From Pseudoalteromonas carrageenovora IAM 12662 (GTDB lineage: Bacteria > Pseudomonadota > Gammaproteobacteria > Enterobacterales > Alteromonadaceae): a stretch of DNA of 64,000 nucleotides. Each line of letters opens with the position of its first letter. Position 1 is the stretch's first letter. Below are positions 1 to 64,000 of the stretch, one piece after another. A program made the position numbers and the translations under genes. The notes beneath the pieces are model-generated. The model was given only the letters and a program-made list of their open reading frames with translations. It did not search any database and was not told the origin of the DNA. Location: assembly GCF_900239935.1 (NCBI RefSeq), contig NZ_LT965929.1, positions 349,001 to 413,000 on the forward strand, read 5' to 3'.

Positions 1-734
1 GTAGTACCAGCGTGACCGCTTTGACCTGTTAGGGTGATCATAGCGCGCTTTGCCCCTGCAATGGCAGTAACAATGCCTAATGCCTGATTTACCGACTCAA
101 GCACGGGGCCTTGCTCTATGTGGGTTTCCCAGTAACCGAGTAACTCATTTTTGTTTAGTGTTGCTTTTGCATAGTTTGCGGGGTTTAGGTCAAAGTCGAG
201 CATGGCTTGGCGCATAGTAATGCCGTTTGTATCTTCTATATTTAACCACTGCGGGTCAAACTCGTTTGCCAGTGCTTTTGAGCCAATTAATGTGGTGGCA
301 AAGCGGGTGCCTTCTTCATCACAAAAACCTACAACATCTAAATGAAACGGTAAATCAAGCTTAAGTGTATTCGCAAGGGCGGCTATTTCAATACCGAGTA
401 ACACTCCTAAAATGCCATCAAATGCACCGGCATTTGGTACGGTGTCGAGGTGTGAGCCAATAATTAAACGTTTAGCGTTTGGGTTTGACGATTTTAGCCG
501 ACCCCATAAATTACCTACTTCGTCTTGCCACGATTGCATGCCCGCCTCAGCCATCCACGCGGCAGTAACGCTATTACACTCTTTGTGCTCTTTAGATAAA
601 TACACGCGGTGAATACCGCCCTGCATTTGCGATAAGCCACTGAGTGTTTTACAGCGCGCTAAGGCGCGCGCAGCATAGGTGTTAGCTAGCTCATTATTTA
701 ATAATGGCGCTAGAGAGGGGGTTGCAATCGTCAT
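1..734 (-). CDS. Allantoate amidohydrolase-like M20 metallohydrolase (3' end cut by window)
   Basis: About 244 N-terminal codons are visible; the rest lies before base 1. The reading shows the M20 binuclear metal site: SHLDT (His about 95), AFDG (Asp about 106) and CDEEGTRF (Glu about 140), followed by ETHIEQGP. This is typical of the allantoate amidohydrolase / N-carbamoyl-L-amino-acid hydrolase group (AllC, HpxK, HyuC). These enzymes release ammonia from ureido compounds in the cytoplasm. The start is the ATG at 732-734, preceded by AAAGGA; it lies 15 bases after the stop of the ureidoglycine-glyoxylate aminotransferase gene, so it is the last visible gene of that operon. That neighbour favours an HpxK/AllC role over beta-ureidopropionase. 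Family is certain; the exact substrate is inferred. Confidence 0.85.
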   Translation of the reverse strand, partial: MTIATPSLAPLLNNELANTYAARALARCKTLSGLSQMQGGIHRVYLSKEHKECNSVTAAWMAEAGMQSWQDEVGNLWGRLKSSNPNAKRLIIGSHLDTVPNAGAFDGILGVLLGIEIAALANTLKLDLPFHLDVVGFCDEEGTRFATTLIGSKALANEFDPQWLNIEDTNGITMRQAMLDFDLNPANYAKATLNKNELLGYWETHIEQGPVLESVNQALGIVTAIAGAKRAMITLTGQSGHAGT

Positions 735-749
735 GCTAAATCCTTTTTA

Positions 750-1979
750 TTATTTATAATGGGTAAGGGCGGCAATAGCGGCTTCGCCTTTAGGGCCTTT
801 GTAACCGTTGGCATGTAAGCAGGCATCTAAACTTGCCAATGTTTGCAGTACGGCATCTTTACGGGCGTTGTAACCCATGGTGCCAATACGCCAAATTTTG
901 CCATGCAGTGGCCCAAACGAGGTGCCAATTTCAATACCAAAGTCGTTTAGCATTTGAGCGCGTACGTGATCGGCATTAATACCCTCAGGTATATAAACAC
1001 CCAGCACGTTGTTCATTTTGTGGTTTAAATCACCAAATACGTTTAAGCCCAGCGCTTGAATACCTGTTAGCATGGCATCGCCATGTAATTTATGGCGGGC
1101 AACGCAGTTATCTACACCTTCTTCAATTACAATGCGGGCACATTCGGATGCGCAGTAAAGCATGCTTGTGGCTTCGGTATGATGGTTGAGGCGCTCCTCC
1201 CCCCAGTAATTCATGATCATGCCTAAATCAAAGTAGTTAGAGCGTACAAATGGCTCGGTGCCATCGGTATGCTCTGCGGTACGAATACCCGCTTCTGCTT
1301 TTTTACGTTTTTGGATCCAATCGGCGCATTTGTCGCTAAGTGTTAATGGCGCAGAGCCAGAGGGACCACCTAAGCATTTTTGCAAACCAACCGAAAGCGC
1401 ATCGAGTTTCCACTCATCGGCGGGTAAATCGTTACCTACAATTGAGGCGGTGGCATCGCAGTAAAATAATACATCGTGCTTTTGGCAAATATCACCAATG
1501 TATTCAAGCGGTTGGTTCATGGTTGTAGAGGTATCGCCTTGTACCATTGCAAGTACATGGGGTTTTACATCAACAATGGCTTTTTCTATTTGCTCGGGAG
1601 TAAATACTTCGCCCCATGGTACTTCTATGGTGTGCACTTTAGCGCCTACACGCTCGGCTATTTCAGCAAGCAAGTGGCCAAAGCGCCCCATAATTGGCAC
1701 AAGTACTTTATCGCCTGGGCGTAAAATAGAGCACAAAACGGCTTCTATTCCTGCGCGTGATGTACCGTCAACTAACATGGTCCATTCGTTTTTGGTTTTA
1801 AATATTTCGCGATAGCGGGCCATGGTTTTGTTCATAAAACCGGTCATTACTGGGTCGTATTGGCCAATTAGCTGCGCCGACATAGCACGCAGTACGCGTG
1901 GATCTGCGTTAATTGGCCCAGGCCCCATTAGTAAACGTTGCGGCGGATTTAAAGTTTGAATTTGCGTGTTGCTAAACAT
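750..1979 (-). CDS. pucG: (S)-ureidoglycine-glyoxylate aminotransferase
   Basis: A 409-residue class V, fold type I PLP aminotransferase. The N-terminal block LLMGPGPINADPRVLRAM, the stretch WTMLVDGTSRAGIEA and the PLP lysine in LQKCLGGPSGSAP (Lys about 201) match the PucG/HpxJ branch rather than serine-glyoxylate enzymes; FGIEIGTSFGPL near the C-terminus also fits. In that branch the enzyme transfers the amino group of ureidoglycine to glyoxylate, giving oxalurate and glycine, and so feeds purine nitrogen into metabolism. It lies 3 bases after the TauE/SafE gene and 15 before the M20 hydrolase. Together with the amidase and the HpxW-like protein this makes an oxalurate/oxamate pathway likely. 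The length is normal for the family. Confidence 0.88.
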   Translation of the reverse strand: MFSNTQIQTLNPPQRLLMGPGPINADPRVLRAMSAQLIGQYDPVMTGFMNKTMARYREIFKTKNEWTMLVDGTSRAGIEAVLCSILRPGDKVLVPIMGRFGHLLAEIAERVGAKVHTIEVPWGEVFTPEQIEKAIVDVKPHVLAMVQGDTSTTMNQPLEYIGDICQKHDVLFYCDATASIVGNDLPADEWKLDALSVGLQKCLGGPSGSAPLTLSDKCADWIQKRKKAEAGIRTAEHTDGTEPFVRSNYFDLGMIMNYWGEERLNHHTEATSMLYCASECARIVIEEGVDNCVARHKLHGDAMLTGIQALGLNVFGDLNHKMNNVLGVYIPEGINADHVRAQMLNDFGIEIGTSFGPLHGKIWRIGTMGYNARKDAVLQTLASLDACLHANGYKGPKGEAAIAALTHYK

Positions 1980-1982
1980 GTT

Positions 1983-2807
1983 TTAGGCTCCCAGAGTCTG
2001 AATAAGCATGCGAATACCCGTTATCATTAAGACAACGGCAAAAGCGCGTTTTAATTGTTTTTGATCCAGCTTGCTACCAATTTTTACGCCAATAGGCGCA
2101 AACAAAATAGTCAGCGGAATAATAAGAAAAAAGGCAGGGAGGTTAACTAACCCCCACGTACCTAGGGGAGCATCGGTTGGCGTTGTGCCAATACTTAATA
2201 AGGTAATTACGCCTGGTAGCGCAATAAGTAAGCCAAATACGGCTGCAGTGCCTACAGCAACATGGGCACGTACGTTAAATGCGTTTAGCATGGGTACACC
2301 AATTGTACCACCGCCTATGCCGATCATGACCGATAAGCCACCAACAATACTTGCCATTATGCCTTGGCCAAATTTACCCGGTAACTTACTTACAAGGGCA
2401 GGGGCGCCGGCTCTAAATAACATGTTAAGGCTAACTAAAATAGCAATACAAGCAAACATAAGTACCAGTGCATTACCGCGTATTGTGTGCGCTAAGTAGC
2501 TGCCTACAACGGCCATTACTAAAATAAACGGCGCCCAGTATTTAATTAAAGCAAGGTCAATGTTGCCCTTTGCATGGTGCGAGCGAATAGACGAAATAGA
2601 CGTAGGCACTATGGTGGCAAGCGATGTCGCGGTTGCTATCATCATGGCCGACTCAGGGCTTACACCAAAACCTTGCAATAAAAAGTACAGCACAGGCACA
2701 ATTACTATGCCGCCGCCTACACCAAATAGGCCTGCTAAAATACCTGCAAAAATGCCGGTTGCTATTAAGGCCACAATAATGGGCCATTGGTTTATTATTT
2801 CTGTCAT
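1983..2807 (-). CDS. TauE/SafE family inner-membrane exporter
   Basis: A 274-residue polytopic protein with the glycine-rich TauE/SafE (DUF81) motifs GLFGVGGGIVIVP near residue 28 and IGIGGGTIGVPML near residue 165, one per half, and about eight hydrophobic segments. Known members export small organic or sulfur anions such as sulfoacetate or sulfite. Its ATG overlaps the stop of the HpxW-like gene by four bases (ATGA), so it is translated with the ureide catabolic enzymes. That position suggests movement of a pathway acid (for example oxalate, oxamate or glyoxylate), but this is an inference; the substrate cannot be read from the sequence. Confidence 0.85.
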   Translation of the reverse strand: MTEIINQWPIIVALIATGIFAGILAGLFGVGGGIVIVPVLYFLLQGFGVSPESAMMIATATSLATIVPTSISSIRSHHAKGNIDLALIKYWAPFILVMAVVGSYLAHTIRGNALVLMFACIAILVSLNMLFRAGAPALVSKLPGKFGQGIMASIVGGLSVMIGIGGGTIGVPMLNAFNVRAHVAVGTAAVFGLLIALPGVITLLSIGTTPTDAPLGTWGLVNLPAFFLIIPLTILFAPIGVKIGSKLDQKQLKRAFAVVLMITGIRMLIQTLGA

Positions 2808-4378
2808 TGTGTTCCTGCTGTAGTTACTGTTGCACGACCATCTGAACGAGGATCGGTTGCTGCTTCAAGGCTGGTAGGCGTATCTAAAATTGCACCCGCG
2901 TGGCCCATCATTTCATTGTTATTATCAACGCTTACCCAGTCGTGGTCACGTTGATTTAATTCATGTTTAATTTTTGAGGCTAGGGTTTGCTCTACTTTTA
3001 AATTAGTGCTGGTGTCGCCCCATGTACGGCCAAGTAACCAGCGCGGGTCGCTCACCGCTTGGTTAATCGATTTATTACGCCACGCGTAACCTGTAAATAC
3101 TGCGGCTTGTGTTTGAGGTTGCCCTTCACCGCCCATGGTGCCGTAGGCAAGGCGCCTGCCATCGTCAAATTTTGCTAAAGCAGGGTTAAGTGTATGAGCC
3201 GGTTTTTTATGCGCTTTTAAGGCATTGGCATCGTTGCTATTTAAACTAAAACTTAAACCGCGGTTATTCCACACAAAGCCACCTTCGCTCATCAAAATGC
3301 CGCTACCAAATTCCCAGTAAACACTTTGAATAAAGCTCACGAGTTGGCCGTTTTTATCACGTGCTGCCATCCAAACGGTATCGCCTGGCTCTGCATTAAA
3401 TGGCCATTGCTTGGCTTGGCTCATATCTATATTGCTGGCAAGCGCATTTAAGCGCTCATCAGTTAGTGCGTTTTTATAATCATCGCCAAGCGCATCTGGG
3501 TCGGCCCAAAGTGTAGGGCGGTGGGTAAAGCTTTGTTTGGTTGCCTCAACAATTAAGTGCATCCAATCAGCCTCTGTTTTGGCTAAATGTTTTAGTTTAT
3601 TAACAGCGCCAATTATTTGCAAAGAATGCACGCCTTGTGTGGGGGCGGGCAAGTTATAACACTGTATGCCCGATAAATTAGCACTGAGCGGCGTTACTAA
3701 ATCGGCCTGAGTATTGGCAATATCTGCGCGTGTAATTGCACTGCCTGCGGCAGCTAAATCGTTTGCAAACGACTCTGCTAACGGCCCTTGGTAAAAAGCG
3801 TTTAAGCCATGCTCGGCTAAGTGCTCAAAGGTATTGGCAAGTTTTGGATTTTTAAAGTGTTGCCCTGCTTGTAAAGGTTTACCGTTGGGGATGTATAGCG
3901 CTTTAAAGGCATCGTTAGTATTGGCAACACTTGCCAGTTTTTCGCAGCCCGCTTGCAGGCTTTTTGTAACAGTAAAACCTTCGCGGGCAAGCTTAATAGC
4001 AGGCGCTAAAATAGTACTTAGTGGCAATGCTGCGTGCTTATCTACCTCAAGTGCTTTTTGCCAGCCACGAAGCGTAGCCGCTTGAGTCAATGCGCTTAAA
4101 CCACCTCGCTCTGGTATGTGTGGCTCATTGCTGTAGGCACTTATGTCACTTGGTGCGCGCCCGCATGCATCAATTGCGGTAGGGTGGCTTTGGTTTGGGT
4201 TATCAATAAGCCAAAAGCTGTCGCCGCCAATCGAGTTCATATGTGGGTAAACCACGCTAATCGCAGCCGCTGCCGCTACCATTGCTTCTGTGGCTGTACC
4301 GCCTTGTTTTAGTATAAAGGTGCCTGCCTCGGTCGCTGAAAAGTGCGGGGCAGTAAATGCAATGTTGTGTGTGCTCAT
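2804..4378 (-). CDS. hpxW: Gamma-glutamyltransferase-like oxamate amidohydrolase (HpxW-like)
   Basis: A 524-residue Ntn-hydrolase of the gamma-glutamyltransferase superfamily. The predicted autocleavage site and nucleophile is Thr about 334 in GDTVWMAARDKNG, giving a large and a small subunit; the typical C-terminal motif GTMGGEGQPQTQ follows. No signal peptide is seen, unlike periplasmic GGT, which favours the cytoplasmic HpxW branch that hydrolyses oxamate in Klebsiella-type purine catabolism. It overlaps the amidase upstream and the TauE gene downstream by four bases each. HpxW function rests on context (ureidoglycine aminotransferase, amidase and allantoate-hydrolase-like enzyme in the same operon). 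An alternative is another GGT-family acylase. Confidence 0.78.
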   Translation of the reverse strand: MSTHNIAFTAPHFSATEAGTFILKQGGTATEAMVAAAAAISVVYPHMNSIGGDSFWLIDNPNQSHPTAIDACGRAPSDISAYSNEPHIPERGGLSALTQAATLRGWQKALEVDKHAALPLSTILAPAIKLAREGFTVTKSLQAGCEKLASVANTNDAFKALYIPNGKPLQAGQHFKNPKLANTFEHLAEHGLNAFYQGPLAESFANDLAAAGSAITRADIANTQADLVTPLSANLSGIQCYNLPAPTQGVHSLQIIGAVNKLKHLAKTEADWMHLIVEATKQSFTHRPTLWADPDALGDDYKNALTDERLNALASNIDMSQAKQWPFNAEPGDTVWMAARDKNGQLVSFIQSVYWEFGSGILMSEGGFVWNNRGLSFSLNSNDANALKAHKKPAHTLNPALAKFDDGRRLAYGTMGGEGQPQTQAAVFTGYAWRNKSINQAVSDPRWLLGRTWGDTSTNLKVEQTLASKIKHELNQRDHDWVSVDNNNEMMGHAGAILDTPTSLEAATDPRSDGRATVTTAGTQ

Positions 4379-5583
4379 GCAGGTGTGTCCTGTTTAAAGT
4401 GTGCAGCTAATTGTTGTACGCAGGCAAGTAGGCTTTTATCGTTGCCGTGGCTCATCATTAATGAAAACCCATATGGGTGGCCATTTTCTAAATTAGCCAA
4501 TGGTAAGTGAACTTGCGCCGAGCGGCTCAAGCCCGCAATGGCAGATAAAGTTATAATTTGCATACGTAAGGCGCTTGTGTTGGTGCCCAATTTAGGTGCG
4601 GTTGTGGGTGTGGTTGGCAAAAATAAACAACTTTTTGTGTTTAGGTTTTTAGTTATTAGTGTTTGCCACTGAGTTTGTACTTTTAGTGCTTCTTGCTCTT
4701 CTTGGGCGGTTAGTGCCAGTGCCATTTTAAAACGTGCCGCAATTGCCGGAGCAAACTGGGGAAGTTGCCCTGGCAATTGAAGCCAATCTTTATGCGTTTT
4801 AGCTATTGCGCGCCCTTGCAATATTCTAAAGCTATCAGCGAGTTCGCTTAATAAGTTGCTATTAGGCAGTTCAAATTCTTTATGGTGCTTAAAATAAGGC
4901 TTGGTTTTTTCAAGTAGTTGCTTAATAGGTGTTTGTAAAGCAGGGCTTACTAGCTCAAATAACGGCTCACAAATTACTAAAGTATCAACGTTATTAATAG
5001 CTTGATTTGGTAACAGTACATTGCCTACATCGCTTAGTAGTTCTGCACTTTGGGTAAGCCAGCCAATGGTATCAAAAGGGGGAGCTAGCGGAATTAGGCC
5101 GTCTTTTTCAATCACGTTATGGCTGGGTCTTATACCAAATAAGCCGCAGTAACTTGCGGGTATTCTAATAGAGCCGCCAGTATCGGTACCTAAGCCAATA
5201 TCGGCTAAGTTAGCAGCAACGGCGGCCGCCGATCCCATACTCGAACCGCCACTTGCATGACCGCTAAGTTTTGGGTTTTGTGCCGCCCCATAGTGAATGT
5301 TATTTCCCTCTAAGCTGTAAGCAAGCTCATCGGTGTGGGTAAAGCCTGTAAAGCTACAACCCTCGTTCATTAACTTATTTACCGCACTTGCTGTTTGCTG
5401 GGCAGGTTTTGCTGCTTTAAACCAATTAGGGTTACCTGCGCTGTTGCGCTCACCTTTAACAGCAAATACATCTTTTACTGCAAGGCGCTTATTGATAAGT
5501 GCGCCGTGGGTGTGTGTTTGCCATGCTTTTGGGCCATGGTCACAAAAAATACCGGTAAAATTATTATGTGTTTTGGTACTCAT
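4375..5583 (-). CDS. Amidase signature family hydrolase (AtzE/HpxY-like)
   Basis: A 402-residue amidase-signature enzyme with the Ser-cisSer-Lys triad visible: Lys37 in LAVKDVFAVKG, cis-Ser114 in GHASGGSSMGSAAAV and nucleophile Ser138 in LGTDTGGSIRIP. It is shorter than the usual 450-470 residues, mainly through a compact C-terminal half. It is the first gene of the ureide operon, directly behind the sigma-54 promoter and a RutR-like dyad described separately. In Klebsiella hpx clusters an AtzE-like amidase (HpxY) accompanies HpxW, so it may act on oxalurate or a related carbamoyl amide. The small partner (HpxX/AtzG-like) was not found here, so the substrate remains inferred. Confidence 0.8.
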   Translation of the reverse strand: MSTKTHNNFTGIFCDHGPKAWQTHTHGALINKRLAVKDVFAVKGERNSAGNPNWFKAAKPAQQTASAVNKLMNEGCSFTGFTHTDELAYSLEGNNIHYGAAQNPKLSGHASGGSSMGSAAAVAANLADIGLGTDTGGSIRIPASYCGLFGIRPSHNVIEKDGLIPLAPPFDTIGWLTQSAELLSDVGNVLLPNQAINNVDTLVICEPLFELVSPALQTPIKQLLEKTKPYFKHHKEFELPNSNLLSELADSFRILQGRAIAKTHKDWLQLPGQLPQFAPAIAARFKMALALTAQEEQEALKVQTQWQTLITKNLNTKSCLFLPTTPTTAPKLGTNTSALRMQIITLSAIAGLSRSAQVHLPLANLENGHPYGFSLMMSHGNDKSLLACVQQLAAHFKQDTPA

Positions 5584-5602
5584 ATCACCACTCGTTATAA
5601 AG

Positions 5603-5634
5603 TAAATCTGACCAACTGGTTATAATCAGATTTA
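5603..5634. promoter_or_regulatory. RutR-like operator inside a 9-bp inverted repeat
   Basis: The arms TAAATCTGA (5603-5611) and TCAGATTTA (5626-5634) are exact reverse complements. Inside lies CTGACCAACTGGTTAT (5608-5623), close to the RutR operator consensus TTGACCANNTGGTCAA. It sits 25-50 bases before the amidase ATG, where a repressor would block elongation or initiation. The RutR-like regulator gene is 0.8 kb upstream. Confidence 0.6.
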
Positions 5635-5757
5635 GGGTGATTAAAAAGACGAATTAATTATTATTATTTTTCAGCTCACTGCGTAACATCTTATTTTTAT
5701 TTTACAGAGCCTGATCCGCTTTTTAATCGGTTAGCTTATTATATTGCCTAAAAGCTA

Positions 5758-5773
5758 AGCAAAAGCAATGCCA
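5758..5773 (-). promoter_or_regulatory. Sigma-54 (-24/-12) promoter
   Basis: The minus strand reads TGGCATTGCTTTTGCT: the invariant GG and GC are separated by exactly ten bases, and both TGGCA and TTGCT match the RpoN consensus TGGCACG-N4-TTGCW. Initiation would be near 5747, giving a leader of about 165 bases before the amidase ATG. Confidence 0.72.
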
Positions 5774-5871
5774 AATACAATAAAGTTGTCCGCTCGGTCA
5801 GGTTTTTATGGGTTTGTATGGTGTTTATAAAAATTTAAGCAATAAAGAGGGCGCAATTTAGAGGTGAAAAT

Positions 5872-5907
5872 ACACCAAGTTGGTGCGTGTTTGCACCATC
5901 TTGGTTG
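5872..5907 (-). promoter_or_regulatory. Two tandem NtrC-like enhancer sites
   Basis: ACACC-AAGTT-GGTGC (5872-5886) and GCACC-ATCTT-GGTTG (5893-5907) match GCACY-N5-RGTGC with one and two mismatches. Their centres are 21 bases apart (two helical turns) and lie about 130 and 155 bases upstream of the predicted sigma-54 start, the usual enhancer distance for NtrC. Confidence 0.6.
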
Positions 5908-5919
5908 TAAGTCGGGGGT

Positions 5920-6402
5920 TTACAATAGTGCGTTTGGGCTAATTATTAAGCCGTTTACATCGGCGTATAACCAATCATTTGGCTTAATTGTGGTGCTAAG
6001 CATAGTTACTGTTTGGTTTTTATCACCAAACCCACGCTTTAAAGTACTACGCGGAGTTGAGCCAAGCGCCATTACGGGTAAATCCATAGTGGCAAGTATT
6101 TCTATATCGCGGCAACAGCCGTTAATAACAACGCCTTCCCAGCCATTTTTTAATGCGCGCTCTGCCATTATATCGCCTATAAAAGCAAAGCGTTTACTGG
6201 CAAAGCCATCAATAACTAATATTTTGCCCTTGCCGTTTTCATGCAGTATATCAGCGGCAAATGAATTGTCTTCTGGGCAGGTAACGGTAACTGCTTGGCC
6301 ACTAAACGTGGTTTTTTTACCAAAATGGCGCAGGCCGCTGTCGGCTACTTGTACGCTCTCGCGGTGATCGTCAAATAAATCGGGGGTTGTAAAGTTATCC
6401 AT
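5920..6402 (-). CDS. RraA-family protein (aldolase/decarboxylase-like fold)
   Basis: A 160-residue protein collinear with RraA: TPDLFDDHRESVQV at the N-terminus, GQAVTVTCPEDN, and GWEGVVINGCCRDIE. Unlike the RNase E inhibitor RraA of E. coli, which has Arg-Gln, this copy keeps the Arg98-Asp99 pair that HMG/CHA-type class II aldolases of the same fold use for metal and substrate binding. It may therefore be an enzyme acting on oxaloacetate-like acids rather than an RNase regulator. It starts 3 bases after the RutR-like gene, so the two form one transcript, and it points toward the ureide operon. Function is unproven; the family is clear. Confidence 0.8.
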   Translation of the reverse strand: MDNFTTPDLFDDHRESVQVADSGLRHFGKKTTFSGQAVTVTCPEDNSFAADILHENGKGKILVIDGFASKRFAFIGDIMAERALKNGWEGVVINGCCRDIEILATMDLPVMALGSTPRSTLKRGFGDKNQTVTMLSTTIKPNDWLYADVNGLIISPNALL

Positions 6403-6405
6403 GGG

Positions 6406-7059
6406 TTAAGCCTCACTTTGCTCGGGTATTTTTAAGCCAATACCTTTTAAAATAATGTGGGCAATTGACTGCGTAATGTGTGCCACATCGGTTTTATCGT
6501 ATTCTAATTTGTTCATAACTAGCAGTACTTCAGCTTGAAAGTCGGCGTAGTATTGTGTGGTTGACCAAATGGTAAATAATAAATGGTAAGGGTCAACGTT
6601 ATCCATTTTATCGGCGTCAATCCATGCTTGAAAAACATCAACCTTTTGCTTTACCCAAGGGCGTGTATTAGTTCTAAAGTAGTTTTGAAGGTACGGTGCA
6701 CCACGCAGTATTTCGCTGGCAAATAAACGCGATTGCAAAGGCTGATTAACGGCAAGTATTACTTTGCTTTTAATGTAGTTATAAAGCACATGAGCAGGGT
6801 CGTCCTCAGGGGTTACATTATCTAGCCCTAAGTTCCAATGCGCTATTATGCGGTCTATTACGGCTTCGTATAGGCCGTCTTTACTTTTAAAGTAATATAA
6901 AATATTGGCTTTAGGCACGCATGCCTCTTTGGCAACCATACTCATGCTAGCGCCATCGTAACCAAGCTGAGAAAACAATTGCTCTGCGGCATCGAGTATT
7001 AACTTTTGGTTTTTCTCTCGGGTGAGTTCTTTTTTATTTGGCTTTGTTTGTGTGGTCAT
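6406..7059 (-). CDS. RutR-like TetR-family transcriptional regulator
   Basis: The preferred start is the ATG at 7057-7059 (MTTQTKPNK), giving 217 residues; a longer reading from 7161 would cover the operator and has no matching family N-terminus. The N-terminal helix-turn-helix runs through AAEQLFSQLGYDGASMSMVAKEACVPKANILYYF in the usual TetR pattern. The C-terminal domain resembles E. coli RutR: QSRLFASEILRGAPYL and LLFTIWSTTQYYADFQAEV align with the RutR ligand domain. RutR senses uracil/thymine and controls pyrimidine and purine catabolism. RutR-type dyads occur 44 bases upstream of this gene and in front of the amidase, so autoregulation and control of the ureide operon are likely. Confidence 0.82.
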   Translation of the reverse strand: MTTQTKPNKKELTREKNQKLILDAAEQLFSQLGYDGASMSMVAKEACVPKANILYYFKSKDGLYEAVIDRIIAHWNLGLDNVTPEDDPAHVLYNYIKSKVILAVNQPLQSRLFASEILRGAPYLQNYFRTNTRPWVKQKVDVFQAWIDADKMDNVDPYHLLFTIWSTTQYYADFQAEVLLVMNKLEYDKTDVAHITQSIAHIILKGIGLKIPEQSEA

Positions 7060-7102
7060 TATGGCGTTGCTGAGTTTAAGGTGTTGATTGATTGTAACTT
7101 TA

Positions 7103-7118
7103 CTGACCGAAAGGTCAA
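7103..7118. promoter_or_regulatory. RutR-like operator between the TetR gene and yddG
   Basis: CTGACCGAAAGGTCAA contains the perfect dyad TGACC-GAAA-GGTCA (7104-7117), with the same half sites and spacing as TTGACCANNTGGTCAA. It lies in the divergent interval, 44 bases from the regulator start, so it fits autorepression and possibly control of the exporter gene. Confidence 0.62.
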
Positions 7119-7224
7119 TTACTAAAATTTGCTTTATTTTATATAAAAGTATTAGTAACAATTGTTTAAGCGCATAATTACTGGTAGCGTACCCCTAAAT
7201 GCAGGTAGTACTTTTAGGTAGTTA

Positions 7225-8145
7225 ATGGGCTTTTTTTCTAATCATAAATATACACTTTATGGCATCGCCGCTATTTTATTATGGAGCTGTTTAGTTGCTT
7301 TGCTGCGTGATGTGTCTGAGTTATTTGGCCCCATTGGTGGTGCTGCGCTTATGTACAGCGTAAGTACACTTTTTTTAATTATGGTAATGGGGCCGCCAAA
7401 ATTAGGTGGTTTTAATAAACGCTATATTATTTGGGGTACTGTTTTATTTGCACTTTATGAGGTGTGTTTGGCGCTGTTTGTGGGGCTGGCTAATAATCGC
7501 CACCAAGCAGTAGAAATGGCCGTTATAAATTACTTATGGCCCACGCTTACTATTTTACTCAGTATTATAGTTAACCGTAGTAAAGTAAGTTTTTGGATTT
7601 ACCCTGGCATGTTGCTCGCCTTTTTTGGTGTAGCGTGGTGTGTTGGCGGTGATAGTGGTTTATCTATTAGTAGTATTACCAACAACTTTGCAAGTAATCC
7701 TACGGCTTATTTATTGGCTTTTGTAGCGCCGTTTATTTGGTCTGTATACTGTGTAATCACTCAAAAAAGCAGTAATGGTAAAAACGCCATAGTGCTGTTT
7801 TTTATAGCCACAGCGTCAAGTTTGTGGGTGCTATATGGTTTAAGTGATGAACCAGCTATGGTGTTTTCAATACATGCAACAATTACGCTTGTTTTAGCAG
7901 GTATAGTGGTAGGCAGTGGTTATGCACTCTGGAACCAAGCAATTATTGGCGGTAACTTAATGCTGCTTGGTACGCTTTCGTATTTTACGCCGGTTTTTTC
8001 GGCTATTATCTCGGCGCTTTATTTATCAATTACCCTTAGTGCCTCATTTTGGCAAGGGGTAATAATGGTAACTGGCGGCTCACTCGTTTGCTATTTTGTA
8101 ACGCGTGAGAAGCCAATTAATAAACAAATAAACCCAGTTAACTAG
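7225..8145 (+). CDS. yddG: YddG-like aromatic amino acid / metabolite exporter (DMT superfamily)
   Basis: A 306-residue ten-helix EamA/DMT transporter. Several blocks follow E. coli YddG closely: IAAILLWSCLVALLRDVSE at the N-terminus, HQAVEMAVINYLWPTLTILL, GVAWCVGGDSGL and SYFTPVFSAIISALYL. YddG exports aromatic amino acids and other compounds across the inner membrane. The gene is divergent from the RutR-like regulator with the RutR-like dyad between them. The TAG stop (8143-8145) is formed by the first bases of the repeat element that follows, so insertion of the element probably fixed the present C-terminus. Confidence 0.85.
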   Translation: MGFFSNHKYTLYGIAAILLWSCLVALLRDVSELFGPIGGAALMYSVSTLFLIMVMGPPKLGGFNKRYIIWGTVLFALYEVCLALFVGLANNRHQAVEMAVINYLWPTLTILLSIIVNRSKVSFWIYPGMLLAFFGVAWCVGGDSGLSISSITNNFASNPTAYLLAFVAPFIWSVYCVITQKSSNGKNAIVLFFIATASSLWVLYGLSDEPAMVFSIHATITLVLAGIVVGSGYALWNQAIIGGNLMLLGTLSYFTPVFSAIISALYLSITLSASFWQGVIMVTGGSLVCYFVTREKPINKQINPVN

Positions 8146-8458
8146 GGCGTGTTGATCCTTGCGGATTGAAATTTGTTCAATCTAAGGGCGATTAAATCGC
8201 GGCGCGAGGTTTGTAACCTAGTGGGCTCGGTAACTGCTCCTGCGTTACCCTACTGGCTTACATCCATGTAAGAATAAGTAAAAACCGAGTAACAAAGAGT
8301 TTATCGCCCCTAAGCAGAACCCGAAGGGCAGCGCATGTTTGGCATTTATGCTGCGTTATCGCCTATTTATGGGGAATAACCACACTTCATAGGCTCTGCC
8401 TTGCCTAAAAACCAAACATACTGCTGCAAATTCAACCATCAAAGATTAACACGCCCTA
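8143..8458. repeat. Miniature inverted-repeat element, copy A
   Basis: A 316-base element with imperfect terminal inverted repeats: the left end TAGGGCGTGTTGATCCTT and the reverse complement of the right end agree at 16 of 18 positions. It has no ORF of note and fills the gap between the yddG stop and the convergent hydrolase gene. Copies B (21597) and C (48516) share most of the interior, including TCGCGGCGCGAGGTTTGTAA and TTATGGGGAATAACCACAC. Both ends carry TA, as expected for TA-targeting IS630/mariner-type MITEs. Mobility by such a transposase is inferred. Confidence 0.82.
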
Positions 8459-8466
8459 ACCTTTTT

Positions 8467-9333
8467 TTAGCTGTGTTTATTTAGCCACTCTAATGCGTGT
8501 GACCATAAACCATCTGACTTTTTACTAAAAAACTTCATATGGCCAATTTCTTTTAAGCCATAGTCTTTAGGGTTTAAGGTTAACTTACTCGCTTTTAATT
8601 TAGAAAATACCGAGAGCATATCGGCGACATTCGCGTTATTTGCAATGTCGTCGTCGGTGGCATTAACCCACATTGACGGCATAACTAAGGTGTTGTAACA
8701 GTGTTGAAATACGGTATCGCCAAATGCAGATTGCACATAACCTTGCGCGTTACACCATTTTTGCCACTGCTTAGCAACGCCTTTAGGTAGGGGCTCGCCC
8801 ATGCCAAACCACTGCGATTTAGTATGGCCAAATAGTGCGTTACTCACCGGAATAACCCCATTCATAAAAAATTGTGCTTTAACCTGATACGCCAAGCGCA
8901 TATTGGTTAATTTGCCCGACGAACAAGCAAAGTTAAACGCTGAGCTTAACTGATCTGCATTATGCATAAGCCCGACTAATTGCCCGCCAGCACTGTGGCC
9001 AACTAAATGATGGCGGGTGCCCGGAAAGGTTTTTTGCAAATACTCAAGTACGGCTGGCATGTCTTGCTCGCCCCAAGTTTGTAATGTGGCCTTACTTTTT
9101 TTAATACTGCGGTTAAGCGATTGGCCAATACCTCGGTTGTCAAAGGTAATTACGCCAAAGCCATGTTGCTGTAAGTAAGTAGCAAAGTTTGCATAAAACT
9201 GTTGTTTTATGCCGGTTGCGGGGGCAATCATCACCGCACCTTTAATAGGGCTGGTGGGTGTAAATAGGTGTGCGCTTATAGTTTGCCTGTCGTTACAGGT
9301 TATAGTGACGTGCTTTGAAGCTTGTATGTTCAT
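8467..9333 (-). CDS. Alpha/beta hydrolase (serine aminopeptidase S33-like)
   Basis: A 288-residue cytoplasmic alpha/beta-hydrolase. The nucleophile elbow is GHSAGG with Ser about 114; the oxyanion region is MIAPATGIKQQFY, and FDNRGIGQS near residue 65 is the usual strand-4 motif. The catalytic His is probably in IGHMKFF near the C-terminus. The start follows a TATTGTTGC... leader without a strong ribosome site. It stands alone: repeat copy A lies downstream and 200 bases of non-coding DNA upstream. Lipase, esterase or peptidase activity cannot be told apart from sequence alone. Confidence 0.8.
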   Translation of the reverse strand: MNIQASKHVTITCNDRQTISAHLFTPTSPIKGAVMIAPATGIKQQFYANFATYLQQHGFGVITFDNRGIGQSLNRSIKKSKATLQTWGEQDMPAVLEYLQKTFPGTRHHLVGHSAGGQLVGLMHNADQLSSAFNFACSSGKLTNMRLAYQVKAQFFMNGVIPVSNALFGHTKSQWFGMGEPLPKGVAKQWQKWCNAQGYVQSAFGDTVFQHCYNTLVMPSMWVNATDDDIANNANVADMLSVFSKLKASKLTLNPKDYGLKEIGHMKFFSKKSDGLWSHALEWLNKHS

Positions 9334-9537
9334 TACTTATTGTTGCTTTTTTAAATGCTCAATTCAAAAACTGTAGCTGGTTAGACCAGTTTAAGCAAGA
9401 ATAGAATAACAGCTTATAGCAAAGCTTAATTAATCGGGGGCGATATACCGGTTTGTAAAGTGTTTAGCGCTGACGTTTTGTAATGGGGCAAAGCAGTAAA
9501 AGGGGTTTAATTTGTTAGCTTAAACCCCGTTGTAAAA

Positions 9538-11088
9538 CTACTTTGGTGCGCTTGTATTATGAGCAGATTTTGCTTTTACTTTTTTGGCGCTAAAGTAAAA
9601 TATAAGTGCAAATACTACCGCACTAAAATCAACAGTAATACTTTGATAATATTTAAAATAGTGCTCTGTTGATATGGCTTGTAATAGGGTAGAGCCCGCC
9701 ATACATAAGCACAAACCTGCAAGGCTAACTAAACCCCAATAACTTGTGTGCTGAGACCCTTTTTTAAAGGCGTAAGCAACAAAAACAAAAAATACTATAT
9801 AGTAGCTATATAAATAGCTGTAATTTGCATTCGCTGTAAATTGGTTTACCCACTTACCTACTAACAAAGTGGCAACCACTGCAATTATTGACCCTAAGCA
9901 CACACCAATTGTTAAATTAGCCATAAAAAGAGTACTGCGTTTATTGGCATCTTTTTTAGCACGTTTGTCTAACCACAATAAATTACCTGAATAAAATAAG
10001 AACGCACCAAATAGTCCCATTACAAAGTAACCCCATCGGCCCCATTCACCTCCATACGTGCCAAAGTGCAACGAAAAGATGCTTGCAACCATGTTACCCC
10101 AGTGGCTTTCTTCACCTTGGGGGTAACTCGAGTTAAGGACTTCTAATGTATACGGCTGTAAAAATAAGTAGTCGGTATCTGGGCCTCTAACGACTGCGCT
10201 TTCGTTACTCATTTTAACAATTGCTGTAGGGCTGTTGGTATTTAGTCGACTTAATGCAATATGAATTGGCTCATAGCCTGGGGCATAGTTTTTTGCTGCT
10301 AAAAGCTGTTTTTCTATACTGGGTAAGTTTTCAATTTGGTAACTGTGCGCTGCTGGAGGAGGGCGCTGAAAAAACGATTTATCGTCGTAAAATGGCGACA
10401 ATCCATCATAAATTAAATCGTGAAAAGCAAACACAACAACGGTAAAGGCAATAATTAAGTGAAAAGGTAAGCTGGCGATCCCCACTAAATTATGGCTATC
10501 GAGCCAAAAGCGGCTTGGACCTTTTTCTTTTCTGATTGCAAAGAATGTTTTTACAAGTGTTGGCAATAAAATAATTACCCCAGACACCAACGCTAAAAAG
10601 TATAAAACCGACGCAATGCCCAGTATGTATACACCTGATTGGTCATGCCCAATTTCGCCAGCAAAACCAGCGGTACGATGCAGATAGTCTATTAAATCTG
10701 CGAGCTTACTTTCGCTTTTTTGCTCAATGACTAGCTCATTTTTACTATTTAAATGTAAAAGCTGTAATTGGTTATCAAGTGCCATTCCTCGCTCTTTACC
10801 TTGGCTGTACCAAGATAGCGGCGCTTGATCAGTTAATAAATCTATGGAAAAGCCATTACTCATTTGCTGAGGGTACTGCACAATAGCTTTATCTACTAAG
10901 GCTTGGTAGTCACTGGTTTTTGGCTCAGTTACAGGTGCGCTTACAGGCGTTGCCCAATCAGCTAGCTCATACTTAAACATAGTTAAGCTACCCGCGTAAA
11001 AGCCAATAAAAAGTACTAAGCCTGCAATGATCCCAGTCCAAGTATGAACACCTTGGTAGGTACGTAAAATATCTGCTCTTACTTTCAT
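9538..11088 (-). CDS. PepSY-associated TM helix protein (siderophore/iron uptake reductase type)
   Basis: A 516-residue inner-membrane protein with the PepSY-TM architecture: an N-terminal helix VHTWTGIIAGLVLFIGFY, a periplasmic PepSY region, a second helix near residues 150-180, histidine-bearing helices LDSHNLVGIASLPFHLII and a block SLHFGTYGGEWGRWGYF, then a C-terminal multi-helix extension. Such proteins accompany TonB siderophore receptors and are thought to reduce ferric-siderophores or help iron release at the inner membrane. Its start overlaps the DUF3649-like gene by four bases. The operon is divergent from a TonB receptor behind a Fur-like site, which supports an iron role. Confidence 0.83.
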   Translation of the reverse strand: MKVRADILRTYQGVHTWTGIIAGLVLFIGFYAGSLTMFKYELADWATPVSAPVTEPKTSDYQALVDKAIVQYPQQMSNGFSIDLLTDQAPLSWYSQGKERGMALDNQLQLLHLNSKNELVIEQKSESKLADLIDYLHRTAGFAGEIGHDQSGVYILGIASVLYFLALVSGVIILLPTLVKTFFAIRKEKGPSRFWLDSHNLVGIASLPFHLIIAFTVVVFAFHDLIYDGLSPFYDDKSFFQRPPPAAHSYQIENLPSIEKQLLAAKNYAPGYEPIHIALSRLNTNSPTAIVKMSNESAVVRGPDTDYLFLQPYTLEVLNSSYPQGEESHWGNMVASIFSLHFGTYGGEWGRWGYFVMGLFGAFLFYSGNLLWLDKRAKKDANKRSTLFMANLTIGVCLGSIIAVVATLLVGKWVNQFTANANYSYLYSYYIVFFVFVAYAFKKGSQHTSYWGLVSLAGLCLCMAGSTLLQAISTEHYFKYYQSITVDFSAVVFALIFYFSAKKVKAKSAHNTSAPK

Positions 11089-11381
11089 AGCCCATGCCCC
11101 AACATTAAAAATAAACTATAGAGCGTTATATTTAGCCCACCGAGAGTTAGCCATGCTTGCTTTGCAGATTTAAATAAATACGTGAAGCTAAAAATAGTTA
11201 GCCATATTAGTGGGATCATCCACATATTAAATTGTACCTTGTCGCGTGCATCTATTCCTCCGGGGCCATACCAGGCAAAAAATGCGACTAGAACAAATGC
11301 AAGAGCTAAGCCTAAAAGGCCTCCTGCTAGGCTTTTTCCTAGCCAAGTTGGTTTAATTTTTTGCCTTTGTAATGCGCTCAT
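11085..11381 (-). CDS. Small membrane protein, DUF3649-like (iron uptake operon)
   Basis: A 98-residue protein with three predicted helices: residues about 14-36, 50-66 and 75-95. The pattern of a Trp/Tyr-rich first loop and the position directly before a PepSY-TM gene match DUF3649 proteins. It overlaps its neighbours by four bases (downstream) and one base (upstream), so all three are translated together. Its molecular role in iron uptake is unknown. Confidence 0.65.
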   Translation of the reverse strand: MSALQRQKIKPTWLGKSLAGGLLGLALAFVLVAFFAWYGPGGIDARDKVQFNMWMIPLIWLTIFSFTYLFKSAKQAWLTLGGLNITLYSLFLMLGHGL

Positions 11382-11641
11382 TAGTTAATATCCTTACTTT
11401 TAAATAAGCTCGTAAATGGAACGATCATCAAGGCCAGCATAACCATTAAAAGAATAAAAAATGCGGCCGCAGCAGAGGTGAAAATATAAAAAGCTAAAGC
11501 GATTGCAGCTATAAAAAGAAGGGTTGCAAGTTTACGCCAGTGCTTAGATATAGGCTTTTTTAAAAACCTTTGATGGCGGTTGCTGCAATAGAGCAAGGTT
11601 GTAGCAATGAGCAGGATTAAAATAACAGTAAGTTGAAGCAT
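11381..11641 (-). CDS. Small membrane protein, DUF3325-like (iron uptake operon)
   Basis: An 86-residue protein with an N-terminal helix, the basic loop YCSNRHQRFLKKPISKHWRK and two further helices. A short helix followed by a basic loop of this form is characteristic of DUF3325 proteins, which sit with DUF3649 and PepSY-TM genes in iron-regulated operons. It is the first gene of the minus-strand operon; the Fur-like site lies 38-52 bases upstream of its ATG. Confidence 0.65.
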   Translation of the reverse strand: MLQLTVILILLIATTLLYCSNRHQRFLKKPISKHWRKLATLLFIAAIALAFYIFTSAAAAFFILLMVMLALMIVPFTSLFKSKDIN

Positions 11642-11678
11642 GGTCGCAGTTAGTTGTTAATGTTTATACTAGTGTAAA

Positions 11679-11693
11679 TGATAATTAAACTCA
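11679..11693. promoter_or_regulatory. Fur-box-like site in the divergent iron promoter region
   Basis: TGATAATTAAACTCA has a perfect left half of the 7-1-7 Fur motif (TGATAAT-N-ATTATCA) and four of seven matches in the right half. It sits between the divergent DUF3325 operon and the TonB receptor gene. The match is moderate; the surrounding gene content is the stronger argument. Confidence 0.45.
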
Positions 11694-11766
11694 ATTGCAA
11701 TGGCGTTGTGGTTGTGTTACTTTTTTTCGCCCCAGCAATATCAACTATTTATAAAAGGAAATAACC

Positions 11767-13818
11767 GTGGTTGCTTCATTTAAACGCAATAAACTGTCTT
11801 TATTTATTGCGAGTTCTTTAATATTTACTCAAAGCCAAGCTTTTGCCGATGACCAAACAAGTCGCGAGTCAATGGATACTATTGTGGTCACAGGTGAAAA
11901 AATTGAAAAATCACTCAAAGATACAATTACATCGGTAGCGGTAGTAGATAAATCGTTATTAGAAAATGGACAACTATCTTCAGTTTCTGACGCTTTAGCC
12001 GAAATGGCCAATGTGGTTGTACTTACTGGTGCCGTGCCTGATATGCGTGGGGTATCGGGCAATGGCGGCGCCACCGGTTTTAATTCGTTTAGTGGTGGTT
12101 CAAAGGCCCGTGTTTCAACATTGGTTGATGGTGTAAGCCAGCCATTTGTGGCTGATTTAACTGGCGACACAGGCTTATGGGATATAGACCAAATTGCGGT
12201 ATACCGCGGGCCACAATCTACTAGTAATGGTCGTAATAGTATTGGTGGTGCTGTTTATATGACAACCAAAGCACCCACACAAGATTTTGAAGGTGCCGTG
12301 CGTGTAGGGTACAAAAACCAAGACAACTACTTCGATACTGCGGCAGTTGTTTCGGGTGGATTAATTGATGATGTACTCGCATTTCGCTTATCTACTCAAT
12401 ATGTTAACGGCGAAACGTTTAGCAACCCAACACACTACGAAACTAACCCAACGGATAAAAACCTTAACGAGCTCAATACCAGTAGTACGCGTGCAAAGTT
12501 ATTATATACCCCAACTTCAGACTTATCGGTGCAGCTAACTTATTCAACGTACAGCGAAGAGGGTAATACCGGCCGTAAATATTTTGAAGGTGATGAACCA
12601 ACGGATTATATTCCACTATTTCAGCGCGATATGGATACGCAGTCAGATACAACGCAGGTAGATATTAGCTATAAAATTAACGATAACTTCTCGTTCGATA
12701 TTTTACTTGCTTATATGGATTACGAATGGGGCTACGAAGCATATGAAGCACTTGCTAGTGCTGAGTCTGATGTGTCGATGGATGAAAAAAATATCACCAT
12801 TGATAGCAAGCTAAACTTTGGCTTAAACAGTGACTTTTACTCGGGCTTTGTGGGTATTGCATATTTTGACCGTGATCAAGATTTTAAAAGTGTAGGCGCA
12901 ACAGATTATTTTGGTGACGACAGCAGTGACTCAAAAGCAATTTATTCAGAAACAAGCTTTAAGTTAAGCAAAGCGTTTACGCTTACCGCAGGGCTTAGAA
13001 TAGAGCGCGAAGAGCAGCTTCGTAATTTTGATATGGCTTTTGGAGGCAGTAGATTAGTTGAGCAACTAGATGATTCCAATACTATAAAATTACCTACATT
13101 AGCGATTCAATACAAAATTACAGATGAAACAACGTTATCGGCCAGCGCCCGTAGAGGCTACAACTCTGGTGGCGGCGCGTTAGATTTTACCGCACAAGAG
13201 TATTACTACTACGACCAAGAATCAGTAAACACCTACGAGCTAGGCTCGCGCAGTGTGCTTAATAATGGTGATATTAATATTAGCGCGAACATTTTTTATA
13301 ATAACTTTGACGGGTATCAAGCGTTAAGCTCAGATAGAAAAATCACTAATATTGATGATGCACATAGCTATGGTTTAGAGCTTGAAGCCTACAGTATGTT
13401 AGGTGAGCAATGGCAACTACATGCAGGGCTTGGGTTACTTAAAACTAAAATAGATGAATCAGCCACGTACAGCGATGCAGTTGGCAACGGGCTTAACTCT
13501 GCACCAGAGCTTACAGCTAGCTTAGGGTTATCGCATTGGTTTACTGATAGCTTAAAGGTTAATGTAAGTGCTAATTATGTGGATGAATATTATGGTGATT
13601 TAACTAATACACAAGAGCGTATTGCCGGTGGTTATACAATTACACGTGCCACAATTAGTTACGATAGTGAGCATTGGTTAATGAGTGCTTATATTAACAA
13701 CGCCTTAGATGAAGAAGCATATACATCGGTAGAACCTGCTAGCGGGCGTTACCCAACAGGCTATGTGGCTGTTGTTAACCCTCAAACGCTTGGTGCATCT
13801 GTAACGTATCGCTTTTAA
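11767..13818 (+). CDS. TonB-dependent outer-membrane receptor (probable ferric siderophore)
   Basis: A 683-residue receptor. A signal peptide ends about residue 27 (SQAFA-DD), followed by a TonB box like DTIVVTG, the plug domain with VDGVSQPF and YRGPQSTSNGRNSIGGAVY, and a 22-strand barrel ending in the terminal Phe of ASVTYRF. The start codon is GTG at 11767, preceded by AAAGGAAATAACC; no ATG lies in a suitable place. It is divergent from the PepSY operon across a Fur-like site, suggesting ferric-siderophore import. A hairpin terminator follows at 13833. Confidence 0.85.
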   Translation: MVASFKRNKLSLFIASSLIFTQSQAFADDQTSRESMDTIVVTGEKIEKSLKDTITSVAVVDKSLLENGQLSSVSDALAEMANVVVLTGAVPDMRGVSGNGGATGFNSFSGGSKARVSTLVDGVSQPFVADLTGDTGLWDIDQIAVYRGPQSTSNGRNSIGGAVYMTTKAPTQDFEGAVRVGYKNQDNYFDTAAVVSGGLIDDVLAFRLSTQYVNGETFSNPTHYETNPTDKNLNELNTSSTRAKLLYTPTSDLSVQLTYSTYSEEGNTGRKYFEGDEPTDYIPLFQRDMDTQSDTTQVDISYKINDNFSFDILLAYMDYEWGYEAYEALASAESDVSMDEKNITIDSKLNFGLNSDFYSGFVGIAYFDRDQDFKSVGATDYFGDDSSDSKAIYSETSFKLSKAFTLTAGLRIEREEQLRNFDMAFGGSRLVEQLDDSNTIKLPTLAIQYKITDETTLSASARRGYNSGGGALDFTAQEYYYYDQESVNTYELGSRSVLNNGDINISANIFYNNFDGYQALSSDRKITNIDDAHSYGLELEAYSMLGEQWQLHAGLGLLKTKIDESATYSDAVGNGLNSAPELTASLGLSHWFTDSLKVNVSANYVDEYYGDLTNTQERIAGGYTITRATISYDSEHWLMSAYINNALDEEAYTSVEPASGRYPTGYVAVVNPQTLGASVTYRF

Positions 13819-13832
13819 TTTTTAAAAAAGGG

Positions 13833-13870
13833 AGTGAGACAGTTATTGAATAAAACGCGTCTCACTTTTA
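13833..13870 (+). terminator. Terminator hairpin after the TonB receptor gene
   Basis: Arms AGTGAGAC (13833-13840) and GTCTCACT (13859-13866) pair perfectly around an 18-base loop and are followed by TTTTA, 15 bases after the stop codon. Confidence 0.6.
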
Positions 13871-13939
13871 TATAACTCACTGTGATTATTGATGTGTTCT
13901 CTCCTCAATTACTGAGTGTGAGTGGTAAATAATAACGTA

Positions 13940-14431
13940 TTAATTTTGTTTATTTACCTGTGCTAGTAAGTCGAGCACTTTTTGTTGACCAAAAGTTTGT
14001 GCAAATTGCTCAGCGGTTTGGCCTGCTTTGTTTTGATGTGCGTTATCGCAATCAAGGCTAACAAGTGTTTTAGCTATGCTAAATTCACCTCTAAATATTG
14101 CGGCCATTAGAGCTGTGTTACCGCGGTTGTCTTCAAGGCACGCATTAGCACCTAATTGCAGTAAGGTATTTACCGTGCTTTTATTACCATGGTAGGTGGC
14201 AATCATGAGGGCGGTGTAGCCTTTGTTGTTGTAGCTGTTGATAGGAATACCAGCATCAACAAACTGCGTAATAACGGCTGTGTCGTCGGTGCGCGCGGCA
14301 GCAAAGTAATAAGCAAGTAGGCTTTCGTACTGTGTTTGGGCGGTTGTTGGCTCATTTACAGTGCTTTGTTGTTCATTACCAAAGCTTGAAAAGCTCATCA
14401 CTAAAGTAAATATTATAAGTAATTTACGCAT
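13940..14431 (-). CDS. ankB: AnkB-like periplasmic ankyrin-repeat protein
   Basis: A 163-residue protein with a signal peptide ending near residue 18 (SFSSFG-NEQ). Ankyrin repeats run from about residue 48 to 150, with units such as NNKGYTALMIATYHGNKSTV and NRGNTALMAAIFRGEFSIA. In Pseudomonas aeruginosa the ankyrin protein AnkB follows katB and supports full catalase activity and peroxide resistance. Here it follows a secreted KatB-type catalase by 64 bases with a terminator-like hairpin between them. The partnership is inferred from this conserved arrangement. Confidence 0.82.
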   Translation of the reverse strand: MRKLLIIFTLVMSFSSFGNEQQSTVNEPTTAQTQYESLLAYYFAAARTDDTAVITQFVDAGIPINSYNNKGYTALMIATYHGNKSTVNTLLQLGANACLEDNRGNTALMAAIFRGEFSIAKTLVSLDCDNAHQNKAGQTAEQFAQTFGQQKVLDLLAQVNKQN

Positions 14432-14450
14432 ACGGTTTACCTTTTAAAAA

Positions 14451-14480
14451 AAAGAGGAAGGGAGAGTCGGTCCTTCCTCT
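14451..14480 (-). terminator. Terminator or attenuator between katB and ankB
   Basis: On the minus strand AGAGGAAGG (14480-14472) pairs with CCTTCCTCT (14461-14453) and is followed by a run of about eight T. This intrinsic-terminator shape between two genes of one putative operon would lower ankB relative to katB. Confidence 0.62.
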
Positions 14481-14495
14481 AGGTTGGGTAATCTA

Positions 14496-16034
14496 TTAAA
14501 GCTTAGCGGCTAGTTGCTTAACTTGTTTCATGTCACCATTTACGGCTTTAGTTAAACGTGTACCGTATTCGCTGTCTGCTTTGTAGAAGTGGCTAAGCAT
14601 TTTGTGCATAACTTTACTGTCTTTCACTTTGCCTAAATCGCCAGCTAAGTTGTTAACCAAGTTAGTACGCTCTTGCTTACTAAAGCCACGGTAAAGTACG
14701 CCAGCTTGAGCAAAGTTTTGCTGCTTTTTAATCGCTGCTTGTTGTACGTAACCTTTAAGCTCTGTGTTACTTCTGCGTGCAATTGGGTTTTCTGCAACAT
14801 TTTCGTGACTAGGTTGGTAGTTCACGTTACTAGTTGTATTACTGTAGTTCATTGCGCCGTCTTGGTTGTAGTTAACCACTTCAACTTTTGCACGGTTAAT
14901 TGGCAATTGCTGGTGGTTAGCACCTAAGCGGTACATTTGTGTATCAGCGTATGAAAAAACACGCCCTTGTAATAGTCTGTCTTCTGAAGGCTCAATACCT
15001 GGAATTACATTTGCCGGTGCCATTGCAACTTGTTCTGTAGATTGGAAGAAGTTAGTTGGCATACGGTTTAAGGTCATTGTTCCTACTTTAGTTTCTTTCA
15101 CGTCTAACCACATTTTTGTTGCATCTAATGGGTTGTAGTCAAAGTCATCTAACTGCGATGGATCAAGTGTTTTAATGTATAGGTCCCACTTAGGGAAGTT
15201 GCCTTTACCAATTTCGCTGTAAAGGTCACGAGTTAAGTGTTGGAAGTCTTTACCTTGCACTTCGTTTACTTCTTTAGCATCAAGGTTGTCTATACCTTGC
15301 TGGCTTACCCAATGAAACTTAACGTATTTAACATCGCCTGATTTATTAATCATTTTGTATGCGTGTACGCCCCAGCCATCCATTTTACGTAGGCTTGCTG
15401 GTGTACCGTAGTCACTGTAAACCCACGTTAGCATGTGAGTAGAGCCCGGCTCGTAAGAGAAAAAGTCAAAAAAGCGGTTAGGATCTTGAATGTTATCTAC
15501 CGGAGATGGCTTTAACGAGTGAACCATATCTGGGAATTTGATCGCATCACGAATAAAGAACACCGGTAAGTTGTTACCTACTAAATCCCAGTTGCCTTCG
15601 TCTGTGTAAAATTTTGTAGCAAAACCACGTGGGTCACGAAGCGTTTCTGGACTACCTTTAGAGTGAATTACAGAAGAAAAACGTACAAATACGTCAGTTT
15701 CTTTGCCTGCTTCTGCAAATGGCGCTGCAATTGTTAAATCGTCTAATTCTTTAGATGCAACAAATACACCGTGTGCACCGGTACCACGCGCATGCACTAC
15801 ACGCTCAGGAATACGTTCACGGGCAAAGCGTTGTAGCTTTTGAATTAGTTGTACGTCTTCAAGTAATACACTGCCGCGCTCGCCAGCAGTCATTGAGTTT
15901 TGGTTATCGCCAACAGCTGCGCCGTTGTCTTTAGTAAGTGTAGTGGCAGCACTTGCAGGTAATGCCATTGCTAGTGCTAACGCACTCAGCGTTAATGTAG
16001 ATTTATTATTAATAGTATTTTTTTGAGTATTCAT
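14496..16034 (-). CDS. katB: Periplasmic catalase, KatB type
   Basis: A 512-residue monofunctional haem catalase with a signal peptide ending about residue 29 (ALPASAA). Catalytic His81 is in RVVHARGTGAHG, the distal Asn154 in LVGNNLPVFF, and the haem-ligand Tyr362 in RVFSYADTQMYR. Members of this small-subunit clade with signal peptides act in the periplasm against external hydrogen peroxide. An AnkB-like gene follows. The 370-base upstream gap holds repeated GATTG/CAATC words but no OxyR site I would defend. Length and residues are normal, so the enzyme should be active. Confidence 0.92.
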   Translation of the reverse strand: MNTQKNTINNKSTLTLSALALAMALPASAATTLTKDNGAAVGDNQNSMTAGERGSVLLEDVQLIQKLQRFARERIPERVVHARGTGAHGVFVASKELDDLTIAAPFAEAGKETDVFVRFSSVIHSKGSPETLRDPRGFATKFYTDEGNWDLVGNNLPVFFIRDAIKFPDMVHSLKPSPVDNIQDPNRFFDFFSYEPGSTHMLTWVYSDYGTPASLRKMDGWGVHAYKMINKSGDVKYVKFHWVSQQGIDNLDAKEVNEVQGKDFQHLTRDLYSEIGKGNFPKWDLYIKTLDPSQLDDFDYNPLDATKMWLDVKETKVGTMTLNRMPTNFFQSTEQVAMAPANVIPGIEPSEDRLLQGRVFSYADTQMYRLGANHQQLPINRAKVEVVNYNQDGAMNYSNTTSNVNYQPSHENVAENPIARRSNTELKGYVQQAAIKKQQNFAQAGVLYRGFSKQERTNLVNNLAGDLGKVKDSKVMHKMLSHFYKADSEYGTRLTKAVNGDMKQVKQLAAKL

Positions 16035-16276
16035 TGTCGACCTCGTCTTAATAAAGTGCCGGCAGTGTTGCAGGCTGTTTAACTGTTAACGAGTGTATTA
16101 ACAAAACGATTTTCGGTAAAATTGATTGTTTAGATTGTTGCCATCATAAAATTAGATTGGATGTAGATAGCATTAATCAATTTAATCAATGAAGGGTGAA
16201 ATATTCGACCTTAGTCGTAATTGCATTTTTGAAACCAATGAAAATACAGACTATTTCATAATTAATGAATAAATAT

Positions 16277-16291
16277 TCACCAGTTTGGTGC
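16277..16291. promoter_or_regulatory. Palindrome TCACC-N5-GGTGC upstream of the HAD gene
   Basis: TCACCAGTTTGGTGC is a dyad of CACC/GGTG halves. Read in reverse complement it is GCACCAAACTGGTGA, nearly the same as the second palindrome at 16374. It also resembles an NtrC half-site pair. The regulator is unknown. Confidence 0.4.
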
Positions 16292-16373
16292 GTTTTAACC
16301 TAACAAGATGTTGACTTATTATTACAATAAAGAGAATATGCTCACTTGCTGGGCTTATGCTCAAGTTAAGGTT

Positions 16374-16389
16374 GCACCAAACTAGGTGT
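16374..16389. promoter_or_regulatory. Palindrome GCACC-N6-GGTGT just before the HAD gene
   Basis: GCACCAAACTAGGTGT lies 15 bases before the ATG at 16405 and differs from the inverted copy at 16277 mainly by one inserted A. Its place would suit a repressor site. Confidence 0.4.
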
Positions 16390-16404
16390 ATAAAAAGGGG
16401 CAAT

Positions 16405-17076
16405 ATGAATACTAAAATTGAATTAGTTATTTTTGATTGTGATGGCGTTGTTATAGATAGCGAAATATTAAGCGCACAAGTGTTAATAAATATGCTTGCA
16501 GAGATTGGCGTTAATATTGACCGTGCTTATGTACAACAATATTTTTTGGGCTGTAACTTTAAAACAGTGACCCAAAACTTATTTGATACTTTTAACGTGA
16601 CCCTAGCTGAGAGTTTTGAAGCCGATTACCGAGAAGCACTATTAAACGAGTTCGAAACTGCATTAATGCCAACAAATAGCATTAAAGAAGTTTTACAACG
16701 CCTAGCGGTACCTTGTTGTATTGCTACAAGCAGTAGCCCTAAGCGCACAGCTAAAGCACTGAATGTTGTAAACCTTGAGCAGCACTTTAATAAGGTGTTT
16801 ACCTCAAGTGAGGTAAAGAATGGTAAACCAGCGCCCGATTTATTTTTACATGCCGCTGAGCAAATGGGCGTTAAGCCACAAAATTGTTTAGTGATTGAAG
16901 ACTCTAAAGCCGGCGTATGCGCTGCACTTGCCGCTAATATGCAAGTGCTGCATTACAGTGGCGGCGGACATATGCAAGATGCTGTGAACTTTGTTCACCA
17001 AGCATACCCAGACGTTGCACACTTAACGCACTGGGATGAATTTTACAATCAGTACCCGGCATTACAGACACAGTAA
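16405..17076 (+). CDS. HAD-superfamily (subfamily IA) phosphatase
   Basis: From the ATG at 16405 (MNTKIELVIFDCDGVV, ribosome site AAGGGG) the protein has 223 residues; the upstream in-frame ATG has no ribosome site and would cross a palindrome. HAD motif I is DCDGVVIDSE, motif II is TSSSPKR, the motif III lysine is in NGKPAPDLF, and motif IV is VIEDSKAGVCAA, followed by the GGGHM region. These resemble beta-phosphoglucomutase/sugar-phosphate phosphatases such as YniC or mannitol-1-phosphatase. It precedes the permease, mannitol dehydrogenase and fructokinase genes on the same strand, so a polyol- or hexose-phosphate is a plausible substrate. Confidence 0.8.
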   Translation: MNTKIELVIFDCDGVVIDSEILSAQVLINMLAEIGVNIDRAYVQQYFLGCNFKTVTQNLFDTFNVTLAESFEADYREALLNEFETALMPTNSIKEVLQRLAVPCCIATSSSPKRTAKALNVVNLEQHFNKVFTSSEVKNGKPAPDLFLHAAEQMGVKPQNCLVIEDSKAGVCAALAANMQVLHYSGGGHMQDAVNFVHQAYPDVAHLTHWDEFYNQYPALQTQ

Positions 17077-17085
17077 TAAATTAAC

Positions 17086-17122
17086 GCGTTAGGCTCTCAA
17101 ACACTGACAGAGCGTAACGCTA
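17086..17122 (+). terminator. Weak hairpin after the HAD gene
   Basis: Arms at 17086-17097 and 17109-17120 pair over 12 bases with one mismatch. No real T tract follows, so partial read-through to the permease operon is possible. Confidence 0.35.
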
Positions 17123-17166
17123 AAAGCATTAATTATTAGGTAGTTACAGTAGTATTATAAAGAGGC

Positions 17167-17228
17167 CAGTATTTAGTTAATTATCAATTTAAATAAGAAA
17201 CGCTTATTTAAATTGGTATTCAATACTG
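17167..17228. promoter_or_regulatory. Nested inverted repeat in the leader of the polyol operon
   Basis: A perfect 13-base dyad (CAATTTAAATAAG at 17185-17197 and its complement at 17203-17215, loop AAACG) is enclosed by a second one (CAGTATT at 17167-17173, AATACTG at 17222-17228). It ends 24 bases before the permease ATG and could be an operator or an mRNA leader structure. Confidence 0.5.
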
Positions 17229-17252
17229 CGCTTAAAACAATAGGAAAATACC

Positions 17253-18974
17253 ATGGCATCAAGTCCACACACACAAACATTTAGCGATGTTAACGAAGAG
17301 CAACTACCCGTTGCTAATCACAAGCTTCACGGTTGGAAGCACTTTGCCGGTTTATATGCTGGTGAGCACGTTGCAGCAACCGAATTTGTTATTGGTGCAA
17401 CCTTTGTTGCATTAGGCGCATCAACCATCGACATTTTATTAGGTCTATTAATTGGTAACCTATTAGCAATGTGTTCTTGGTGGTTAATTACCTCTCCAAT
17501 TGCGGTAGAAACACGTTTAAGTTTATACAACTACCTAAACAAAATTGCCGGTAACTCAATGACCAAGCTCTATAACTGGGCAAACGTGGTCATATTTAGC
17601 GTGATATCCGCCGCCATGATCACCGTATCGGCCACGGCCGTCAGGTTTTTGTTTGATATACCCGCGCAGCTTGATTGGTATCCTAACAGCCTAGCCTTTG
17701 TAGCCATTGTTTTATCGGTTGGCTCAATTGTTGTGTTTGTAGCTATGTATGGTTTTTCAACGGTTGCTGATTTTTCTAAAATTTGTGCGCCGTGGTTATT
17801 TGTTATTTTTATAGCAGGCTCGTTTGCATTGTTCCCTGAGCTTTCTAACCATGTATTAGGAGTCACCTCGCTAACGGGGTTTGACGACTTTATGGCGATA
17901 GGGGATTCATCAATCTGGACCGGCACAAACGCTGATGGCGAAAAAGGTATTGGCTTATTAGAAGTAATTGGTTTTGCATGGGCTGCAAACTCTATTACTC
18001 ACTTTGGCTTAATTGATATGGCAATCTTTAGATTTGCTAAACGTAAAAGCTACGGTTTGTTTTCAGGCGTAGGTATGTTTTTTGGTCATTACATTGCATG
18101 GATCTCTGCCGGTATTATGGGTGCAGGTGTTGCGGTATTACTTAAAACAACTATTTCATCACTTGATCCGGGTGATGTTGCTTACCACGCATTAGGTTGG
18201 ACGGGTTTTGTAATTGTAATTATTGCAGGCTGGACTACAGCTAACGCTAACCTTTACCGTGCAGGCCTTGCGGCACAGTCTATTTTTGTTGACCAATCGC
18301 GTGAACGCACTACCGCTATTGTAGGTGTTGTAACCGTTATAATTGCGTGTTTCCCGTTTGTATTCTCGCAAATGTTACCACTGCTTACTTACGCAGGATT
18401 ATTAGTAGTGCCTGTGGGCGGTATTGTATTTGCCGAGCATGTTTTATTTCCTAAAATTGGTTTAACTCGTTACTGGGCTAAATACAAAAACATCACGCGT
18501 AGCGTTCCGGCCATCGCCTCTTGGGCATTGGCACTTGTGTTTGGCTTTGGCTTAAATGCTGTTGATGTAATGTCGTTTTATTACTTATTCATTCCTACTT
18601 GGTTCTTCACTATTGTTATTTACACGCTGCTTGCTAAAAAATACGGCGCGGGTGAAGACTACACCAAAGAAATTGCAGCAGAAGAGCAAGAGCAGCAAGA
18701 CATTAAAGAATACCAAGCAGAGCTTGCTAAAAATGTTCAAGCACCAGTAGTTGATAACTCTATGCTAACTAAAGTGTTGAACGCTGCTTCTACTATTTCG
18801 TTACTTATAATTTTTGGCTTTGCCAGCCAAGTAATGTTTTTTAGTGAAAGTATGAGCATTTACTCTGGTAATAAGTCTCAGTTTGAAATTGCATGTTTTA
18901 TTTGCACCGTTATTTATTTTGCAACAGCTTACTGGTCGCTATTGCGCCATAAAGCACTGAATACTGCATCTTAA
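17253..18974 (+). CDS. NCS1-type (purine-cytosine permease-like) transporter, probable polyol/sugar importer
   Basis: A 573-residue inner-membrane carrier with twelve or more helices. The N-terminal part GLYAGEHVAATEFVIGATFVAL, SITHFGLIDMAIFRFAKR in the middle and GWTTANANLYRAGLAAQS follow the NCS1/cytosine permease pattern. A hydrophilic, glutamate- and glutamine-rich segment near residues 470-500 precedes two extra C-terminal helices, so it is longer than CodB (about 420 residues). Its neighbours are mannitol 2-dehydrogenase (35 bases downstream) and fructokinase, with no nucleobase genes nearby. Uptake of mannitol or a related polyol is therefore more likely than a nucleobase, but this is inference. 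Confidence 0.78.
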   Translation: MASSPHTQTFSDVNEEQLPVANHKLHGWKHFAGLYAGEHVAATEFVIGATFVALGASTIDILLGLLIGNLLAMCSWWLITSPIAVETRLSLYNYLNKIAGNSMTKLYNWANVVIFSVISAAMITVSATAVRFLFDIPAQLDWYPNSLAFVAIVLSVGSIVVFVAMYGFSTVADFSKICAPWLFVIFIAGSFALFPELSNHVLGVTSLTGFDDFMAIGDSSIWTGTNADGEKGIGLLEVIGFAWAANSITHFGLIDMAIFRFAKRKSYGLFSGVGMFFGHYIAWISAGIMGAGVAVLLKTTISSLDPGDVAYHALGWTGFVIVIIAGWTTANANLYRAGLAAQSIFVDQSRERTTAIVGVVTVIIACFPFVFSQMLPLLTYAGLLVVPVGGIVFAEHVLFPKIGLTRYWAKYKNITRSVPAIASWALALVFGFGLNAVDVMSFYYLFIPTWFFTIVIYTLLAKKYGAGEDYTKEIAAEEQEQQDIKEYQAELAKNVQAPVVDNSMLTKVLNAASTISLLIIFGFASQVMFFSESMSIYSGNKSQFEIACFICTVIYFATAYWSLLRHKALNTAS

Positions 18975-19009
18975 TTTAAATTTTTATATTGTTTTAGTAA
19001 GGCCGCACC

Positions 19010-20533
19010 ATGACGCAACACCAGCACACTGACGCTCTTGTTAAAGGGCTAAACCAACAGAGCTTGGCAGATATGCCAAGCCATGTAGATACACCAAACT
19101 ACGACCGTAGCAAACTTAAAGCGGGCATAGTTCATATTGGTGTGGGCGGTTTTCACCGTGCTCACCAAGCCGTGTACATTAACGAGCTTTTAAAAACGCC
19201 AGGTGCTGAGCAGTGGGGTATTTGTGGTGTTGGATTACTAGAAGGTAACCGTGGTCTGCGCGATATTTTAAAGCAGCAAGACTACCTTTACACGTTAACG
19301 GTAAGACACCCAAACGGGCAAATAGATAACAAAGTTATTGGCTCTATGATTGACTTTTTATTTGCCCCTGAGGATAAGCAAGCGGTTATCAATAAGCTAG
19401 CGCATAGCGATACGCACATTGTGTCGTTAACTATTACCGAAGGCGGTTATAACTTTAACCCGGTAACCGGTGAGTTTGATTACTCAAACCCAGACATTAT
19501 TAACGACATTAATAACCCGAACGATCCAATCACGGCGTTTGGTTACATTACTGCTGCGTTAAAGCTACGTAAAGAACAAGGCCTTGATGCGTTTACAGTA
19601 CAGTCGTGCGATAACATTCAGCACAACGGTAATGTAACGCGCAAAATGCTTTTAGCTTTTGCAGCAGAGCAAGATAAAGAATTAAGCGAGTGGATTGCCA
19701 CTAACGTTACGTTCCCAAATGCAATGGTTGATCGTATTACGCCAGTATCTAAAAAGAGCGATATTGACTACGTTGTTGATGCTTATGGTGTTAGCGATGA
19801 ATGGCCAATTACGTGTGAGTCGTTTACACAATGGGTGATTGAAGACTCATTTTGCTGTGGACGCCCAGATTGGGATAACGTAGGCGCACAATTTGTATCT
19901 GACGTAACACCTTTTGAGACCATGAAAATTCGTTTATTAAATGCAGGTCACTCAGTACTTGGTTTATTAGGCTCTGTACATGGTTATGGCACAATTGACG
20001 AAACAGTATCAGATCCTTTGTTTGCTGAGTACTTACGTGCATTTATGGATAAAGAAGTAACGCCTAACCTTGAGCAGTTAGAAGGTATCGATCTTGAAGT
20101 GTATAAAGATACACTAATAGAGCGCTTTGCTAACCCAAATATTAAAGACAGCTTGTCGCGTATTTGTTCAGAAAGTGCAGCTAAACTTCCTAAGTTCTTA
20201 ATTGCTACTATCAACGAGAACCTAGCGCAAGGCCGTGATGTATCACTTGCCACGCTTGTTATTGCTGCATGGTGTTTTTATAGCGACAAAGGGGAAGATG
20301 AGCAAGGTAATACCCTTGAGGTAATAGATGCAATGCAAAGCGAGCTACATGAAGCCGCTGCTAAAACGGCCACTGATGACCTTGCATTTTTATCGCTAAC
20401 AAGCTTATTTGGCGATTTAAACACGCAAAGCGCATTTACGTCTCACTACAAAAACAATGTAGAAGCGTTATACGCACCAGCAAGCAAAATTAAAGCAATT
20501 ATGAAAAACGTGCTTGAGCCTAAAGGTAACTAA
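19010..20533 (+). CDS. Mannitol 2-dehydrogenase family (polyol-specific long-chain dehydrogenase)
   Basis: A 507-residue NAD-dependent dehydrogenase. The Rossmann entry and signature are IVHIGVGGFHRAHQAVYINEL near residue 40; PNAMVDRITPVS lies near 240, and the catalytic Lys region with KIRLLNAGHSVLG follows near 305. The stretch ANPNIKDSLSRICSESAAKLPKF is typical of mannitol 2-dehydrogenase and fructuronate reductase. A fructokinase follows by 2 bases, which indicates oxidation of mannitol to fructose rather than mannonate to fructuronate. D-arabitol is an alternative substrate. It is probably co-transcribed with the permease. Confidence 0.85.
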   Translation: MTQHQHTDALVKGLNQQSLADMPSHVDTPNYDRSKLKAGIVHIGVGGFHRAHQAVYINELLKTPGAEQWGICGVGLLEGNRGLRDILKQQDYLYTLTVRHPNGQIDNKVIGSMIDFLFAPEDKQAVINKLAHSDTHIVSLTITEGGYNFNPVTGEFDYSNPDIINDINNPNDPITAFGYITAALKLRKEQGLDAFTVQSCDNIQHNGNVTRKMLLAFAAEQDKELSEWIATNVTFPNAMVDRITPVSKKSDIDYVVDAYGVSDEWPITCESFTQWVIEDSFCCGRPDWDNVGAQFVSDVTPFETMKIRLLNAGHSVLGLLGSVHGYGTIDETVSDPLFAEYLRAFMDKEVTPNLEQLEGIDLEVYKDTLIERFANPNIKDSLSRICSESAAKLPKFLIATINENLAQGRDVSLATLVIAAWCFYSDKGEDEQGNTLEVIDAMQSELHEAAAKTATDDLAFLSLTSLFGDLNTQSAFTSHYKNNVEALYAPASKIKAIMKNVLEPKGN

Positions 20534-20535
20534 TA

Positions 20536-21453
20536 ATGAGCATTTTAATTGATTCTAAACAAGGTAAAGACGTAAGCGTAAGTTGCTTTGGTGAAGTGCT
20601 ATGGGATTGTTTTGCAAACGATAAACGTTTAGGCGGCGCACCTCTTAATATGTGTGTACGTATTAACTCGCTTGGTATTAAAGCCGACATGATAAGCGCA
20701 GTAGGTAACGATGAGTTAGGTACTGAATTATTATGCGAGATTAAAAACAAAGGCGTAAGCTGCGAATACATTGGCGTAAATAACGACAAAAAAACCAGCA
20801 CAGTACAAGTTACTCTAGATAAAAGCGGTTCAGCCAGTTACGAAATAGTAGCCGACACTGCGTGGGATAACATTGAGCTTACTGACACCCTTATTGACAA
20901 AGTAAAAGCCAGTGATGTATTTGTGTTTGGCAGCTTAATTGGCCGAAGCGAAGCCTCACTTGCTACGTTAAACCAGCTAGTTGATATTGCTAACTTTAAA
21001 GTGTTTGACGTAAATTTACGTGCACCACATTACACATTAAACACGCTAGTAGATTTAATGAATAAAGCTGACTTCATCAAGTTAAATGATGAAGAGCTTT
21101 ACGAAATTGCCAAAGCAATGGGCTGTAAGTTCCATTCACTTGAGCAAAACTTAGCGTTTATTGCAGAGCAAACCAACACCGAATACCTTTGTGTAACCAA
21201 AGGTAGCCACGGTGCACTACTCACTATTAAAGGCGAAAATTACTATAACTCAGGTTATTTAATTAGCGTTGTAGATACAGTGGGCGCAGGAGATTCGTTT
21301 TTAGGTTCGTTAATTTATCAGCTTTGTAGTAGCGATTGTGCCCAGCACGCGGTTGATTTTGCTTGTGCCGTAGGCGCAATGGTTGCAGAAAGCGCCGGTG
21401 CGACACCTACACTTACTCATGAGCAAATTAATGAGTTTATGAGCCCAGCTTAA
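20536..21453 (+). CDS. Fructokinase-like PfkB-family sugar kinase
   Basis: A 305-residue ribokinase/PfkB kinase. The first signature region is FGEVLWDCFANDKRLGGAPLN, and the ATP-site motif with the catalytic Asp is VDTVGAGDSFLGSL near residue 250. The N-terminal GGAPLN fits fructokinases. It starts 2 bases after the mannitol dehydrogenase stop, so fructose made by that enzyme would be phosphorylated to fructose 6-phosphate in the cytoplasm. A strong intrinsic terminator ends the operon at 21491. Confidence 0.87.
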   Translation: MSILIDSKQGKDVSVSCFGEVLWDCFANDKRLGGAPLNMCVRINSLGIKADMISAVGNDELGTELLCEIKNKGVSCEYIGVNNDKKTSTVQVTLDKSGSASYEIVADTAWDNIELTDTLIDKVKASDVFVFGSLIGRSEASLATLNQLVDIANFKVFDVNLRAPHYTLNTLVDLMNKADFIKLNDEELYEIAKAMGCKFHSLEQNLAFIAEQTNTEYLCVTKGSHGALLTIKGENYYNSGYLISVVDTVGAGDSFLGSLIYQLCSSDCAQHAVDFACAVGAMVAESAGATPTLTHEQINEFMSPA

Positions 21454-21490
21454 TGTGAAAAATCACAGTTACACCCAATCATTGTGTGTG

Positions 21491-21528
21491 AAAGCGGTTT
21501 TACTTTTAAAGTAAAACCGCTTTTTTTT
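21491..21528 (+). terminator. Intrinsic terminator of the polyol operon
   Basis: AAAGCGGTTTTACTTT pairs with AAAGTAAAACCGCTTT and is followed by eight T, 38 bases after the kinase stop. Confidence 0.9.
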
Positions 21529-21596
21529 GCTTTAATTTTTATTTATTAAGCCGTTTAGATTAAGTGTTGAGCAAGGTGCATAAAAAGTGGCTTAAA

Positions 21597-21912
21597 TAGG
21601 GTCTGTTGACCTTTGCAGTTTGCAATTTGTTCAAACTAGAGGCGGTTTAATCGCGGCGCGAGGTTTGTAACCTAGTGGGCTCGGTAACTGCTCCTGCGTT
21701 ACCCTACTGGCTTACATCCATGTAAGAATAAGTCAAAACCGAGCAAAAAAGAGTAAATCGCCCCTAGGCAGAACCCGAAGGGCCGCGCCTGTTTGGAATT
21801 AATGCTGCGTTATCGCCTACTTATGGGGAATAACCACACCACATAGGCTCTGCCTTGCCTAAATACCAAACAGGCTGCTGCAAATTTAACCTTGAAAGGT
21901 CTACAGACCCTT
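21597..21912. repeat. Miniature inverted-repeat element, copy B
   Basis: A 316-base element in the same orientation as copy A. The termini TAGGGTCTGTTGACCTTT and the reverse complement of the right end agree at 16 of 18 positions; the right end is TT instead of TA. The interior matches copy A, including the 48-base block that copy C lacks. It lies between the polyol operon terminator and the CstA-family gene, where it may contain or displace promoter elements. Confidence 0.82.
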
Positions 21913-22043
21913 GTGTATTAGCTATTCGTCTTATAGCGGGGGAATTAATACTTTGTTAATGTTCGTCGATTATTCACGGATTGAAAAGGCGGAGCGAAAA
22001 TTACACGCTCTATACTCCAAATACAAAAAGAGAAACGTGCTTT

Positions 22044-23510
22044 ATGATCATCTTTTTTATCTGCATCACAATCTTAATACTGGGATATAAGTTTTATAGC
22101 CCCTTTGTTGAAAAACAAGCAGGTATGGATACAACAGTTGATACACCGCAAAAACGCTTTAGCGAAGGTGTTGACTATGTAGCCATTCACCCTGTGCGTG
22201 CATTTTTAATCCAGTTTTTAAATATTGCCGGCGTAGGCCCAATATTCGGCCCAATTTTAGGTGCGCTTTACGGCCCAGTTGCCCTAGTGTGGATAGTACT
22301 AGGTAACGTATTAGGTGGTGCGGTACATGACTTCTTCTCGGGTGTGATGAGCATTAAAGAAGATGGTAAAAGCTTACCTGAAATTGCAGGTCATTATTAC
22401 AATGTAGTATTTAAAGGCTTTATGCTGATATTTACAGCCATGCTACTGTTTTTTGTAGGCGTTGTATTTATTATGAGCCCTGCGGGCTTATTAAGTAACT
22501 TAGATGTTTTTCAAGATACGTTCTTTGCTAATAACACCTTTTGGGTACTTGCCATTTTAGCGTACTACTTTTTAGCAACGTTACTGCCAATTGACAAAAT
22601 CATTACTAAATTTTACCCAATCTTTGGCGCACTAATGATTGTAATGACCGTTGCAATTGCCGTTTCATTATTAATTAATGCACCACATTTACCAGTGGCG
22701 GGTGACTTTTTAGCATACTTTGAAGCCGACCACGCGCACGACTTTTTAGAGCCAAACCCAGATGGCTTACCAACGTGGCCGTTACTATTTATTACCATTA
22801 CCTGTGGTGCTATTAGTGGATTCCATTCTACGCAAGCGCCTATTATTGCTCGCTGTTTAACTAACGAAAAATACGTACGCCCAGTATATTACGGCGCAAT
22901 GATGTGTGAAGGTATTGTAGGCTGTGTTTGGGCGCTTGCTGGTATTGCAGCGTTCCCAGAAGGTTACGCAGGCTTAAAAGCATTGCTTGACCAAGGTGGT
23001 CCAGGCTTAGTTGTTAACCACGTAGCAAATAGTTACTTAGGTGTACTTGGTGGCATTATGGCGATTATTGCCGTAGCTGTTTTCCCAATTACATCGGGCG
23101 ATACAGCGTTTCGCTCACTGCGCTTAACGGTTGTTGATGCATTTAATATTCCGCAAAGCTTACGTAATCGTTTATTACTAGCTCTGCCTATTTTAACCAT
23201 TGCTTACTTTATGACTAAGTTAGATTTCTCGTTGATTTGGCGTTACTTTGCATTTTCAAACATGCTGCTTTCAACAAGCGTACTATGGCTTGCTACTAAG
23301 TACTTATTTGATAGACGTGCCTTTCACTGGATTGCAAGTGTACCTGCTGTTATTGCTACAGGTGTGACATTGTCTTACATAATGACAGCGGCCATTGGCT
23401 TTAATTTATCGGCCGACTTAGGTAAACCAATTGGTGCCGCTGTGGTTGTTATTGGCTTAGTAGGTTTAGTGTTTGTACACTCTAAGCATAAAAAGCTAGA
23501 TGTAGCGTAA
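22044..23510 (+). CDS. CstA-family carbon starvation carrier (short type)
   Basis: From the ATG at 22044 (MIIFFICITILIL) the protein has 488 residues; an earlier TTG in frame lacks a ribosome site. It shows the CstA core: IAGVGPIFGPILGALYGPVALVWIV and the motif GAVHDFFSGVMSIKEDGKSL, then about thirteen helices with ITSGDTAFRSLRLT. It is shorter than E. coli CstA (about 700 residues), as in the Bacteroides-like group. CstA/BtsT proteins import pyruvate or peptides under carbon limitation. A weak hairpin (GAGCG at 21992, CGCTC at 22006) lies in the leader. It stands alone and ends in an intrinsic terminator. Confidence 0.85.
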   Translation: MIIFFICITILILGYKFYSPFVEKQAGMDTTVDTPQKRFSEGVDYVAIHPVRAFLIQFLNIAGVGPIFGPILGALYGPVALVWIVLGNVLGGAVHDFFSGVMSIKEDGKSLPEIAGHYYNVVFKGFMLIFTAMLLFFVGVVFIMSPAGLLSNLDVFQDTFFANNTFWVLAILAYYFLATLLPIDKIITKFYPIFGALMIVMTVAIAVSLLINAPHLPVAGDFLAYFEADHAHDFLEPNPDGLPTWPLLFITITCGAISGFHSTQAPIIARCLTNEKYVRPVYYGAMMCEGIVGCVWALAGIAAFPEGYAGLKALLDQGGPGLVVNHVANSYLGVLGGIMAIIAVAVFPITSGDTAFRSLRLTVVDAFNIPQSLRNRLLLALPILTIAYFMTKLDFSLIWRYFAFSNMLLSTSVLWLATKYLFDRRAFHWIASVPAVIATGVTLSYIMTAAIGFNLSADLGKPIGAAVVVIGLVGLVFVHSKHKKLDVA

Positions 23511-23527
23511 AGCGTTAAAAATTAAAT

Positions 23528-23556
23528 AAGCGAGCTTAATAAGCTCGCTTTTTTTA
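23528..23556 (+). terminator. Intrinsic terminator after the CstA-family gene
   Basis: AAGCGAGCTT and AAGCTCGCTT pair around a short loop, followed by seven T. Confidence 0.88.
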
Positions 23557-23601
23557 TGCATAAAATTTACTCTCACACTATGCAATTTTAAAGGTAATAA
23601 A

Positions 23602-24293
23602 ATGAAAATAGCTGCCGATTTTACCCAGAGAGTCGTTGTTCATAGTGAACAACTTGATTGGATCCCCTCGCCAATGGCAGGTGTAGATAGGCGCCCACTT
23701 GATAGAGTAGGGGCCGAGGTTGCACGCGCTACAAGCATAGTACGCTATGCACCAGGGAGCGAGTTTTCGCCTCATGTGCATACAGGTGGCGAAGAATTTA
23801 TAGTACTAGAAGGCGTATTTCAAGACGAACATGGGGATTTTCCCCAAGGGTCGTATATTCGTAACCCACCTCAGTCAAAGCATAAACCAGGCTCACAAAA
23901 TGGCTGCGTTATTTTGTAAAGCTTTGGCAATTTGAACCACAAGATAGAACCCATGTACGTTTACAAACACCGCATATGGGCAGCGTGCAACACGCCACAT
24001 TTAAAGGACTTGCCATTACACCGCTTTATAAAGATGACTTTGAAGACGTTAGCCTATTGCACTTTAAAGCCGGTGCCAACATGCAAATTAGTGCAAGCGG
24101 TGGGGCTGAGCTACTGGTGCTTGAAGGTGATGTAAGTGAGCAATCAGACGTATTAGTAAAACACAGTTGGTTAAGGCTGCCTATTAATAGCGAGCTTAAT
24201 ATAACCGCTGGTAAGCATGGTGCAAAAGTGTGGCTAAAATTAGGTCATTTAACCGATGTAAATAAGCAAATTGAGCGCGTACAAAACGCTTAG
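23602..24293 (+). pseudogene. ChrR-like cupin protein gene with a frameshift
   Basis: Two reading frames make one bicupin. The first (23602-23919) contains [20 protein letters not shown], the metal-binding cupin motif of ChrR-type anti-sigma/anti-oxidant proteins, and stops after NGCVIL. If one base is added in the TTTT run at 23912-23915 the frame continues as [20 protein letters not shown] and joins the second cupin domain (to 24293), giving about 230 residues, the usual length. Either this is a recent loss by slippage, or a sequencing error in a homopolymer. No sigma factor gene is adjacent. Confidence 0.78.
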
Positions 24294-24518
24294 CAAATAG
24301 CATTATTTAGCAGTATTGTTTGATTTAGTTCAGTACTAATTAACTTAATACGGTGTAGTTTTATAGTTTAACTCAGTAAGTGATGGGTATTTTTGGGGTT
24401 TTTATTTTTTAAAGGGAATAATTTTACTTTATAGGCTTTAATTAACTCCAACTTTCGTTATTAAACCCACTCACACAGGCTGTAAATAACATAAGCGCAC
24501 CCGATTAAGGAGAGCAGC

Positions 24519-24899
24519 ATGGTACACACAACACATGGTTTATCTATTGGTATTGAACGCGCAGGCCGAGAATTTTTTTTAAAACTAAAAGCTGTAGGAA
24601 CGCTAACCCACGACGACTATAAAGTCATTACCCCCATGATCGACTCTGCCCTTGGCGAGGTTAAACACCCTATAGCAAACGTGCTTATTGATGCCAGCGA
24701 GCTAGAAGGCTGGGAGCTTCGCGCCGCGTGGGATGATTTAAAGCTTGGCGTAAGACACTCAAAAGAATTTAATAAAATTGCTATTTATGGCAATCAAGAA
24801 TGGCAAGCCCGCATGGCTAAAATAGGCAATTGGTTTATCTCAGGCGAGGTGCAATACTATGAAAACGCCACCGCCGCCATAGATTGGTTAGACGAATAA
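24519..24899 (+). CDS. SpoIIAA-like (STAS-fold) protein
   Basis: A 126-residue cytoplasmic protein with the SpoIIAA-like pattern: FFLKLKAVGTLTHDDYKVITPMIDSAL, then VLIDASELEGWELRAAWDDLKLG and IAIYGNQEWQ. These small proteins are widespread in marine bacteria; they have the STAS fold but no proven phospho-serine switch. The start has a strong ribosome site (AAGGAG). It is monocistronic, between the broken cupin gene and a convergent LysR gene. Confidence 0.78.
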   Translation: MVHTTHGLSIGIERAGREFFLKLKAVGTLTHDDYKVITPMIDSALGEVKHPIANVLIDASELEGWELRAAWDDLKLGVRHSKEFNKIAIYGNQEWQARMAKIGNWFISGEVQYYENATAAIDWLDE

Positions 24900-24917
24900 T
24901 AAATCCCTTCTCCCAAA

Positions 24918-24942
24918 AAATAGCGCTTACAAAGCGCTATTT
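24918..24942. terminator. Bidirectional hairpin between the SpoIIAA-like and LysR genes
   Basis: AAATAGCGCTT (24918-24928) pairs perfectly with AAGCGCTATTT (24932-24942) around ACA, between convergent genes. Confidence 0.6.
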
Positions 24943-24994
24943 CAACTCTTAAATAAAGGACTTATAGCGAACGTTTAATAGTTTTCGCTTATTG

Positions 24995-25882
24995 TTAAGT
25001 ATCAATTTTATCAAAATACGCTACTAAGCTATCAATAAATGAACGAAGTGCAAGTGACTGATGTTTCCTAGAGCGGTAAATACCGTATATGCTCAAAGTT
25101 TGTGGTTTAAGGTGTGGTAGTAAATGTATTAACTTTCCATTATTTATATATTTCTGCGCAGCAAACTTAGGTTGTAGAGTTATTCCTTGATTATTAAGAG
25201 CAGCTTTTAACAGTAAGCTCGAATCATTAGCACTGAAGTTACCAGCAATCGCTACAGATACGGGGTTTTCAGGGTGTGAAAAGTGCCACATACTTTTTTC
25301 AAACCGTGAATAGTTTAAACAGTTATGGCGACTCAAATCATCCGTAGTTATAGGCTTAGAGTTTTTTTCTAAATATTCTGGGCTTGCACATAACACTGAA
25401 TGGCATTTCCCAAGTGGGCGAGCAATTATATTAGGATCTAAGTCATTGGTAATTCTAATTGCTAAATCTATTCGCTCTTCTACCAAATTTGTAACGTGAT
25501 TACTAATTTGTACATCAATACTGACTTCGGGATGAGCGTGTAAGAATTGTTGCAACATATCTGGTAGTACATCATGTGCTAAAAAAGGCGAGCACGACAA
25601 CCTAATTTGCCCGTTCAATCTGTTATTACTTTCTATCGGCGCACTAATGTTTTGGGCGATGGCAATGAGCTCTCGGCTGTGATTAAGTACTTTTTCACCC
25701 TCTGACGTGAGTGTTATTTTTCTTGTTGACCGATGGAGTAGTTGGGTATTTGCCCACTTTTCCATTTGATTCAAATACCGTGTAACCATAGATCTAGACA
25801 TATCTAAAGCACGGGCAGCACCGGCTAGACTTTTCTGCTCTACAATTTTTATAAATACATCAGCTGCAATAATTCTATCCAT
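24995..25882 (-). CDS. LysR-family transcriptional regulator
   Basis: A 295-residue regulator. The N-terminal winged helix includes VKIVEQKSLAGAARALDMSRSMVTRYLNQMEKW, and the effector domain begins with GQIRLSCSPFLAHDVLPDML near residue 90. It belongs to the CrgA/AaeR-like group. It is divergent from the metallo-beta-lactamase-fold / DsbA-like / SnoaL-like operon with a 119-base gap containing a perfect LysR-type dyad, so it most likely controls that operon and itself. The inducer is unknown. Confidence 0.85.
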   Translation of the reverse strand: MDRIIAADVFIKIVEQKSLAGAARALDMSRSMVTRYLNQMEKWANTQLLHRSTRKITLTSEGEKVLNHSRELIAIAQNISAPIESNNRLNGQIRLSCSPFLAHDVLPDMLQQFLHAHPEVSIDVQISNHVTNLVEERIDLAIRITNDLDPNIIARPLGKCHSVLCASPEYLEKNSKPITTDDLSRHNCLNYSRFEKSMWHFSHPENPVSVAIAGNFSANDSSLLLKAALNNQGITLQPKFAAQKYINNGKLIHLLPHLKPQTLSIYGIYRSRKHQSLALRSFIDSLVAYFDKIDT

Positions 25883-25906
25883 TCACTTCGCCTATATGTT
25901 CGATTT

Positions 25907-25925
25907 ATGCAACAGATAGTTGCAT
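25907..25925. promoter_or_regulatory. LysR-type binding dyad
   Basis: ATGCAAC-AGATA-GTTGCAT is a perfect inverted repeat with the T-N11-A spacing of LysR sites, 25 bases upstream of the LysR ATG. A further TTGCAAC half site near 25950 could be the activation subsite for the divergent operon. Confidence 0.6.
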
Positions 25926-26001
25926 TTTGGCTAGTTTTTCATTCTTAAATTGCAACATACAATAGCCTCATCTTAACGAAATAACAAACAGGCTACTGAG
26001 A

Positions 26002-26880
26002 ATGAAAAAAATTAAACACGTATTAGCAGCAACAGCTTTATTAGCAAGCACATTAATGCAACCGGTATTAGCGCAAAGTGAATTAGTTGTGGGTGTATAT
26101 AACCCACAAGACAAAAGTATTTTTGCTGTTTCATCAAGCATTATAAGTGGTAATAACGAAGTGTTATTAGTGGATGCCCAATTTCAGCGTAATGATGCAC
26201 AAGCATTGGTTGAAAAAATAAAAGCGAGCGGTAAAACATTAACAGCTGTTTATATTAGTCACAGCGACCCTGATTTTTACTTTGGTTTAGATGTAATTAA
26301 AGCTGCTTTTCCAAAAGCAAAGTTATTAGCGACTAAATCAACAGTAGAGAATATTAAACGCTCAATGCAAGGAAAGTTAAATTATTGGGGGCCTATTTTA
26401 AAGAGCAATGCACCTAAAGAACTTATTTTGCCAGAAGTAATACTATCAAATAGCCTAACTGTAGATGGGAAAGAAATTATTATTAAAAATTTACAGCATG
26501 ATCCAAATCATACTTACCTTTGGATCCCTTCTATAAAAACAGTGCTGGGTGGGGTTGTAGTATTTGATCAAATGCATGTGTGGTTGGCCGATTCGAGCAC
26601 TGCTGCAGAGCGTCAAACTTGGCAGTCAACATTAGATAACATTGAGAATTTAAAACCTCAGACTGTTATTCCAGGTCACTTTTTACAGGGCAGTAAACAA
26701 GACCTTTCTGGTGTGTCATTCATGAAAGGGTACTTAAATAAAGCGGATAGCGCTGCAAAAAATGCAAAAAACTCAGCTGAATTTGTAGAGATCATGACTC
26801 AAGCTTACCCTGATTTAGGTGCAAGAAGCATTTTAGAGTTGGGCTCAAAAGTGGTTATGGGTGAGATGCAATGGCACTAA
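26002..26880 (+). CDS. Secreted metallo-beta-lactamase-fold protein with altered metal motif
   Basis: A 292-residue protein with a signal peptide ending near residue 24 (QPVLA-QS), so it acts in the periplasm. The fold is clear: VLLVDAQFQ, AVYISHSDPDFYFGLD, GGVVVFDQMHVW (Asp189) and VIPGHF (His226). The first metal motif is HSDPDF instead of HxHxDH: the second and third His are Asp89 and Phe92. One metal site may be lost or changed, so substrates typical of glyoxalase II or beta-lactamases cannot be assumed. It is the first gene of a three-gene operon divergent from LysR. Confidence 0.82.
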   Translation: MKKIKHVLAATALLASTLMQPVLAQSELVVGVYNPQDKSIFAVSSSIISGNNEVLLVDAQFQRNDAQALVEKIKASGKTLTAVYISHSDPDFYFGLDVIKAAFPKAKLLATKSTVENIKRSMQGKLNYWGPILKSNAPKELILPEVILSNSLTVDGKEIIIKNLQHDPNHTYLWIPSIKTVLGGVVVFDQMHVWLADSSTAAERQTWQSTLDNIENLKPQTVIPGHFLQGSKQDLSGVSFMKGYLNKADSAAKNAKNSAEFVEIMTQAYPDLGARSILELGSKVVMGEMQWH

Positions 26881-26920
26881 GTGCCCTTGCGTTAAACAAT
26901 TATTTAGATAGGAAATATTA

Positions 26921-27571
26921 ATGAAAAACGTAACGTTACATATAATTGTTGACCCTTTATGTGGTTGGACTTACGGCAGCGTGCCCTTGATCACCGCTGC
27001 TGAAAATATTGATGGTTTAATTGTAAAAGTACACAGTGGAGGCATGCTAACAGGTGATAATATCAAACCTGTGACTCCTGCATGGCGTGAATTTGCACTT
27101 AAAAACGACAGTGTCATAGCGAAGAAAACCGGTCAGGTATTTGGTAGTAACTATACTGATGGGCTTTTAAAAACCAACGATATTATACTCAACTCGGCTC
27201 CGGCTATTACCGCTATATTGGCAGCGCAAAAGCTTGGTATATCAGGTGGGGAAATGCTTAATAGTATTCAACATGCTTATTATGCTCAGGGTAAAAACAT
27301 TATGCAGTTGCATGTACTGACTGATATTGCATTGGAGCTGGGTTTAAACAAGGCCTTATTTGAAACCCACTTTAATGCCTTAGAAGGCGATGCAACAGAT
27401 CAACATATAGCACAAAGCCGCGGCTTATTACACGATATTCATGGGCAAGGTTTTCCTAGTGCAGCATTTGAATTTGACACAGGTAAGTGGCAAAAAGCTG
27501 ATATAGCCCATTATTATGGAAAAACTGAGCAGTGGGTTACCTACTTACAGCAATCAGTTGGGCTAGTATAG
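26921..27571 (+). CDS. DsbA/FrnE-like thioredoxin-fold protein with a single active-site Cys
   Basis: A 216-residue cytoplasmic protein of the DsbA/2-hydroxychromene isomerase family. The N-terminal strand and active site read HIIVDPLCGWTYGS: Cys14 is kept, but the second Cys of CxxC is Thr17. The helical insert follows, and HGQGFPSAAFEF is the cis-Pro loop region. A single Cys suggests a glutathione-dependent isomerase or transferase role rather than disulfide exchange. It lies 40 bases after the metallo-beta-lactamase-fold gene and touches the next gene. Confidence 0.78.
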   Translation: MKNVTLHIIVDPLCGWTYGSVPLITAAENIDGLIVKVHSGGMLTGDNIKPVTPAWREFALKNDSVIAKKTGQVFGSNYTDGLLKTNDIILNSAPAITAILAAQKLGISGGEMLNSIQHAYYAQGKNIMQLHVLTDIALELGLNKALFETHFNALEGDATDQHIAQSRGLLHDIHGQGFPSAAFEFDTGKWQKADIAHYYGKTEQWVTYLQQSVGLV

Positions 27572-27575
27572 TGTG

Positions 27576-28043
27576 ATGAAATTTCTAAATAATAAAGCTG
27601 TTTATATTACAGCTTTATTGAGCTTCCTTTTTATAGTGCAAGGGTGTGTGAAAATGAGCAACATAGACATAATTAAAAGTACGTATGAAGGCAAAACATC
27701 ACAAGAGAATGGGCAAAATTTAGTTGCTCATGCAAGTGATACTATTACTTGGAAAGAGGCTGACGGTTTTGCCTATGCTGGTACTTACCATGGTATGAAT
27801 GATATTACTGAACATGTTTTTCAAAAGCTTGCAAGCGAGTGGTATAACTACACGTTTACGCCACAAAACTACTTATCCCAAGATGATACTGTTGTAGTGT
27901 ATGGCACGTACTCTGGTACTTATATTAAAACGGGTAAAAAAATGCAAGCTAGGGTCGTGCATATTTGGCAGCTTAAAAATCAAAAAATAACGAACTTTGA
28001 ACAAATAGTGGATAGTAAAATGGTGTTTGATGCTATGCAGTAA
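27576..28043 (+). CDS. SnoaL/NTF2-like lipoprotein
   Basis: A 155-residue protein starting at the ATG 27576 (a GTG one codon earlier is also open). It has a lipoprotein-type signal, LSFLFIVQGC with the Cys near residue 24. The rest is an NTF2/SnoaL-like fold: a short helix NIDIIKSTYEGK, then WKEADGFAYAGTYHGMNDITEHV and strands VVVYGTYSGTYIKTGKKMQARVVHIWQ. Such folds bind or isomerise small molecules. The stop codon lies inside a perfect 11-bp hairpin. Third gene of the LysR-linked operon; function unknown. Confidence 0.75.
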   Translation: MKFLNNKAVYITALLSFLFIVQGCVKMSNIDIIKSTYEGKTSQENGQNLVAHASDTITWKEADGFAYAGTYHGMNDITEHVFQKLASEWYNYTFTPQNYLSQDDTVVVYGTYSGTYIKTGKKMQARVVHIWQLKNQKITNFEQIVDSKMVFDAMQ

Positions 28044-28060
28044 CAACGCGTTACTGCATA
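28034..28060. terminator. Hairpin spanning the stop codon of the SnoaL-like gene
   Basis: TATGCAGTAAC and GTTACTGCATA are exact complements around AACGC. It lies between convergent genes and has no T tract; it may stop or stabilise either mRNA. Confidence 0.5.
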
Positions 28061-28088
28061 TATTTGAACCTAAAAAACATTAGGTCTA

Positions 28089-29036
28089 TTAAAGTACATC
28101 AGCCAGCACAGGTAATGCCGGAAATGCCCCTTTAGCTAAACACGCTTTTGAGCCACATTGAAGCGCAAAGTGCAGGGCGTTTTTTATGCTGGTTTCATCA
28201 TTTAGTTTATCTGCCAGCACTAAATCACTCCCTAAGTTATTTAAATAGTATAAAACTCCCGCTATAAAAGCATCGCCCGCGCTTGTTGTATCTACTGCGT
28301 TTATTTTTGGTGCCGATTCGTTAAGTATAAATGCGCTGTGGTAAACCGTAGCAGGCTCAGGCCCGTCGGTTAAAAACACCAGTTTTACTCCGGTATTTAA
28401 TAGCATTTGAATGTAATCTTCGCCCGTTGTTTCGCTATGCTTTGCTAAAAAATTAAGTTCATCACGCGAAAGCTTAACTATGTCGCAATAAGCGAAGCAG
28501 GCTTGGACATTGCTGGCTATATCATGGATGTTTTCCCACAAGCTGTAGCGTAAATTTACGTCAAAACTAACGAGCTTATTATGTGTTTTAGCAAGCTCTA
28601 GCGCTTTAACCGTTGTGCTAGCTATGGCTGGATCGGTTAGGGTGTTTGAGCAAAAGTGCAGGGTGCTTATGCTTTGCCAATTTATTTGCGCTAAATGCGC
28701 TTGGGTTAAAAGTACATCGGCTGTGTTATGGCGATAAAAGCCAAAACTGCGCTCGCCTGTTTCATCAAGGCTTACTATTACCATGGCGGTTTGTGAGCCA
28801 GCAATGGTAAATAAATAGTCTGTATTTACATTGTATTGAGCCAATGCATTACTTAATTGATTGGCAAAATGATCGTCACCTTTACCACCACAAAATGCAG
28901 CATCACCGCCAAGTTTTGCATAGCCAACAGCAACATTAGCAGGTGCACCACCAGGGATGGGTAAGTACGCTGAGTTATGAGCATCTTGAGGCAGCATATC
29001 AATTAAAAGCTCGCCTAAGCACAGGAGTTTGGTCAT
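28089..29036 (-). CDS. scrK: Fructokinase (PfkB family) of the sucrose locus
   Basis: A 315-residue sugar kinase. The N-terminal LGELLIDMLPQ, GGAPANVAVGYAKLGG and the C-terminal VDTTSAGDAFIAGVLYYL (catalytic Asp) match bacterial fructokinases. It is the last gene of a minus-strand block with a TonB receptor and an MFS carrier, opposite sucrose phosphorylase. Sucrose phosphorolysis gives glucose 1-phosphate and fructose, which this enzyme would convert to fructose 6-phosphate. A terminator-like hairpin separates it from the receptor gene. Confidence 0.88.
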   Translation of the reverse strand: MTKLLCLGELLIDMLPQDAHNSAYLPIPGGAPANVAVGYAKLGGDAAFCGGKGDDHFANQLSNALAQYNVNTDYLFTIAGSQTAMVIVSLDETGERSFGFYRHNTADVLLTQAHLAQINWQSISTLHFCSNTLTDPAIASTTVKALELAKTHNKLVSFDVNLRYSLWENIHDIASNVQACFAYCDIVKLSRDELNFLAKHSETTGEDYIQMLLNTGVKLVFLTDGPEPATVYHSAFILNESAPKINAVDTTSAGDAFIAGVLYYLNNLGSDLVLADKLNDETSIKNALHFALQCGSKACLAKGAFPALPVLADVL

Positions 29037-29052
29037 TTGGAATATCCTAAAA

Positions 29053-29071
29053 AGCCTAGCAAGGCTAGGCT
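29053..29071 (-). terminator. Terminator/attenuator between the TonB receptor and fructokinase genes
   Basis: On the minus strand AGCCTAGC-CTT-GCTAGGCT is followed by TTTT. It lies 16 bases before the fructokinase ATG, so it may limit read-through from the receptor gene. Confidence 0.6.
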
Positions 29072-29146
29072 AAAAACATGAAGGGTGTTATTTATTCATA
29101 CTTTAAAAGGCGCTACAGCGATGACTCACTGCAGCGCAATACACAT

Positions 29147-31537
29147 TTAGTTAAAAGCGTATTTTAAAGTAACCGACGTAGTGCGGCCGTTAATAGTACG
29201 GGCACGAATAATGTCGTTCTCAGGTACTGAGCCTTCTTCGGCTTCTGTAATACCTACTGTATCGAATAGGTTGTTTACATTAAGCGCAAGGTTTAAGTTT
29301 TCTGATAAGTCGTAGCTTACAAACGCATTTACTTGCGTGTAGCCGTCAAACTTAAGGTCGTTATTATCTTGTGCATAAGCATCGGTTGTACCAATAAAGC
29401 TTACACCTGCCGCGCCGTTATCGTAGCTGTAACGCGCCATTAGTGAGTAAATTAAATCCGCTTGGCGACGTGGTGTGTTACCTACAACTTCAGGGGTTAG
29501 CGCATCTTTTGCAATTTCAGCATCGGTCCAAGTAAAGTTACCTCTAAAGTCCCACGCATCCATAAAGTAAGTTGATTCAACCTCAATCCCTTTTGCTTCG
29601 TATTCACGGTCGAAAAAGGTTTGCGATGTTGCTTCAAAGTTTTGCTCTTCTGTTTCTGCGTAAAAGGCTGTTGCAAATACCGAGAACGAATCAAAGCGTT
29701 TTTTCACACCAATCTCAAATTGGTTTACTTCATCTACTGCATCTTCATCGGCTACGCTTCCGTCACTGCGTATTTTACCAAATAATAAACGGTCTGCATT
29801 TGCGCGCCCGCCCTTACTAATACGTGCAAACGTAGCTAGGCTTGGGTCAATTTGGTAGTTAGCACCTACAGAGTAAGACGAGTAGCTCCAATCGTAATTA
29901 ACTGGGCTTGCATTAGCTATATCAATACCTGCTACGTTTTGCTCAGGAATAGAAATAGTACCGTCACGGTTCATATCTACTGTTGAGGTTACGGCACCTG
30001 CGTAGTTACCGCGTGCTTCACCGCTGTCGTAGCGGGCACTTGCATCGATGCTTACATCACCAAGTTTTGTTGAAAACGCAACATACGGTGCGCGAGTATC
30101 GTACTCGGTATCGTAATCGCGCTGACAACAGTTACCCCAATAAGGCGTGCCGTATGCGTATAAACCGTTTTCTGAATACTCAGTGCCATCGGCTGCGGTT
30201 ACATTTAAAAGCGCCGCATTGTCGCCTTTAAGCTCCATTAAGTACGAGTTCCATAACCACGACATAGCAATGTTTTGTGTAGAGGCAAAGTAACCAAAGG
30301 TTAGGCTAGTGTCATCACTAAACGATTTAGTCAGTTTAAAATCGTTAACAATAGAGCCAAAGTCATTAAGTGTTACATCAAAAGTGTGAATACGCATGGC
30401 AAGTTCATCATTAAATGCTTCGCCTGTGTTTGCGTTACTCAGTGTTGCGCCTACACCGCCAATACTTTGTGCAATAGACGATGCGCTGCCAACCTCAGCA
30501 GGAATAAGCGAGTTAAAGTTGCCGCTAATTGACGATTTACGAAAACGGTTTTCGATACGCCAATCGTTATCTAAATCAAATACAGCTTCAAAACCTACCG
30601 CATCCACTTTAGGGTTCATGCCGTCGCGTAAATCACCACTGCTAATTTGGTTTTCACCGTTTAAACGAACAGTTTTAGTAAATAACGCAGAATGCGGTGT
30701 ATCTGATTGTGCATCAAAGCCGGCAATAGAGTCACCATTTGAGTACATTGGCATAGGTAAATAACCTACGCTTTTGTCGTCTAGGTGTTTGTAGTAAAGG
30801 CGTACATAGCCGTTTTCAAAATCTTTAGTAAGGTTAGCTTTAATTTGGCCACCTTTATTTGATGTGTAACCTGTTTCGCGCGGGCCTTCGCCTTGGCGTA
30901 CAAAGCCACCTACATGAAAACGCACGCTGTCGGTTAAATAGGTGCCGTATTCAAAGTCGGTGCGTACACTGTCGTAATCTAGGCCAACAGTAGTAGATAC
31001 GCTACCCGATTCGTTTTCGCCATTTTTAGAAATAAAGTTAATTATGCCGCCAGGTGCATTACTGGCTGATGTAGAGGCTGAGCCACCACGAATTGATTCG
31101 ATTGTTTGCACTGTGTTATCAAGGCGCATAAATATATCTGCGTTACCAAAGGCAACATCACCAAACTGCATTACAGGCAGACCATCTTCTTGCAGTTGTA
31201 AAAACTTGGCGCCACCCGATGCTACAGGTAAGCCACGCACTGCAATATTTGCATTACCTTCACCGCCTGTTGATTCAGCGCGAACACCCGGGATAATTCT
31301 AAATGCTTCAGCCGTTGAGCGTGGCGTTGATACCTCAACTTGCTCAAGCGATAAACTGCTTACTGATGAGCTCGATGCCATAATAGTTGTGCGGCGAGGT
31401 ACACCGGTAACAACAATTGTTTCAAGCCCTTGCTTAGCTTGCACTTTGGTTTCTTGCTCGTCTTGTGCATGAACGCCTTGGCTTACTGCAAGTGCTAAGG
31501 CACTGATTAAATATAAAGGTGTGTGGTGTGTTGTCAT
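29147..31537 (-). CDS. TonB-dependent receptor, probable sucrose/oligosaccharide uptake
   Basis: A 796-residue receptor with a signal peptide (SQGVHA-QDE near residue 24), a TonB-box-like ETIVVTG, the plug with RVIPGVRAESTGGEG-type and IAVRGLPVASGG motifs, and a barrel ending in Phe-Asn (TLKYAFN). It stands between fructokinase and the MFS permease. A 34-base perfect palindrome 30 bases before its ATG contains the core also found before sucrose phosphorylase. Transport of sucrose across the outer membrane is inferred from this shared operator and neighbourhood. Confidence 0.85.
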   Translation of the reverse strand: MTTHHTPLYLISALALAVSQGVHAQDEQETKVQAKQGLETIVVTGVPRRTTIMASSSSVSSLSLEQVEVSTPRSTAEAFRIIPGVRAESTGGEGNANIAVRGLPVASGGAKFLQLQEDGLPVMQFGDVAFGNADIFMRLDNTVQTIESIRGGSASTSASNAPGGIINFISKNGENESGSVSTTVGLDYDSVRTDFEYGTYLTDSVRFHVGGFVRQGEGPRETGYTSNKGGQIKANLTKDFENGYVRLYYKHLDDKSVGYLPMPMYSNGDSIAGFDAQSDTPHSALFTKTVRLNGENQISSGDLRDGMNPKVDAVGFEAVFDLDNDWRIENRFRKSSISGNFNSLIPAEVGSASSIAQSIGGVGATLSNANTGEAFNDELAMRIHTFDVTLNDFGSIVNDFKLTKSFSDDTSLTFGYFASTQNIAMSWLWNSYLMELKGDNAALLNVTAADGTEYSENGLYAYGTPYWGNCCQRDYDTEYDTRAPYVAFSTKLGDVSIDASARYDSGEARGNYAGAVTSTVDMNRDGTISIPEQNVAGIDIANASPVNYDWSYSSYSVGANYQIDPSLATFARISKGGRANADRLLFGKIRSDGSVADEDAVDEVNQFEIGVKKRFDSFSVFATAFYAETEEQNFEATSQTFFDREYEAKGIEVESTYFMDAWDFRGNFTWTDAEIAKDALTPEVVGNTPRRQADLIYSLMARYSYDNGAAGVSFIGTTDAYAQDNNDLKFDGYTQVNAFVSYDLSENLNLALNVNNLFDTVGITEAEEGSVPENDIIRARTINGRTTSVTLKYAFN

Positions 31538-31566
31538 GTTAACGCCTCATTGTGTTGTGTGAGTTT

Positions 31567-31600
31567 GTTATTTTTACTTAATCGATTAAGTAAAAATAAC
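31567..31600. promoter_or_regulatory. LacI-type operator, 34-base perfect palindrome
   Basis: Every base from 31567 to 31600 pairs; the core is CTTAATCGATTAAG, the central CG form typical of LacI-family sites. It lies just upstream of the TonB receptor ATG. The same 14-base core occurs at 33059-33072. Confidence 0.85.
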
Positions 31601-31701
31601 AAAGTTTTTACAATATGCAAATTATTTTTGTGTGTAATTTGCACTTTTTTTGTTTTTATATTGATTTTAAAGGTATTTTTTATTCTGACTTGAGCAGCCA
31701 T

Positions 31702-32919
31702 TTATGCATTTTTAGTTAATGCTTTTGCCGCAGGGTCGCGGTAAAAGTTATAAAGCATGGCTAAAAATAAGATCACAGCAAAGCCGGTAGCTAAGTAAAA
31801 ACCGTAGCGTACGTGGCCAAAGTAATCACTTATCATGCCCATAAATAAAGGCGCAAGTGCGGCCGAAAGCGCGGTAAAAAATAAAATAACACCCGCTACT
31901 GCACCATGTTGTGCAACAGGAAAGCACGATATACCTTTAGAGTTTAAAGTAGGGTAAACCATCGACATAAATAAACCCGAAAGCGGAAGTAAGCCTACCG
32001 CCCAATCAACACCGCCTACCAAAGTACCCAAATAACACAGTGCGATGCCTAAACTTAAATAAGCCATAACCCCTTGCCAGCTAAAGTGATTTAAAAGCCA
32101 TACAGCAATAAAGCGCCCAGCAGCACGTAATACAAAAAATATAGTAAGTGCGTAGGTTGCAAGTAAAGGCCACGAGCCTGTGTAATCTTTTAAAAGTGTT
32201 GGCATCCACACGTAAATAGCAACCTCGGTAGCTACATATAAGGCAATAGCCAACGAAAAACCAAGTGCATACGGGTTTTTGATCATTTTCATGGTGGTGG
32301 CAAGCGAAGCGGGCTTTTCAGTACTTTTAACAACACTTGGGTAGTCGGCGCGCCATGCCATTAACGCTAAAATTAAACACATAACGCCGGCAATAATGTA
32401 CAGATAAGTCCAGCTCACGTTTTGAGTAAGCAGTACGCCTACCAGCGCAGGGCCAACTATGGCACCAATACCAAAAAAGCCTTCTACTTTGTTCATGGTT
32501 TTAGTGTGCTCTGCGTTACTTGCAGATATATCGCCAAGTAGCGCTAGTGCGCCGGTTTTAAATAAACCAATGGCAAGCCCTATACAGCACAGCAAAATTA
32601 AAAACACCGAAAAGCTATTACTAAAGGCAAACAAAAAGCAGCTGAGCGAAAAAATAAGTAAGCCCAGCATTATGGTTTGTTTACGGCCTAGGCTGTCGGC
32701 TAAAAAGCCTAAAAACAAACCACTAAAGGCAATGAGTGCCATAGGTGCATAATGAAAAGCACTGGCTTGGGTCATACTTAAACCAAACTCTGTGATTAGT
32801 TCAGGGATGATCATACCTACTGCATCTGAGGTCATCGCAAACATAAAAAACATCATGTAAGTGAGTATTCGTATGCGCTGCATTGGGTCGCTTTGCGAGT
32901 GTGTGTGTAAATTCGTCAT
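31702..32919 (-). CDS. MFS transporter, probable sucrose permease
   Basis: A 405-residue, twelve-helix major facilitator protein. The loop 2-3 motif is FLADSLGRKQTIMLG, and the second half repeats it weakly. It is divergent from sucrose phosphorylase over a 173-base gap containing a LacI-type operator core, and lies before the TonB receptor. Import of sucrose across the inner membrane without phosphorylation fits intracellular phosphorolysis. Sequence alone does not give the substrate. Confidence 0.82.
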   Translation of the reverse strand: MTNLHTHSQSDPMQRIRILTYMMFFMFAMTSDAVGMIIPELITEFGLSMTQASAFHYAPMALIAFSGLFLGFLADSLGRKQTIMLGLLIFSLSCFLFAFSNSFSVFLILLCCIGLAIGLFKTGALALLGDISASNAEHTKTMNKVEGFFGIGAIVGPALVGVLLTQNVSWTYLYIIAGVMCLILALMAWRADYPSVVKSTEKPASLATTMKMIKNPYALGFSLAIALYVATEVAIYVWMPTLLKDYTGSWPLLATYALTIFFVLRAAGRFIAVWLLNHFSWQGVMAYLSLGIALCYLGTLVGGVDWAVGLLPLSGLFMSMVYPTLNSKGISCFPVAQHGAVAGVILFFTALSAALAPLFMGMISDYFGHVRYGFYLATGFAVILFLAMLYNFYRDPAAKALTKNA

Positions 32920-33058
32920 GTGATTTTTCCTCGTTGTGGCTCAAGTTATAGTAATAACTCAATCACTTACTCTAGTTAGTATTACCGTTGCCACAACTTT
33001 TGTATGTAAAATATTTAAAAATTACTTGTAAAATTGTACGTGCTAGTTAAAGATATAT

Positions 33059-33072
33059 CTTAATCGATTAAG
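33059..33072. promoter_or_regulatory. LacI-type operator before sucrose phosphorylase
   Basis: CTTAATCGATTAAG is identical to the core of the palindrome at 31567. It ends 20 bases before the sucrose phosphorylase ATG, and the divergent MFS gene starts 140 bases away. Confidence 0.78.
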
Positions 33073-33092
33073 TTTCAACTTGGTAATCACAC

Positions 33093-34565
33093 ATGATGAA
33101 GAATAAAGTTCAATTGATCACATATGCTGATCGAATCACAGGTCAAGATATAAACGCACTTACAACATTGTTAAAAGGTCCTTTGAAGGGCGTATTTGGT
33201 GGTGTGCACCTTTTACCTTTTTATAATCCTATTGATGGAAGCGATGCGGGCTTTGACCCGATTGATCACAGCGAAGTAGATTCTCGCATTGGTACATGGG
33301 CTGATATTCAAGCACTGGGTGAAAACCATGACCTAATGGCTGATTTAATCGTTAACCATGTATCGGCGCAGTCTTATCAGTTTCAAGATGTGCTAGCTAA
33401 AGGCAAGCAATCAGAATTTTGGGATTTGTTTTTAACAAAAGAAGACGTTTTTCCAAATGGTATGAGCGAGCAAGAGCAACAAGCAATTTATCGCCCGCGC
33501 CCCGGTAGCTGTTTTACGCCAATGCAGTGTGGCGATGGTCAAACGTATGACTTTTGGACCACGTTTACCGATAACCAAATTGACATAAACGTAAAAGTTG
33601 AAGCGGGTATTGCGTATTTAAATAACGTATTAACTAAGTTTTCTGAAAATAACGTAAATATTATTCGTCTAGATGCAGCGGGTTACGCAATTAAACAAGC
33701 CGGTACAAACTGTTTTATGCTAGACGAAACCTTTGGCTACCTAGATAACTTGTCAAAGCAAGCAAACGAGCTTGGCATGGAAACCATTGCTGAAATTCAT
33801 AGCCACTACCAAACACAAGTAGAAGTAGCAAAGCGTGTAAACATGGTTTACGACTTTGCATTACCGCCGCTTATTTTACATAGCTTATTTAATAACGATG
33901 TAGATGCATTACTTAAATGGTTACAAATTTCACCACGCAACTGTTTAACTGTACTTGATACGCACGACGGCATAGGCATTATTGATGCAGGCCCAATGGG
34001 CGACAAGCCAGGGCTATTAAATGCTCAGCAAATAGATACCCTTGTAGAAACCATGCATGCCAACAGCAATAACCAAAGCCGCCAAGCTACGGGTGCTGCT
34101 GCCAGTAACGTTGATTTATACCAAGTAAATTGCACGTATTACAATGCATTAGGCGCTAACGATTTAGATTATTTGATTTCGCGTGCCATACAGTTTTTTG
34201 CCCCCGGTGTGCCGCAAGTGTACTACGGCGGTTTATTTGCCTGCGAAAACGATATGGATTTACTTGCGCGTACCAATGTGGGCCGTGATATTAACCGCCC
34301 GTATTTAAATACTGAAACAATTGAGCATGCGCTAGATAAACCTGTAGTAAAAGGTTTAATAGAGCTCATTAAATTACGTAATGAACACCCCGCTTTTGCA
34401 GGAGAGTTTAGTGCTCACGGTACACAGGGAATATGTTGTTTAACGTGGCAACTAGAAGATAAGTCTATTGCATTAAGTGTTAATTTTAAAACGCGAGACG
34501 CGCTTATTACTCAAGTAAATGGTGATGAAGAAACAACGATAAGTTTAAATGTATTATTAGCCTAA
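33093..34565 (+). CDS. sucP: Sucrose phosphorylase (GH13)
   Basis: A 490-residue glycoside hydrolase family 13 enzyme of subfamily 18 type. The nucleophile Asp194 is in IIRLDAAGYAIK, acid/base Glu234 in ETIAEIHSHY, and the transition-state Asp292 in LDTHDGIGIID. These lie two residues from the numbering of the Bifidobacterium enzyme. GVHLLPFYNP near residue 37 and RPGSCFTPMQCGDGQ also fit the family. It converts sucrose and phosphate to glucose 1-phosphate and fructose in the cytoplasm. A second in-frame ATG follows the first immediately. Sucrose-6-phosphate or glucosylglycerate phosphorylase are less likely alternatives. Confidence 0.88.
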   Translation: MMKNKVQLITYADRITGQDINALTTLLKGPLKGVFGGVHLLPFYNPIDGSDAGFDPIDHSEVDSRIGTWADIQALGENHDLMADLIVNHVSAQSYQFQDVLAKGKQSEFWDLFLTKEDVFPNGMSEQEQQAIYRPRPGSCFTPMQCGDGQTYDFWTTFTDNQIDINVKVEAGIAYLNNVLTKFSENNVNIIRLDAAGYAIKQAGTNCFMLDETFGYLDNLSKQANELGMETIAEIHSHYQTQVEVAKRVNMVYDFALPPLILHSLFNNDVDALLKWLQISPRNCLTVLDTHDGIGIIDAGPMGDKPGLLNAQQIDTLVETMHANSNNQSRQATGAAASNVDLYQVNCTYYNALGANDLDYLISRAIQFFAPGVPQVYYGGLFACENDMDLLARTNVGRDINRPYLNTETIEHALDKPVVKGLIELIKLRNEHPAFAGEFSAHGTQGICCLTWQLEDKSIALSVNFKTRDALITQVNGDEETTISLNVLLA

Positions 34566-34581
34566 CACGTCATTAAAACAT

Positions 34582-34611
34582 AAAAGCCAAGCTCTTGAGC
34601 TTGGCTTTTGT
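34582..34611. terminator. Bidirectional terminator between sucP and the LacI-family gene
   Basis: AAAAGCCAAGCT pairs with AGCTTGGCTTTT around a short loop; A and T runs flank both sides of the convergent junction. Confidence 0.85.
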
Positions 34612-34638
34612 TTACCCAACTCTTTTTAACATAACCTA

Positions 34639-35670
34639 TTAACCGCTTGCGCCAATATCTAGCTCGTAACTTACATCACATATTTTTTCTTCTTTTGATA
34701 TAAAGAGCTCGGCGGCCATTACGCCTTTTTCTTGGCTGTTTTGATGAATAGTGGTTAGGCGCGGTACAAAACGAGCGGCTTCGTCTATTCCATCAAAGCC
34801 GACAATACGCAGTTCTTCACCTATTTTTATGCCTTGTTTTATAGCTTCTCGCATGGTGGCAAGGGCAATTAAATCACTCATACAAATTATAACGTTAGGG
34901 CGGGGGGAGGCACTTAACACCTCTTTAGCGGCAATATTAGCAAAACGCTCGCTGCTCTCAGGTATATTCCAAATGCGGTCATCAGCTACCGTTATATTTG
35001 CCTCACTTAAAGCACGTTGATAACCCCGTAAGCGTTGGTGCGAAATAGATTGCCCCGTTTCAAATTCGTGGTGCTCATATACGCGGCACAATACGTTTTC
35101 ATCAAGTAATCGTAAGCCTAAAATAGCGACTTTATCGCTTTGATTTTTTAAAACATGCTTGGCTATTTCGTAACTTGCTTGCTCGTTATTTATATTTACT
35201 GAGGCATTGCGGGCTATATCAAAATCAATAGTTACCACATGTTTAGAGACCGTTTTTAACTGCTCTACTAATGCGTTATTTCGAGGGCGGCCATAACTAA
35301 TAAAGCCATCAACGAAGTCGACCACACTGTTAAGGTTATCGCTATTACCAGAAAACAATAAAACATTAATGCCGTTTTTTTCAAGCACCGAGGTTACACC
35401 CCGCATAAAGCTACTGGCCACAGGGTCCGACACCATATATTCGACGCTATCGGGCAGCACTAACGCCACAATATTAAACGTACCACTGCGAAGCGATTGC
35501 GCGGCTTTGTTGGGCCCGTAATAGCCCAAGGTTTTACACGCTGCAAGAATATCGTCTCGGCGTTTAGCCGATAGCTGATCAGGGCGATTAAACGCATTAG
35601 AGACTGTTGCGTTAGATACACCTAACTCTTTAGCAATACTTTTTAGGGTCCAGCGGGTTTGCTTACTCAT
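34639..35670 (-). CDS. LacI-family repressor of the sucrose locus
   Basis: A 343-residue LacI/GalR regulator. The DNA-binding head TLKSIAKELGVSNATVSNAFN with the hinge LGYYGPNKAAQSLRSG is standard; the effector domain ends with IVGFDGIDEAARFVPRLTTI. It is convergent with sucrose phosphorylase, and the locus has two LacI-type palindromes, so local repression relieved by sucrose or fructose is likely. The protein is slightly long at the C-terminus with SYELDIGASG. Confidence 0.85.
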   Translation of the reverse strand: MSKQTRWTLKSIAKELGVSNATVSNAFNRPDQLSAKRRDDILAACKTLGYYGPNKAAQSLRSGTFNIVALVLPDSVEYMVSDPVASSFMRGVTSVLEKNGINVLLFSGNSDNLNSVVDFVDGFISYGRPRNNALVEQLKTVSKHVVTIDFDIARNASVNINNEQASYEIAKHVLKNQSDKVAILGLRLLDENVLCRVYEHHEFETGQSISHQRLRGYQRALSEANITVADDRIWNIPESSERFANIAAKEVLSASPRPNVIICMSDLIALATMREAIKQGIKIGEELRIVGFDGIDEAARFVPRLTTIHQNSQEKGVMAAELFISKEEKICDVSYELDIGASG

Positions 35671-35992
35671 ACGAATTCTTTACTCAATACTCATGTTAAT
35701 AAACTAACATATTCAGGGCGTTAGCAAAGGGCAAATTTGCAAAATAGTCTTAATTGTTGGTGATTACACTTAAACTAAAAAGCCTAACTGCTTTAAAGCT
35801 ATGCTAATACAGTGCTATATGATTTAAATAACATTATTAATTTTTGTGACACTTGGCTGATTGACGATTTTTAATTGAGGCGCTAACTTCATCTATAATT
35901 TGTGTTTACGCTTCTTTTATTAGGGCCTTATATAGGCTAAATAAGTGATTGCTAAATTAGGCTATGTATATCCACACACAGCCTAATATCAC
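35671..35992. other. Non-coding gap upstream of the LacI gene and downstream of the ABC permease
   Basis: These 322 bases hold no convincing gene. Near the permease stop there is a nested hairpin (AAGTGAT at 35943 with ATCACTT at 35988; TTAGGCT at 35957 with AGCCTAA at 35980), which probably ends the exporter operon transcript. Otherwise nothing was recognised. Confidence 0.45.
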
Positions 35993-38332
35993 TTACAAGT
36001 CTCTTAAAGCTTGCTGAATAGGGGTTTTAAGTAATTTAACTAAAGGCGACAATGTTGCAGTTACACACAATATTAGCGTGGTTAAAAGTGCGATGAATAA
36101 TGCAAGTAAGTCAAAGCCAAGTAAAGTCGACCCAATCAATTTATAAAAAATAAAACACGCAATGAGCGCCAATATAAAAGCAAAGAGTATTTGTCTACAG
36201 CGATTAAAAACGATAAAACCGTCTGTAGCCCCTATAGCCAACAATACGCAAATAGACTGTTTATCTAGCCTAAGTTGTGCAAGTACTTGATACCATAAGC
36301 CACTAAAGATCCCTGCAAGAATGATCAGTGTAATTACAAATCCAAACCAAAGTAAATCAGTTGATTGTTGATCAAATTTTGCCAAAATATCTGCTAATGC
36401 CGCTGCTTTATGGATATTAATATTTGAGGCTTGTTCGCTTAACCAACGATTAAAGTCACTGTTGTTACTAAGTGCGTTAATGTTGTTTGATAGAATTGAA
36501 AAATTTTTTAACACTTCCTCATCATATGTATTCAAGGGTAAGTATAAAGTGGGCATAATGCTTTGCCTGCGCCCCCAATGAGGGATATTCTCAGTGATCC
36601 CAATAATTGTGAGTTGCTGGTTTTCTAAACCGTAACTAATCGTCGTGCCAATGAGTGAACTCAGCTTTTGCGTACTACTTAAATGCTTAGCAAGAGCGTG
36701 GTTGATGATCACACCATTTTGCCAATTAGCTAATTGTTTTCCTTGAATATCCACATCAAGTAAATCAAAAAAGTGGCTACTCACATAGCTTGTTTTGATA
36801 TCCATAGCTTCCTTTGCACCTTGCCCAGCAAGCGTATACTGTTGTAATTTTTCAAAAGGGGGCGACAAAATGACGGCTTGCGGGTCTACTTGTTGTATCT
36901 TATTTAAGGCTTGGCGCCAAGAAATCGCAAAGTGTCCAGAGTCTACACTTACCTGAGCAACAGATAAGTTAATATTACTGTGTTTATATTTTTGCCACTG
37001 AGAGAGAGCAACATTACTCAGCGCATAGGTGGCTGTTAGTGCAACGCTTAATTGAATGACTAAAATTCCTCCAGCCAAAGCTTGTTGAAATAATGACACT
37101 CGCGTATTTGCCATTCGAATAAACAATGATCCTTTGAGCAAATTTACAAGGGGTATGAGTGAACATAAAATTACGCTCACAGTTATCATTGCGATTGCAC
37201 TGATAAAACTTACACTATCTACAGACAGGCCTTTATCAGTAAATAATAATTGGTAGCTGGTACTGCTAGTTATTAACTGACTAAGCAAGTATAGACTTAG
37301 TACGCTAAGCAAACTTATTACCACGATTTTCAGACATGAAAAAAGGAGCGCAGGTCGAATAAAGTCGTACGATTGTGCGCCTAACAACTGTAAGGTTTTA
37401 TACTCATCGGCAAACACAATTGCTTTACTGCTGGAAATTGAAAATAAACTAAATGTTAAAATAAAAAATAGCGTAACAATTAAACCTAATAATAATTGCC
37501 ATAGTAGTACCATATGCTGATACGACTTAGGGTCAAAATTTATGCCCGAAAAAATAACTAGCGGCAATGGCGATTTACCAAAAGACATACCTTTAACACT
37601 TAAATCTATACTTTCCAATTGTTTTTTTGTTTGTTCAGGATCAAAAGACATTTTTGCAGAGAACACGCCATAATATAAAGGTGCAGCTTGTAAAAATCGG
37701 TCTACCATTGAGTCATTGGTAAAAGGAGTGGAATAGCGCAAAATATCTTCTGGTAGCCATACATCGACATGATTAACTCCCACATGATTATATTTTTTAT
37801 TTAAAACACCAAGAATTTGTATACCTCGCTCAAGGCGTTTATAGGAAAGTATTTTTCCTTTAATATTGGCATCACTTTTGAGTGTTTCTCGCCAAAACTT
37901 TTCAGTGATCCACGCACCAGACACTTTGTTATTTTTTAGCACGTCAATCGCTAAATTGTCGGCCATATTGGGTGAAAAAATAGCACTTCTGACGTTGCTT
38001 AACTTTGCGTTATCAATCGAAAAGTTGAATTCTTTAAACACGAGCCATGATACATCTTCAACCATTGGTAGTGTTTTTAGCTGATCAAGCGCTTGTTTAC
38101 TAACTGCACTTAAACGGTTATCTTCACTTAATCTACCTAATGTATACAAAGGCTTATTTGTATTGGTCCAGCTTGGGTTTTCATAAAAAAGCATACTGCC
38201 TAAGCGCAACGCGATACTTAAAAGGGCGGCGGTTAAAGCAAAGCCTAATAATAATATAGCCAGTTTTAAATACTGCCCACGCCAACGTCGCCATTGTGTC
38301 AACAGCTCAAAGCCTAGATTACTTACCATCAT
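35993..38332 (-). CDS. MacB-type ABC transporter permease (FtsX-like)
   Basis: A 779-residue permease with an N-terminal helix (LAILLLGFALTAALLSIAL), a large extracytoplasmic MacB-like domain, three helices around residues 270-400, a second helix plus periplasmic domain, and three C-terminal helices. This double FtsX layout, in one chain without its own ATPase, acts as a mechanotransmitter that pushes periplasmic substrates out, rather than a classical importer. It overlaps the ATPase gene by 14 bases. Last gene of the operon that starts with two secreted paralogues, which may be its cargo or accessory proteins. Confidence 0.82.
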   Translation of the reverse strand: MMVSNLGFELLTQWRRWRGQYLKLAILLLGFALTAALLSIALRLGSMLFYENPSWTNTNKPLYTLGRLSEDNRLSAVSKQALDQLKTLPMVEDVSWLVFKEFNFSIDNAKLSNVRSAIFSPNMADNLAIDVLKNNKVSGAWITEKFWRETLKSDANIKGKILSYKRLERGIQILGVLNKKYNHVGVNHVDVWLPEDILRYSTPFTNDSMVDRFLQAAPLYYGVFSAKMSFDPEQTKKQLESIDLSVKGMSFGKSPLPLVIFSGINFDPKSYQHMVLLWQLLLGLIVTLFFILTFSLFSISSSKAIVFADEYKTLQLLGAQSYDFIRPALLFSCLKIVVISLLSVLSLYLLSQLITSSTSYQLLFTDKGLSVDSVSFISAIAMITVSVILCSLIPLVNLLKGSLFIRMANTRVSLFQQALAGGILVIQLSVALTATYALSNVALSQWQKYKHSNINLSVAQVSVDSGHFAISWRQALNKIQQVDPQAVILSPPFEKLQQYTLAGQGAKEAMDIKTSYVSSHFFDLLDVDIQGKQLANWQNGVIINHALAKHLSSTQKLSSLIGTTISYGLENQQLTIIGITENIPHWGRRQSIMPTLYLPLNTYDEEVLKNFSILSNNINALSNNSDFNRWLSEQASNINIHKAAALADILAKFDQQSTDLLWFGFVITLIILAGIFSGLWYQVLAQLRLDKQSICVLLAIGATDGFIVFNRCRQILFAFILALIACFIFYKLIGSTLLGFDLLALFIALLTTLILCVTATLSPLVKLLKTPIQQALRDL

Positions 38333-38996
38333 AATCTATCCGCCCATCTAAAATTCTGATCCGGCGCTTGCAGCGTTGTGCAACGCTTTCATCGTGTGTA
38401 ACGACTATGAGTGTGCTGCCTTTATCACACAGCGCTTGTAATAACGCCATTACTTCATCACCCGTAGCTTGATCAAGGTTTCCCGTCGGTTCATCCGCTA
38501 GTATCAGCGCAGGTTTATTTACTAGAGCCCTTGCAATAGCAACACGTTGCTGTTGGCCACCCGAAAGCTTATCTGGCGTGGTGGCGTGTTTGTCTAGTAA
38601 CCCCACATCATTAAGCGCTTCTTTTGCACGGTCAATGTACTCACTAGATTTTATGGCTTTATTAAAGCGCATAGGCTGCACTACATTCTCAAGCACTGTC
38701 ATACTGGCTATTAAATTAAAGTTTTGAAATATCCAGCCTATGTGGGCATTGCGCACCAAACTCTTTTGTTTACGGGTCAACGCTGTAATGTTTTCACTGC
38801 GCAGTAAATAGTCACCAGCCGTTGGTTCATCGAGTAAACCAATAATAGATAATAGAGTTGACTTACCACTACCAGAAGGGCCCAAAATGGCGATTGATTC
38901 ACCATCATTAATTGTTAAATCAATGTCTTCCAATACAGGTTTGGCATTGGCTGAAAATGACTTTGATACTTGCTCTAACGTAATTAACTGCTCCAC
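38319..38996 (-). CDS. MacB/LolD-type ABC transporter ATPase
   Basis: A 225-residue ATPase. Walker A is GPSGSGKST at residues 39-47, the signature [15 protein letters not shown] at 144-158, and Walker [13 protein letters not shown] at 164-175. The TGNLD ending is typical of the MacB/LolD/FtsE class. It lies between the membrane-fusion protein and the permease gene, so it powers this tripartite exporter on the inner face of the membrane. Confidence 0.9.
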
Positions 38997-39048
38997 TGTG
39001 CGCTCCTTAGCAATGGTTGTTATTGTTATAACTATTTTTACATCGCTT

Positions 39049-40278
39049 TTATAATTCAGTTAAATCATTTGGAAGTGTGCTTAATACTAAATCCCCTTCA
39101 TTTAACCCAGCTAAAATTTCAATATATTGCTCACCCTGTAAGCCTATTGTTACTTCTTTAGCAAAAATCTCTCCCTCTTCGTATATATATACATTTTGTG
39201 TTAGTTGGCGAGGATTTAAATAAATAGGTTTGGCGATACGTAATGCGTTTTCTTTGTCTGCTACTAATACGTTGGCAGCAATAGATAAGTTACTGATTGC
39301 AGATGTCGGTACTTGCTGTATAAATGCAGCTTCTAGTTTTATTTGATTCGCCTCAATACTTGGAAACACCCGCACAACTTTTGCGTTATATAAAGCACCT
39401 TTAATTTCAACCTTCACAGGCATGCCTATTTTTATAGTATCAGCTGCGCTTGCGGGGGCGAGTAATTCGGCATAAAGGCTATTTTTATCTGATAGTTTAG
39501 CCAGTACCGTTCCTTTGCTCACGGCTTGCCCAACATCAATTTCATCAAGCAACTCTGTTAAAATACCTCCTTGTGAGGTTTTTATTTCAAGATTTTGTAC
39601 ATCGCTGTATGTGAGGGCGAGCTGTTGTTTTTCAGATTCAAGGGTTAGGTCTAATGCTTTTTCCTCATACTCACGCGCCGTTAAAAAAGCTTTTTCACTG
39701 CGTTTTGTTAAATCTAATTTTAAGCGAATTTGTTCAAGCCGCGTTTTTGCTTTTAAAAAATCAAGTTCACTTAGTAGCTGCTGCTTATGTAATACATCTA
39801 AAGTGGCAATTTCTTGCTCTGCAAATTTTAGTTCGCTTTGCGCCATAGCAACATCGTTAGCCAGTTGTGTTGCTTCGCGCTGTAATTTAGCTAATGCTGA
39901 TACATGCATTGCTTGTGCTTTTTGCCAGTTTAATTTTGCTATATCGTATTGGCGTAATAACTGAGGGTTAGATAACGTAAGTACAACGGTATTGCTGTCT
40001 AGGTGGCTACCCGGAAGTACATTTAATTGGCTTATATGGCCATCTATTTGCGCCACTAAACTACTTGAAACGCGGGGTTTTAACCGGCCAAACACGGCAA
40101 CTTGCTGTTGTACCGCACCCTTTTCTACCGCTGAATATTTGATTTCGTAAGCTTTATCACTAAATAATACCGTCAGCACAAGCCAAATTGTTGCCACTAA
40201 TACCAATACACCCAAGGCAAGCAGCAAAACAGTTCGCGATTTTATTAAGTTAGAATCTTGCTTTGGAATAGTTAACAT
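39049..40278 (-). CDS. HlyD/MacA-type periplasmic adaptor protein
   Basis: A 409-residue membrane-fusion protein. A single N-terminal helix (residues about 15-38) anchors it. A lipoyl half SSSLVAQIDGHISQLNVLPG precedes a long coiled coil (about residues 110-230, rich in Leu, Lys, Gln and Glu), and the second lipoyl half and beta-barrel follow (IGMPVKVEIKGALYNAKVVRVFP). Such adaptors join an inner-membrane ABC pump to an outer-membrane TolC channel. No TolC gene is in the operon. It lies 48 bases after the second secreted paralogue. Confidence 0.85.
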   Translation of the reverse strand: MLTIPKQDSNLIKSRTVLLLALGVLVLVATIWLVLTVLFSDKAYEIKYSAVEKGAVQQQVAVFGRLKPRVSSSLVAQIDGHISQLNVLPGSHLDSNTVVLTLSNPQLLRQYDIAKLNWQKAQAMHVSALAKLQREATQLANDVAMAQSELKFAEQEIATLDVLHKQQLLSELDFLKAKTRLEQIRLKLDLTKRSEKAFLTAREYEEKALDLTLESEKQQLALTYSDVQNLEIKTSQGGILTELLDEIDVGQAVSKGTVLAKLSDKNSLYAELLAPASAADTIKIGMPVKVEIKGALYNAKVVRVFPSIEANQIKLEAAFIQQVPTSAISNLSIAANVLVADKENALRIAKPIYLNPRQLTQNVYIYEEGEIFAKEVTIGLQGEQYIEILAGLNEGDLVLSTLPNDLTEL

Positions 40279-40326
40279 TCATTGCCCTTTTAGCTACTAA
40301 GCACGCATGGCGCTACAAATTAAACA

Positions 40327-40893
40327 CTATTGCGGGTTGAACCCGATTAATGGGATCTCAATTAAATACCACGGGATAGTTGCATGCTTTTGCAGAGTAA
40401 GTGCAGCACTTTTTCGTCTTTTATTGGCTTCGATTAATAGTTTCGTAAAAGCCCCACCTTCTGAATACAGATAAGTGCCGTCTTTTGGGTCAGTTGGTGT
40501 ATCAAAGTATAAATACACATAGTGGGCGTTTGCAGGTACTTGTATATTTGTATAAGCAAGTAATTCTTCAGTGGTTATATTTATATTGAGTTGTTGTTGG
40601 CTGAGTACACCATTTAAATCAGGGGCGACTTTAATTGCTTCTTCATAGCTGAGCCAATGCTCACTCTCGATATCAAAAATGTAGCCTGTTTGGTAGTATG
40701 CATCGCCGCCTGCATTTAAAAAAAACTGCTCAAAGGTATCAAAGCGCTTGGTCGTGCCGAGTTGCCACTGTTCTACTTTATTGGCTTTATCTGTAAAGCT
40801 TTTCATTTCTTCAGTGATCTGTATCTCTGCAAAGCTGCTTGTATGGGCAAAAAGTAACCCAGCAAAGGCAAGTTTTAGAAGGTGTTTTATCAT
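40327..40893 (-). CDS. Secreted protein of unknown function, paralogue 2
   Basis: The start is the ATG at 40891-40893: an ATG four codons earlier contains the ribosome site GGAGG itself. The 188-residue product has a signal peptide (MIKHLLKLAFAGLLFAHTSSFA) and a mature part of about 165 residues with FDTFEQFFLNAGGDAYY, SYEEAIKVAPDL and a C-terminal block TIPWYLIEIPLIGF. It has no recognised domain. It is about 60% identical by eye to its upstream neighbour and lies just before an ABC exporter. It could be exported cargo, a substrate-binding accessory or an immunity-like protein; none is shown. Confidence 0.75.
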   Translation of the reverse strand: MIKHLLKLAFAGLLFAHTSSFAEIQITEEMKSFTDKANKVEQWQLGTTKRFDTFEQFFLNAGGDAYYQTGYIFDIESEHWLSYEEAIKVAPDLNGVLSQQQLNINITTEELLAYTNIQVPANAHYVYLYFDTPTDPKDGTYLYSEGGAFTKLLIEANKRRKSAALTLQKHATIPWYLIEIPLIGFNPQ

Positions 40894-40921
40894 TTTAGCC
40901 TCCATTTAAAATATCAAAACT

Positions 40922-41500
40922 CTATTGCGGCTTAAACCCGATTAATGGGATCTCAATTAAATACCACGGTATTGTTGCGTGTTTTTGCATGGTCAGTGCA
41001 AAGCGTTTACGTCGCTCATAGTTTTTTATTAATAGTTTTTCAACTGCAGGGTCGACAGAATATTGTTCAGCAAACATATACGTCTTTTTTTTTGCGTCAA
41101 CAGGTCTATCAAAATATAAATATACATAGAGAGTGTTTGTAGGTACTTGTATATTTGTAAAAGCGAGTAATTCTTCGGTGGTGATATTAATAGTATACTC
41201 TTGGTTAACTATTAGGTCTTTTAAATCAGGGGCAACTCTAATGGCTTCTTCATAGCTGAGCCAGTGGTTGTTTTTGATATCAAATAAGTATCCAGCTCCT
41301 GTGTAAGCATGGCCTCCGGCATTTAAAAAAAACTGCTCAAAGGTGTCAAAGCGCTTAGTTGTACCATGTCGCCACTGCTCTATTTTATTGGCTTTATCTG
41401 TAAAGCGGATCATTTCTTCAGCGTCGTTAACCTCGGCAACACTGGTTGTATGGGAGAAAAACAGTGCAGTAAAGGCAAGTTTTAGAAGGTGTTTTATCAT
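40922..41500 (-). CDS. Secreted protein of unknown function, paralogue 1
   Basis: The ATG at 41498-41500 follows GGAG by a suitable distance, giving 192 residues with a signal peptide (MIKHLLKLAFTALFFSHTTSVA). The mature part shares FDTFEQFFLNAGGHAY, SYEEAIRVAPDLK, TTEELLAFTNIQVP and ATIPWYLIEIPLIGF with the next gene; differences sit around residues 95-110 and 150-165. This is the first gene of the exporter operon. The upstream gap holds a decayed third copy. No known family could be assigned. Confidence 0.75.
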   Translation of the reverse strand: MIKHLLKLAFTALFFSHTTSVAEVNDAEEMIRFTDKANKIEQWRHGTTKRFDTFEQFFLNAGGHAYTGAGYLFDIKNNHWLSYEEAIRVAPDLKDLIVNQEYTINITTEELLAFTNIQVPTNTLYVYLYFDRPVDAKKKTYMFAEQYSVDPAVEKLLIKNYERRKRFALTMQKHATIPWYLIEIPLIGFKPQ

Positions 41501-41650
41501 TTTAATCTCCATTTAAAATGTAAACCCCGAATTGGGTACTTTTTAAACTATCAAGCTGTTTTCATTTTGTAAACATAATATTTACTTTCTTTGTGAAAAA
41601 TTATTTTGAGTTTTTTAAATAAATTCGTTCTATTCGATGAGGTTAAATTT

Positions 41651-41722
41651 TTGCGGCTTAAGCCCGATTAATGTGATCTCAATTAACTATCACGGGATAG
41701 TAACGCGTTTTTGCATGGTCAG
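41651..41722 (-). pseudogene. Decayed third copy (C-terminal fragment) of the secreted paralogue
   Basis: Read on the minus strand, the last 24 codons of the paralogue family are recognisable: LTMQKRVTIP, two stop codons in place of Trp-Tyr, then LIEITLIGLKPQ. The intact genes have LTMQKHATIPWYLIEIPLIGFKPQ-like endings. No upstream part of the gene remains. Confidence 0.75.
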
Positions 41723-41737
41723 AAGAAGAATTAACCA

Positions 41738-41802
41738 GACACCCATCTTAAACTTTGCACTTTTTGATGCCTAGATTCAATAGGTTAAATAAAGTGGGTG
41801 TC
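41738..41802. repeat. Short inverted-repeat element with GACACCCA ends
   Basis: GACACCCATCTTAAA at 41738 faces TAAAGTGGGTGTC ending 41802. Related words GACACCCATACTAAA (42545) and ACACCTATCTTAAA (42948) flank the small membrane gene at 42579. It resembles REP- or MITE-like remnants; no transposase is present. The rest of the 500-base gap (41501-42004) shows only the decayed gene copy above. Confidence 0.45.
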
Positions 41803-42004
41803 ATCATAATTTGGTGTCCTGACATAAATTAAAAATTATTCGTAAAGAGACCCTGCAATAAAAGATAAATCCTGAATCTGTATGGCAGATTTAGTTGCAC
41901 AGTGTTGTTTGTTTTATTAAGGTGACTGCCTAGTTTGTGTGATTCAGGTGGCTTTTTAGTTTATATGATTATTAGTATATTCAGCACCTTAAGTAGAGGG
42001 AAAT

Positions 42005-42517
42005 ATGTTTTTTGAATCGTGGAGTGAAATAGCGCGCATTGTTACCACAACCTTGATTATTTATCCCTTTTTAATCCTAGCGACGCATATATTGGGTAAA
42101 CGCTCATTTGCTAAAATGAACAACTTTGACTGGATAATCACCGTAGCGGCAGGCTCCATCTTGGGTTCTGCTATCTTATTGAAAGACGTGGTTATAGTTG
42201 AGGTTTTAGTCGCGGTAAGCTTGCTCCTCTTTTTACAATATTTACTCACTTGGATCAGCGCCCATTTTTCGACGTTCGACAAAGTAGTCAAAACCTCTCC
42301 ACAATTAGTTTTTTTCGACGGTGAATATCTAGAGGCTGCTATGAAAGACACTCGTCTCACCAGCACCGAAGTGGAAGCGAGTGTTCGAAAAGCCGGTTTT
42401 GGTGATTTAAGTACAGTTATGGCGGTTGTTTTCGAGGCCGACGGTGAATTAAGTATTGTGCCGAAAAGTAAAAACTATGATCAACTGATCATGAAGTTAC
42501 GAAATGTCCCAGATTAA
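42005..42517 (+). CDS. YetF-family (DUF421) membrane protein
   Basis: A 170-residue protein with three N-terminal helices (about residues 12-30, 40-60 and 62-82) and a C-terminal cytoplasmic domain holding SPQLVFFDGEYLEAAMKDTRLTSTEVEASVRKAGF, the DUF421/YetF pattern with GKRSFAKMNNFDWIITVAAGS in the second helix region. The role of YetF proteins in non-spore-formers is unknown. The ribosome site AGAGGGAAAT is good. It lies in a region with short mobile-like repeats. Confidence 0.8.
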   Translation: MFFESWSEIARIVTTTLIIYPFLILATHILGKRSFAKMNNFDWIITVAAGSILGSAILLKDVVIVEVLVAVSLLLFLQYLLTWISAHFSTFDKVVKTSPQLVFFDGEYLEAAMKDTRLTSTEVEASVRKAGFGDLSTVMAVVFEADGELSIVPKSKNYDQLIMKLRNVPD

Positions 42518-42578
42518 TTGAAAAATTTTTAGTGAGAATTAAAAAGACACCCATACTAAATTTTGTTAAGGATAAAAG

Positions 42579-42944
42579 TTGAGTCTTGGTAGCTGGGATG
42601 AAGCAATACTCAAAAGCCTCTTATTTGTGGGAATAGGTATTGCTGTTTGGGCTATATTCGCAGGTTTAGTACCATTATCAGTAAACGGCCTATTAGGTTC
42701 GGTTGTTACATTTTTACTATATATGAGTGTTTATTTACTTATCTCTATTGTTGGGTGGTTAGTAATTGGATTTCCACTTCATTATTTTATAAGCAAATAC
42801 ACGAATCGCTCTTATTTATATTATGCAGCTTTACCTATGGCATTTGTTCTTCCGTCTTTATTATATGAAGGTTCATTATTACTTGGTTTCGCGGCATTAT
42901 TTCAAGGTTTGCTATTTCGTTATTACGTCTATAAAGAAATATAA
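42579..42944 (+). CDS. Small integral membrane protein of unknown function
   Basis: A 121-residue protein with about four helices, starting at a TTG (42579) with AAGGA upstream; no ATG lies near the N-terminus, so the start is moderate. The text shows alternating hydrophobic stretches and a basic loop SKYTNRSYLYYAA, with no known domain. Its flanks carry the GACACCCA-type words, as if it had been inserted with a repeat. Confidence 0.55.
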   Translation: MSLGSWDEAILKSLLFVGIGIAVWAIFAGLVPLSVNGLLGSVVTFLLYMSVYLLISIVGWLVIGFPLHYFISKYTNRSYLYYAALPMAFVLPSLLYEGSLLLGFAALFQGLLFRYYVYKEI

Positions 42945-43110
42945 CAAACACCTATCTTAAATATGAACTCTGAAACGAAGTACAAATTTTACAGAGTACT
43001 GAGTTTAATAAACCTGCATATTAGGCTAATCAAAGTTAACAAAAATGCGCTTTAATATTAGCCTCAAAAACAGTTAAATTTTAATAACTAACTAGCTAAA
43101 GGCTTTGTGT

Positions 43111-43677
43111 TTACTGCTTCTCTAATACATAAAAGACGGGTTCACCTTGTGGTTTTTTGTAACTAAAACTGGCTAGCTTTACTAAAGAACTATCGCTTTT
43201 TTGCCAGTAAACAATTGCTCTATGATTACGTACTTCATGCATAATTACATCGTAATGCAAGCTCATGGGGAATAGTTCACTCTGGTTATTAAGTGGTGCT
43301 GAAAGTTCAATAAGCACGGAGCGATAAAACCCAACGTGAGAGTTATGCACTAAATTAACCTCAGCATGGTTAAGCGTAATTGGCAAAGGTTGAGCATCGT
43401 TTAGCAATGCCATATGGCTGTGTAAATAATTGTTTAGTTTATTAAGTACTTTGGCGTGTAAAGGCTGATCTATTTGTGCGCCATCAAGTGAGGAGAGCGA
43501 CGGCGCGGCTATAATTAAGTCTTCAAGGGCAAAGCTTAACTTTAAACCAAGAGTATTATTTGGCTGCTCAGTTAATGTTAGCTCACTGCCTGGCAGCGCA
43601 TGTGCATTGGCAAATTTAGTGCTTAGTAAAACACATAAGGCGAGTGCTAAGACTCGCATTATAGGGTTTTTAATCAT
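43111..43677 (-). CDS. Secreted protein of unknown function next to a DUF3500 gene
   Basis: A 188-residue protein with a signal peptide (LALALCVLLSTKFANA-HA near residue 25). The mature part has mixed beta character (LGLKLSFALEDLIIAAPSL, VLIELSAPLN, SFSYKKPQGEPVFYVLE) and no cysteines. It overlaps the DUF3500 gene by four bases, so it is co-translated. The pattern of a leading HALPGSE and beta strands recalls copper/sugar-binding periplasmic proteins, but I do not claim a family. Confidence 0.65.
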   Translation of the reverse strand: MIKNPIMRVLALALCVLLSTKFANAHALPGSELTLTEQPNNTLGLKLSFALEDLIIAAPSLSSLDGAQIDQPLHAKVLNKLNNYLHSHMALLNDAQPLPITLNHAEVNLVHNSHVGFYRSVLIELSAPLNNQSELFPMSLHYDVIMHEVRNHRAIVYWQKSDSSLVKLASFSYKKPQGEPVFYVLEKQ

Positions 43678-44870
43678 TGTGTTTGGCCGCCGTAGTCATC
43701 GGTTTTATCTCGCCATACAGAGTGTGGGTGATTGCCCTCTTCGTTAGTTGATTTATTCGATTGCAACGAAAATTCAATCCAAATAGAAGGGCCGTCTACT
43801 CTTACGTAATCATCTTCGCTATTTAGTGCGGTTGTACCTGAAAAACCAATGACGGTATCGGCCATCTCTGAGGTGTACTTATCCATGTACTGTTTGGCAT
43901 CTGTGGCATTAATATCTTCTACATAGGTGGCTATTGCTTTCATTAGTAATGCTTTTTGTGTGTTGTTAAGCTTACTTACACTTAAGCCTTCTTGTTCGGT
44001 TGGTATGGCGTCGTCAGCTTGTGGGCCTGCAATTATATCTCTGTATGTGCCTTCAAGCGTGGCGGCTTTTTGCTGTGCAGGGGTTAAGCTTTTAAGAAAC
44101 GCTGCAAAGGTATCTCTTTCTTGGAGTAAAGGGGCGTTTGTTTTACCGTTCATATCAAATGGATGAAATGGCTCTATACCTCTAAAAGACGGAGTTGCCC
44201 CAATTAATTTTCCATCACTATATGTGTTTGAAAACGCAAAATGATGACCGCCATAATAAAGCTCCCAAGTACCTGTTTTTGCGGGGGTGCCTAAAAAAGC
44301 AAGTTTAGAATTAAACGATGAGTAACCTGCTTTATAGTCATCACTAATTGTACCAATATAGTCATCAGCATTTAGTGTTTGTAGCATTTCATCAAAGCCT
44401 TCGTTATCTTTAAGGCCTGCGGCCTCCATTAAAATAGCTTTAACAACGCCGCGCTGCTCTACCTTAAGCTCGCCTAAAAACACACCCGGCCTTGCTGGAA
44501 AAGCTCCAGCCGGTAAGTTACTCCAGTTTTTTGCTTGTTCTAATGAATAATCTAATTGCATATGCGCTAAGTTTTTATCACTAACACCCGATTTGAGCAG
44601 GTCAATTAAGCATAGTAAACGTGTAACACCCGGATGATCACCACAAGTATCAACCGATGCTGGAATAGCAATAGTCCCCATTAGCGTGCTGGTATCACCG
44701 AGGCGACCTTGTATTATTTTACTTAAAGCGGCATCTTTTGCAGAAAGTTTAGGTGGCCCTTTATGTTGTTCGTCGTGCTGTGTCTCAGCGCTAAGTTGGG
44801 TACTTGCAAATGCGCTTGCAAGCCCAAGTGCAACGAGTTTAAAAAGGTTACTGTGCTTATTTTTGATCAT
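43674..44870 (-). CDS. DUF3500 domain secreted protein
   Basis: A 398-residue protein with a signal peptide ending near residue 28 (STQLSA-ETQ). Blocks such as TWELYYGGHHFAFSNTY, SFRGIEPFHPFD and VRVDGPSIWIEFSLQ match DUF3500. Members occur in marine bacteria and planctomycetes; no reaction is established. It is paired with a small secreted protein and is divergent from an S41 peptidase, all exported, which suggests one periplasmic process. Confidence 0.78.
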   Translation of the reverse strand: MIKNKHSNLFKLVALGLASAFASTQLSAETQHDEQHKGPPKLSAKDAALSKIIQGRLGDTSTLMGTIAIPASVDTCGDHPGVTRLLCLIDLLKSGVSDKNLAHMQLDYSLEQAKNWSNLPAGAFPARPGVFLGELKVEQRGVVKAILMEAAGLKDNEGFDEMLQTLNADDYIGTISDDYKAGYSSFNSKLAFLGTPAKTGTWELYYGGHHFAFSNTYSDGKLIGATPSFRGIEPFHPFDMNGKTNAPLLQERDTFAAFLKSLTPAQQKAATLEGTYRDIIAGPQADDAIPTEQEGLSVSKLNNTQKALLMKAIATYVEDINATDAKQYMDKYTSEMADTVIGFSGTTALNSEDDYVRVDGPSIWIEFSLQSNKSTNEEGNHPHSVWRDKTDDYGGQTQ

Positions 44871-45133
44871 GTTGTCACCAGACTACTATTAAATTGATTT
44901 ATAAATGAGTAAGGCAAGTTAGGCCTAACCGTAAACGTTAATACCAGTATTACACATCAGCATGAATATAATATTTAGTTAGATTAAATAAGTGTTACTT
45001 TATTAAGAACGGTTTATAAGTTTTTAACTTAGTTATCAAGGATGTATTTACTTATGTACCTTAAATCGCTTTTTTAGTATTGTTAATGAACAATAACGCA
45101 CCAGTAATTTATTTTTAGCTTAAATGGATTTTC

Positions 45134-46606
45134 ATGACTATAAAAACAAAAATAACCAATTATGTATTGCTCCCAATTTTACTACTACCAGCAGTTGTAA
45201 ATGCTGCACAAGAGCACGCAGAACCTACAACAAAAGCGCAGTGGCGCAGTATAACAGAGCGCGATATTGAGGCAGCATATAGCATTACCGCACATAATCA
45301 CCCCGGTATGTTTGATGTTAATAATCCAACGTTCCCTGACTTATTAAAAAAAGCAAAAGCAGAAGCCCTTACATTGTCGGCTCAAGCGAGTGGGCCGCAG
45401 GTTCATGCAGCGGCAATTTCTCGTTTTAGCACTATTTTACAAGATGGCCACGCCGGTGCGTTTTCAAGCGTAGATAGACCCGCGCGCCGCTGGCCGGGCT
45501 TTAGAACTGTGTGGCGAGGTGATGCGCTAAAAGTGTATTACAGTGAAAACAAAAATATTAGCAAAGGCGACGTTGTAAGCCAATGTGATGGGCAAAGCAC
45601 CGAGATCTTAATACGTGAGAGAGTGTTTAAGTTTCATGGTGAAGTTGCACAACCTGGCCATTGGTGGCAGCAAGGTTGGCGGTTACTCATTGACGAGGGC
45701 AATCCATTTTTAACTCCTTTAAAAGAATGCGAATTTGTTAAAGCCAATGGCGATACCTATACACACGTATTAAATTGGTCTGTAAGGCCTAAGTCAGTCA
45801 GTAAGCATTTAGAAAATGCCCACAACGGTGATGAACTTCCCATTGATTTAACCTGGCCTGAAAAAAATACTGCGTGGATTGCTATGCCTAGCTTTTCATC
45901 AACCGAAAAGCAAACTGCTGCCTACAATAAAGTGTTTGAAAAAATACAACAGCAGCGTAACAAGTTACTTAATGCAAAAGCCGTGGTGTTAGATTTGCGC
46001 CATAACCAAGGTGGTTCATCTTATTGGGGCTTACAAATAGCCAGAGAATTATGGGGTAAAAATGTAGTAGAGCAAAAAGAAAATAATACTTTTCAAAACG
46101 AGCAAGTGTGGTGGAGAGCGTCAAAAGATAATACTGACTACGTAGAGTCTTTATTAGACGTTGTAAAAGATCAGCCTGAAGTACTGAAAATAGTTAAAAC
46201 TGTAGCAGCGGGTATGTCTTTATCGCTGAAAAGTGGTGATCCATTTTATGTAGAGCAAGAGACTAATACGCTAAATAACCTACCACAAGAGCCCTTAGTG
46301 AGTGACTTTAAAACCAAGGTGTTTGTTATAGTGCCGCCGCAATGCGCGAGTGCTTGTTTAGATGCGCTAGATAAGTTTAAGCTTTTTGAAAATACAACGT
46401 TGTTTGGTGCACCAAGTAGCGCAGACTCATTGTATATGGAGGTACGTTTAGCCGATTTACCTTCAGGCTTAGGCAAAGTTGTAGTGCCAAATAAAGTATA
46501 TGTAAACAGAGCGCGTGGGGCAGGGGACTTTTACAAGCCCGATGTGGCTTATAACGGCATTGATTGGACAATTAATGTGTTACTTGAGCAGATTAAAAAC
46601 CTGTAA
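45134..46606 (+). CDS. Secreted S41-family peptidase
   Basis: A 490-residue protein with a signal peptide ending about residue 24 (PAVVNA-AQE). The S41/tail-specific protease core is AVVLDLRHNQGGSSYWG near residue 285, with the probable nucleophile Ser406 in QCASACLDALDKF. Unusually for the family this Ser is bracketed by two cysteines (Cys404, Cys408). The N-terminal domain (residues 35-230) is not a clear PDZ. It is divergent from the DUF3500 operon. Periplasmic proteolysis is inferred; whether the Lys partner is in place could not be verified. Confidence 0.75.
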   Translation: MTIKTKITNYVLLPILLLPAVVNAAQEHAEPTTKAQWRSITERDIEAAYSITAHNHPGMFDVNNPTFPDLLKKAKAEALTLSAQASGPQVHAAAISRFSTILQDGHAGAFSSVDRPARRWPGFRTVWRGDALKVYYSENKNISKGDVVSQCDGQSTEILIRERVFKFHGEVAQPGHWWQQGWRLLIDEGNPFLTPLKECEFVKANGDTYTHVLNWSVRPKSVSKHLENAHNGDELPIDLTWPEKNTAWIAMPSFSSTEKQTAAYNKVFEKIQQQRNKLLNAKAVVLDLRHNQGGSSYWGLQIARELWGKNVVEQKENNTFQNEQVWWRASKDNTDYVESLLDVVKDQPEVLKIVKTVAAGMSLSLKSGDPFYVEQETNTLNNLPQEPLVSDFKTKVFVIVPPQCASACLDALDKFKLFENTTLFGAPSSADSLYMEVRLADLPSGLGKVVVPNKVYVNRARGAGDFYKPDVAYNGIDWTINVLLEQIKNL

Positions 46607-46640
46607 CTTGTTTTAGTAACTCAAGCTAGCAACTAGGTTA

Positions 46641-47543
46641 TTACTTTGTAAATACGCTCAATTGTTCTTCAAGCCAAAGCATAAATGCACTTACGCGTTT
46701 GGGTAAGTGACGCCTATTCGGGTACAAAATATTGATTGGTAGGTCGGGCATCGCGTATTGAGGCAAAACCTGTATAAGTTCGCCAGATTCAAGGTATTTA
46801 CTTATACCGTGAATAGGTGATTGAATAAGCCCGAAACCACTCAGTACTGCGCTTAAATATGCCTCTGAGGAGTTAACAGTAAGCTGGCTTTTCATCGTTA
46901 TTGATTGCAATTGATTATTGCTATCTAAATATTCGAAACCCGGATCAGGGATACCAAGTGTTTGACTGTAGCGAACAATGTAATGATTTTTTAAATCGTT
47001 TAGAGTTTTAGGTAAGCCATGATTTTTTACATAATAACGGCTTACGCAATTTAAAACTTTAAAGCTACCCAAACGTCGTGCAATTAATGATGAGTCGGTA
47101 AGTTCGCCCACTCTTACTACGCAATCAAATCCTTCTTTAATGACATCTACTCGTCTATCGGAGCTGCCAAGTTCTATTTCAAGATTTGGGTGCATTTTTA
47201 AAAACGAACTTAAGTTTGGAATTATGGTATCTCGACTAACAGCTTGTGGCATATCTACACGTATTCGGCCTGTTAAACCTTTATCCTCACTTACAAATAA
47301 ATTTTTTAAATCGTCAGCGTCGCTGATAATTCCCAGTGCACGTTGATAAAATAGCTCACCGTCTGAAGTCATATTTACAGTGCGTGTAGTACGGTGTAAT
47401 AAACGCGTATTTAATGTACTTTCGAGCATGGTTACTGCTTGCGATACACTTGACTTAGGAAGATTTAAGCTTGTTGCTGCTTTAGAAAAACTACTGAGTT
47501 GCGCTACTTTAATAAAAATACGTATTGCATTTAGGTCTTTCAT
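46641..47543 (-). CDS. LysR-family transcriptional regulator
   Basis: A 300-residue CrgA-like LysR protein. The helix-turn-helix is in IRIFIKVAQLSSFSKAATSLNLPKSSVSQAVTML, and the effector domain starts at GRIRVDMPQAVSRDTII. It is divergent from an SDR oxidoreductase with a dyad TGTTC-N9-GAACA in the gap. Control of that SDR gene is likely; the inducer is unknown. Confidence 0.86.
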   Translation of the reverse strand: MKDLNAIRIFIKVAQLSSFSKAATSLNLPKSSVSQAVTMLESTLNTRLLHRTTRTVNMTSDGELFYQRALGIISDADDLKNLFVSEDKGLTGRIRVDMPQAVSRDTIIPNLSSFLKMHPNLEIELGSSDRRVDVIKEGFDCVVRVGELTDSSLIARRLGSFKVLNCVSRYYVKNHGLPKTLNDLKNHYIVRYSQTLGIPDPGFEYLDSNNQLQSITMKSQLTVNSSEAYLSAVLSGFGLIQSPIHGISKYLESGELIQVLPQYAMPDLPINILYPNRRHLPKRVSAFMLWLEEQLSVFTK

Positions 47544-47555
47544 AATACCGTTTAT

Positions 47556-47574
47556 TGTTCGTTTATTTTGAACA
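47556..47574. promoter_or_regulatory. Dyad in the LysR/SDR divergent promoter
   Basis: TGTTC (47556-47560) and GAACA (47570-47574) are separated by nine bases. The spacing fits a LysR dimer site 13 bases upstream of the LysR ATG. Confidence 0.45.
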
Positions 47575-47673
47575 GTGTAACTCTTTTCAGCCTGTTTATC
47601 TTTGTTGCTTGAAAAAATATACTGGCTTGGCAGTTATTTAACTCCCCGCATTTATTTTCAACAGGATATAACA

Positions 47674-48432
47674 ATGAACAAACGAATTGCAGTGATCACC
47701 GGTGGTAATCGTGGGCTTGGTAAAAGCACGGTGCTTTGCCTTGCAAAGCAAAATGTCGATTGCATTTTTACTTATCGTCGTCATGAAAAAGAAGCAAAAG
47801 AGGTTGTAAAGCAAGTACAGGATCTAGGCTCTAAAGCGGTTGCATTGCAATTAGATGTAAGTGATATGCTCGGCTTTGAGGATTTTGCACAGCAACTACA
47901 AAATGTCCTGCGGACTCATTGGCAACAAAGTGAGTTTGATTACTTAATTAATAATGCTGGGGTGGGGCTTACTAGCAGTTTTGTAGACACAAGTGAATCA
48001 ACTTTTGATACGTTAATAAATATTAACTTAAGGGGAGTATTTTTTGTTACCCAAACATTGTTACCCTTTATAAAACACGGTGGTCGTATTATTAATTTAT
48101 CAAGTGGTTTAACGCGTTTTTCATTACCCGGTCATATTACTTATGCAATGACCAAAGGTGCAATAGAAGTAATGACAAGGTATTTAGCTAAAGAACTTGC
48201 ACCTAAAAATATTACGGTAAATGTTGTAGCCCCAGGTGCAATTGAAACCGACTTTGGTAATGGCGCCGTTCGTGATAACGATGAAGTAAATGCGTTTATT
48301 ACATCACAAACGGCAATGGGCAGAGTTGGTGTAACAGACGATATAGGGCCTATGATTGCTAACTTATTAGCGGACGAAAACCGTTGGATGACAGGTCAAC
48401 GGCTTGAGGTATCGGGCGGTATGTATATGTAA
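47674..48432 (+). CDS. Short-chain dehydrogenase/reductase
   Basis: Starting at the ATG 47674 (MNKRIAVITGGNRG; the upstream ATG has no ribosome site and no SDR homology) the protein has 252 residues. Cofactor motif TGGNRGLG is at 9-16, NNAG at 93-96, Ser143/144, Tyr157 and Lys161 (YAMTK) form the catalytic set, and PGAIETDF is the usual loop. The acceptor Arg-rich loop after strand 2 (YRRHEKE) suggests NADPH. It resembles 3-oxoacyl-ACP reductases, but the divergent LysR gene points to a dedicated, inducible substrate. Confidence 0.87.
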   Translation: MNKRIAVITGGNRGLGKSTVLCLAKQNVDCIFTYRRHEKEAKEVVKQVQDLGSKAVALQLDVSDMLGFEDFAQQLQNVLRTHWQQSEFDYLINNAGVGLTSSFVDTSESTFDTLININLRGVFFVTQTLLPFIKHGGRIINLSSGLTRFSLPGHITYAMTKGAIEVMTRYLAKELAPKNITVNVVAPGAIETDFGNGAVRDNDEVNAFITSQTAMGRVGVTDDIGPMIANLLADENRWMTGQRLEVSGGMYM

Positions 48433-48515
48433 TCATACCAACCGGCATGAATCTTTGAGCAATTTAGTGAATTAAATTGCACTATAACGTCGCTGAAATT
48501 TTTATTTAGAACAAC

Positions 48516-48783
48516 TAGGGTCTGTTTATCTTTCAAGGTTAAATTTGCAGCAGTCTGTTTGGTATTTAGGCAAGGCAGAGCCTATGTAGTGTGGTTATTC
48601 CCCATAAATGGGCGATAACGTAGCATTAATGCCAAACAGGCGCTGCCCAAAGGGTTCTTTCTAGGGGCTATTTACTCTTTGTTGCTCGGTTTTTACTTAG
48701 CCCACTAGGTTACAAACCTCGCGCCGCGATTAAATAGCCCCTAGTTTGAACAAATTTTAATCCGCAAAGATCAACAGACCCTA
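48516..48783. repeat. Miniature inverted-repeat element, copy C (inverted, 48 bases shorter)
   Basis: This 268-base copy is in opposite orientation to A and B. Its termini agree at 17 of 18 positions and are flanked by TA and CTAG-like sequence. Compared with A and B it lacks an internal block of 48 bases between GTGGGCT and AAGTAAAAACCGAG (read in A's orientation). It fills most of the gap between the SDR gene and the TonB receptor terminator (48433-48940). Confidence 0.82.
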
Positions 48784-48890
48784 GGTACAAAAAATTTTGT
48801 CTAGATCTAGCGTAATTTTCTTACGTTAAATAGCCCCTATACATAAACAGATTGGTACCATTTATTAAAAATTATAACTTGAGACAATAA

Positions 48891-48915
48891 AAAACCGCTC
48901 AGTGAGCGGTTTTAT
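48891..48915 (-). terminator. Intrinsic terminator of the GH16-TonB receptor operon
   Basis: AAAACCGCTC and GAGCGGTTTT pair around a 3-base loop, with A/T runs on both sides, 26 bases after the receptor stop on the minus strand. Confidence 0.85.
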
Positions 48916-48940
48916 GCATTTTTTACTAAAGAAAATTTAG

Positions 48941-51874
48941 TTAGAACGTGTAACGAGCACCCACTGAGTAACGAGGGCCGTACTGATTAGCAAATAAAAA
49001 TTGCTCTTCGTAACGGCCGTAGCCTTCTTCGGTGGCATTGTTTAAGTTTATGCCATCAAAAAATACGGTTACGTTTTCGTTTACATCGTAGTTTACGCTC
49101 ATATCCCATTGGCCGTAGGCTTTAGCATATTGCGGTGGCGCATCGGCTGAGCCTTGTGCTTGGCCTACACCAATTAAGTACGAGTCGCGCCATGCGTAAG
49201 TAATCTTAACCGATAGGCCGTCTTTTTCGTAAAAACCTTGGAAGTTAGCTGAGTCACTTAAGCCTGTAAGTGGTGCTTGTTGATCAAGGCTTTCGCTATC
49301 AAATTCAACGTCGCCATCTACAAATGTTGCGTTAACACCTACACCAAAACCAGTTTCGCCAATTAAGTGCTGAATAGCCACTTCAAAACCATCTACCGAT
49401 TTGCTGTCGGTGTTTTGTGGTTGGCTTATGTTCCACACCATAAGTGGGTCATCGCTATTTGGCTCAATGATGCCATTCGCATTGCCATAACCATTGCTAA
49501 TCATTTGCGCAAAAATAGCATCGGTGGTTGCTTGCTCGCCGCGCGATTCAATATCGCTCACTGCTTGTGAGTAACGTGGGCCATTTAAAATGTCGTATAG
49601 GCCATCAATCGTGGTTTGCGTAATGGTGGTTTGAATAAAGTTATCTACGTCTTTTTTAAAGTAACCAACAGAGGCATAGCTGCCTTCTGCGTAGTAATAC
49701 TCTAATGATAAGTCAAGATTGGTTGATTCAAACGGTAGTAAATTTGTATTACCTTGGCTACCCGTACGCGAGCCAGGTTTTGGGCTACCAGTTAAGCTAC
49801 GGCCACCGGCTAAATCACCTAGTGGTGCACGCGACATAGTTTTACCCCATGAAACACGAGCCACTACGTCTTCGGTTAAATCAACACTTACATCGATTGA
49901 CGGTAATAATATGTCGTAATCGCCTTGTTGCTCTAAGAAGTTATCTTCACCGCCTGCAGCGTATTGCATGATCCACTCTGAAGCGCTGATCCAGTTAACT
50001 TGCTCTTCAACACGTTGGCGTACTGTGCTTGTTACGTCTGTTTGCTCGTAGCGTAGACCTGCATTTACTTTTACGTAGTAGTCACTTACATCAAACTCCC
50101 AGCTTGATTGAATGTAAAAGCTATTAGTGATTTCTTCTACGTAGCTTTCGCTGTCAATGCCATCCATGTAGGCATTAGCTGCGTATGCATCGCCACCTGT
50201 TACATCTGCTGTTAAATATGCAATTTGGCGTGCTACGGCTTCGTCAAAATCGTAGGTGTAGTAGTAATTAGGTTGTAAGTCGCTACCGCCGCCAGCAAAT
50301 TGGTCTAAAAGACCCGAGGTATCGTGGCGAGTAAACATGCTATCTGGAAATATTTCTGTGTACGATGGGTTAAAACCAGGGCCACCTACTAAACCACTCC
50401 ATGCAGTGTAACCGCCGGTGTTTTGCTCAGTACGTGATGCGCCAAATTTTACTTTAACTAGGCCAATATCAAAGTTTTCGTTGTACCACGTGGTATGTAG
50501 TTGTAACTGTTCAATATTAGATTCACCCGGCGAGTGCGTGAATTGGCTAAAGTTAGAGTCAATTTCGCCTGGCGTTAATTCGCTTGTGCCATTTAACCAG
50601 TTAACTTGAGCACTTGGAATATCGCCTGTACGGTAATCGTAAATTTTATTAGCTAGCTGATCAGAGCCTAAAATAACTTGGCCGGTACTGCCTAGCCCGT
50701 CATCGGCGCCGTTATCGGTTTCATTTTTAGAGTCATGGTAATCAAGCTCTACGTGCCATGTGTCGTTAATTTCCCACTCTAGGTTTAAACCAATAGAGCG
50801 TGCTTTTACTTCTGTGGTGCCTTTGTTGGCTGTAAACGAGGCATCGTTACCGCTAATATCGGCATAAACGGCTGTGCCATTTTCATCAAGCTCGTAGCCA
50901 TTAATATTGCTACCAAAGTCGTTCCAAATACCCCAGCCAATACTTTCAGAGCCCGTAACAGCTTTACTTGCTGTGTAATCAAGTGTGGCTACAAAGCCAT
51001 CAACCGGTTCATATTGAAAAGTTACTTGGCCGTTAGTACGTTCACGTTCTACATCTTCAATAGAGTAGTTCATGTCTTTAGGGAAGTAGTAATTACCTGA
51101 TGGATCAGTACGGTTATCAACTACATTACTGCTATCTAAGTCAGGCAGGTCTACATTGGCTTGCCAACCTTGAATATTGGCACGTTGTTTTTGAAAGTCG
51201 CGCTCTTGATGCGAAAATGAGAAACCAAAACCAAATCTGTCATCCGCAAATGTATTGCTATAAACAGCCGAAAGCTCAGGAGTTACATCATCGCCGGCTT
51301 CGTTAGACGAGTCGTGATTTGCTTTAATAGTTGCTGAAAAGTTTTGACCCGGCTTTTGAAAAGGGCGTGCAGTAGAAATGTTTACCGTAGCACCCAAGCC
51401 ACCGCTTGGCACATCAGCGCGTGCTGTTTTAAATACTTCTAGTGCGCTTACGCCCTCAGAAGCAATATTTTCAAGGTTGTACGAGCGCGTATAACCAGTA
51501 CCTGGCATTTGGCGGCCGTTTAGCGTAATTAAGTTAAACTCTGGGCCAAAACCACGTACCGTAATTTGGCTACCTTCACCGTTTGCACGACTTACCGATA
51601 CACCGGTAATACGCTGTAGTGATTCTGCTAAGTTTGTGTCTGGAAATTTACCCATTTCTTCAGCTGAAATGGCATCTACCACGCCAGATGAGTCGCGTTT
51701 CATATCCATAGAACGAATAAGTGAACCACGAATACCTTTTACTTCAATAACTTCTACATCAGGAGATGCTGCTGTGTCTGCTTCGGCGGCAATAGCCGTA
51801 TTTAACGTGCTCGCAGCAATGATAAGAGACACAGAAGCCGCAAGTTGGCTCTTTTTAAAATTGAATGTGTTCAT
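48941..51874 (-). CDS. TonB-dependent receptor, probable beta-glucan oligosaccharide uptake
   Basis: A 977-residue receptor with a signal peptide (NTAIAA-EAD about residue 30) and an extended N-terminal VEVIEVKGIRGSL, the plug with PDTNLAESLQRITGVSVSR and ITVRGFGPEFNLITLNGR, and a barrel ending in ARYTF. This form belongs to the Xanthomonas/Caulobacter-type carbohydrate receptors. It lies 66 bases behind a GH16 lipoprotein gene, with a hairpin between. Uptake of laminarin-type oligosaccharides is inferred from that partner. Confidence 0.86.
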   Translation of the reverse strand: MNTFNFKKSQLAASVSLIIAASTLNTAIAAEADTAASPDVEVIEVKGIRGSLIRSMDMKRDSSGVVDAISAEEMGKFPDTNLAESLQRITGVSVSRANGEGSQITVRGFGPEFNLITLNGRQMPGTGYTRSYNLENIASEGVSALEVFKTARADVPSGGLGATVNISTARPFQKPGQNFSATIKANHDSSNEAGDDVTPELSAVYSNTFADDRFGFGFSFSHQERDFQKQRANIQGWQANVDLPDLDSSNVVDNRTDPSGNYYFPKDMNYSIEDVERERTNGQVTFQYEPVDGFVATLDYTASKAVTGSESIGWGIWNDFGSNINGYELDENGTAVYADISGNDASFTANKGTTEVKARSIGLNLEWEINDTWHVELDYHDSKNETDNGADDGLGSTGQVILGSDQLANKIYDYRTGDIPSAQVNWLNGTSELTPGEIDSNFSQFTHSPGESNIEQLQLHTTWYNENFDIGLVKVKFGASRTEQNTGGYTAWSGLVGGPGFNPSYTEIFPDSMFTRHDTSGLLDQFAGGGSDLQPNYYYTYDFDEAVARQIAYLTADVTGGDAYAANAYMDGIDSESYVEEITNSFYIQSSWEFDVSDYYVKVNAGLRYEQTDVTSTVRQRVEEQVNWISASEWIMQYAAGGEDNFLEQQGDYDILLPSIDVSVDLTEDVVARVSWGKTMSRAPLGDLAGGRSLTGSPKPGSRTGSQGNTNLLPFESTNLDLSLEYYYAEGSYASVGYFKKDVDNFIQTTITQTTIDGLYDILNGPRYSQAVSDIESRGEQATTDAIFAQMISNGYGNANGIIEPNSDDPLMVWNISQPQNTDSKSVDGFEVAIQHLIGETGFGVGVNATFVDGDVEFDSESLDQQAPLTGLSDSANFQGFYEKDGLSVKITYAWRDSYLIGVGQAQGSADAPPQYAKAYGQWDMSVNYDVNENVTVFFDGINLNNATEEGYGRYEEQFLFANQYGPRYSVGARYTF

Positions 51875-51907
51875 AATAGCTCTGCTTTATAAAATGTTGT
51901 TGTGTAG

Positions 51908-51930
51908 TAATAGGCGCTAGGCGCCTATTA
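51908..51930 (-). promoter_or_regulatory. Intercistronic hairpin between the GH16 and receptor genes
   Basis: TAATAGGCGC pairs with GCGCCTATTA around TAG. No T tract follows on the minus strand, so it is more likely an mRNA processing or stability element than a terminator. Confidence 0.5.
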
Positions 51931-51940
51931 ATGTGTGTAT

Positions 51941-54601
51941 TTATGGATTCGCAATTATTACGTTATCTATGCGGTAAAGTGCGCCGTCGCCCATATCCCA
52001 GCTAGGAAAAACCATGATTACGTTTAATGCGCTAATATCTAAGCCTGCATCAAATAACTGCTGAATAGGGAAGGTGTATGTTTGCCACTCGCCGGTTGTT
52101 GGTGCTTGGCCTTCAACGCTTTGCGTTAATGCCAGCTCAACGGCACTTGATGCGCCAATTGATTCAATTTTAAATAACCACTGTGCATCCACGTTTGATG
52201 GCGCAGAGACTACTTTCATATCAAACTGTACAACGCCACTTTCTAATAAGGCAGATGCATCAAACGATACGTCTTCATCGGCTAAAAAGCCCATTACAGT
52301 TGGGGTAGCACCAATGCTAAATTGAGCCACTGCGCCGTGCTGATCATCGTCGGTTTCTGTAGTTGGTGTAGAGCCAGCGCAACAATCCCATATGCTCCAC
52401 TGATCGGCGACTGTATCTGTAAATACGTTAAGCTCACCTGAGGCAACTGGTGCTGCATTAGGATTGTAAATTTTAACGTTATCTACACGGTAAACCGCGC
52501 CTTCACCTGCGCCCCATGCCGGAAATATCATAAGTACGTCAATAGTGCTTACATCAAGGCCCGCACCCGCTAAGTCAGATAACTTAAAGGTATATGTTTG
52601 CCACTCGCCAGTCACTGGTGCTGCGCCTTCTACACTTGCTGTTAGCTCAAGCTCTACTGCAGAGTCGCCACCATTTGATTCAACTTTAAATAACCAAGGT
52701 GTAGCAGGGTCGCTAGGGGTAGACGTTACTTTTAAGTCAAATTGAATAACGCCTTCATCTAAAATGCTGCTTGCATCAAATGACTCACCGGCACCACCTA
52801 CTTCAGTGCGGCTGTTAAAACCCATAACTGTAGGCTCTGCACCAATACTAAACTCTGCAGTTAAACCGTGTTCTTCATCGTCCATTGCCTCAACAGGTGT
52901 TGAGCCGCCGCAACAATCCCACATTGGCCATGCTAGGTTTTGCTCATCTTCAAAAATAGTTAGCTCTGGTGATGCGCCTATATTGTCTTGTGTAATTTCA
53001 ACATCATCAATTAAAAAGGTTGCACCTTCGCCTGTGCCCCACTCAGGAAATACCATTAGTACATCAATAGCACTAATATCAAGGCCCGCGGCATCTAGGT
53101 CAGAAAGTAAAAATGTGTATGTTTGCCATTGGCCTACAACAGGTGCTTGGCCTTCGACACTATTTGAAAGCGGCATATCTGCATCTGATGAGGCTTCTGT
53201 GCTTTCAAGTTTTACAAACCATGTAGTATCAGGCACGCTTGGAGCGCTTGTTACTTTCATTTTAAAGCGTACGTAGCCTTCTTCTAACATTGGGGATGCA
53301 TCAAATGGTGTTGCAGCACCGTTTTCGTCAGTAATAAACGCATCGCGGCTAATAAAACCAACTACTGTAGGCTCGCTGCCTATTGTAAATTCAACTACGT
53401 CACCTTGCTCTTCATCGTTCACTACTGCAGGTGTTGAGCCACCACAACAATCCCATGCTGGCCAGTTAGGGTTAAAGCTATCGCCAAAAATAGTTAATGG
53501 GGTCGCAATACCGGTAGATGGTGCACTTGGAATAGGGGCATCGCCTTCAAGTAGGGCATCGTCTAGGCTATCGTAACCTGGGCGAATGGTTTCACAGCCT
53601 CTGCCAGTATCTGGGTTAGATGCACATTGATAAACACGAACGTAGTCAACTGCAAACGTTTGGCCGTTTGCAAATGCGTTGGCATCTACGCCTAACTCAT
53701 TTACGTTTTCTGGCCAGTCGCCGCCTACGGCTAAGTTTAATAATAGGTGGAAGTCTTTATCGTAAGGAGCGCTATCCCAATGGGTTTCAAGCTCGCCAGA
53801 ACCTTGTTCAAAATACTCTGCAAACCAACCTCGGTGAGTAAGGCCTACTGCATCGCCATTGGCATTAGTACGAACTTCTGATTGACGCTGCGTTGCGTAT
53901 AGGTAGCCATCAACGTACCAGCGAATTTCACCTTCTTGCCATTCAATAGCGTAGGTATGAAAGTCATCTGCTGGGTTGCTATCTTCAGGGAATTTGTATT
54001 CTTGGCCTGTGTAGCTGTTATCTGGCCACGCGCGGCCGTAATGTAATGTGCCATGAATGCTTGACTCAATACCGCCATCTTCATTAGCAGTTTTAAGGTT
54101 TACAGACTCTAAAACATCAATTTCGCCAGAGCGTGGCCATGTACCGTATTCTTCATCTGTTGGGAGCATCCAAAATGCCGGCCAACTGCCTTGACCCGAA
54201 GGTAGCTTTGCACGTACTTCAAAGCGGCCATAAGTAAAGTCAGCATTGTAACGGGTATTTAAACGCGCAGAAGTGTATGGCTTTTCAGCACCTTCTGTCG
54301 CTGGTAGGGCAACAATGTTTAGCACACCGTCGGCAATAAAAGCGTTTTGTTCGCTGTCGGTGTAACATTGTTTTTCGTTGTTACCACCGCCGTCGCAGTT
54401 TAGTTCAAAGTTCCATTTATTAGTATCAATGGCAGAGCCGTCAAATTCGTCGCTCCACACCATTTGCCAATCTGAAACTGGCTCAGAGGCATCTACATTT
54501 TCAAAATTCGATTTAGTGGCAGAATCGCCACCACAGCCAGCTAACGTTGCTAAAGAGATAGCGGCAAATAAGCGTGTAATGTGCGTTGTTTCAATGTTCA
54601 T
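51941..54601 (-). CDS. GH16 beta-glucanase lipoprotein with three C-terminal repeats
   Basis: An 886-residue protein with a lipobox (LAGC, Cys23). The GH16 domain covers about residues 42-325, with the catalytic GEIDVLES (Glu160 nucleophile, Asp162, Glu165 acid/base) and neighbour WPAFWMLP typical of laminarinases. Then three repeats of about 165 residues follow (369-537, 547-712, 725-885), each with W-x-x-WDCC-x-GSTP, PTVxGF and a GEWQTYTF-like strand; they look like beta-sandwich carbohydrate-binding modules with a vicinal Cys pair. It cuts beta-1,3-glucan at the cell surface, feeding the adjacent receptor. Two LacI-type operators lie upstream. Confidence 0.88.
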   Translation of the reverse strand: MNIETTHITRLFAAISLATLAGCGGDSATKSNFENVDASEPVSDWQMVWSDEFDGSAIDTNKWNFELNCDGGGNNEKQCYTDSEQNAFIADGVLNIVALPATEGAEKPYTSARLNTRYNADFTYGRFEVRAKLPSGQGSWPAFWMLPTDEEYGTWPRSGEIDVLESVNLKTANEDGGIESSIHGTLHYGRAWPDNSYTGQEYKFPEDSNPADDFHTYAIEWQEGEIRWYVDGYLYATQRQSEVRTNANGDAVGLTHRGWFAEYFEQGSGELETHWDSAPYDKDFHLLLNLAVGGDWPENVNELGVDANAFANGQTFAVDYVRVYQCASNPDTGRGCETIRPGYDSLDDALLEGDAPIPSAPSTGIATPLTIFGDSFNPNWPAWDCCGGSTPAVVNDEEQGDVVEFTIGSEPTVVGFISRDAFITDENGAATPFDASPMLEEGYVRFKMKVTSAPSVPDTTWFVKLESTEASSDADMPLSNSVEGQAPVVGQWQTYTFLLSDLDAAGLDISAIDVLMVFPEWGTGEGATFLIDDVEITQDNIGASPELTIFEDEQNLAWPMWDCCGGSTPVEAMDDEEHGLTAEFSIGAEPTVMGFNSRTEVGGAGESFDASSILDEGVIQFDLKVTSTPSDPATPWLFKVESNGGDSAVELELTASVEGAAPVTGEWQTYTFKLSDLAGAGLDVSTIDVLMIFPAWGAGEGAVYRVDNVKIYNPNAAPVASGELNVFTDTVADQWSIWDCCAGSTPTTETDDDQHGAVAQFSIGATPTVMGFLADEDVSFDASALLESGVVQFDMKVVSAPSNVDAQWLFKIESIGASSAVELALTQSVEGQAPTTGEWQTYTFPIQQLFDAGLDISALNVIMVFPSWDMGDGALYRIDNVIIANP

Positions 54602-54665
54602 AACTGAACCCCGGTTTCAACAGATTATTGTCAGATTAATTGTTTTTAGTGCTATACTTTTGTGT

Positions 54666-54679
54666 TGTAAGCGCTTACA
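54666..54679. promoter_or_regulatory. LacI-type operator TGTAAGCGCTTACA, site 1
   Basis: A perfect 14-base palindrome with central CG, about 65 bases upstream of the GH16 ATG. No regulator gene for it is in the window. Confidence 0.75.
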
Positions 54680-54694
54680 TTTTAACATGTGTTT

Positions 54695-54708
54695 TGTAAG
54701 CGCTTACA
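54695..54708. promoter_or_regulatory. LacI-type operator TGTAAGCGCTTACA, site 2
   Basis: Identical to site 1, 29 bases centre to centre; the palindrome extends to 54693-54710. The rest of the gap 54602-55005 is AT-rich with nothing recognised except the downstream hairpin below. Confidence 0.75.
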
Positions 54709-54954
54709 AATGATATTGTGGAGCGTGTAAATGGTCAACATATTTGTTTACTTATTTACATTAAATTTACGGTATGACCAGTTTGCCAATTAAACTTTTT
54801 AGCATAATTTATATATAAATTAATTAATTACGAAGTGTTACTTGTTGCATTTAAGTGCTTTGAATTGATTTTTTAAGTTAAATCCAAGATATAAAATGAC
54901 GTGATAAGGTGGTGTTTAATTGGGTACATTTATAAGATTAAATGCATTGCAAAC

Positions 54955-54989
54955 ATCAACTTGCTCTAATTTAATGTAAGCAAGTTGAT
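54955..54989 (-). terminator. Hairpin after the sterol-desaturase-like gene
   Basis: ATCAACTTGC (54955-54964) pairs with GCAAGTTGAT (54980-54989) over a 15-base loop, 17 bases after the gene stop. The T tract on the minus strand is weak. Confidence 0.5.
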
Positions 54990-55005
54990 ATTATTTAAGT
55001 GAAAG

Positions 55006-55797
55006 CTACTTATTTTTAAAGGGCATTATTAGCAAACCCCAAAGTGAGGCATTTTGTTTTTGGCTTGGGTATTCTTTTAAGCCTATATCTATGTCGTTAT
55101 CGGCTTTTTGCGCTTCATTTTTGTAGCTACCAAACAGTTTGTCCCACCAAATAACGCTAAATCCGTAGTTTGAATTGGTTTCGCTCACGCGTTGACTATG
55201 GTGAATACGATGCAGTATTTGGGTCATTAAAATTAATCGAAGTGGTTTTTCTATTGCTTGTGGCAAGCGTATATTTGCATGATTAAATAACGCTAAACCA
55301 TTAAGTGCTATTTCAAATATTAATACTGCAATAGCGGGTACCCCTAAAGTGGTAACGGCAATCAATTTTATAAGTATGCTTAGTACAATTTCTATAGGAT
55401 GAAAACGCAAACCTGTGCTGGTATCTACATGCGCATCGGCGTGGTGTACGCGATGCAAACGCCACAAAATAGGCACGTTATGAAATAACCTATGCTGCCA
55501 ATAAATAAGTATATCAAGCAGTAGCATACTTAAAATAATAGCAACAATACTTGGTGTGGCTATTTGATTAAATAAACCAATACCGTGCTCTTGGTTATAA
55601 AGCGCTACGGCGGTTAAGCCTATTGGTACACTTAAGCGGGCAATTAGTGATGAGGCAAACACCAGTCCAAAATTAGCAAACCATCGGGTGTTACTTTTTA
55701 TAGGCGATTTACGTGCGGGCATACGCGATTCTAGCAGCATCATAATAACTAAAATGCTAAAAAAGAACCCTAAACGCCACCAAATTTCATTACTCAT
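55006..55797 (-). CDS. Sterol desaturase / fatty acid hydroxylase family membrane protein
   Basis: The ATG at 55795-55797 (MSNEIWWRLG) overlaps the preceding stop by eight bases and is preferred over an ATG 93 bases earlier inside that gene; the product has 263 residues. The di-iron His motifs are HRLFH, HRVHH and RIHHSQ, plus RFHP, set among four helices. Such enzymes hydroxylate or desaturate lipid chains at the membrane. It is the last gene of the ynj-like operon, after the CDP-alcohol phosphatidyltransferase, which suggests lipid modification. Confidence 0.82.
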   Translation of the reverse strand: MSNEIWWRLGFFFSILVIMMLLESRMPARKSPIKSNTRWFANFGLVFASSLIARLSVPIGLTAVALYNQEHGIGLFNQIATPSIVAIILSMLLLDILIYWQHRLFHNVPILWRLHRVHHADAHVDTSTGLRFHPIEIVLSILIKLIAVTTLGVPAIAVLIFEIALNGLALFNHANIRLPQAIEKPLRLILMTQILHRIHHSQRVSETNSNYGFSVIWWDKLFGSYKNEAQKADNDIDIGLKEYPSQKQNASLWGLLIMPFKNK

Positions 55798-56434
55798 TGG
55801 CTTGTGTAACCTCATCGGCCTCTTGGCGTTTAAGCGTGTTATAACCACCATGTATACGTGTAAAAATAGTAATAGCGCACGCAGTGGCAAAAATACTTGC
55901 CATTATTGCAAAGTGCTGCGGCCATATACAAAAGGCGATAAACAGCGCTATGGTTTCTGTGCCTTCGGTTAAACCATTTAAATAGTAAAAGCTTTTGTAT
56001 TTAAACTGGGGTTTTTCGAGCTTAAATTTTTCCGCGGCTATGGCAAAGGCTAAAAAGCTTGAGCCTGTGCCTATAAAAGTGGCCAGTAATATGCTACCTG
56101 CAATGGCGTTTTGCTCGGGGTTTACCAAAATAAAGCCAAGCGGAATTGCCGCGTAAAATAAAAAATCGAGGGTAATATCTAAAAAACCGCCAGCGCTTGA
56201 ACTTAAATTTGCATGGCGTGCCAATGCGCCATCTAGCCCATCTAAAATACGATTTAAAGCAATAGCTGTTAACGCTGCGTACCACATTTCAAACGCAATT
56301 AATGGCACAGCTAATAGCCCTATTAAAAAACCAACCACAGTGAGTTGGTCGGGCGTTATACCACGCTTGTGCATTAACGCTACAACAGGTGTTAACAGTG
56401 GCTTTATTACCGGGGTTATGTATTTGTCTAACAT
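55790..56434 (-). CDS. ynjF: CDP-alcohol phosphatidyltransferase (YnjF-like)
   Basis: A 214-residue membrane enzyme with the complete CDP-alcohol phosphotransferase motif: LDGLDGALAR followed by AGGFLDITLDF, that is D-x2-DG-x2-AR-x8-G-x3-D-x3-D. Six helices are predicted. It would join a CDP-diacylglycerol or CDP-alcohol to an acceptor alcohol. In E. coli ynjF also follows ynjBCD; here it lies 31 bases after the ynjD-like gene. The acceptor is unknown. Confidence 0.82.
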   Translation of the reverse strand: MLDKYITPVIKPLLTPVVALMHKRGITPDQLTVVGFLIGLLAVPLIAFEMWYAALTAIALNRILDGLDGALARHANLSSSAGGFLDITLDFLFYAAIPLGFILVNPEQNAIAGSILLATFIGTGSSFLAFAIAAEKFKLEKPQFKYKSFYYLNGLTEGTETIALFIAFCIWPQHFAIMASIFATACAITIFTRIHGGYNTLKRQEADEVTQANE

Positions 56435-56465
56435 GCTTAGTGCCTTGTGCTTTTTGTGCGTGTAT

Positions 56466-57104
56466 TTATTTGGCTAAATTTAAGGTGATCAGTTTGCCGT
56501 TTGCGGCTTCTGCATCGCTATGATCGTGGGTTACCATAATAGCGGGCAATTTATGCTCGCGTATTTGGCTAAATACCAGCTCGCGGGTATCTACTCTTAA
56601 TTGGGTATCGAGCTTGCTAAATGGCTCATCAAGCAAAATAGCTTTTGGTTCGCTTAATAGCATACGCAGTAAAGCTACGCGTGCTTGTTGCCCACCAGAG
56701 AGGTTGTCGGGGTGGCGATTAGCCATGCCTTTCAATCCTACTTGTTCAAGGGCGTGCTCTATTTTTTCAAGGCGCTGTTTTTTATTGCCTTTAGGCATAG
56801 CAAAGGCAATGTTACCGCTTACCGATAAATGCGAAAATAATAACGCATCTTGATAAAGCACACCTATGTGGCGTAAATGTGCGGGTAAATTATTAATATT
56901 TTTACCGTTAAGCCACACTTCGCCATTTGCGCTAAAGCCGTTGGGTAATGTGCCGGTAAGCCAGTTTAATAAACTTGATTTACCACTGCCTGATGGCCCC
57001 ATAATAGTAAGTATTTCGCCGCCTTTTACCTGCTCGTTTAAGCTTAGTAATAGCTCGTGTTGACGATAAAGCTCACAATTTTTAATCTCTAAAGATGACT
57101 GCAT
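56466..57104 (-). CDS. ynjD: ABC transporter ATPase, YnjD-like
   Basis: A 212-residue ATPase: Walker [10 protein letters not shown] (about 35-43), signature LSGGQQARVALLRML and Walker B AILLDEPFSKLD. The short length and the FSKLD ending are typical of thiamine/ferric-type importers such as ThiQ and YnjD. It starts 22 bases after the permease stop and pairs with the double permease. Confidence 0.88.
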   Translation of the reverse strand: MQSSLEIKNCELYRQHELLLSLNEQVKGGEILTIMGPSGSGKSSLLNWLTGTLPNGFSANGEVWLNGKNINNLPAHLRHIGVLYQDALLFSHLSVSGNIAFAMPKGNKKQRLEKIEHALEQVGLKGMANRHPDNLSGGQQARVALLRMLLSEPKAILLDEPFSKLDTQLRVDTRELVFSQIREHKLPAIMVTHDHSDAEAANGKLITLNLAK

Positions 57105-57126
57105 TAAAAACCTTTTAATTTATGGG

Positions 57127-58881
57127 TTAGCGATGTGCGCTTTTAAAAAAGTACTTAGGTAAAACCCACGCCAGTATAAAGCCAATTAGTGGTAATGCCA
57201 TTTGCATAATGGCATACACAGCACTGGTACGCCTACTTGCGCCATTTGCAAGGGTAACCGCTTCGGTTGTAATTGTTGCTATGCGCCCGCCACCGGCTAA
57301 AAGTGTAGGTAAATATTGGCCAAAACTAATGGCCAAACCAAGTGCGGCCGCAATTAAAATAGGGGCAAATAACTGGGGTAATTTTACTTGTAAAAACACT
57401 TTGCAGGGTGTTGCGCCAAGGCTTGCTGCTACATTAGCAAAGCGAGGGTCTAATCGCCTATAACTGCTCGCAAGCGATAAAAACACATACGGCAGTACAA
57501 ACAATAAATGGGTAAATACCACATTAAAAAACGCGGCTTGGTTATTTACTAGTTGTTGCAGCCACACTAGGCCAAATAAAAACGCAATACTTGGTACAAG
57601 CAACGGTAAATAAATAATTAAGCTGGTAAAGCGCGACATGGGTTTTGCACTTAACTGCTCTGACTCTAGGCACAAAAGGGTAATAATAATGGCAAATAAC
57701 GTAGTAACTAGCCCTATAGCAAGGGTATTATAAAGCGGGCTTTGCATTTGCATTAGCGCACTTTTAAAGTGAAGTAGTGTGAGCTGATCGGGCAGTGCCG
57801 CCGGAAAACGCCAAGATCCGGCAACCGACCACATAATTAAGCCAATTAACGAGAGCAAAATAAAGCCAATTACAAATACTGTTAATACGGTTGTTATTTT
57901 TTGCCAATAAACACCGCCATATTCTCGCTCGCCATTGGTGAGTAAATCACTAAATAATGCTTTTATGGTTTTTTCGCCTCCAAGCCAAAGAGCTAGTAAA
58001 CCACCAGTAAGTACAAGCTGCAATAATGCCCCTGCAGAGGCTTTAATACGCAGGTTTAAATCTACATCGTTAAACCAGTGCATAATAGCGACTGCCAAGG
58101 TGGGTGGTGTATTTGGCCCCAGAATAAGTGGCATTTCTACACTTGCGCTGGCATAAGCCAATACGGCTAAAATGGGTAGGCGCAGTAATGGGTAAAGGCT
58201 TGGCAGTATCACTTTAAAAAAAGCAGTCATAGGGCAGTAGCCTAAATTAAGCGCTACTTTATGTTGTTGGCGCAGTTTTTTGCCAAGCTCAGGTTGGGCA
58301 AGCACACCTAGCGCCATTAACAGTAAAAAAGGCAGCTCTTTAAGGGCTAAGCCTAAAATTATACTAATACCAAACGAGTCATGCGGAAACATGCCGTTAG
58401 GCGCAAGTTCCCATCCACTAAACCAAGGCGATACTAAACGCGAGATCATGCCCGAAGGAGCAATTAAAAAACCAACCGCAATAGCCGCTGCTGCGTGGGG
58501 TATTACGAGTATTGGGCTCAGTAAACGCTGAATACGGTTAAGCCACGGGCTATTAAAAAATGCCGCTAAAATCATTAATGTAATGATAAAGGCAAGTAAG
58601 GTACTTATTAATCCGGTGCCAACACTTAGCATAACCATGTGTGTTAGGCCGGGTGTTTGCATAAGCATAGTAAAGCCATGTAGGCCAAGTGTTGTATGCT
58701 CAAGTACTGGCGCATAGCCAAAAGCGGGCAGTAGCACGCTAATTAGGCCGCCTATTACCGGCAAAATTAGTAATGCCAGTAAAAAGCGTGGACTTAATTT
58801 AACTAATTTACTAAACATATCGGCGCTTTTATGTGGTTTAAGCGTTGGGCTTGCTGCTAACTTATTTGAAACAACACTCAT
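57127..58881 (-). CDS. ynjC: ABC transporter double permease, YnjC-like
   Basis: The preferred start is the ATG at 58879-58881, which overlaps the YnjB-like stop as ATGA (584 residues); an ATG nine codons earlier is also open. Two binding-protein-dependent permease domains lie in one chain, as in ThiP and E. coli YnjC: the first with the loop ALKELPFLLLMALG near residue 195, the second with a corresponding loop FANVAASLGATPCKVFLQVKLP near residue 480. About twelve helices in all. It imports the ligand of the YnjB-like protein; the substrate is not known. Confidence 0.85.
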   Translation of the reverse strand: MSVVSNKLAASPTLKPHKSADMFSKLVKLSPRFLLALLILPVIGGLISVLLPAFGYAPVLEHTTLGLHGFTMLMQTPGLTHMVMLSVGTGLISTLLAFIITLMILAAFFNSPWLNRIQRLLSPILVIPHAAAAIAVGFLIAPSGMISRLVSPWFSGWELAPNGMFPHDSFGISIILGLALKELPFLLLMALGVLAQPELGKKLRQQHKVALNLGYCPMTAFFKVILPSLYPLLRLPILAVLAYASASVEMPLILGPNTPPTLAVAIMHWFNDVDLNLRIKASAGALLQLVLTGGLLALWLGGEKTIKALFSDLLTNGEREYGGVYWQKITTVLTVFVIGFILLSLIGLIMWSVAGSWRFPAALPDQLTLLHFKSALMQMQSPLYNTLAIGLVTTLFAIIITLLCLESEQLSAKPMSRFTSLIIYLPLLVPSIAFLFGLVWLQQLVNNQAAFFNVVFTHLLFVLPYVFLSLASSYRRLDPRFANVAASLGATPCKVFLQVKLPQLFAPILIAAALGLAISFGQYLPTLLAGGGRIATITTEAVTLANGASRRTSAVYAIMQMALPLIGFILAWVLPKYFFKSAHR

Positions 58882-60155
58882 TGGCTTATTCCAAAACGTG
58901 TTTGCCAACCTTGCATAATAGCGTTTACCCAGCTTGGGTGTGGCTCACTTAGCGTGCGTTTAATACTATTCAAAGGCAGCGCGCTTGGATGCGGCTGAGT
59001 TGTTTTAAATAAGGCTTGTTGCTGTGGTGTTAGCGTTGACTGAATAAGTACACTTTTATCGCCCCATATAGGCGCTTTTTGTTTTTGAGCTTGCGCCTCT
59101 GGACTTAATAAAAAATTAGCCACTAATTTCGCACTTTGCTGATGGCTTGCATTATAAGGTATGGCTACAAAGTGGGTGTTACTTAAACTGCCATCTTGCA
59201 TTGCATAACTACGAATGCTTTTTGGTAAATCATAACGTTTAACGGCGGCGGGGACTTCGGGCGCTGAAAACGTAAACGCTATGCTTAGCTCTGTGTCGCC
59301 TACTAAGCGGCGCATTTGTGCCCCACTTTGCATAAAATGGCTGCCATCGCGCCAAAGTGTTGGGTGCAGTTTATTTAAAAAGTCCCATAATGGGTTTAAT
59401 ACTTGGGCTGTGTTTTGTGCAGTAGCAGGCTGATTTAACTGCGCTTTAAGTGTTTCATCACTTTGTTGATGTAGCATAACAAGCGCGTATTTTAAAAAGC
59501 TCATTCCTAAAAAATCAGGTGGCTTTGGGTAACTAAAGCGCCCTGGGTTTTGTGCGCTCCAGCTAAGTAATTGGTTTAGGGTTATTGGTAGTGTGTTATT
59601 TGCAGTGCCGTCAATTGCTAAACTGTCGTAGTAAAAGGTGAGTGAAGCTTGACCCCAAGGTGCTTCCATTCCATTAGTGGGTATTCCAAAATCAAAATTA
59701 ACAGCGGGATTATTGCTAGGGTCGGTGTAGCTAAAATTAGGCAACTTATTAGCCCATTGTTTAAGTAATAATGAGTGCTCGCTCATGGTGGCAAAGTTAG
59801 CACCGTTTATCCAAATTAAATCTACGCTGCCTTTATCGTTATTGTTTGCTGATTTTTCGGCAAGTACGCGGCTTACTGCTTCACTGGTATCGCTTAGCTT
59901 TACATGTACTAAGTTTATGTTGTATTTGGCTTTTACTTGCTGCGCAGCCCATTGAATATACGCATTTATTTGCGCATCGCCGCCCCACGCATAAAAATAT
60001 ACGCTTTGGTCTTTGCCTAAGCTTTCAACTTGCTGCCACCGGCTTTGTAATTGTGTACTTGCTAGGCTTTTGAAGCTAATAACAAGGCAAATGCAAAACG
60101 CGACACAGCAAAAGCTGTATCGCGATAATGTTTGCCAAAATTTATTGGCGAGCAT
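58878..60155 (-). CDS. ynjB: ABC transporter substrate-binding protein, YnjB-like
   Basis: A 425-residue periplasmic binding protein with a signal peptide ending near residue 33 (ISFKSLA-STQ). VYFYAWGGDAQINAYIQWAAQQVK and DLIWINGANFATM follow YnjB; the second half has SIAFTFSAPEVPAAVKR and VAIPYNASHQQSAKLVANFLLSPEAQ. The start overlaps the DUF547 stop by 14 bases. It belongs to the thiamine/iron-binding superfamily, but the ligand is unknown. Confidence 0.83.
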   Translation of the reverse strand: MLANKFWQTLSRYSFCCVAFCICLVISFKSLASTQLQSRWQQVESLGKDQSVYFYAWGGDAQINAYIQWAAQQVKAKYNINLVHVKLSDTSEAVSRVLAEKSANNNDKGSVDLIWINGANFATMSEHSLLLKQWANKLPNFSYTDPSNNPAVNFDFGIPTNGMEAPWGQASLTFYYDSLAIDGTANNTLPITLNQLLSWSAQNPGRFSYPKPPDFLGMSFLKYALVMLHQQSDETLKAQLNQPATAQNTAQVLNPLWDFLNKLHPTLWRDGSHFMQSGAQMRRLVGDTELSIAFTFSAPEVPAAVKRYDLPKSIRSYAMQDGSLSNTHFVAIPYNASHQQSAKLVANFLLSPEAQAQKQKAPIWGDKSVLIQSTLTPQQQALFKTTQPHPSALPLNSIKRTLSEPHPSWVNAIMQGWQTRFGISQ

Positions 60156-60948
60156 TTAAATCCCAGTCGTAATCTAAAAACTTAACTTTCATGTCGTTAT
60201 TTTTAAGCGCTTTTTGCTGAGCGGGTATCAGTTTTAGTGCTTTAGGGTATTGCATAAAAAACTGTTGCAGCGTATTTGCACCTTTAAAGCCTTGTTCAAA
60301 ATCATCGCCGTACCACTTAAATATTGAAGACACACTTAGCGTGTTATCTTGCACTATATTACGAGTCATGTCTGATAAAAAGCGGACTGTTTGCTCTTGT
60401 AATTGTGCTTCTAATGTATCAGCAGTATACGCTTCTTCACGTAGTGCTGGGCAACCAATACTCGCGCAATTTACAGCAAAGTGAATACGTGGATCGTTGT
60501 ATTTACCACTGCCACGTATTAAACCATGCTCAATATCATCAAGGCTGCGAGTTTTACCAAGTAATGGCACAAACTCTTTGCTCCATGGTGAGCTAAAAAA
60601 ACTGCCTAAATCTTTAATTGACTTAAGATCTGGGTATTTTGTTAATATAAGCTCAACAGTAAAGGCGTTATATGCGTTAATTAAAAACGCCAGCTGCTTA
60701 GGTTTTTCCCATGTATCAAACTCATTTTGCGTAACAGCCGATAGCGAATCTAAATAGGTTTTAAGCTCGCTTTGCTTAGCTTTTATTGCTGAATAATCAA
60801 CCTCTGTGCTGTGGCCATGATTAATAGCTACAACATGGTTGTTTAATAATGTATTCCAGCTGTCGTGCATATTTTGAGCTTTGCTTGCAAACGATGTTGC
60901 AAGCAAAGCAGACCCTAACAATAGCGCTTTTAAAGGTGTTTTAAACAT
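60142..60948 (-). CDS. Secreted DUF547 protein
   Basis: From the ATG at 60946-60948 (MFKTPLKALLLGSALL), one base after the upstream stop, it has 268 residues with a signal peptide ending near residue 24 (SFASKA-QN). DUF547 blocks are KQLAFLINAYNAFTVELIL, IEHGLIRGSGKYNDPRIHFAVNCASIGCP and SIFKWYGDDF. Proteins of this kind often carry a conserved Cys pair and His (here HFAVNCASIGCP) and stand beside TVP38 or oxidoreductase genes. No reaction is known. It links the oxidoreductase fusion to the ABC transporter genes. Confidence 0.82.
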   Translation of the reverse strand: MFKTPLKALLLGSALLATSFASKAQNMHDSWNTLLNNHVVAINHGHSTEVDYSAIKAKQSELKTYLDSLSAVTQNEFDTWEKPKQLAFLINAYNAFTVELILTKYPDLKSIKDLGSFFSSPWSKEFVPLLGKTRSLDDIEHGLIRGSGKYNDPRIHFAVNCASIGCPALREEAYTADTLEAQLQEQTVRFLSDMTRNIVQDNTLSVSSIFKWYGDDFEQGFKGANTLQQFFMQYPKALKLIPAQQKALKNNDMKVKFLDYDWDLNARQ

Positions 60949-60949
60949 A

Positions 60950-63103
60950 TTAGCCTCTGCGCCATGTGTGGTATTTTTCAAGCATGTTAAGTACTTTCTC
61001 AGGTGCATGAGCGCGTTTCCACTCGCCTGCTGCGTACTTGTTACCTTCAGCCCAAGTAGGGTAGCTGTGAATAGTGCCTAGTATTTTGTTAAGGCCTAAA
61101 CCGTGTTTCATTGCCAGTACAAACTCTGCTATTAAATCGCCAGCGTGCTCAGAAACCACAGTAACACCGAGTATTTTGTCTTTGCCTTTGGGTGTAATTA
61201 CTTTAATAAAGCCTTTGGTGGCGCTGTCGGTAATGGCGCGGTCTAGCTCTTCAAATTCAAAGCGAGTGATTTCATAGTCAATGCCTTTATCAATAGCGTC
61301 TTGCTCGTTTAAGCCAACACGTGCTACTTCTGGGTCAATAAACGTAGTCCACGGAATAACACGGTAATCTACTTTAAACTTTTTAAGATTACCAAATAAG
61401 CCATTTACTGCTGCGTACCAACCCTGATGAGCGGCTACGTGCGTAAACTGATACGGACCTACAATATCGCCAGCGGCAAAAATGTTAGGGTAAAGCGTTT
61501 CAAGGTATTCGTTAGTGACTACAGTACGATTAGTTTCAATACCGAGTTCTTCAAGGCCGTAACCTTTAAGGCGAGCGCTTCGGCCCACAGCACATAGTAG
61601 CTCATCGTATTCAACATCGATTTCGGTATCATTATGTTTTACCACAATGAACTTTTTGCCATCGCGCTCTTCACAGCGTAGTGCCTGATGCGAGGTTAAA
61701 ATGTTTACGCCGCTTTCGGTTAGCGCTTCATGTGCAAATTTAGACACCTCTAGGTCCTCTTTGATCATGATGCGTTCGCTCATCTCAATTTGCGTAACAT
61801 TTGAGCCTAAGCGTGCAAAGCTTTGTGCAAGTTCGCTACCAATTGGACCACCGCCAAGTACAACAAGCTTTTTAGGGGCTTCTTCAAGCTCAGCAAATTT
61901 AGTCCATAATGTATCGCTTGTTACATAGCCAGTTTCTTCAATACCAGGAAGTGGCGGTACAAATGGGCGTGCGCCAGTGGCAATAACAATAGTACGGGCT
62001 GTTAATGTTTGTGTGCCGCCATCGTTAAGCTTAATTTCTACAGTCCACGGGTCTAATAATTTACCGTAGCCTTTTACAACATCTACGCCTAGGTTTGTGT
62101 AGCGCTCAACGCTGTCGTGTGGTGCTACGTCGGCAATTACTTGGTGTACTCGTGCCATTACTTTTTTAAACGAAAACTGCGGTGTTGCGTTTTCTAAGCC
62201 GTAGTGTTCACCGTGGCGAATTTGCTCAGCAATTTTAGCGCTTTTAATAACGGCTTTACTTGGCACACACCCGTAGTTTAAACAATCGCCGCCCATTTCG
62301 CCGGCTTCAATTAGGGTTACTTTGGCTTTAACTGCTGCTGCAATGTAACTTGTAACTAAGCCGCCAGCACCTGCGCCAATAACAATCATGTTGCGGTCGA
62401 ACTTTTTAGGTTTAGTGTAATTTTTGTATACGCGACGTTTTTTAAACACGTTTAGGATTCCTTTAGCAATGAATGGGAACACACCCAATAAAGCGAATGA
62501 TAAAATAAGATCTAACGATAAAATGCCTGATAAGCTCTCAATTTGCGCAAGTTGCGTACCTGCGTTTACAAATACAAATGTACCCGCCAGCATGCCTATT
62601 TGGCTTACCCAGTAAAAGGTCCATGCTTTAATTGAGGTAACACCCATCAATAAGTTAATTAAAAAGAACGGAAATACTGGCACTAATCTAAGCGTAAATA
62701 AGTAAAAGCCACCTTCTTTTTCAACGCCCGCGTCAATAGCGTCTAAGCGCTCAGGAAAACGTTGTTTAATTGTATCGCGCAGTAAGTAACGCGATACTAA
62801 AAAGGCAAGCGTAGCACCTACAGTAGAGGCAAACGAGGCAACTAATAAGCCTTCAACTAAGCCAAATAATGCACCTGCGGCCAGTGTTAATATAGCCGCC
62901 CCCGGTAATGAGAGAGCCGTTACCACTACGTATAATAAAAAGAAGCCACCAAAAACCAACAATGGTGATTGCTCTTTATATTGGCTAAATTGATCCATCG
63001 ACCCTTTTAAGCCTTCAAGCGTAAGTAACTGGTGTAAATTAAAGTGAAAGAACAAGCCTATAGCCGCTGCTGCAATCAATACCAAAAATAGTTTTTTAAT
63101 CAT
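60950..63103 (-). CDS. TVP38/TMEM64 membrane domain fused to a flavin disulfide oxidoreductase
   Basis: The start is the ATG at 63101-63103 with GAGAG before it; a TTG four codons earlier is rejected. The 717-residue protein begins with a TVP38 (DedA-like) membrane domain of about 215 residues with GAAILTLAAGALFG and FTLRLVPVFPFFLINLLMG. A pyridine-nucleotide disulfide oxidoreductase follows: VIGAGAGGLVTS (FAD), the redox pair in GGDCLNYGCVPSK, a second nucleotide fold VLGGGPIGSELAQ and the His-Glu dyad in HSYPTWAE. No C-terminal vicinal Cys pair, so it is not a true mercuric reductase. It is the first gene of the ynj-like operon. Confidence 0.88.
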   Translation of the reverse strand: MIKKLFLVLIAAAAIGLFFHFNLHQLLTLEGLKGSMDQFSQYKEQSPLLVFGGFFLLYVVVTALSLPGAAILTLAAGALFGLVEGLLVASFASTVGATLAFLVSRYLLRDTIKQRFPERLDAIDAGVEKEGGFYLFTLRLVPVFPFFLINLLMGVTSIKAWTFYWVSQIGMLAGTFVFVNAGTQLAQIESLSGILSLDLILSFALLGVFPFIAKGILNVFKKRRVYKNYTKPKKFDRNMIVIGAGAGGLVTSYIAAAVKAKVTLIEAGEMGGDCLNYGCVPSKAVIKSAKIAEQIRHGEHYGLENATPQFSFKKVMARVHQVIADVAPHDSVERYTNLGVDVVKGYGKLLDPWTVEIKLNDGGTQTLTARTIVIATGARPFVPPLPGIEETGYVTSDTLWTKFAELEEAPKKLVVLGGGPIGSELAQSFARLGSNVTQIEMSERIMIKEDLEVSKFAHEALTESGVNILTSHQALRCEERDGKKFIVVKHNDTEIDVEYDELLCAVGRSARLKGYGLEELGIETNRTVVTNEYLETLYPNIFAAGDIVGPYQFTHVAAHQGWYAAVNGLFGNLKKFKVDYRVIPWTTFIDPEVARVGLNEQDAIDKGIDYEITRFEFEELDRAITDSATKGFIKVITPKGKDKILGVTVVSEHAGDLIAEFVLAMKHGLGLNKILGTIHSYPTWAEGNKYAAGEWKRAHAPEKVLNMLEKYHTWRRG

Positions 63104-63121
63104 GTTCTCTCTCAAACCGCT

Positions 63122-64000
63122 CTAAAAATTATGGGTTAGTGTTAATTTTGCGTTTATCGGCAATTCAGGAAATGCCAATGTTGCGCCAAAATAACCACCT
63201 TCAAATACTGGGCGCCAGTTTTTTTGATTAGTGACGTTGTTTACATCTAATCGCAACTTAGTACTAGGCGTAAAAGCATAGCTAGTATTAACGTTTAACG
63301 TGTATTGATCACGAATTTTAACTGTTGCCAAAAAGTCTAATGGGTAACTCTTTGTATATAGACCTGAAAAACCCGTTTGCCATTTCGAATTAATTGAATA
63401 ATTTCCATTAAAACTGAATGATTGCTCAGGAATGCCCTGAACTTGGCGGTTTGAAGGTGCAAACGCGGTAAAACTTGGCGCGCCAACGCCCGTACCTGCA
63501 ATAATATCTGGGCGCGAATTATCAAATGCATCGATTACTTGAGCAGAATCTTGACTGCTTGCAGAGTTGTCGTAGCGAGCATCAATGTAGCTGTAGCCCG
63601 CACTTAGCCAATAAGGGTAAGCATCGTAAAATACTTGGCTTTCAAAACCTGTGGTACGAATACCTGTATTGCTGCCGTCGCGATTACGTAAACTACGGCG
63701 CTGGCTAAATATCGCGCCATCAGCGTACCAGTCGCTATCGGTTGGAGCGTACTTTAAGCCAAACTCTACTAATGTGTTTTCGGTAGCAAAATTTTGCGCG
63801 CTAATTGTGTTATCGCCGCCAAGTGATGTACCGCCAGCCATACTGTTTGATGTTGCTTCGTTATAACTTGCTGCACCATAGGAGGTATAGTCGGCATTTA
63901 TTTTGTAGTTAAAGCTAACTTGGCCAGAATGCAGTATTTCGTTAATGCTGTCGCTTGCAGCAACTTGGCCTTGTGGTGCAATAGGATCGTTTGCTTCTAC
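63122..64000 (-). CDS. TonB-dependent receptor, C-terminal part (5' end beyond the window)
   Basis: The reading frame is open from 64000 down to the stop at 63122, giving 292 codons of beta-barrel sequence: alternating strands such as QVFYDAYPYWLSAGYSYIDARYD and RLDVNNVTNQKNWRPVFEGGYFGATLAF, and the terminal Phe of LTHNF. This is the C-terminal third of a siderophore-type TonB receptor (FhuE/FoxA-like repeats). A Met at 63841 is internal, not the start. It ends 19 bases before the oxidoreductase fusion gene, so the two may be co-transcribed. Confidence 0.8.
   Translation of the reverse strand, partial: VEANDPIAPQGQVAASDSINEILHSGQVSFNYKINADYTSYGAASYNEATSNSMAGGTSLGGDNTISAQNFATENTLVEFGLKYAPTDSDWYADGAIFSQRRSLRNRDGSNTGIRTTGFESQVFYDAYPYWLSAGYSYIDARYDNSASSQDSAQVIDAFDNSRPDIIAGTGVGAPSFTAFAPSNRQVQGIPEQSFSFNGNYSINSKWQTGFSGLYTKSYPLDFLATVKIRDQYTLNVNTSYAFTPSTKLRLDVNNVTNQKNWRPVFEGGYFGATLAFPELPINAKLTLTHNF

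Follow-up and report, generated by a model that had tools for sequence, protein, structure and literature searches.

In front of a ureide operon of Pseudoalteromonas carrageenovora we read a sigma-54 promoter that would be activated by phosphorylated NtrC (NtrC-P) and repressed by a RutR-like TetR regulator, the same regulator probably acting also on the promoters of its own gene and of the xanthine dehydrogenase (xdh) genes, and the NtrC-type sites would serve besides as the terminator of the preceding tetR-rraA genes. For this reading as a whole, drawn from sequence comparison, our probability is roughly 0.7.

The promoter region occupies positions 5584-5919 of the window, that is, of the whole 64,000-nucleotide stretch analysed, and all the genes concerned lie on the minus strand. 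In their order of reading they are the gene of the RutR-like TetR regulator (tetR, 6406-7059, 217 amino acids, with a longer reading frame to 7161), rraA (5920-6402, encoding an RraA-like protein, putatively a 4-hydroxy-4-methyl-2-oxoglutarate aldolase) and, after the intergenic region, an amidase as the first gene of the operon (4375-5583, ATG at 5583), a gamma-glutamyltranspeptidase-like (GGT-like) hydrolase (2804-4378), a TauE/SafE-type exporter recognised by its domain (1983-2807), a class V aminotransferase (750-1979) and the 5' part of an allantoate amidohydrolase gene which continues beyond the window (1-734). The same order is found in the annotation of two Pseudoalteromonas records. 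The aminotransferase is assigned as ureidoglycine-glyoxylate aminotransferase through its solved relative 3nnk (632 bits), which we take to be from Klebsiella; the GGT-like hydrolase, closest to 5hft, presumably the oxamate amidohydrolase HpxW, is a probable HpxW-like oxamate amidohydrolase. As genes for both allantoate amidohydrolase and ureidoglycine aminotransferase are found, the five-gene operon is by its predicted products a set of ureide genes, as an earlier sequence-only reading of this region had proposed. The route likely leads from allantoate through ureidoglycine, oxalurate and oxamate to oxalate with the release of ammonia, its last steps being presumptive, and by family membership the amidase and the GGT-like enzyme are the putative enzymes acting on oxalurate and oxamate.

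The 820-kb contig carrying the window is one of the three contigs of the genome and is presumably the second chromosome of Pseudoalteromonas; in a plasmid collection, the left part of the window is matched only by Pseudoalteromonas records (four, the best at 89.6% over 99%). A scan of 5300-7300 for known RNA families gave CrcZ as its sole match, far under the threshold (13.9 versus 95 bits).

For comparison across species, an amidase orthologue was found in 17 of 108 genus genomes (69-100% identity, one partial), and these genomes together with two named records and two loci of other genera make up a promoter set of 21 loci. At the level of the order, 23 genomes besides our own have an amidase match, 16 of which were fetched. 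The informative loci among them are L136, from another family of the order, and L137, with amidases of 68-69% identity. The remaining 14 (amidase 38-45% identical) keep the order amidase, GGT, (TauE), aminotransferase and AllC, with a TauE match in 12; no tetR or rraA match was found in their fetched stretches, and the ureide-type promoter is absent within 600 bases, some of them having loose single matches.

A predicted sigma-54 promoter with paired NtrC-type sites

The predicted promoter core is TGGCATTGCTTTTGC at 5759-5773 on the minus strand. The exact GG-N10-GC spacing announced for it by the sequence-only reading is indeed present at 5773-5759 (GG at 5772-5771, GC at 5760-5759), and a start predicted to be RpoN-dependent falls at 5747, 12 bases past the GC; the distance to the amidase ATG, given earlier as 185 bases, needs correction, the GG lying 188-189 bases before it. 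The pattern TGGCAYN5TTGC is exact in 20 of the 21 orthologous promoters, including one of the two from other genera. The sole exception is L136, which keeps the TetR operator described below and has neither the -24/-12 element nor the NtrC sites; a loose GG-N10-GC is found there elsewhere only, and its genome encodes rpoN. In an alignment of 18 loci all ten scored positions of the element are invariant, versus 24 of 294 outside the motifs, and the element ranks first among 321 slid positions. When the 336-bp intergenic region was dinucleotide-shuffled 3000 times, the exact pattern arose once. RpoN is encoded by the genome (E 4.7e-72) and was matched in four of five further genomes tested, no match being found in G048, a motif-bearing genome (93% complete, 9% contaminated).

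In the genome as a whole the -24/-12 pattern was matched 12 times (4 on the forward and 8 on the reverse strand), its reversed control 9 times. Such genome-wide counts, both for this element and for the TetR palindrome TGACCN4GGWCA, are near those of the controls and were dropped as evidence by themselves. Since single motifs are not convincingly above chance genome-wide, the case is carried by the combination of the motifs, their place and their conservation.

The two NtrC-like sites, described earlier as 21 bases apart upstream of the start, are borne out: the distal one, ACAACCAAGATGGTGCA at 5892-5908 on the minus strand, is centred at -153 (5900), and the proximal one, CGCACCAACTTGGTGTA at 5871-5887 on the same strand, at -132 (5879), 21 bp from the other. 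The NtrC consensus is of the type GCACCA-N3-TGGTGC, and we rebuilt it as a matrix from the glnA promoters of 17 genomes only, with the ureide promoter excluded (34 sites, 29 distinct; consensus TGCACCAAATTGGTGCA); the script mis-picked the pair of L192, which leaves one wrong site in the matrix. With it the proximal site ranks first and the distal site fourth among the 17-mers of the window, and the two are the sole pair 19-23 bp apart among the four window positions at that score. Shuffling the intergenic region gave a site with at most two mismatches in 1 of 3000 cases and two sites with at most three mismatches in none of 3000; genome-wide, the palindromic pattern at up to two mismatches occurs 139 times versus 80 for the control.

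As for spacing, the picks of the script at glnA give 21 bp between the two sites in 16 of 17 loci; in the 17th it chose another pair, though the alignment shows the usual ones there. Of 20 loci examined at the ureide promoter, 18 have this same 21-bp spacing and two have 22 bp. The centre of the proximal site lies at -130 to -132 in 15 of these 20 loci, at -142/-143 in four and at -119 in one, shifts of about one helical turn which are consistent with the expectation for looping; three of the four loci at -142/-143 share one insertion, and few independent events stand behind this phasing. In the loci L042-L045 the stretch from the predicted start to the amidase ATG is longer by some 60-130 bases.

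Conservation of the GG/GC and GCACC positions, on which the sequence-only reading had staked its case, holds well: 20 of 21 loci have the GG/GC, 20 of 20 the GGTGC of site 1 and 19 of 20 the GCACC of site 2. The outer halves of both sites vary among loci and are poor in L050 and L137, site 1 of L050 ranking only 474 with the glnA-trained matrix. By sliding over the 18-locus alignment, site 1 came first and site 2 11th of 323 positions, a scoring that flatters the NtrC sites because the motif positions were preselected and the variable outermost bases left out. NtrC is encoded (711 bits versus a curated cut-off of 558.6) by a gene downstream of glnA, with a small reading frame and a gene read as ntrB in between. 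Altogether, with RpoN and NtrC both encoded, a glnA-trained matrix picking both sites and the GG/GC conserved, the proposed RpoN/NtrC architecture is supported at the level of sequence.

Two further NtrC-type sites may be recorded. The second-best in the window, TTCACCAGTTTGGTGCG at 16276-16292 (18.1 bits with the glnA matrix), lies between a catalase gene on the minus strand, named from annotated relatives, and a HAD hydrolase gene on the plus strand, and two patterns tried gave no -24/-12 element beside it. The palindrome AGTACCAAGTTGGTGCA at G000:C2:502055-502071 lies upstream of a 160-aa reading frame and also near a gene whose product starts like an exported protein.

Predicted RutR-like operators at the ureide, tetR and xdh promoters

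The suggestion that nitrogen limitation switches on the operon thus has the RpoN/NtrC sequence evidence in its favour; it was incomplete in that an adjoining operator of the RutR-like TetR type had been overlooked. This predicted operator, TGACCGAGCGGACA at 5787-5800 on the minus strand, is centred at about -46. The form TGACCN4GGACA is kept in 21 of 21 loci, 27-28 bp before the -24 GG (27 or 28 in all 20 measured), with ten of ten scored positions invariant and a conservation rank of first among 323 slid positions in the 18-locus alignment; with up to one mismatch allowed, 7 of 3000 shuffles of the intergenic region contained such a palindrome. A weaker TetR-type site, TAACCAGTTGGTCA at 5609-5622 on the minus strand, just 5' of the amidase ATG, is found with at most one mismatch in 8 of the 16 genus loci L035-L050. 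Ahead of tetR itself, TTGACCTTTCGGTCA at 7104-7118 (minus strand) overlies the -35 (TTGACC) of a sigma-70-like tetR-rraA promoter whose -10, TACAAT, ends at 7091, and there all 18 genus loci have TGACCN4GGTCA, from which the two others differ by one mismatch. In a family relative, L140, whose amidase is 42% identical, a perfect TGACCAATTGGTCA stands 82 bases before the amidase; no tetR match was found in its fetched stretch.

Within the genome TGACCN4GGWCA occurs at six places, three of them in the ureide, tetR and xdh promoter regions, one inside the first gene of the ABC transporter operon adjacent to xdh and two elsewhere; with 5 forward and 3 reverse counts versus 4 and 3 it is no commoner than its control. 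The xdh copy, at C2:322553, lies between the divergent xdhA operon and that ABC transporter, which has a Bmp/PnrA-type binding protein. At the xdhA promoter (G000:C2:322533-322566) the operator is found in 16 of 17 loci (once as TAACC), the 17th having masked bases, and a -24/-12-like box, with CTGCA as its -12, in 17 of 17 (once CGGCAT); this box lies 18 bp after the start of the palindrome in all 16 readable loci. No NtrC-like site at up to three mismatches was found from -1000 to +300 in any of the 17, and with this and the CTGCA at -12, nitrogen control of the xdhA promoter is unsupported. The cluster comprises XdhABC and OHCU decarboxylase, followed by guanine deaminase, urate oxidase and PuuE allantoinase, so that by gene content the xdh and ureide clusters jointly cover purine breakdown. 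In fact the same 17 of 108 genus genomes have both the amidase orthologue and an xdhA orthologue (at least 75%), and three further genomes have xdhA matches of 44-47% only.

The ureide operator has GGACA in all 21 loci. GGTCA stands in its place at tetR (18 of 18 genus loci) and at xdh (16 of 16 readable); conserved weakening or asymmetric use is a candidate explanation.

The regulator has a TetR_N domain and a YcdC-like C-terminal domain, its best solved relative is RutR, and among the proteins of the genome it alone is strongly RutR-like (177 bits, the next 39.5). As 177 bits fall short of the 368-bit cut-off of the RutR model TIGR03613, it is called here a RutR-like TetR (TetR_C_3) and not RutR. 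The letters of its operators are to be set beside those of the RutR operator, which we take to be a palindrome of the type TTGACC-N4-GGTCAA. By our own reading of the alignment, the regulator conserves K52 and K62, described in the consulted sections of PMC10891134 as DNA-contacting lysines of RutR. Given an operator that adjoins the -24 box and is found again at other purine promoters, a shortage of nitrogen may not by itself suffice; the copies at the ureide, tetR and xdh promoters suggest that control is probably by nitrogen together with a purine-pathway signal, by analogy with RutR and NtrC at E. coli rutA.

The hairpin behind rraA and the rival readings

As RNA, the two NtrC sites together could form, at 5866-5905 on the minus strand, a hairpin with a 13-bp stem (one mismatch here) and a loop of 6-7 bases, followed by GTATTTT and placed shortly 3' of rraA, a candidate intrinsic terminator of tetR-rraA. 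It might then be held that the palindrome pair is this terminator and nothing else, the sigma-54 promoter, if used, being served by NtrC or another activator from elsewhere, a reading which we consider rather improbable. It draws on the 13-bp stem with at most two mispairs in 19 of 20 loci, on at least five T among the next eight bases in 18 of 20 (the run is mostly interrupted, as in GTGTTTT and TTGTTTT), on the stem start 17-38 bases past the rraA stop in the 17 loci where this is measurable, and on an RNA z-score of -5.5 in the window (-4.4 and -4.1 for two relatives, less well cut). Moreover the outer stem and the T-run are both gone in L050, in whose stretch rraA has no match. Since two identical palindromes yield the stem for free, the middle base of the spacer is the test, and in 14 rows it pairs as GC four times, as CG, UA and UG twice each and as AU once, and is unpaired in three. 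For the two-site stem, paired cells (95.6% versus 92.1% shuffled) and the covariation score (0.134 versus 0.068) were both as high in 0 of 500 shuffles, and pairing inside each NtrC palindrome, that is the two-palindrome structure, has no covariation. However, changed pairs and pair types of the same stem were matched by 67 and 72 of the 500 shuffles, kinship being able to beat this control without any structure, and a consensus terminator scan gave none on the minus strand here. What speaks further against termination alone is that a matrix trained on glnA finds both sites, and at the glnA spacing of 21 bp; as the upstream neighbour of glnA is divergent here, such NtrC pairs exist where no terminator is needed. 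The helical phasing to the -24 box is likewise kept, and the inner half-sites stay in phase both in L137, where the stem is kept and the T-run lost, and in L050.

That another sigma-54 activator binds the tandem sites, with a signal other than nitrogen, seems to us quite improbable: the genome does have 12 places of long activator-type matches among 92 matches, about a dozen proteins, and the outer half-sites differ among loci, yet the matrix giving its best window match here comes from glnA, a standard NtrC target, and the spacing is that of glnA. Very improbable is a ureide operon driven mainly by read-through from the sigma-70-type tetR-rraA promoter with TetR as the sole control; tetR-rraA lies directly upstream with its sigma-70-like promoter under a TetR operator, and in L136 an operator occurs without the -24/-12, but 20 of 21 loci have this element in its exact form, and a candidate terminator stands between. 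The palindrome near -46, finally, could be other than a repressor site, a bound TetR helping there, for instance by bending the loop, or another protein using it, which we judge unlikely. Such a role would fit its place within the NtrC loop, where its distance from -24 is constant, and its conserved, imperfect GGACA half; in the consulted part of PMC4740811, placing TetR sites in synthetic loops led to upregulation as well as quenching. However, a copy of the motif covers the -35 of tetR itself, where a repressor usually sits, and in the sections consulted of PMC10891134 the relative RutR represses rutA-G and rutR, though it is an indirect activator at carAB.

On the preferred reading, NtrC/sigma-54 activation under TetR repression, the NtrC enhancer may simply double as the terminator. 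Since the sites also form a hairpin with a T-rich tail, termination could explain part of their conservation. An NtrC-like site before glnK-amtB (G000:C1:938263-938279), CGCACC-GTGTT-GGTGCG, is likewise a hairpin with eight T behind it and comes after the preceding gene; from this likeness, an overlap of enhancer and terminator may be a habit of the genus.

Proposed mechanism and known systems

Under nitrogen limitation, NtrC-P at -153/-132 would loop to the sigma-54 RNA polymerase at 5759-5773, and transcription would start near 5747. The RutR-like TetR, encoded two genes upstream, would bind the palindrome near -46 on the loop side of the polymerase and block the ureide promoter until released by a presumed purine-pathway metabolite. 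The same protein would repress its own sigma-70-type promoter as well as the -24/-12-like xanthine dehydrogenase promoter, and acting at all three it would coordinate the pathway from purines to ureides. Directly after rraA, the NtrC sites probably fold in RNA as the tetR-rraA terminator. A further idea, which we hold as tentative and on balance doubtful, is that one 40-bp element is NtrC enhancer as DNA and tetR-rraA terminator as RNA, with a repressor in its loop, and that NtrC-P bound there could slow or stop read-in. If true, NtrC-P blocking read-in from tetR-rraA would couple the shut-down of the repressor gene to the activation of its target, and a repressor inside the NtrC/sigma-54 loop would be the natural counterpart of synthetic looping enhancers.

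The prediction is that Pseudoalteromonas taps its purine-ureide nitrogen reserve only if a shortage of nitrogen coincides with a purine-pathway signal, and with predicted operators at its own gene, xdh and the ureide operon, a RutR-like regulator would be assigned to purine catabolism. In the open literature searched no paper joins Pseudoalteromonas and RutR, and the titles and abstract openings of the matches listed do not describe the ureide promoter, which is weak evidence of novelty. The arrangement is of a known kind; as far as this search shows, the combination found on purine ureides is a new detail, as is the enhancer's possible second function. It offers a small natural system in which a repressor within an NtrC loop, and the possible use of one element as both enhancer and terminator, can be tested.

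Among known systems, the glnA promoter of the same Pseudoalteromonas genomes likewise has TGGCAY with GG-N10-GC (17 of 17) and its two NtrC-type sites at the same 21-bp spacing, these being at -118/-97 there and at -153/-132 here. In Klebsiella the hpx clusters for purines and allantoate are nitrogen-regulated, with a specific repressor that is not of the TetR family; the late pathway is shared through the ureidoglycine aminotransferase (3nnk) and the GGT-like hydrolase (5hft), and the Pseudoalteromonas gene set, unlike that of hpx, includes the amidase and TauE. Closer in design is E. coli rutA-G, which according to the consulted sections of PMC10891134 is repressed by RutR, as rutR is, and depends on NtrC, so that such a design is already known there for pyrimidines. 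Like the ureide operon, it is a nucleobase catabolic operon with NtrC dependence and a RutR-family operator, both predicted from sequence in our case. The E. coli genes serve pyrimidines and those of Pseudoalteromonas purines and ureides; moreover rutR and rutA-G are divergent, whereas tetR-rraA lies upstream in the same direction. As for the geometry, the part consulted of PMC4740811 deals with synthetic NtrC/sigma-54 enhancers carrying TetR sites in the loop, for which tolerance to insertions of 10-11 bp was predicted; there too a TetR-family operator stands between tandem NtrC sites and a sigma-54 promoter, but those are engineered glnAp2 constructs, while here the promoter is a natural one with its operator near the -24 box.
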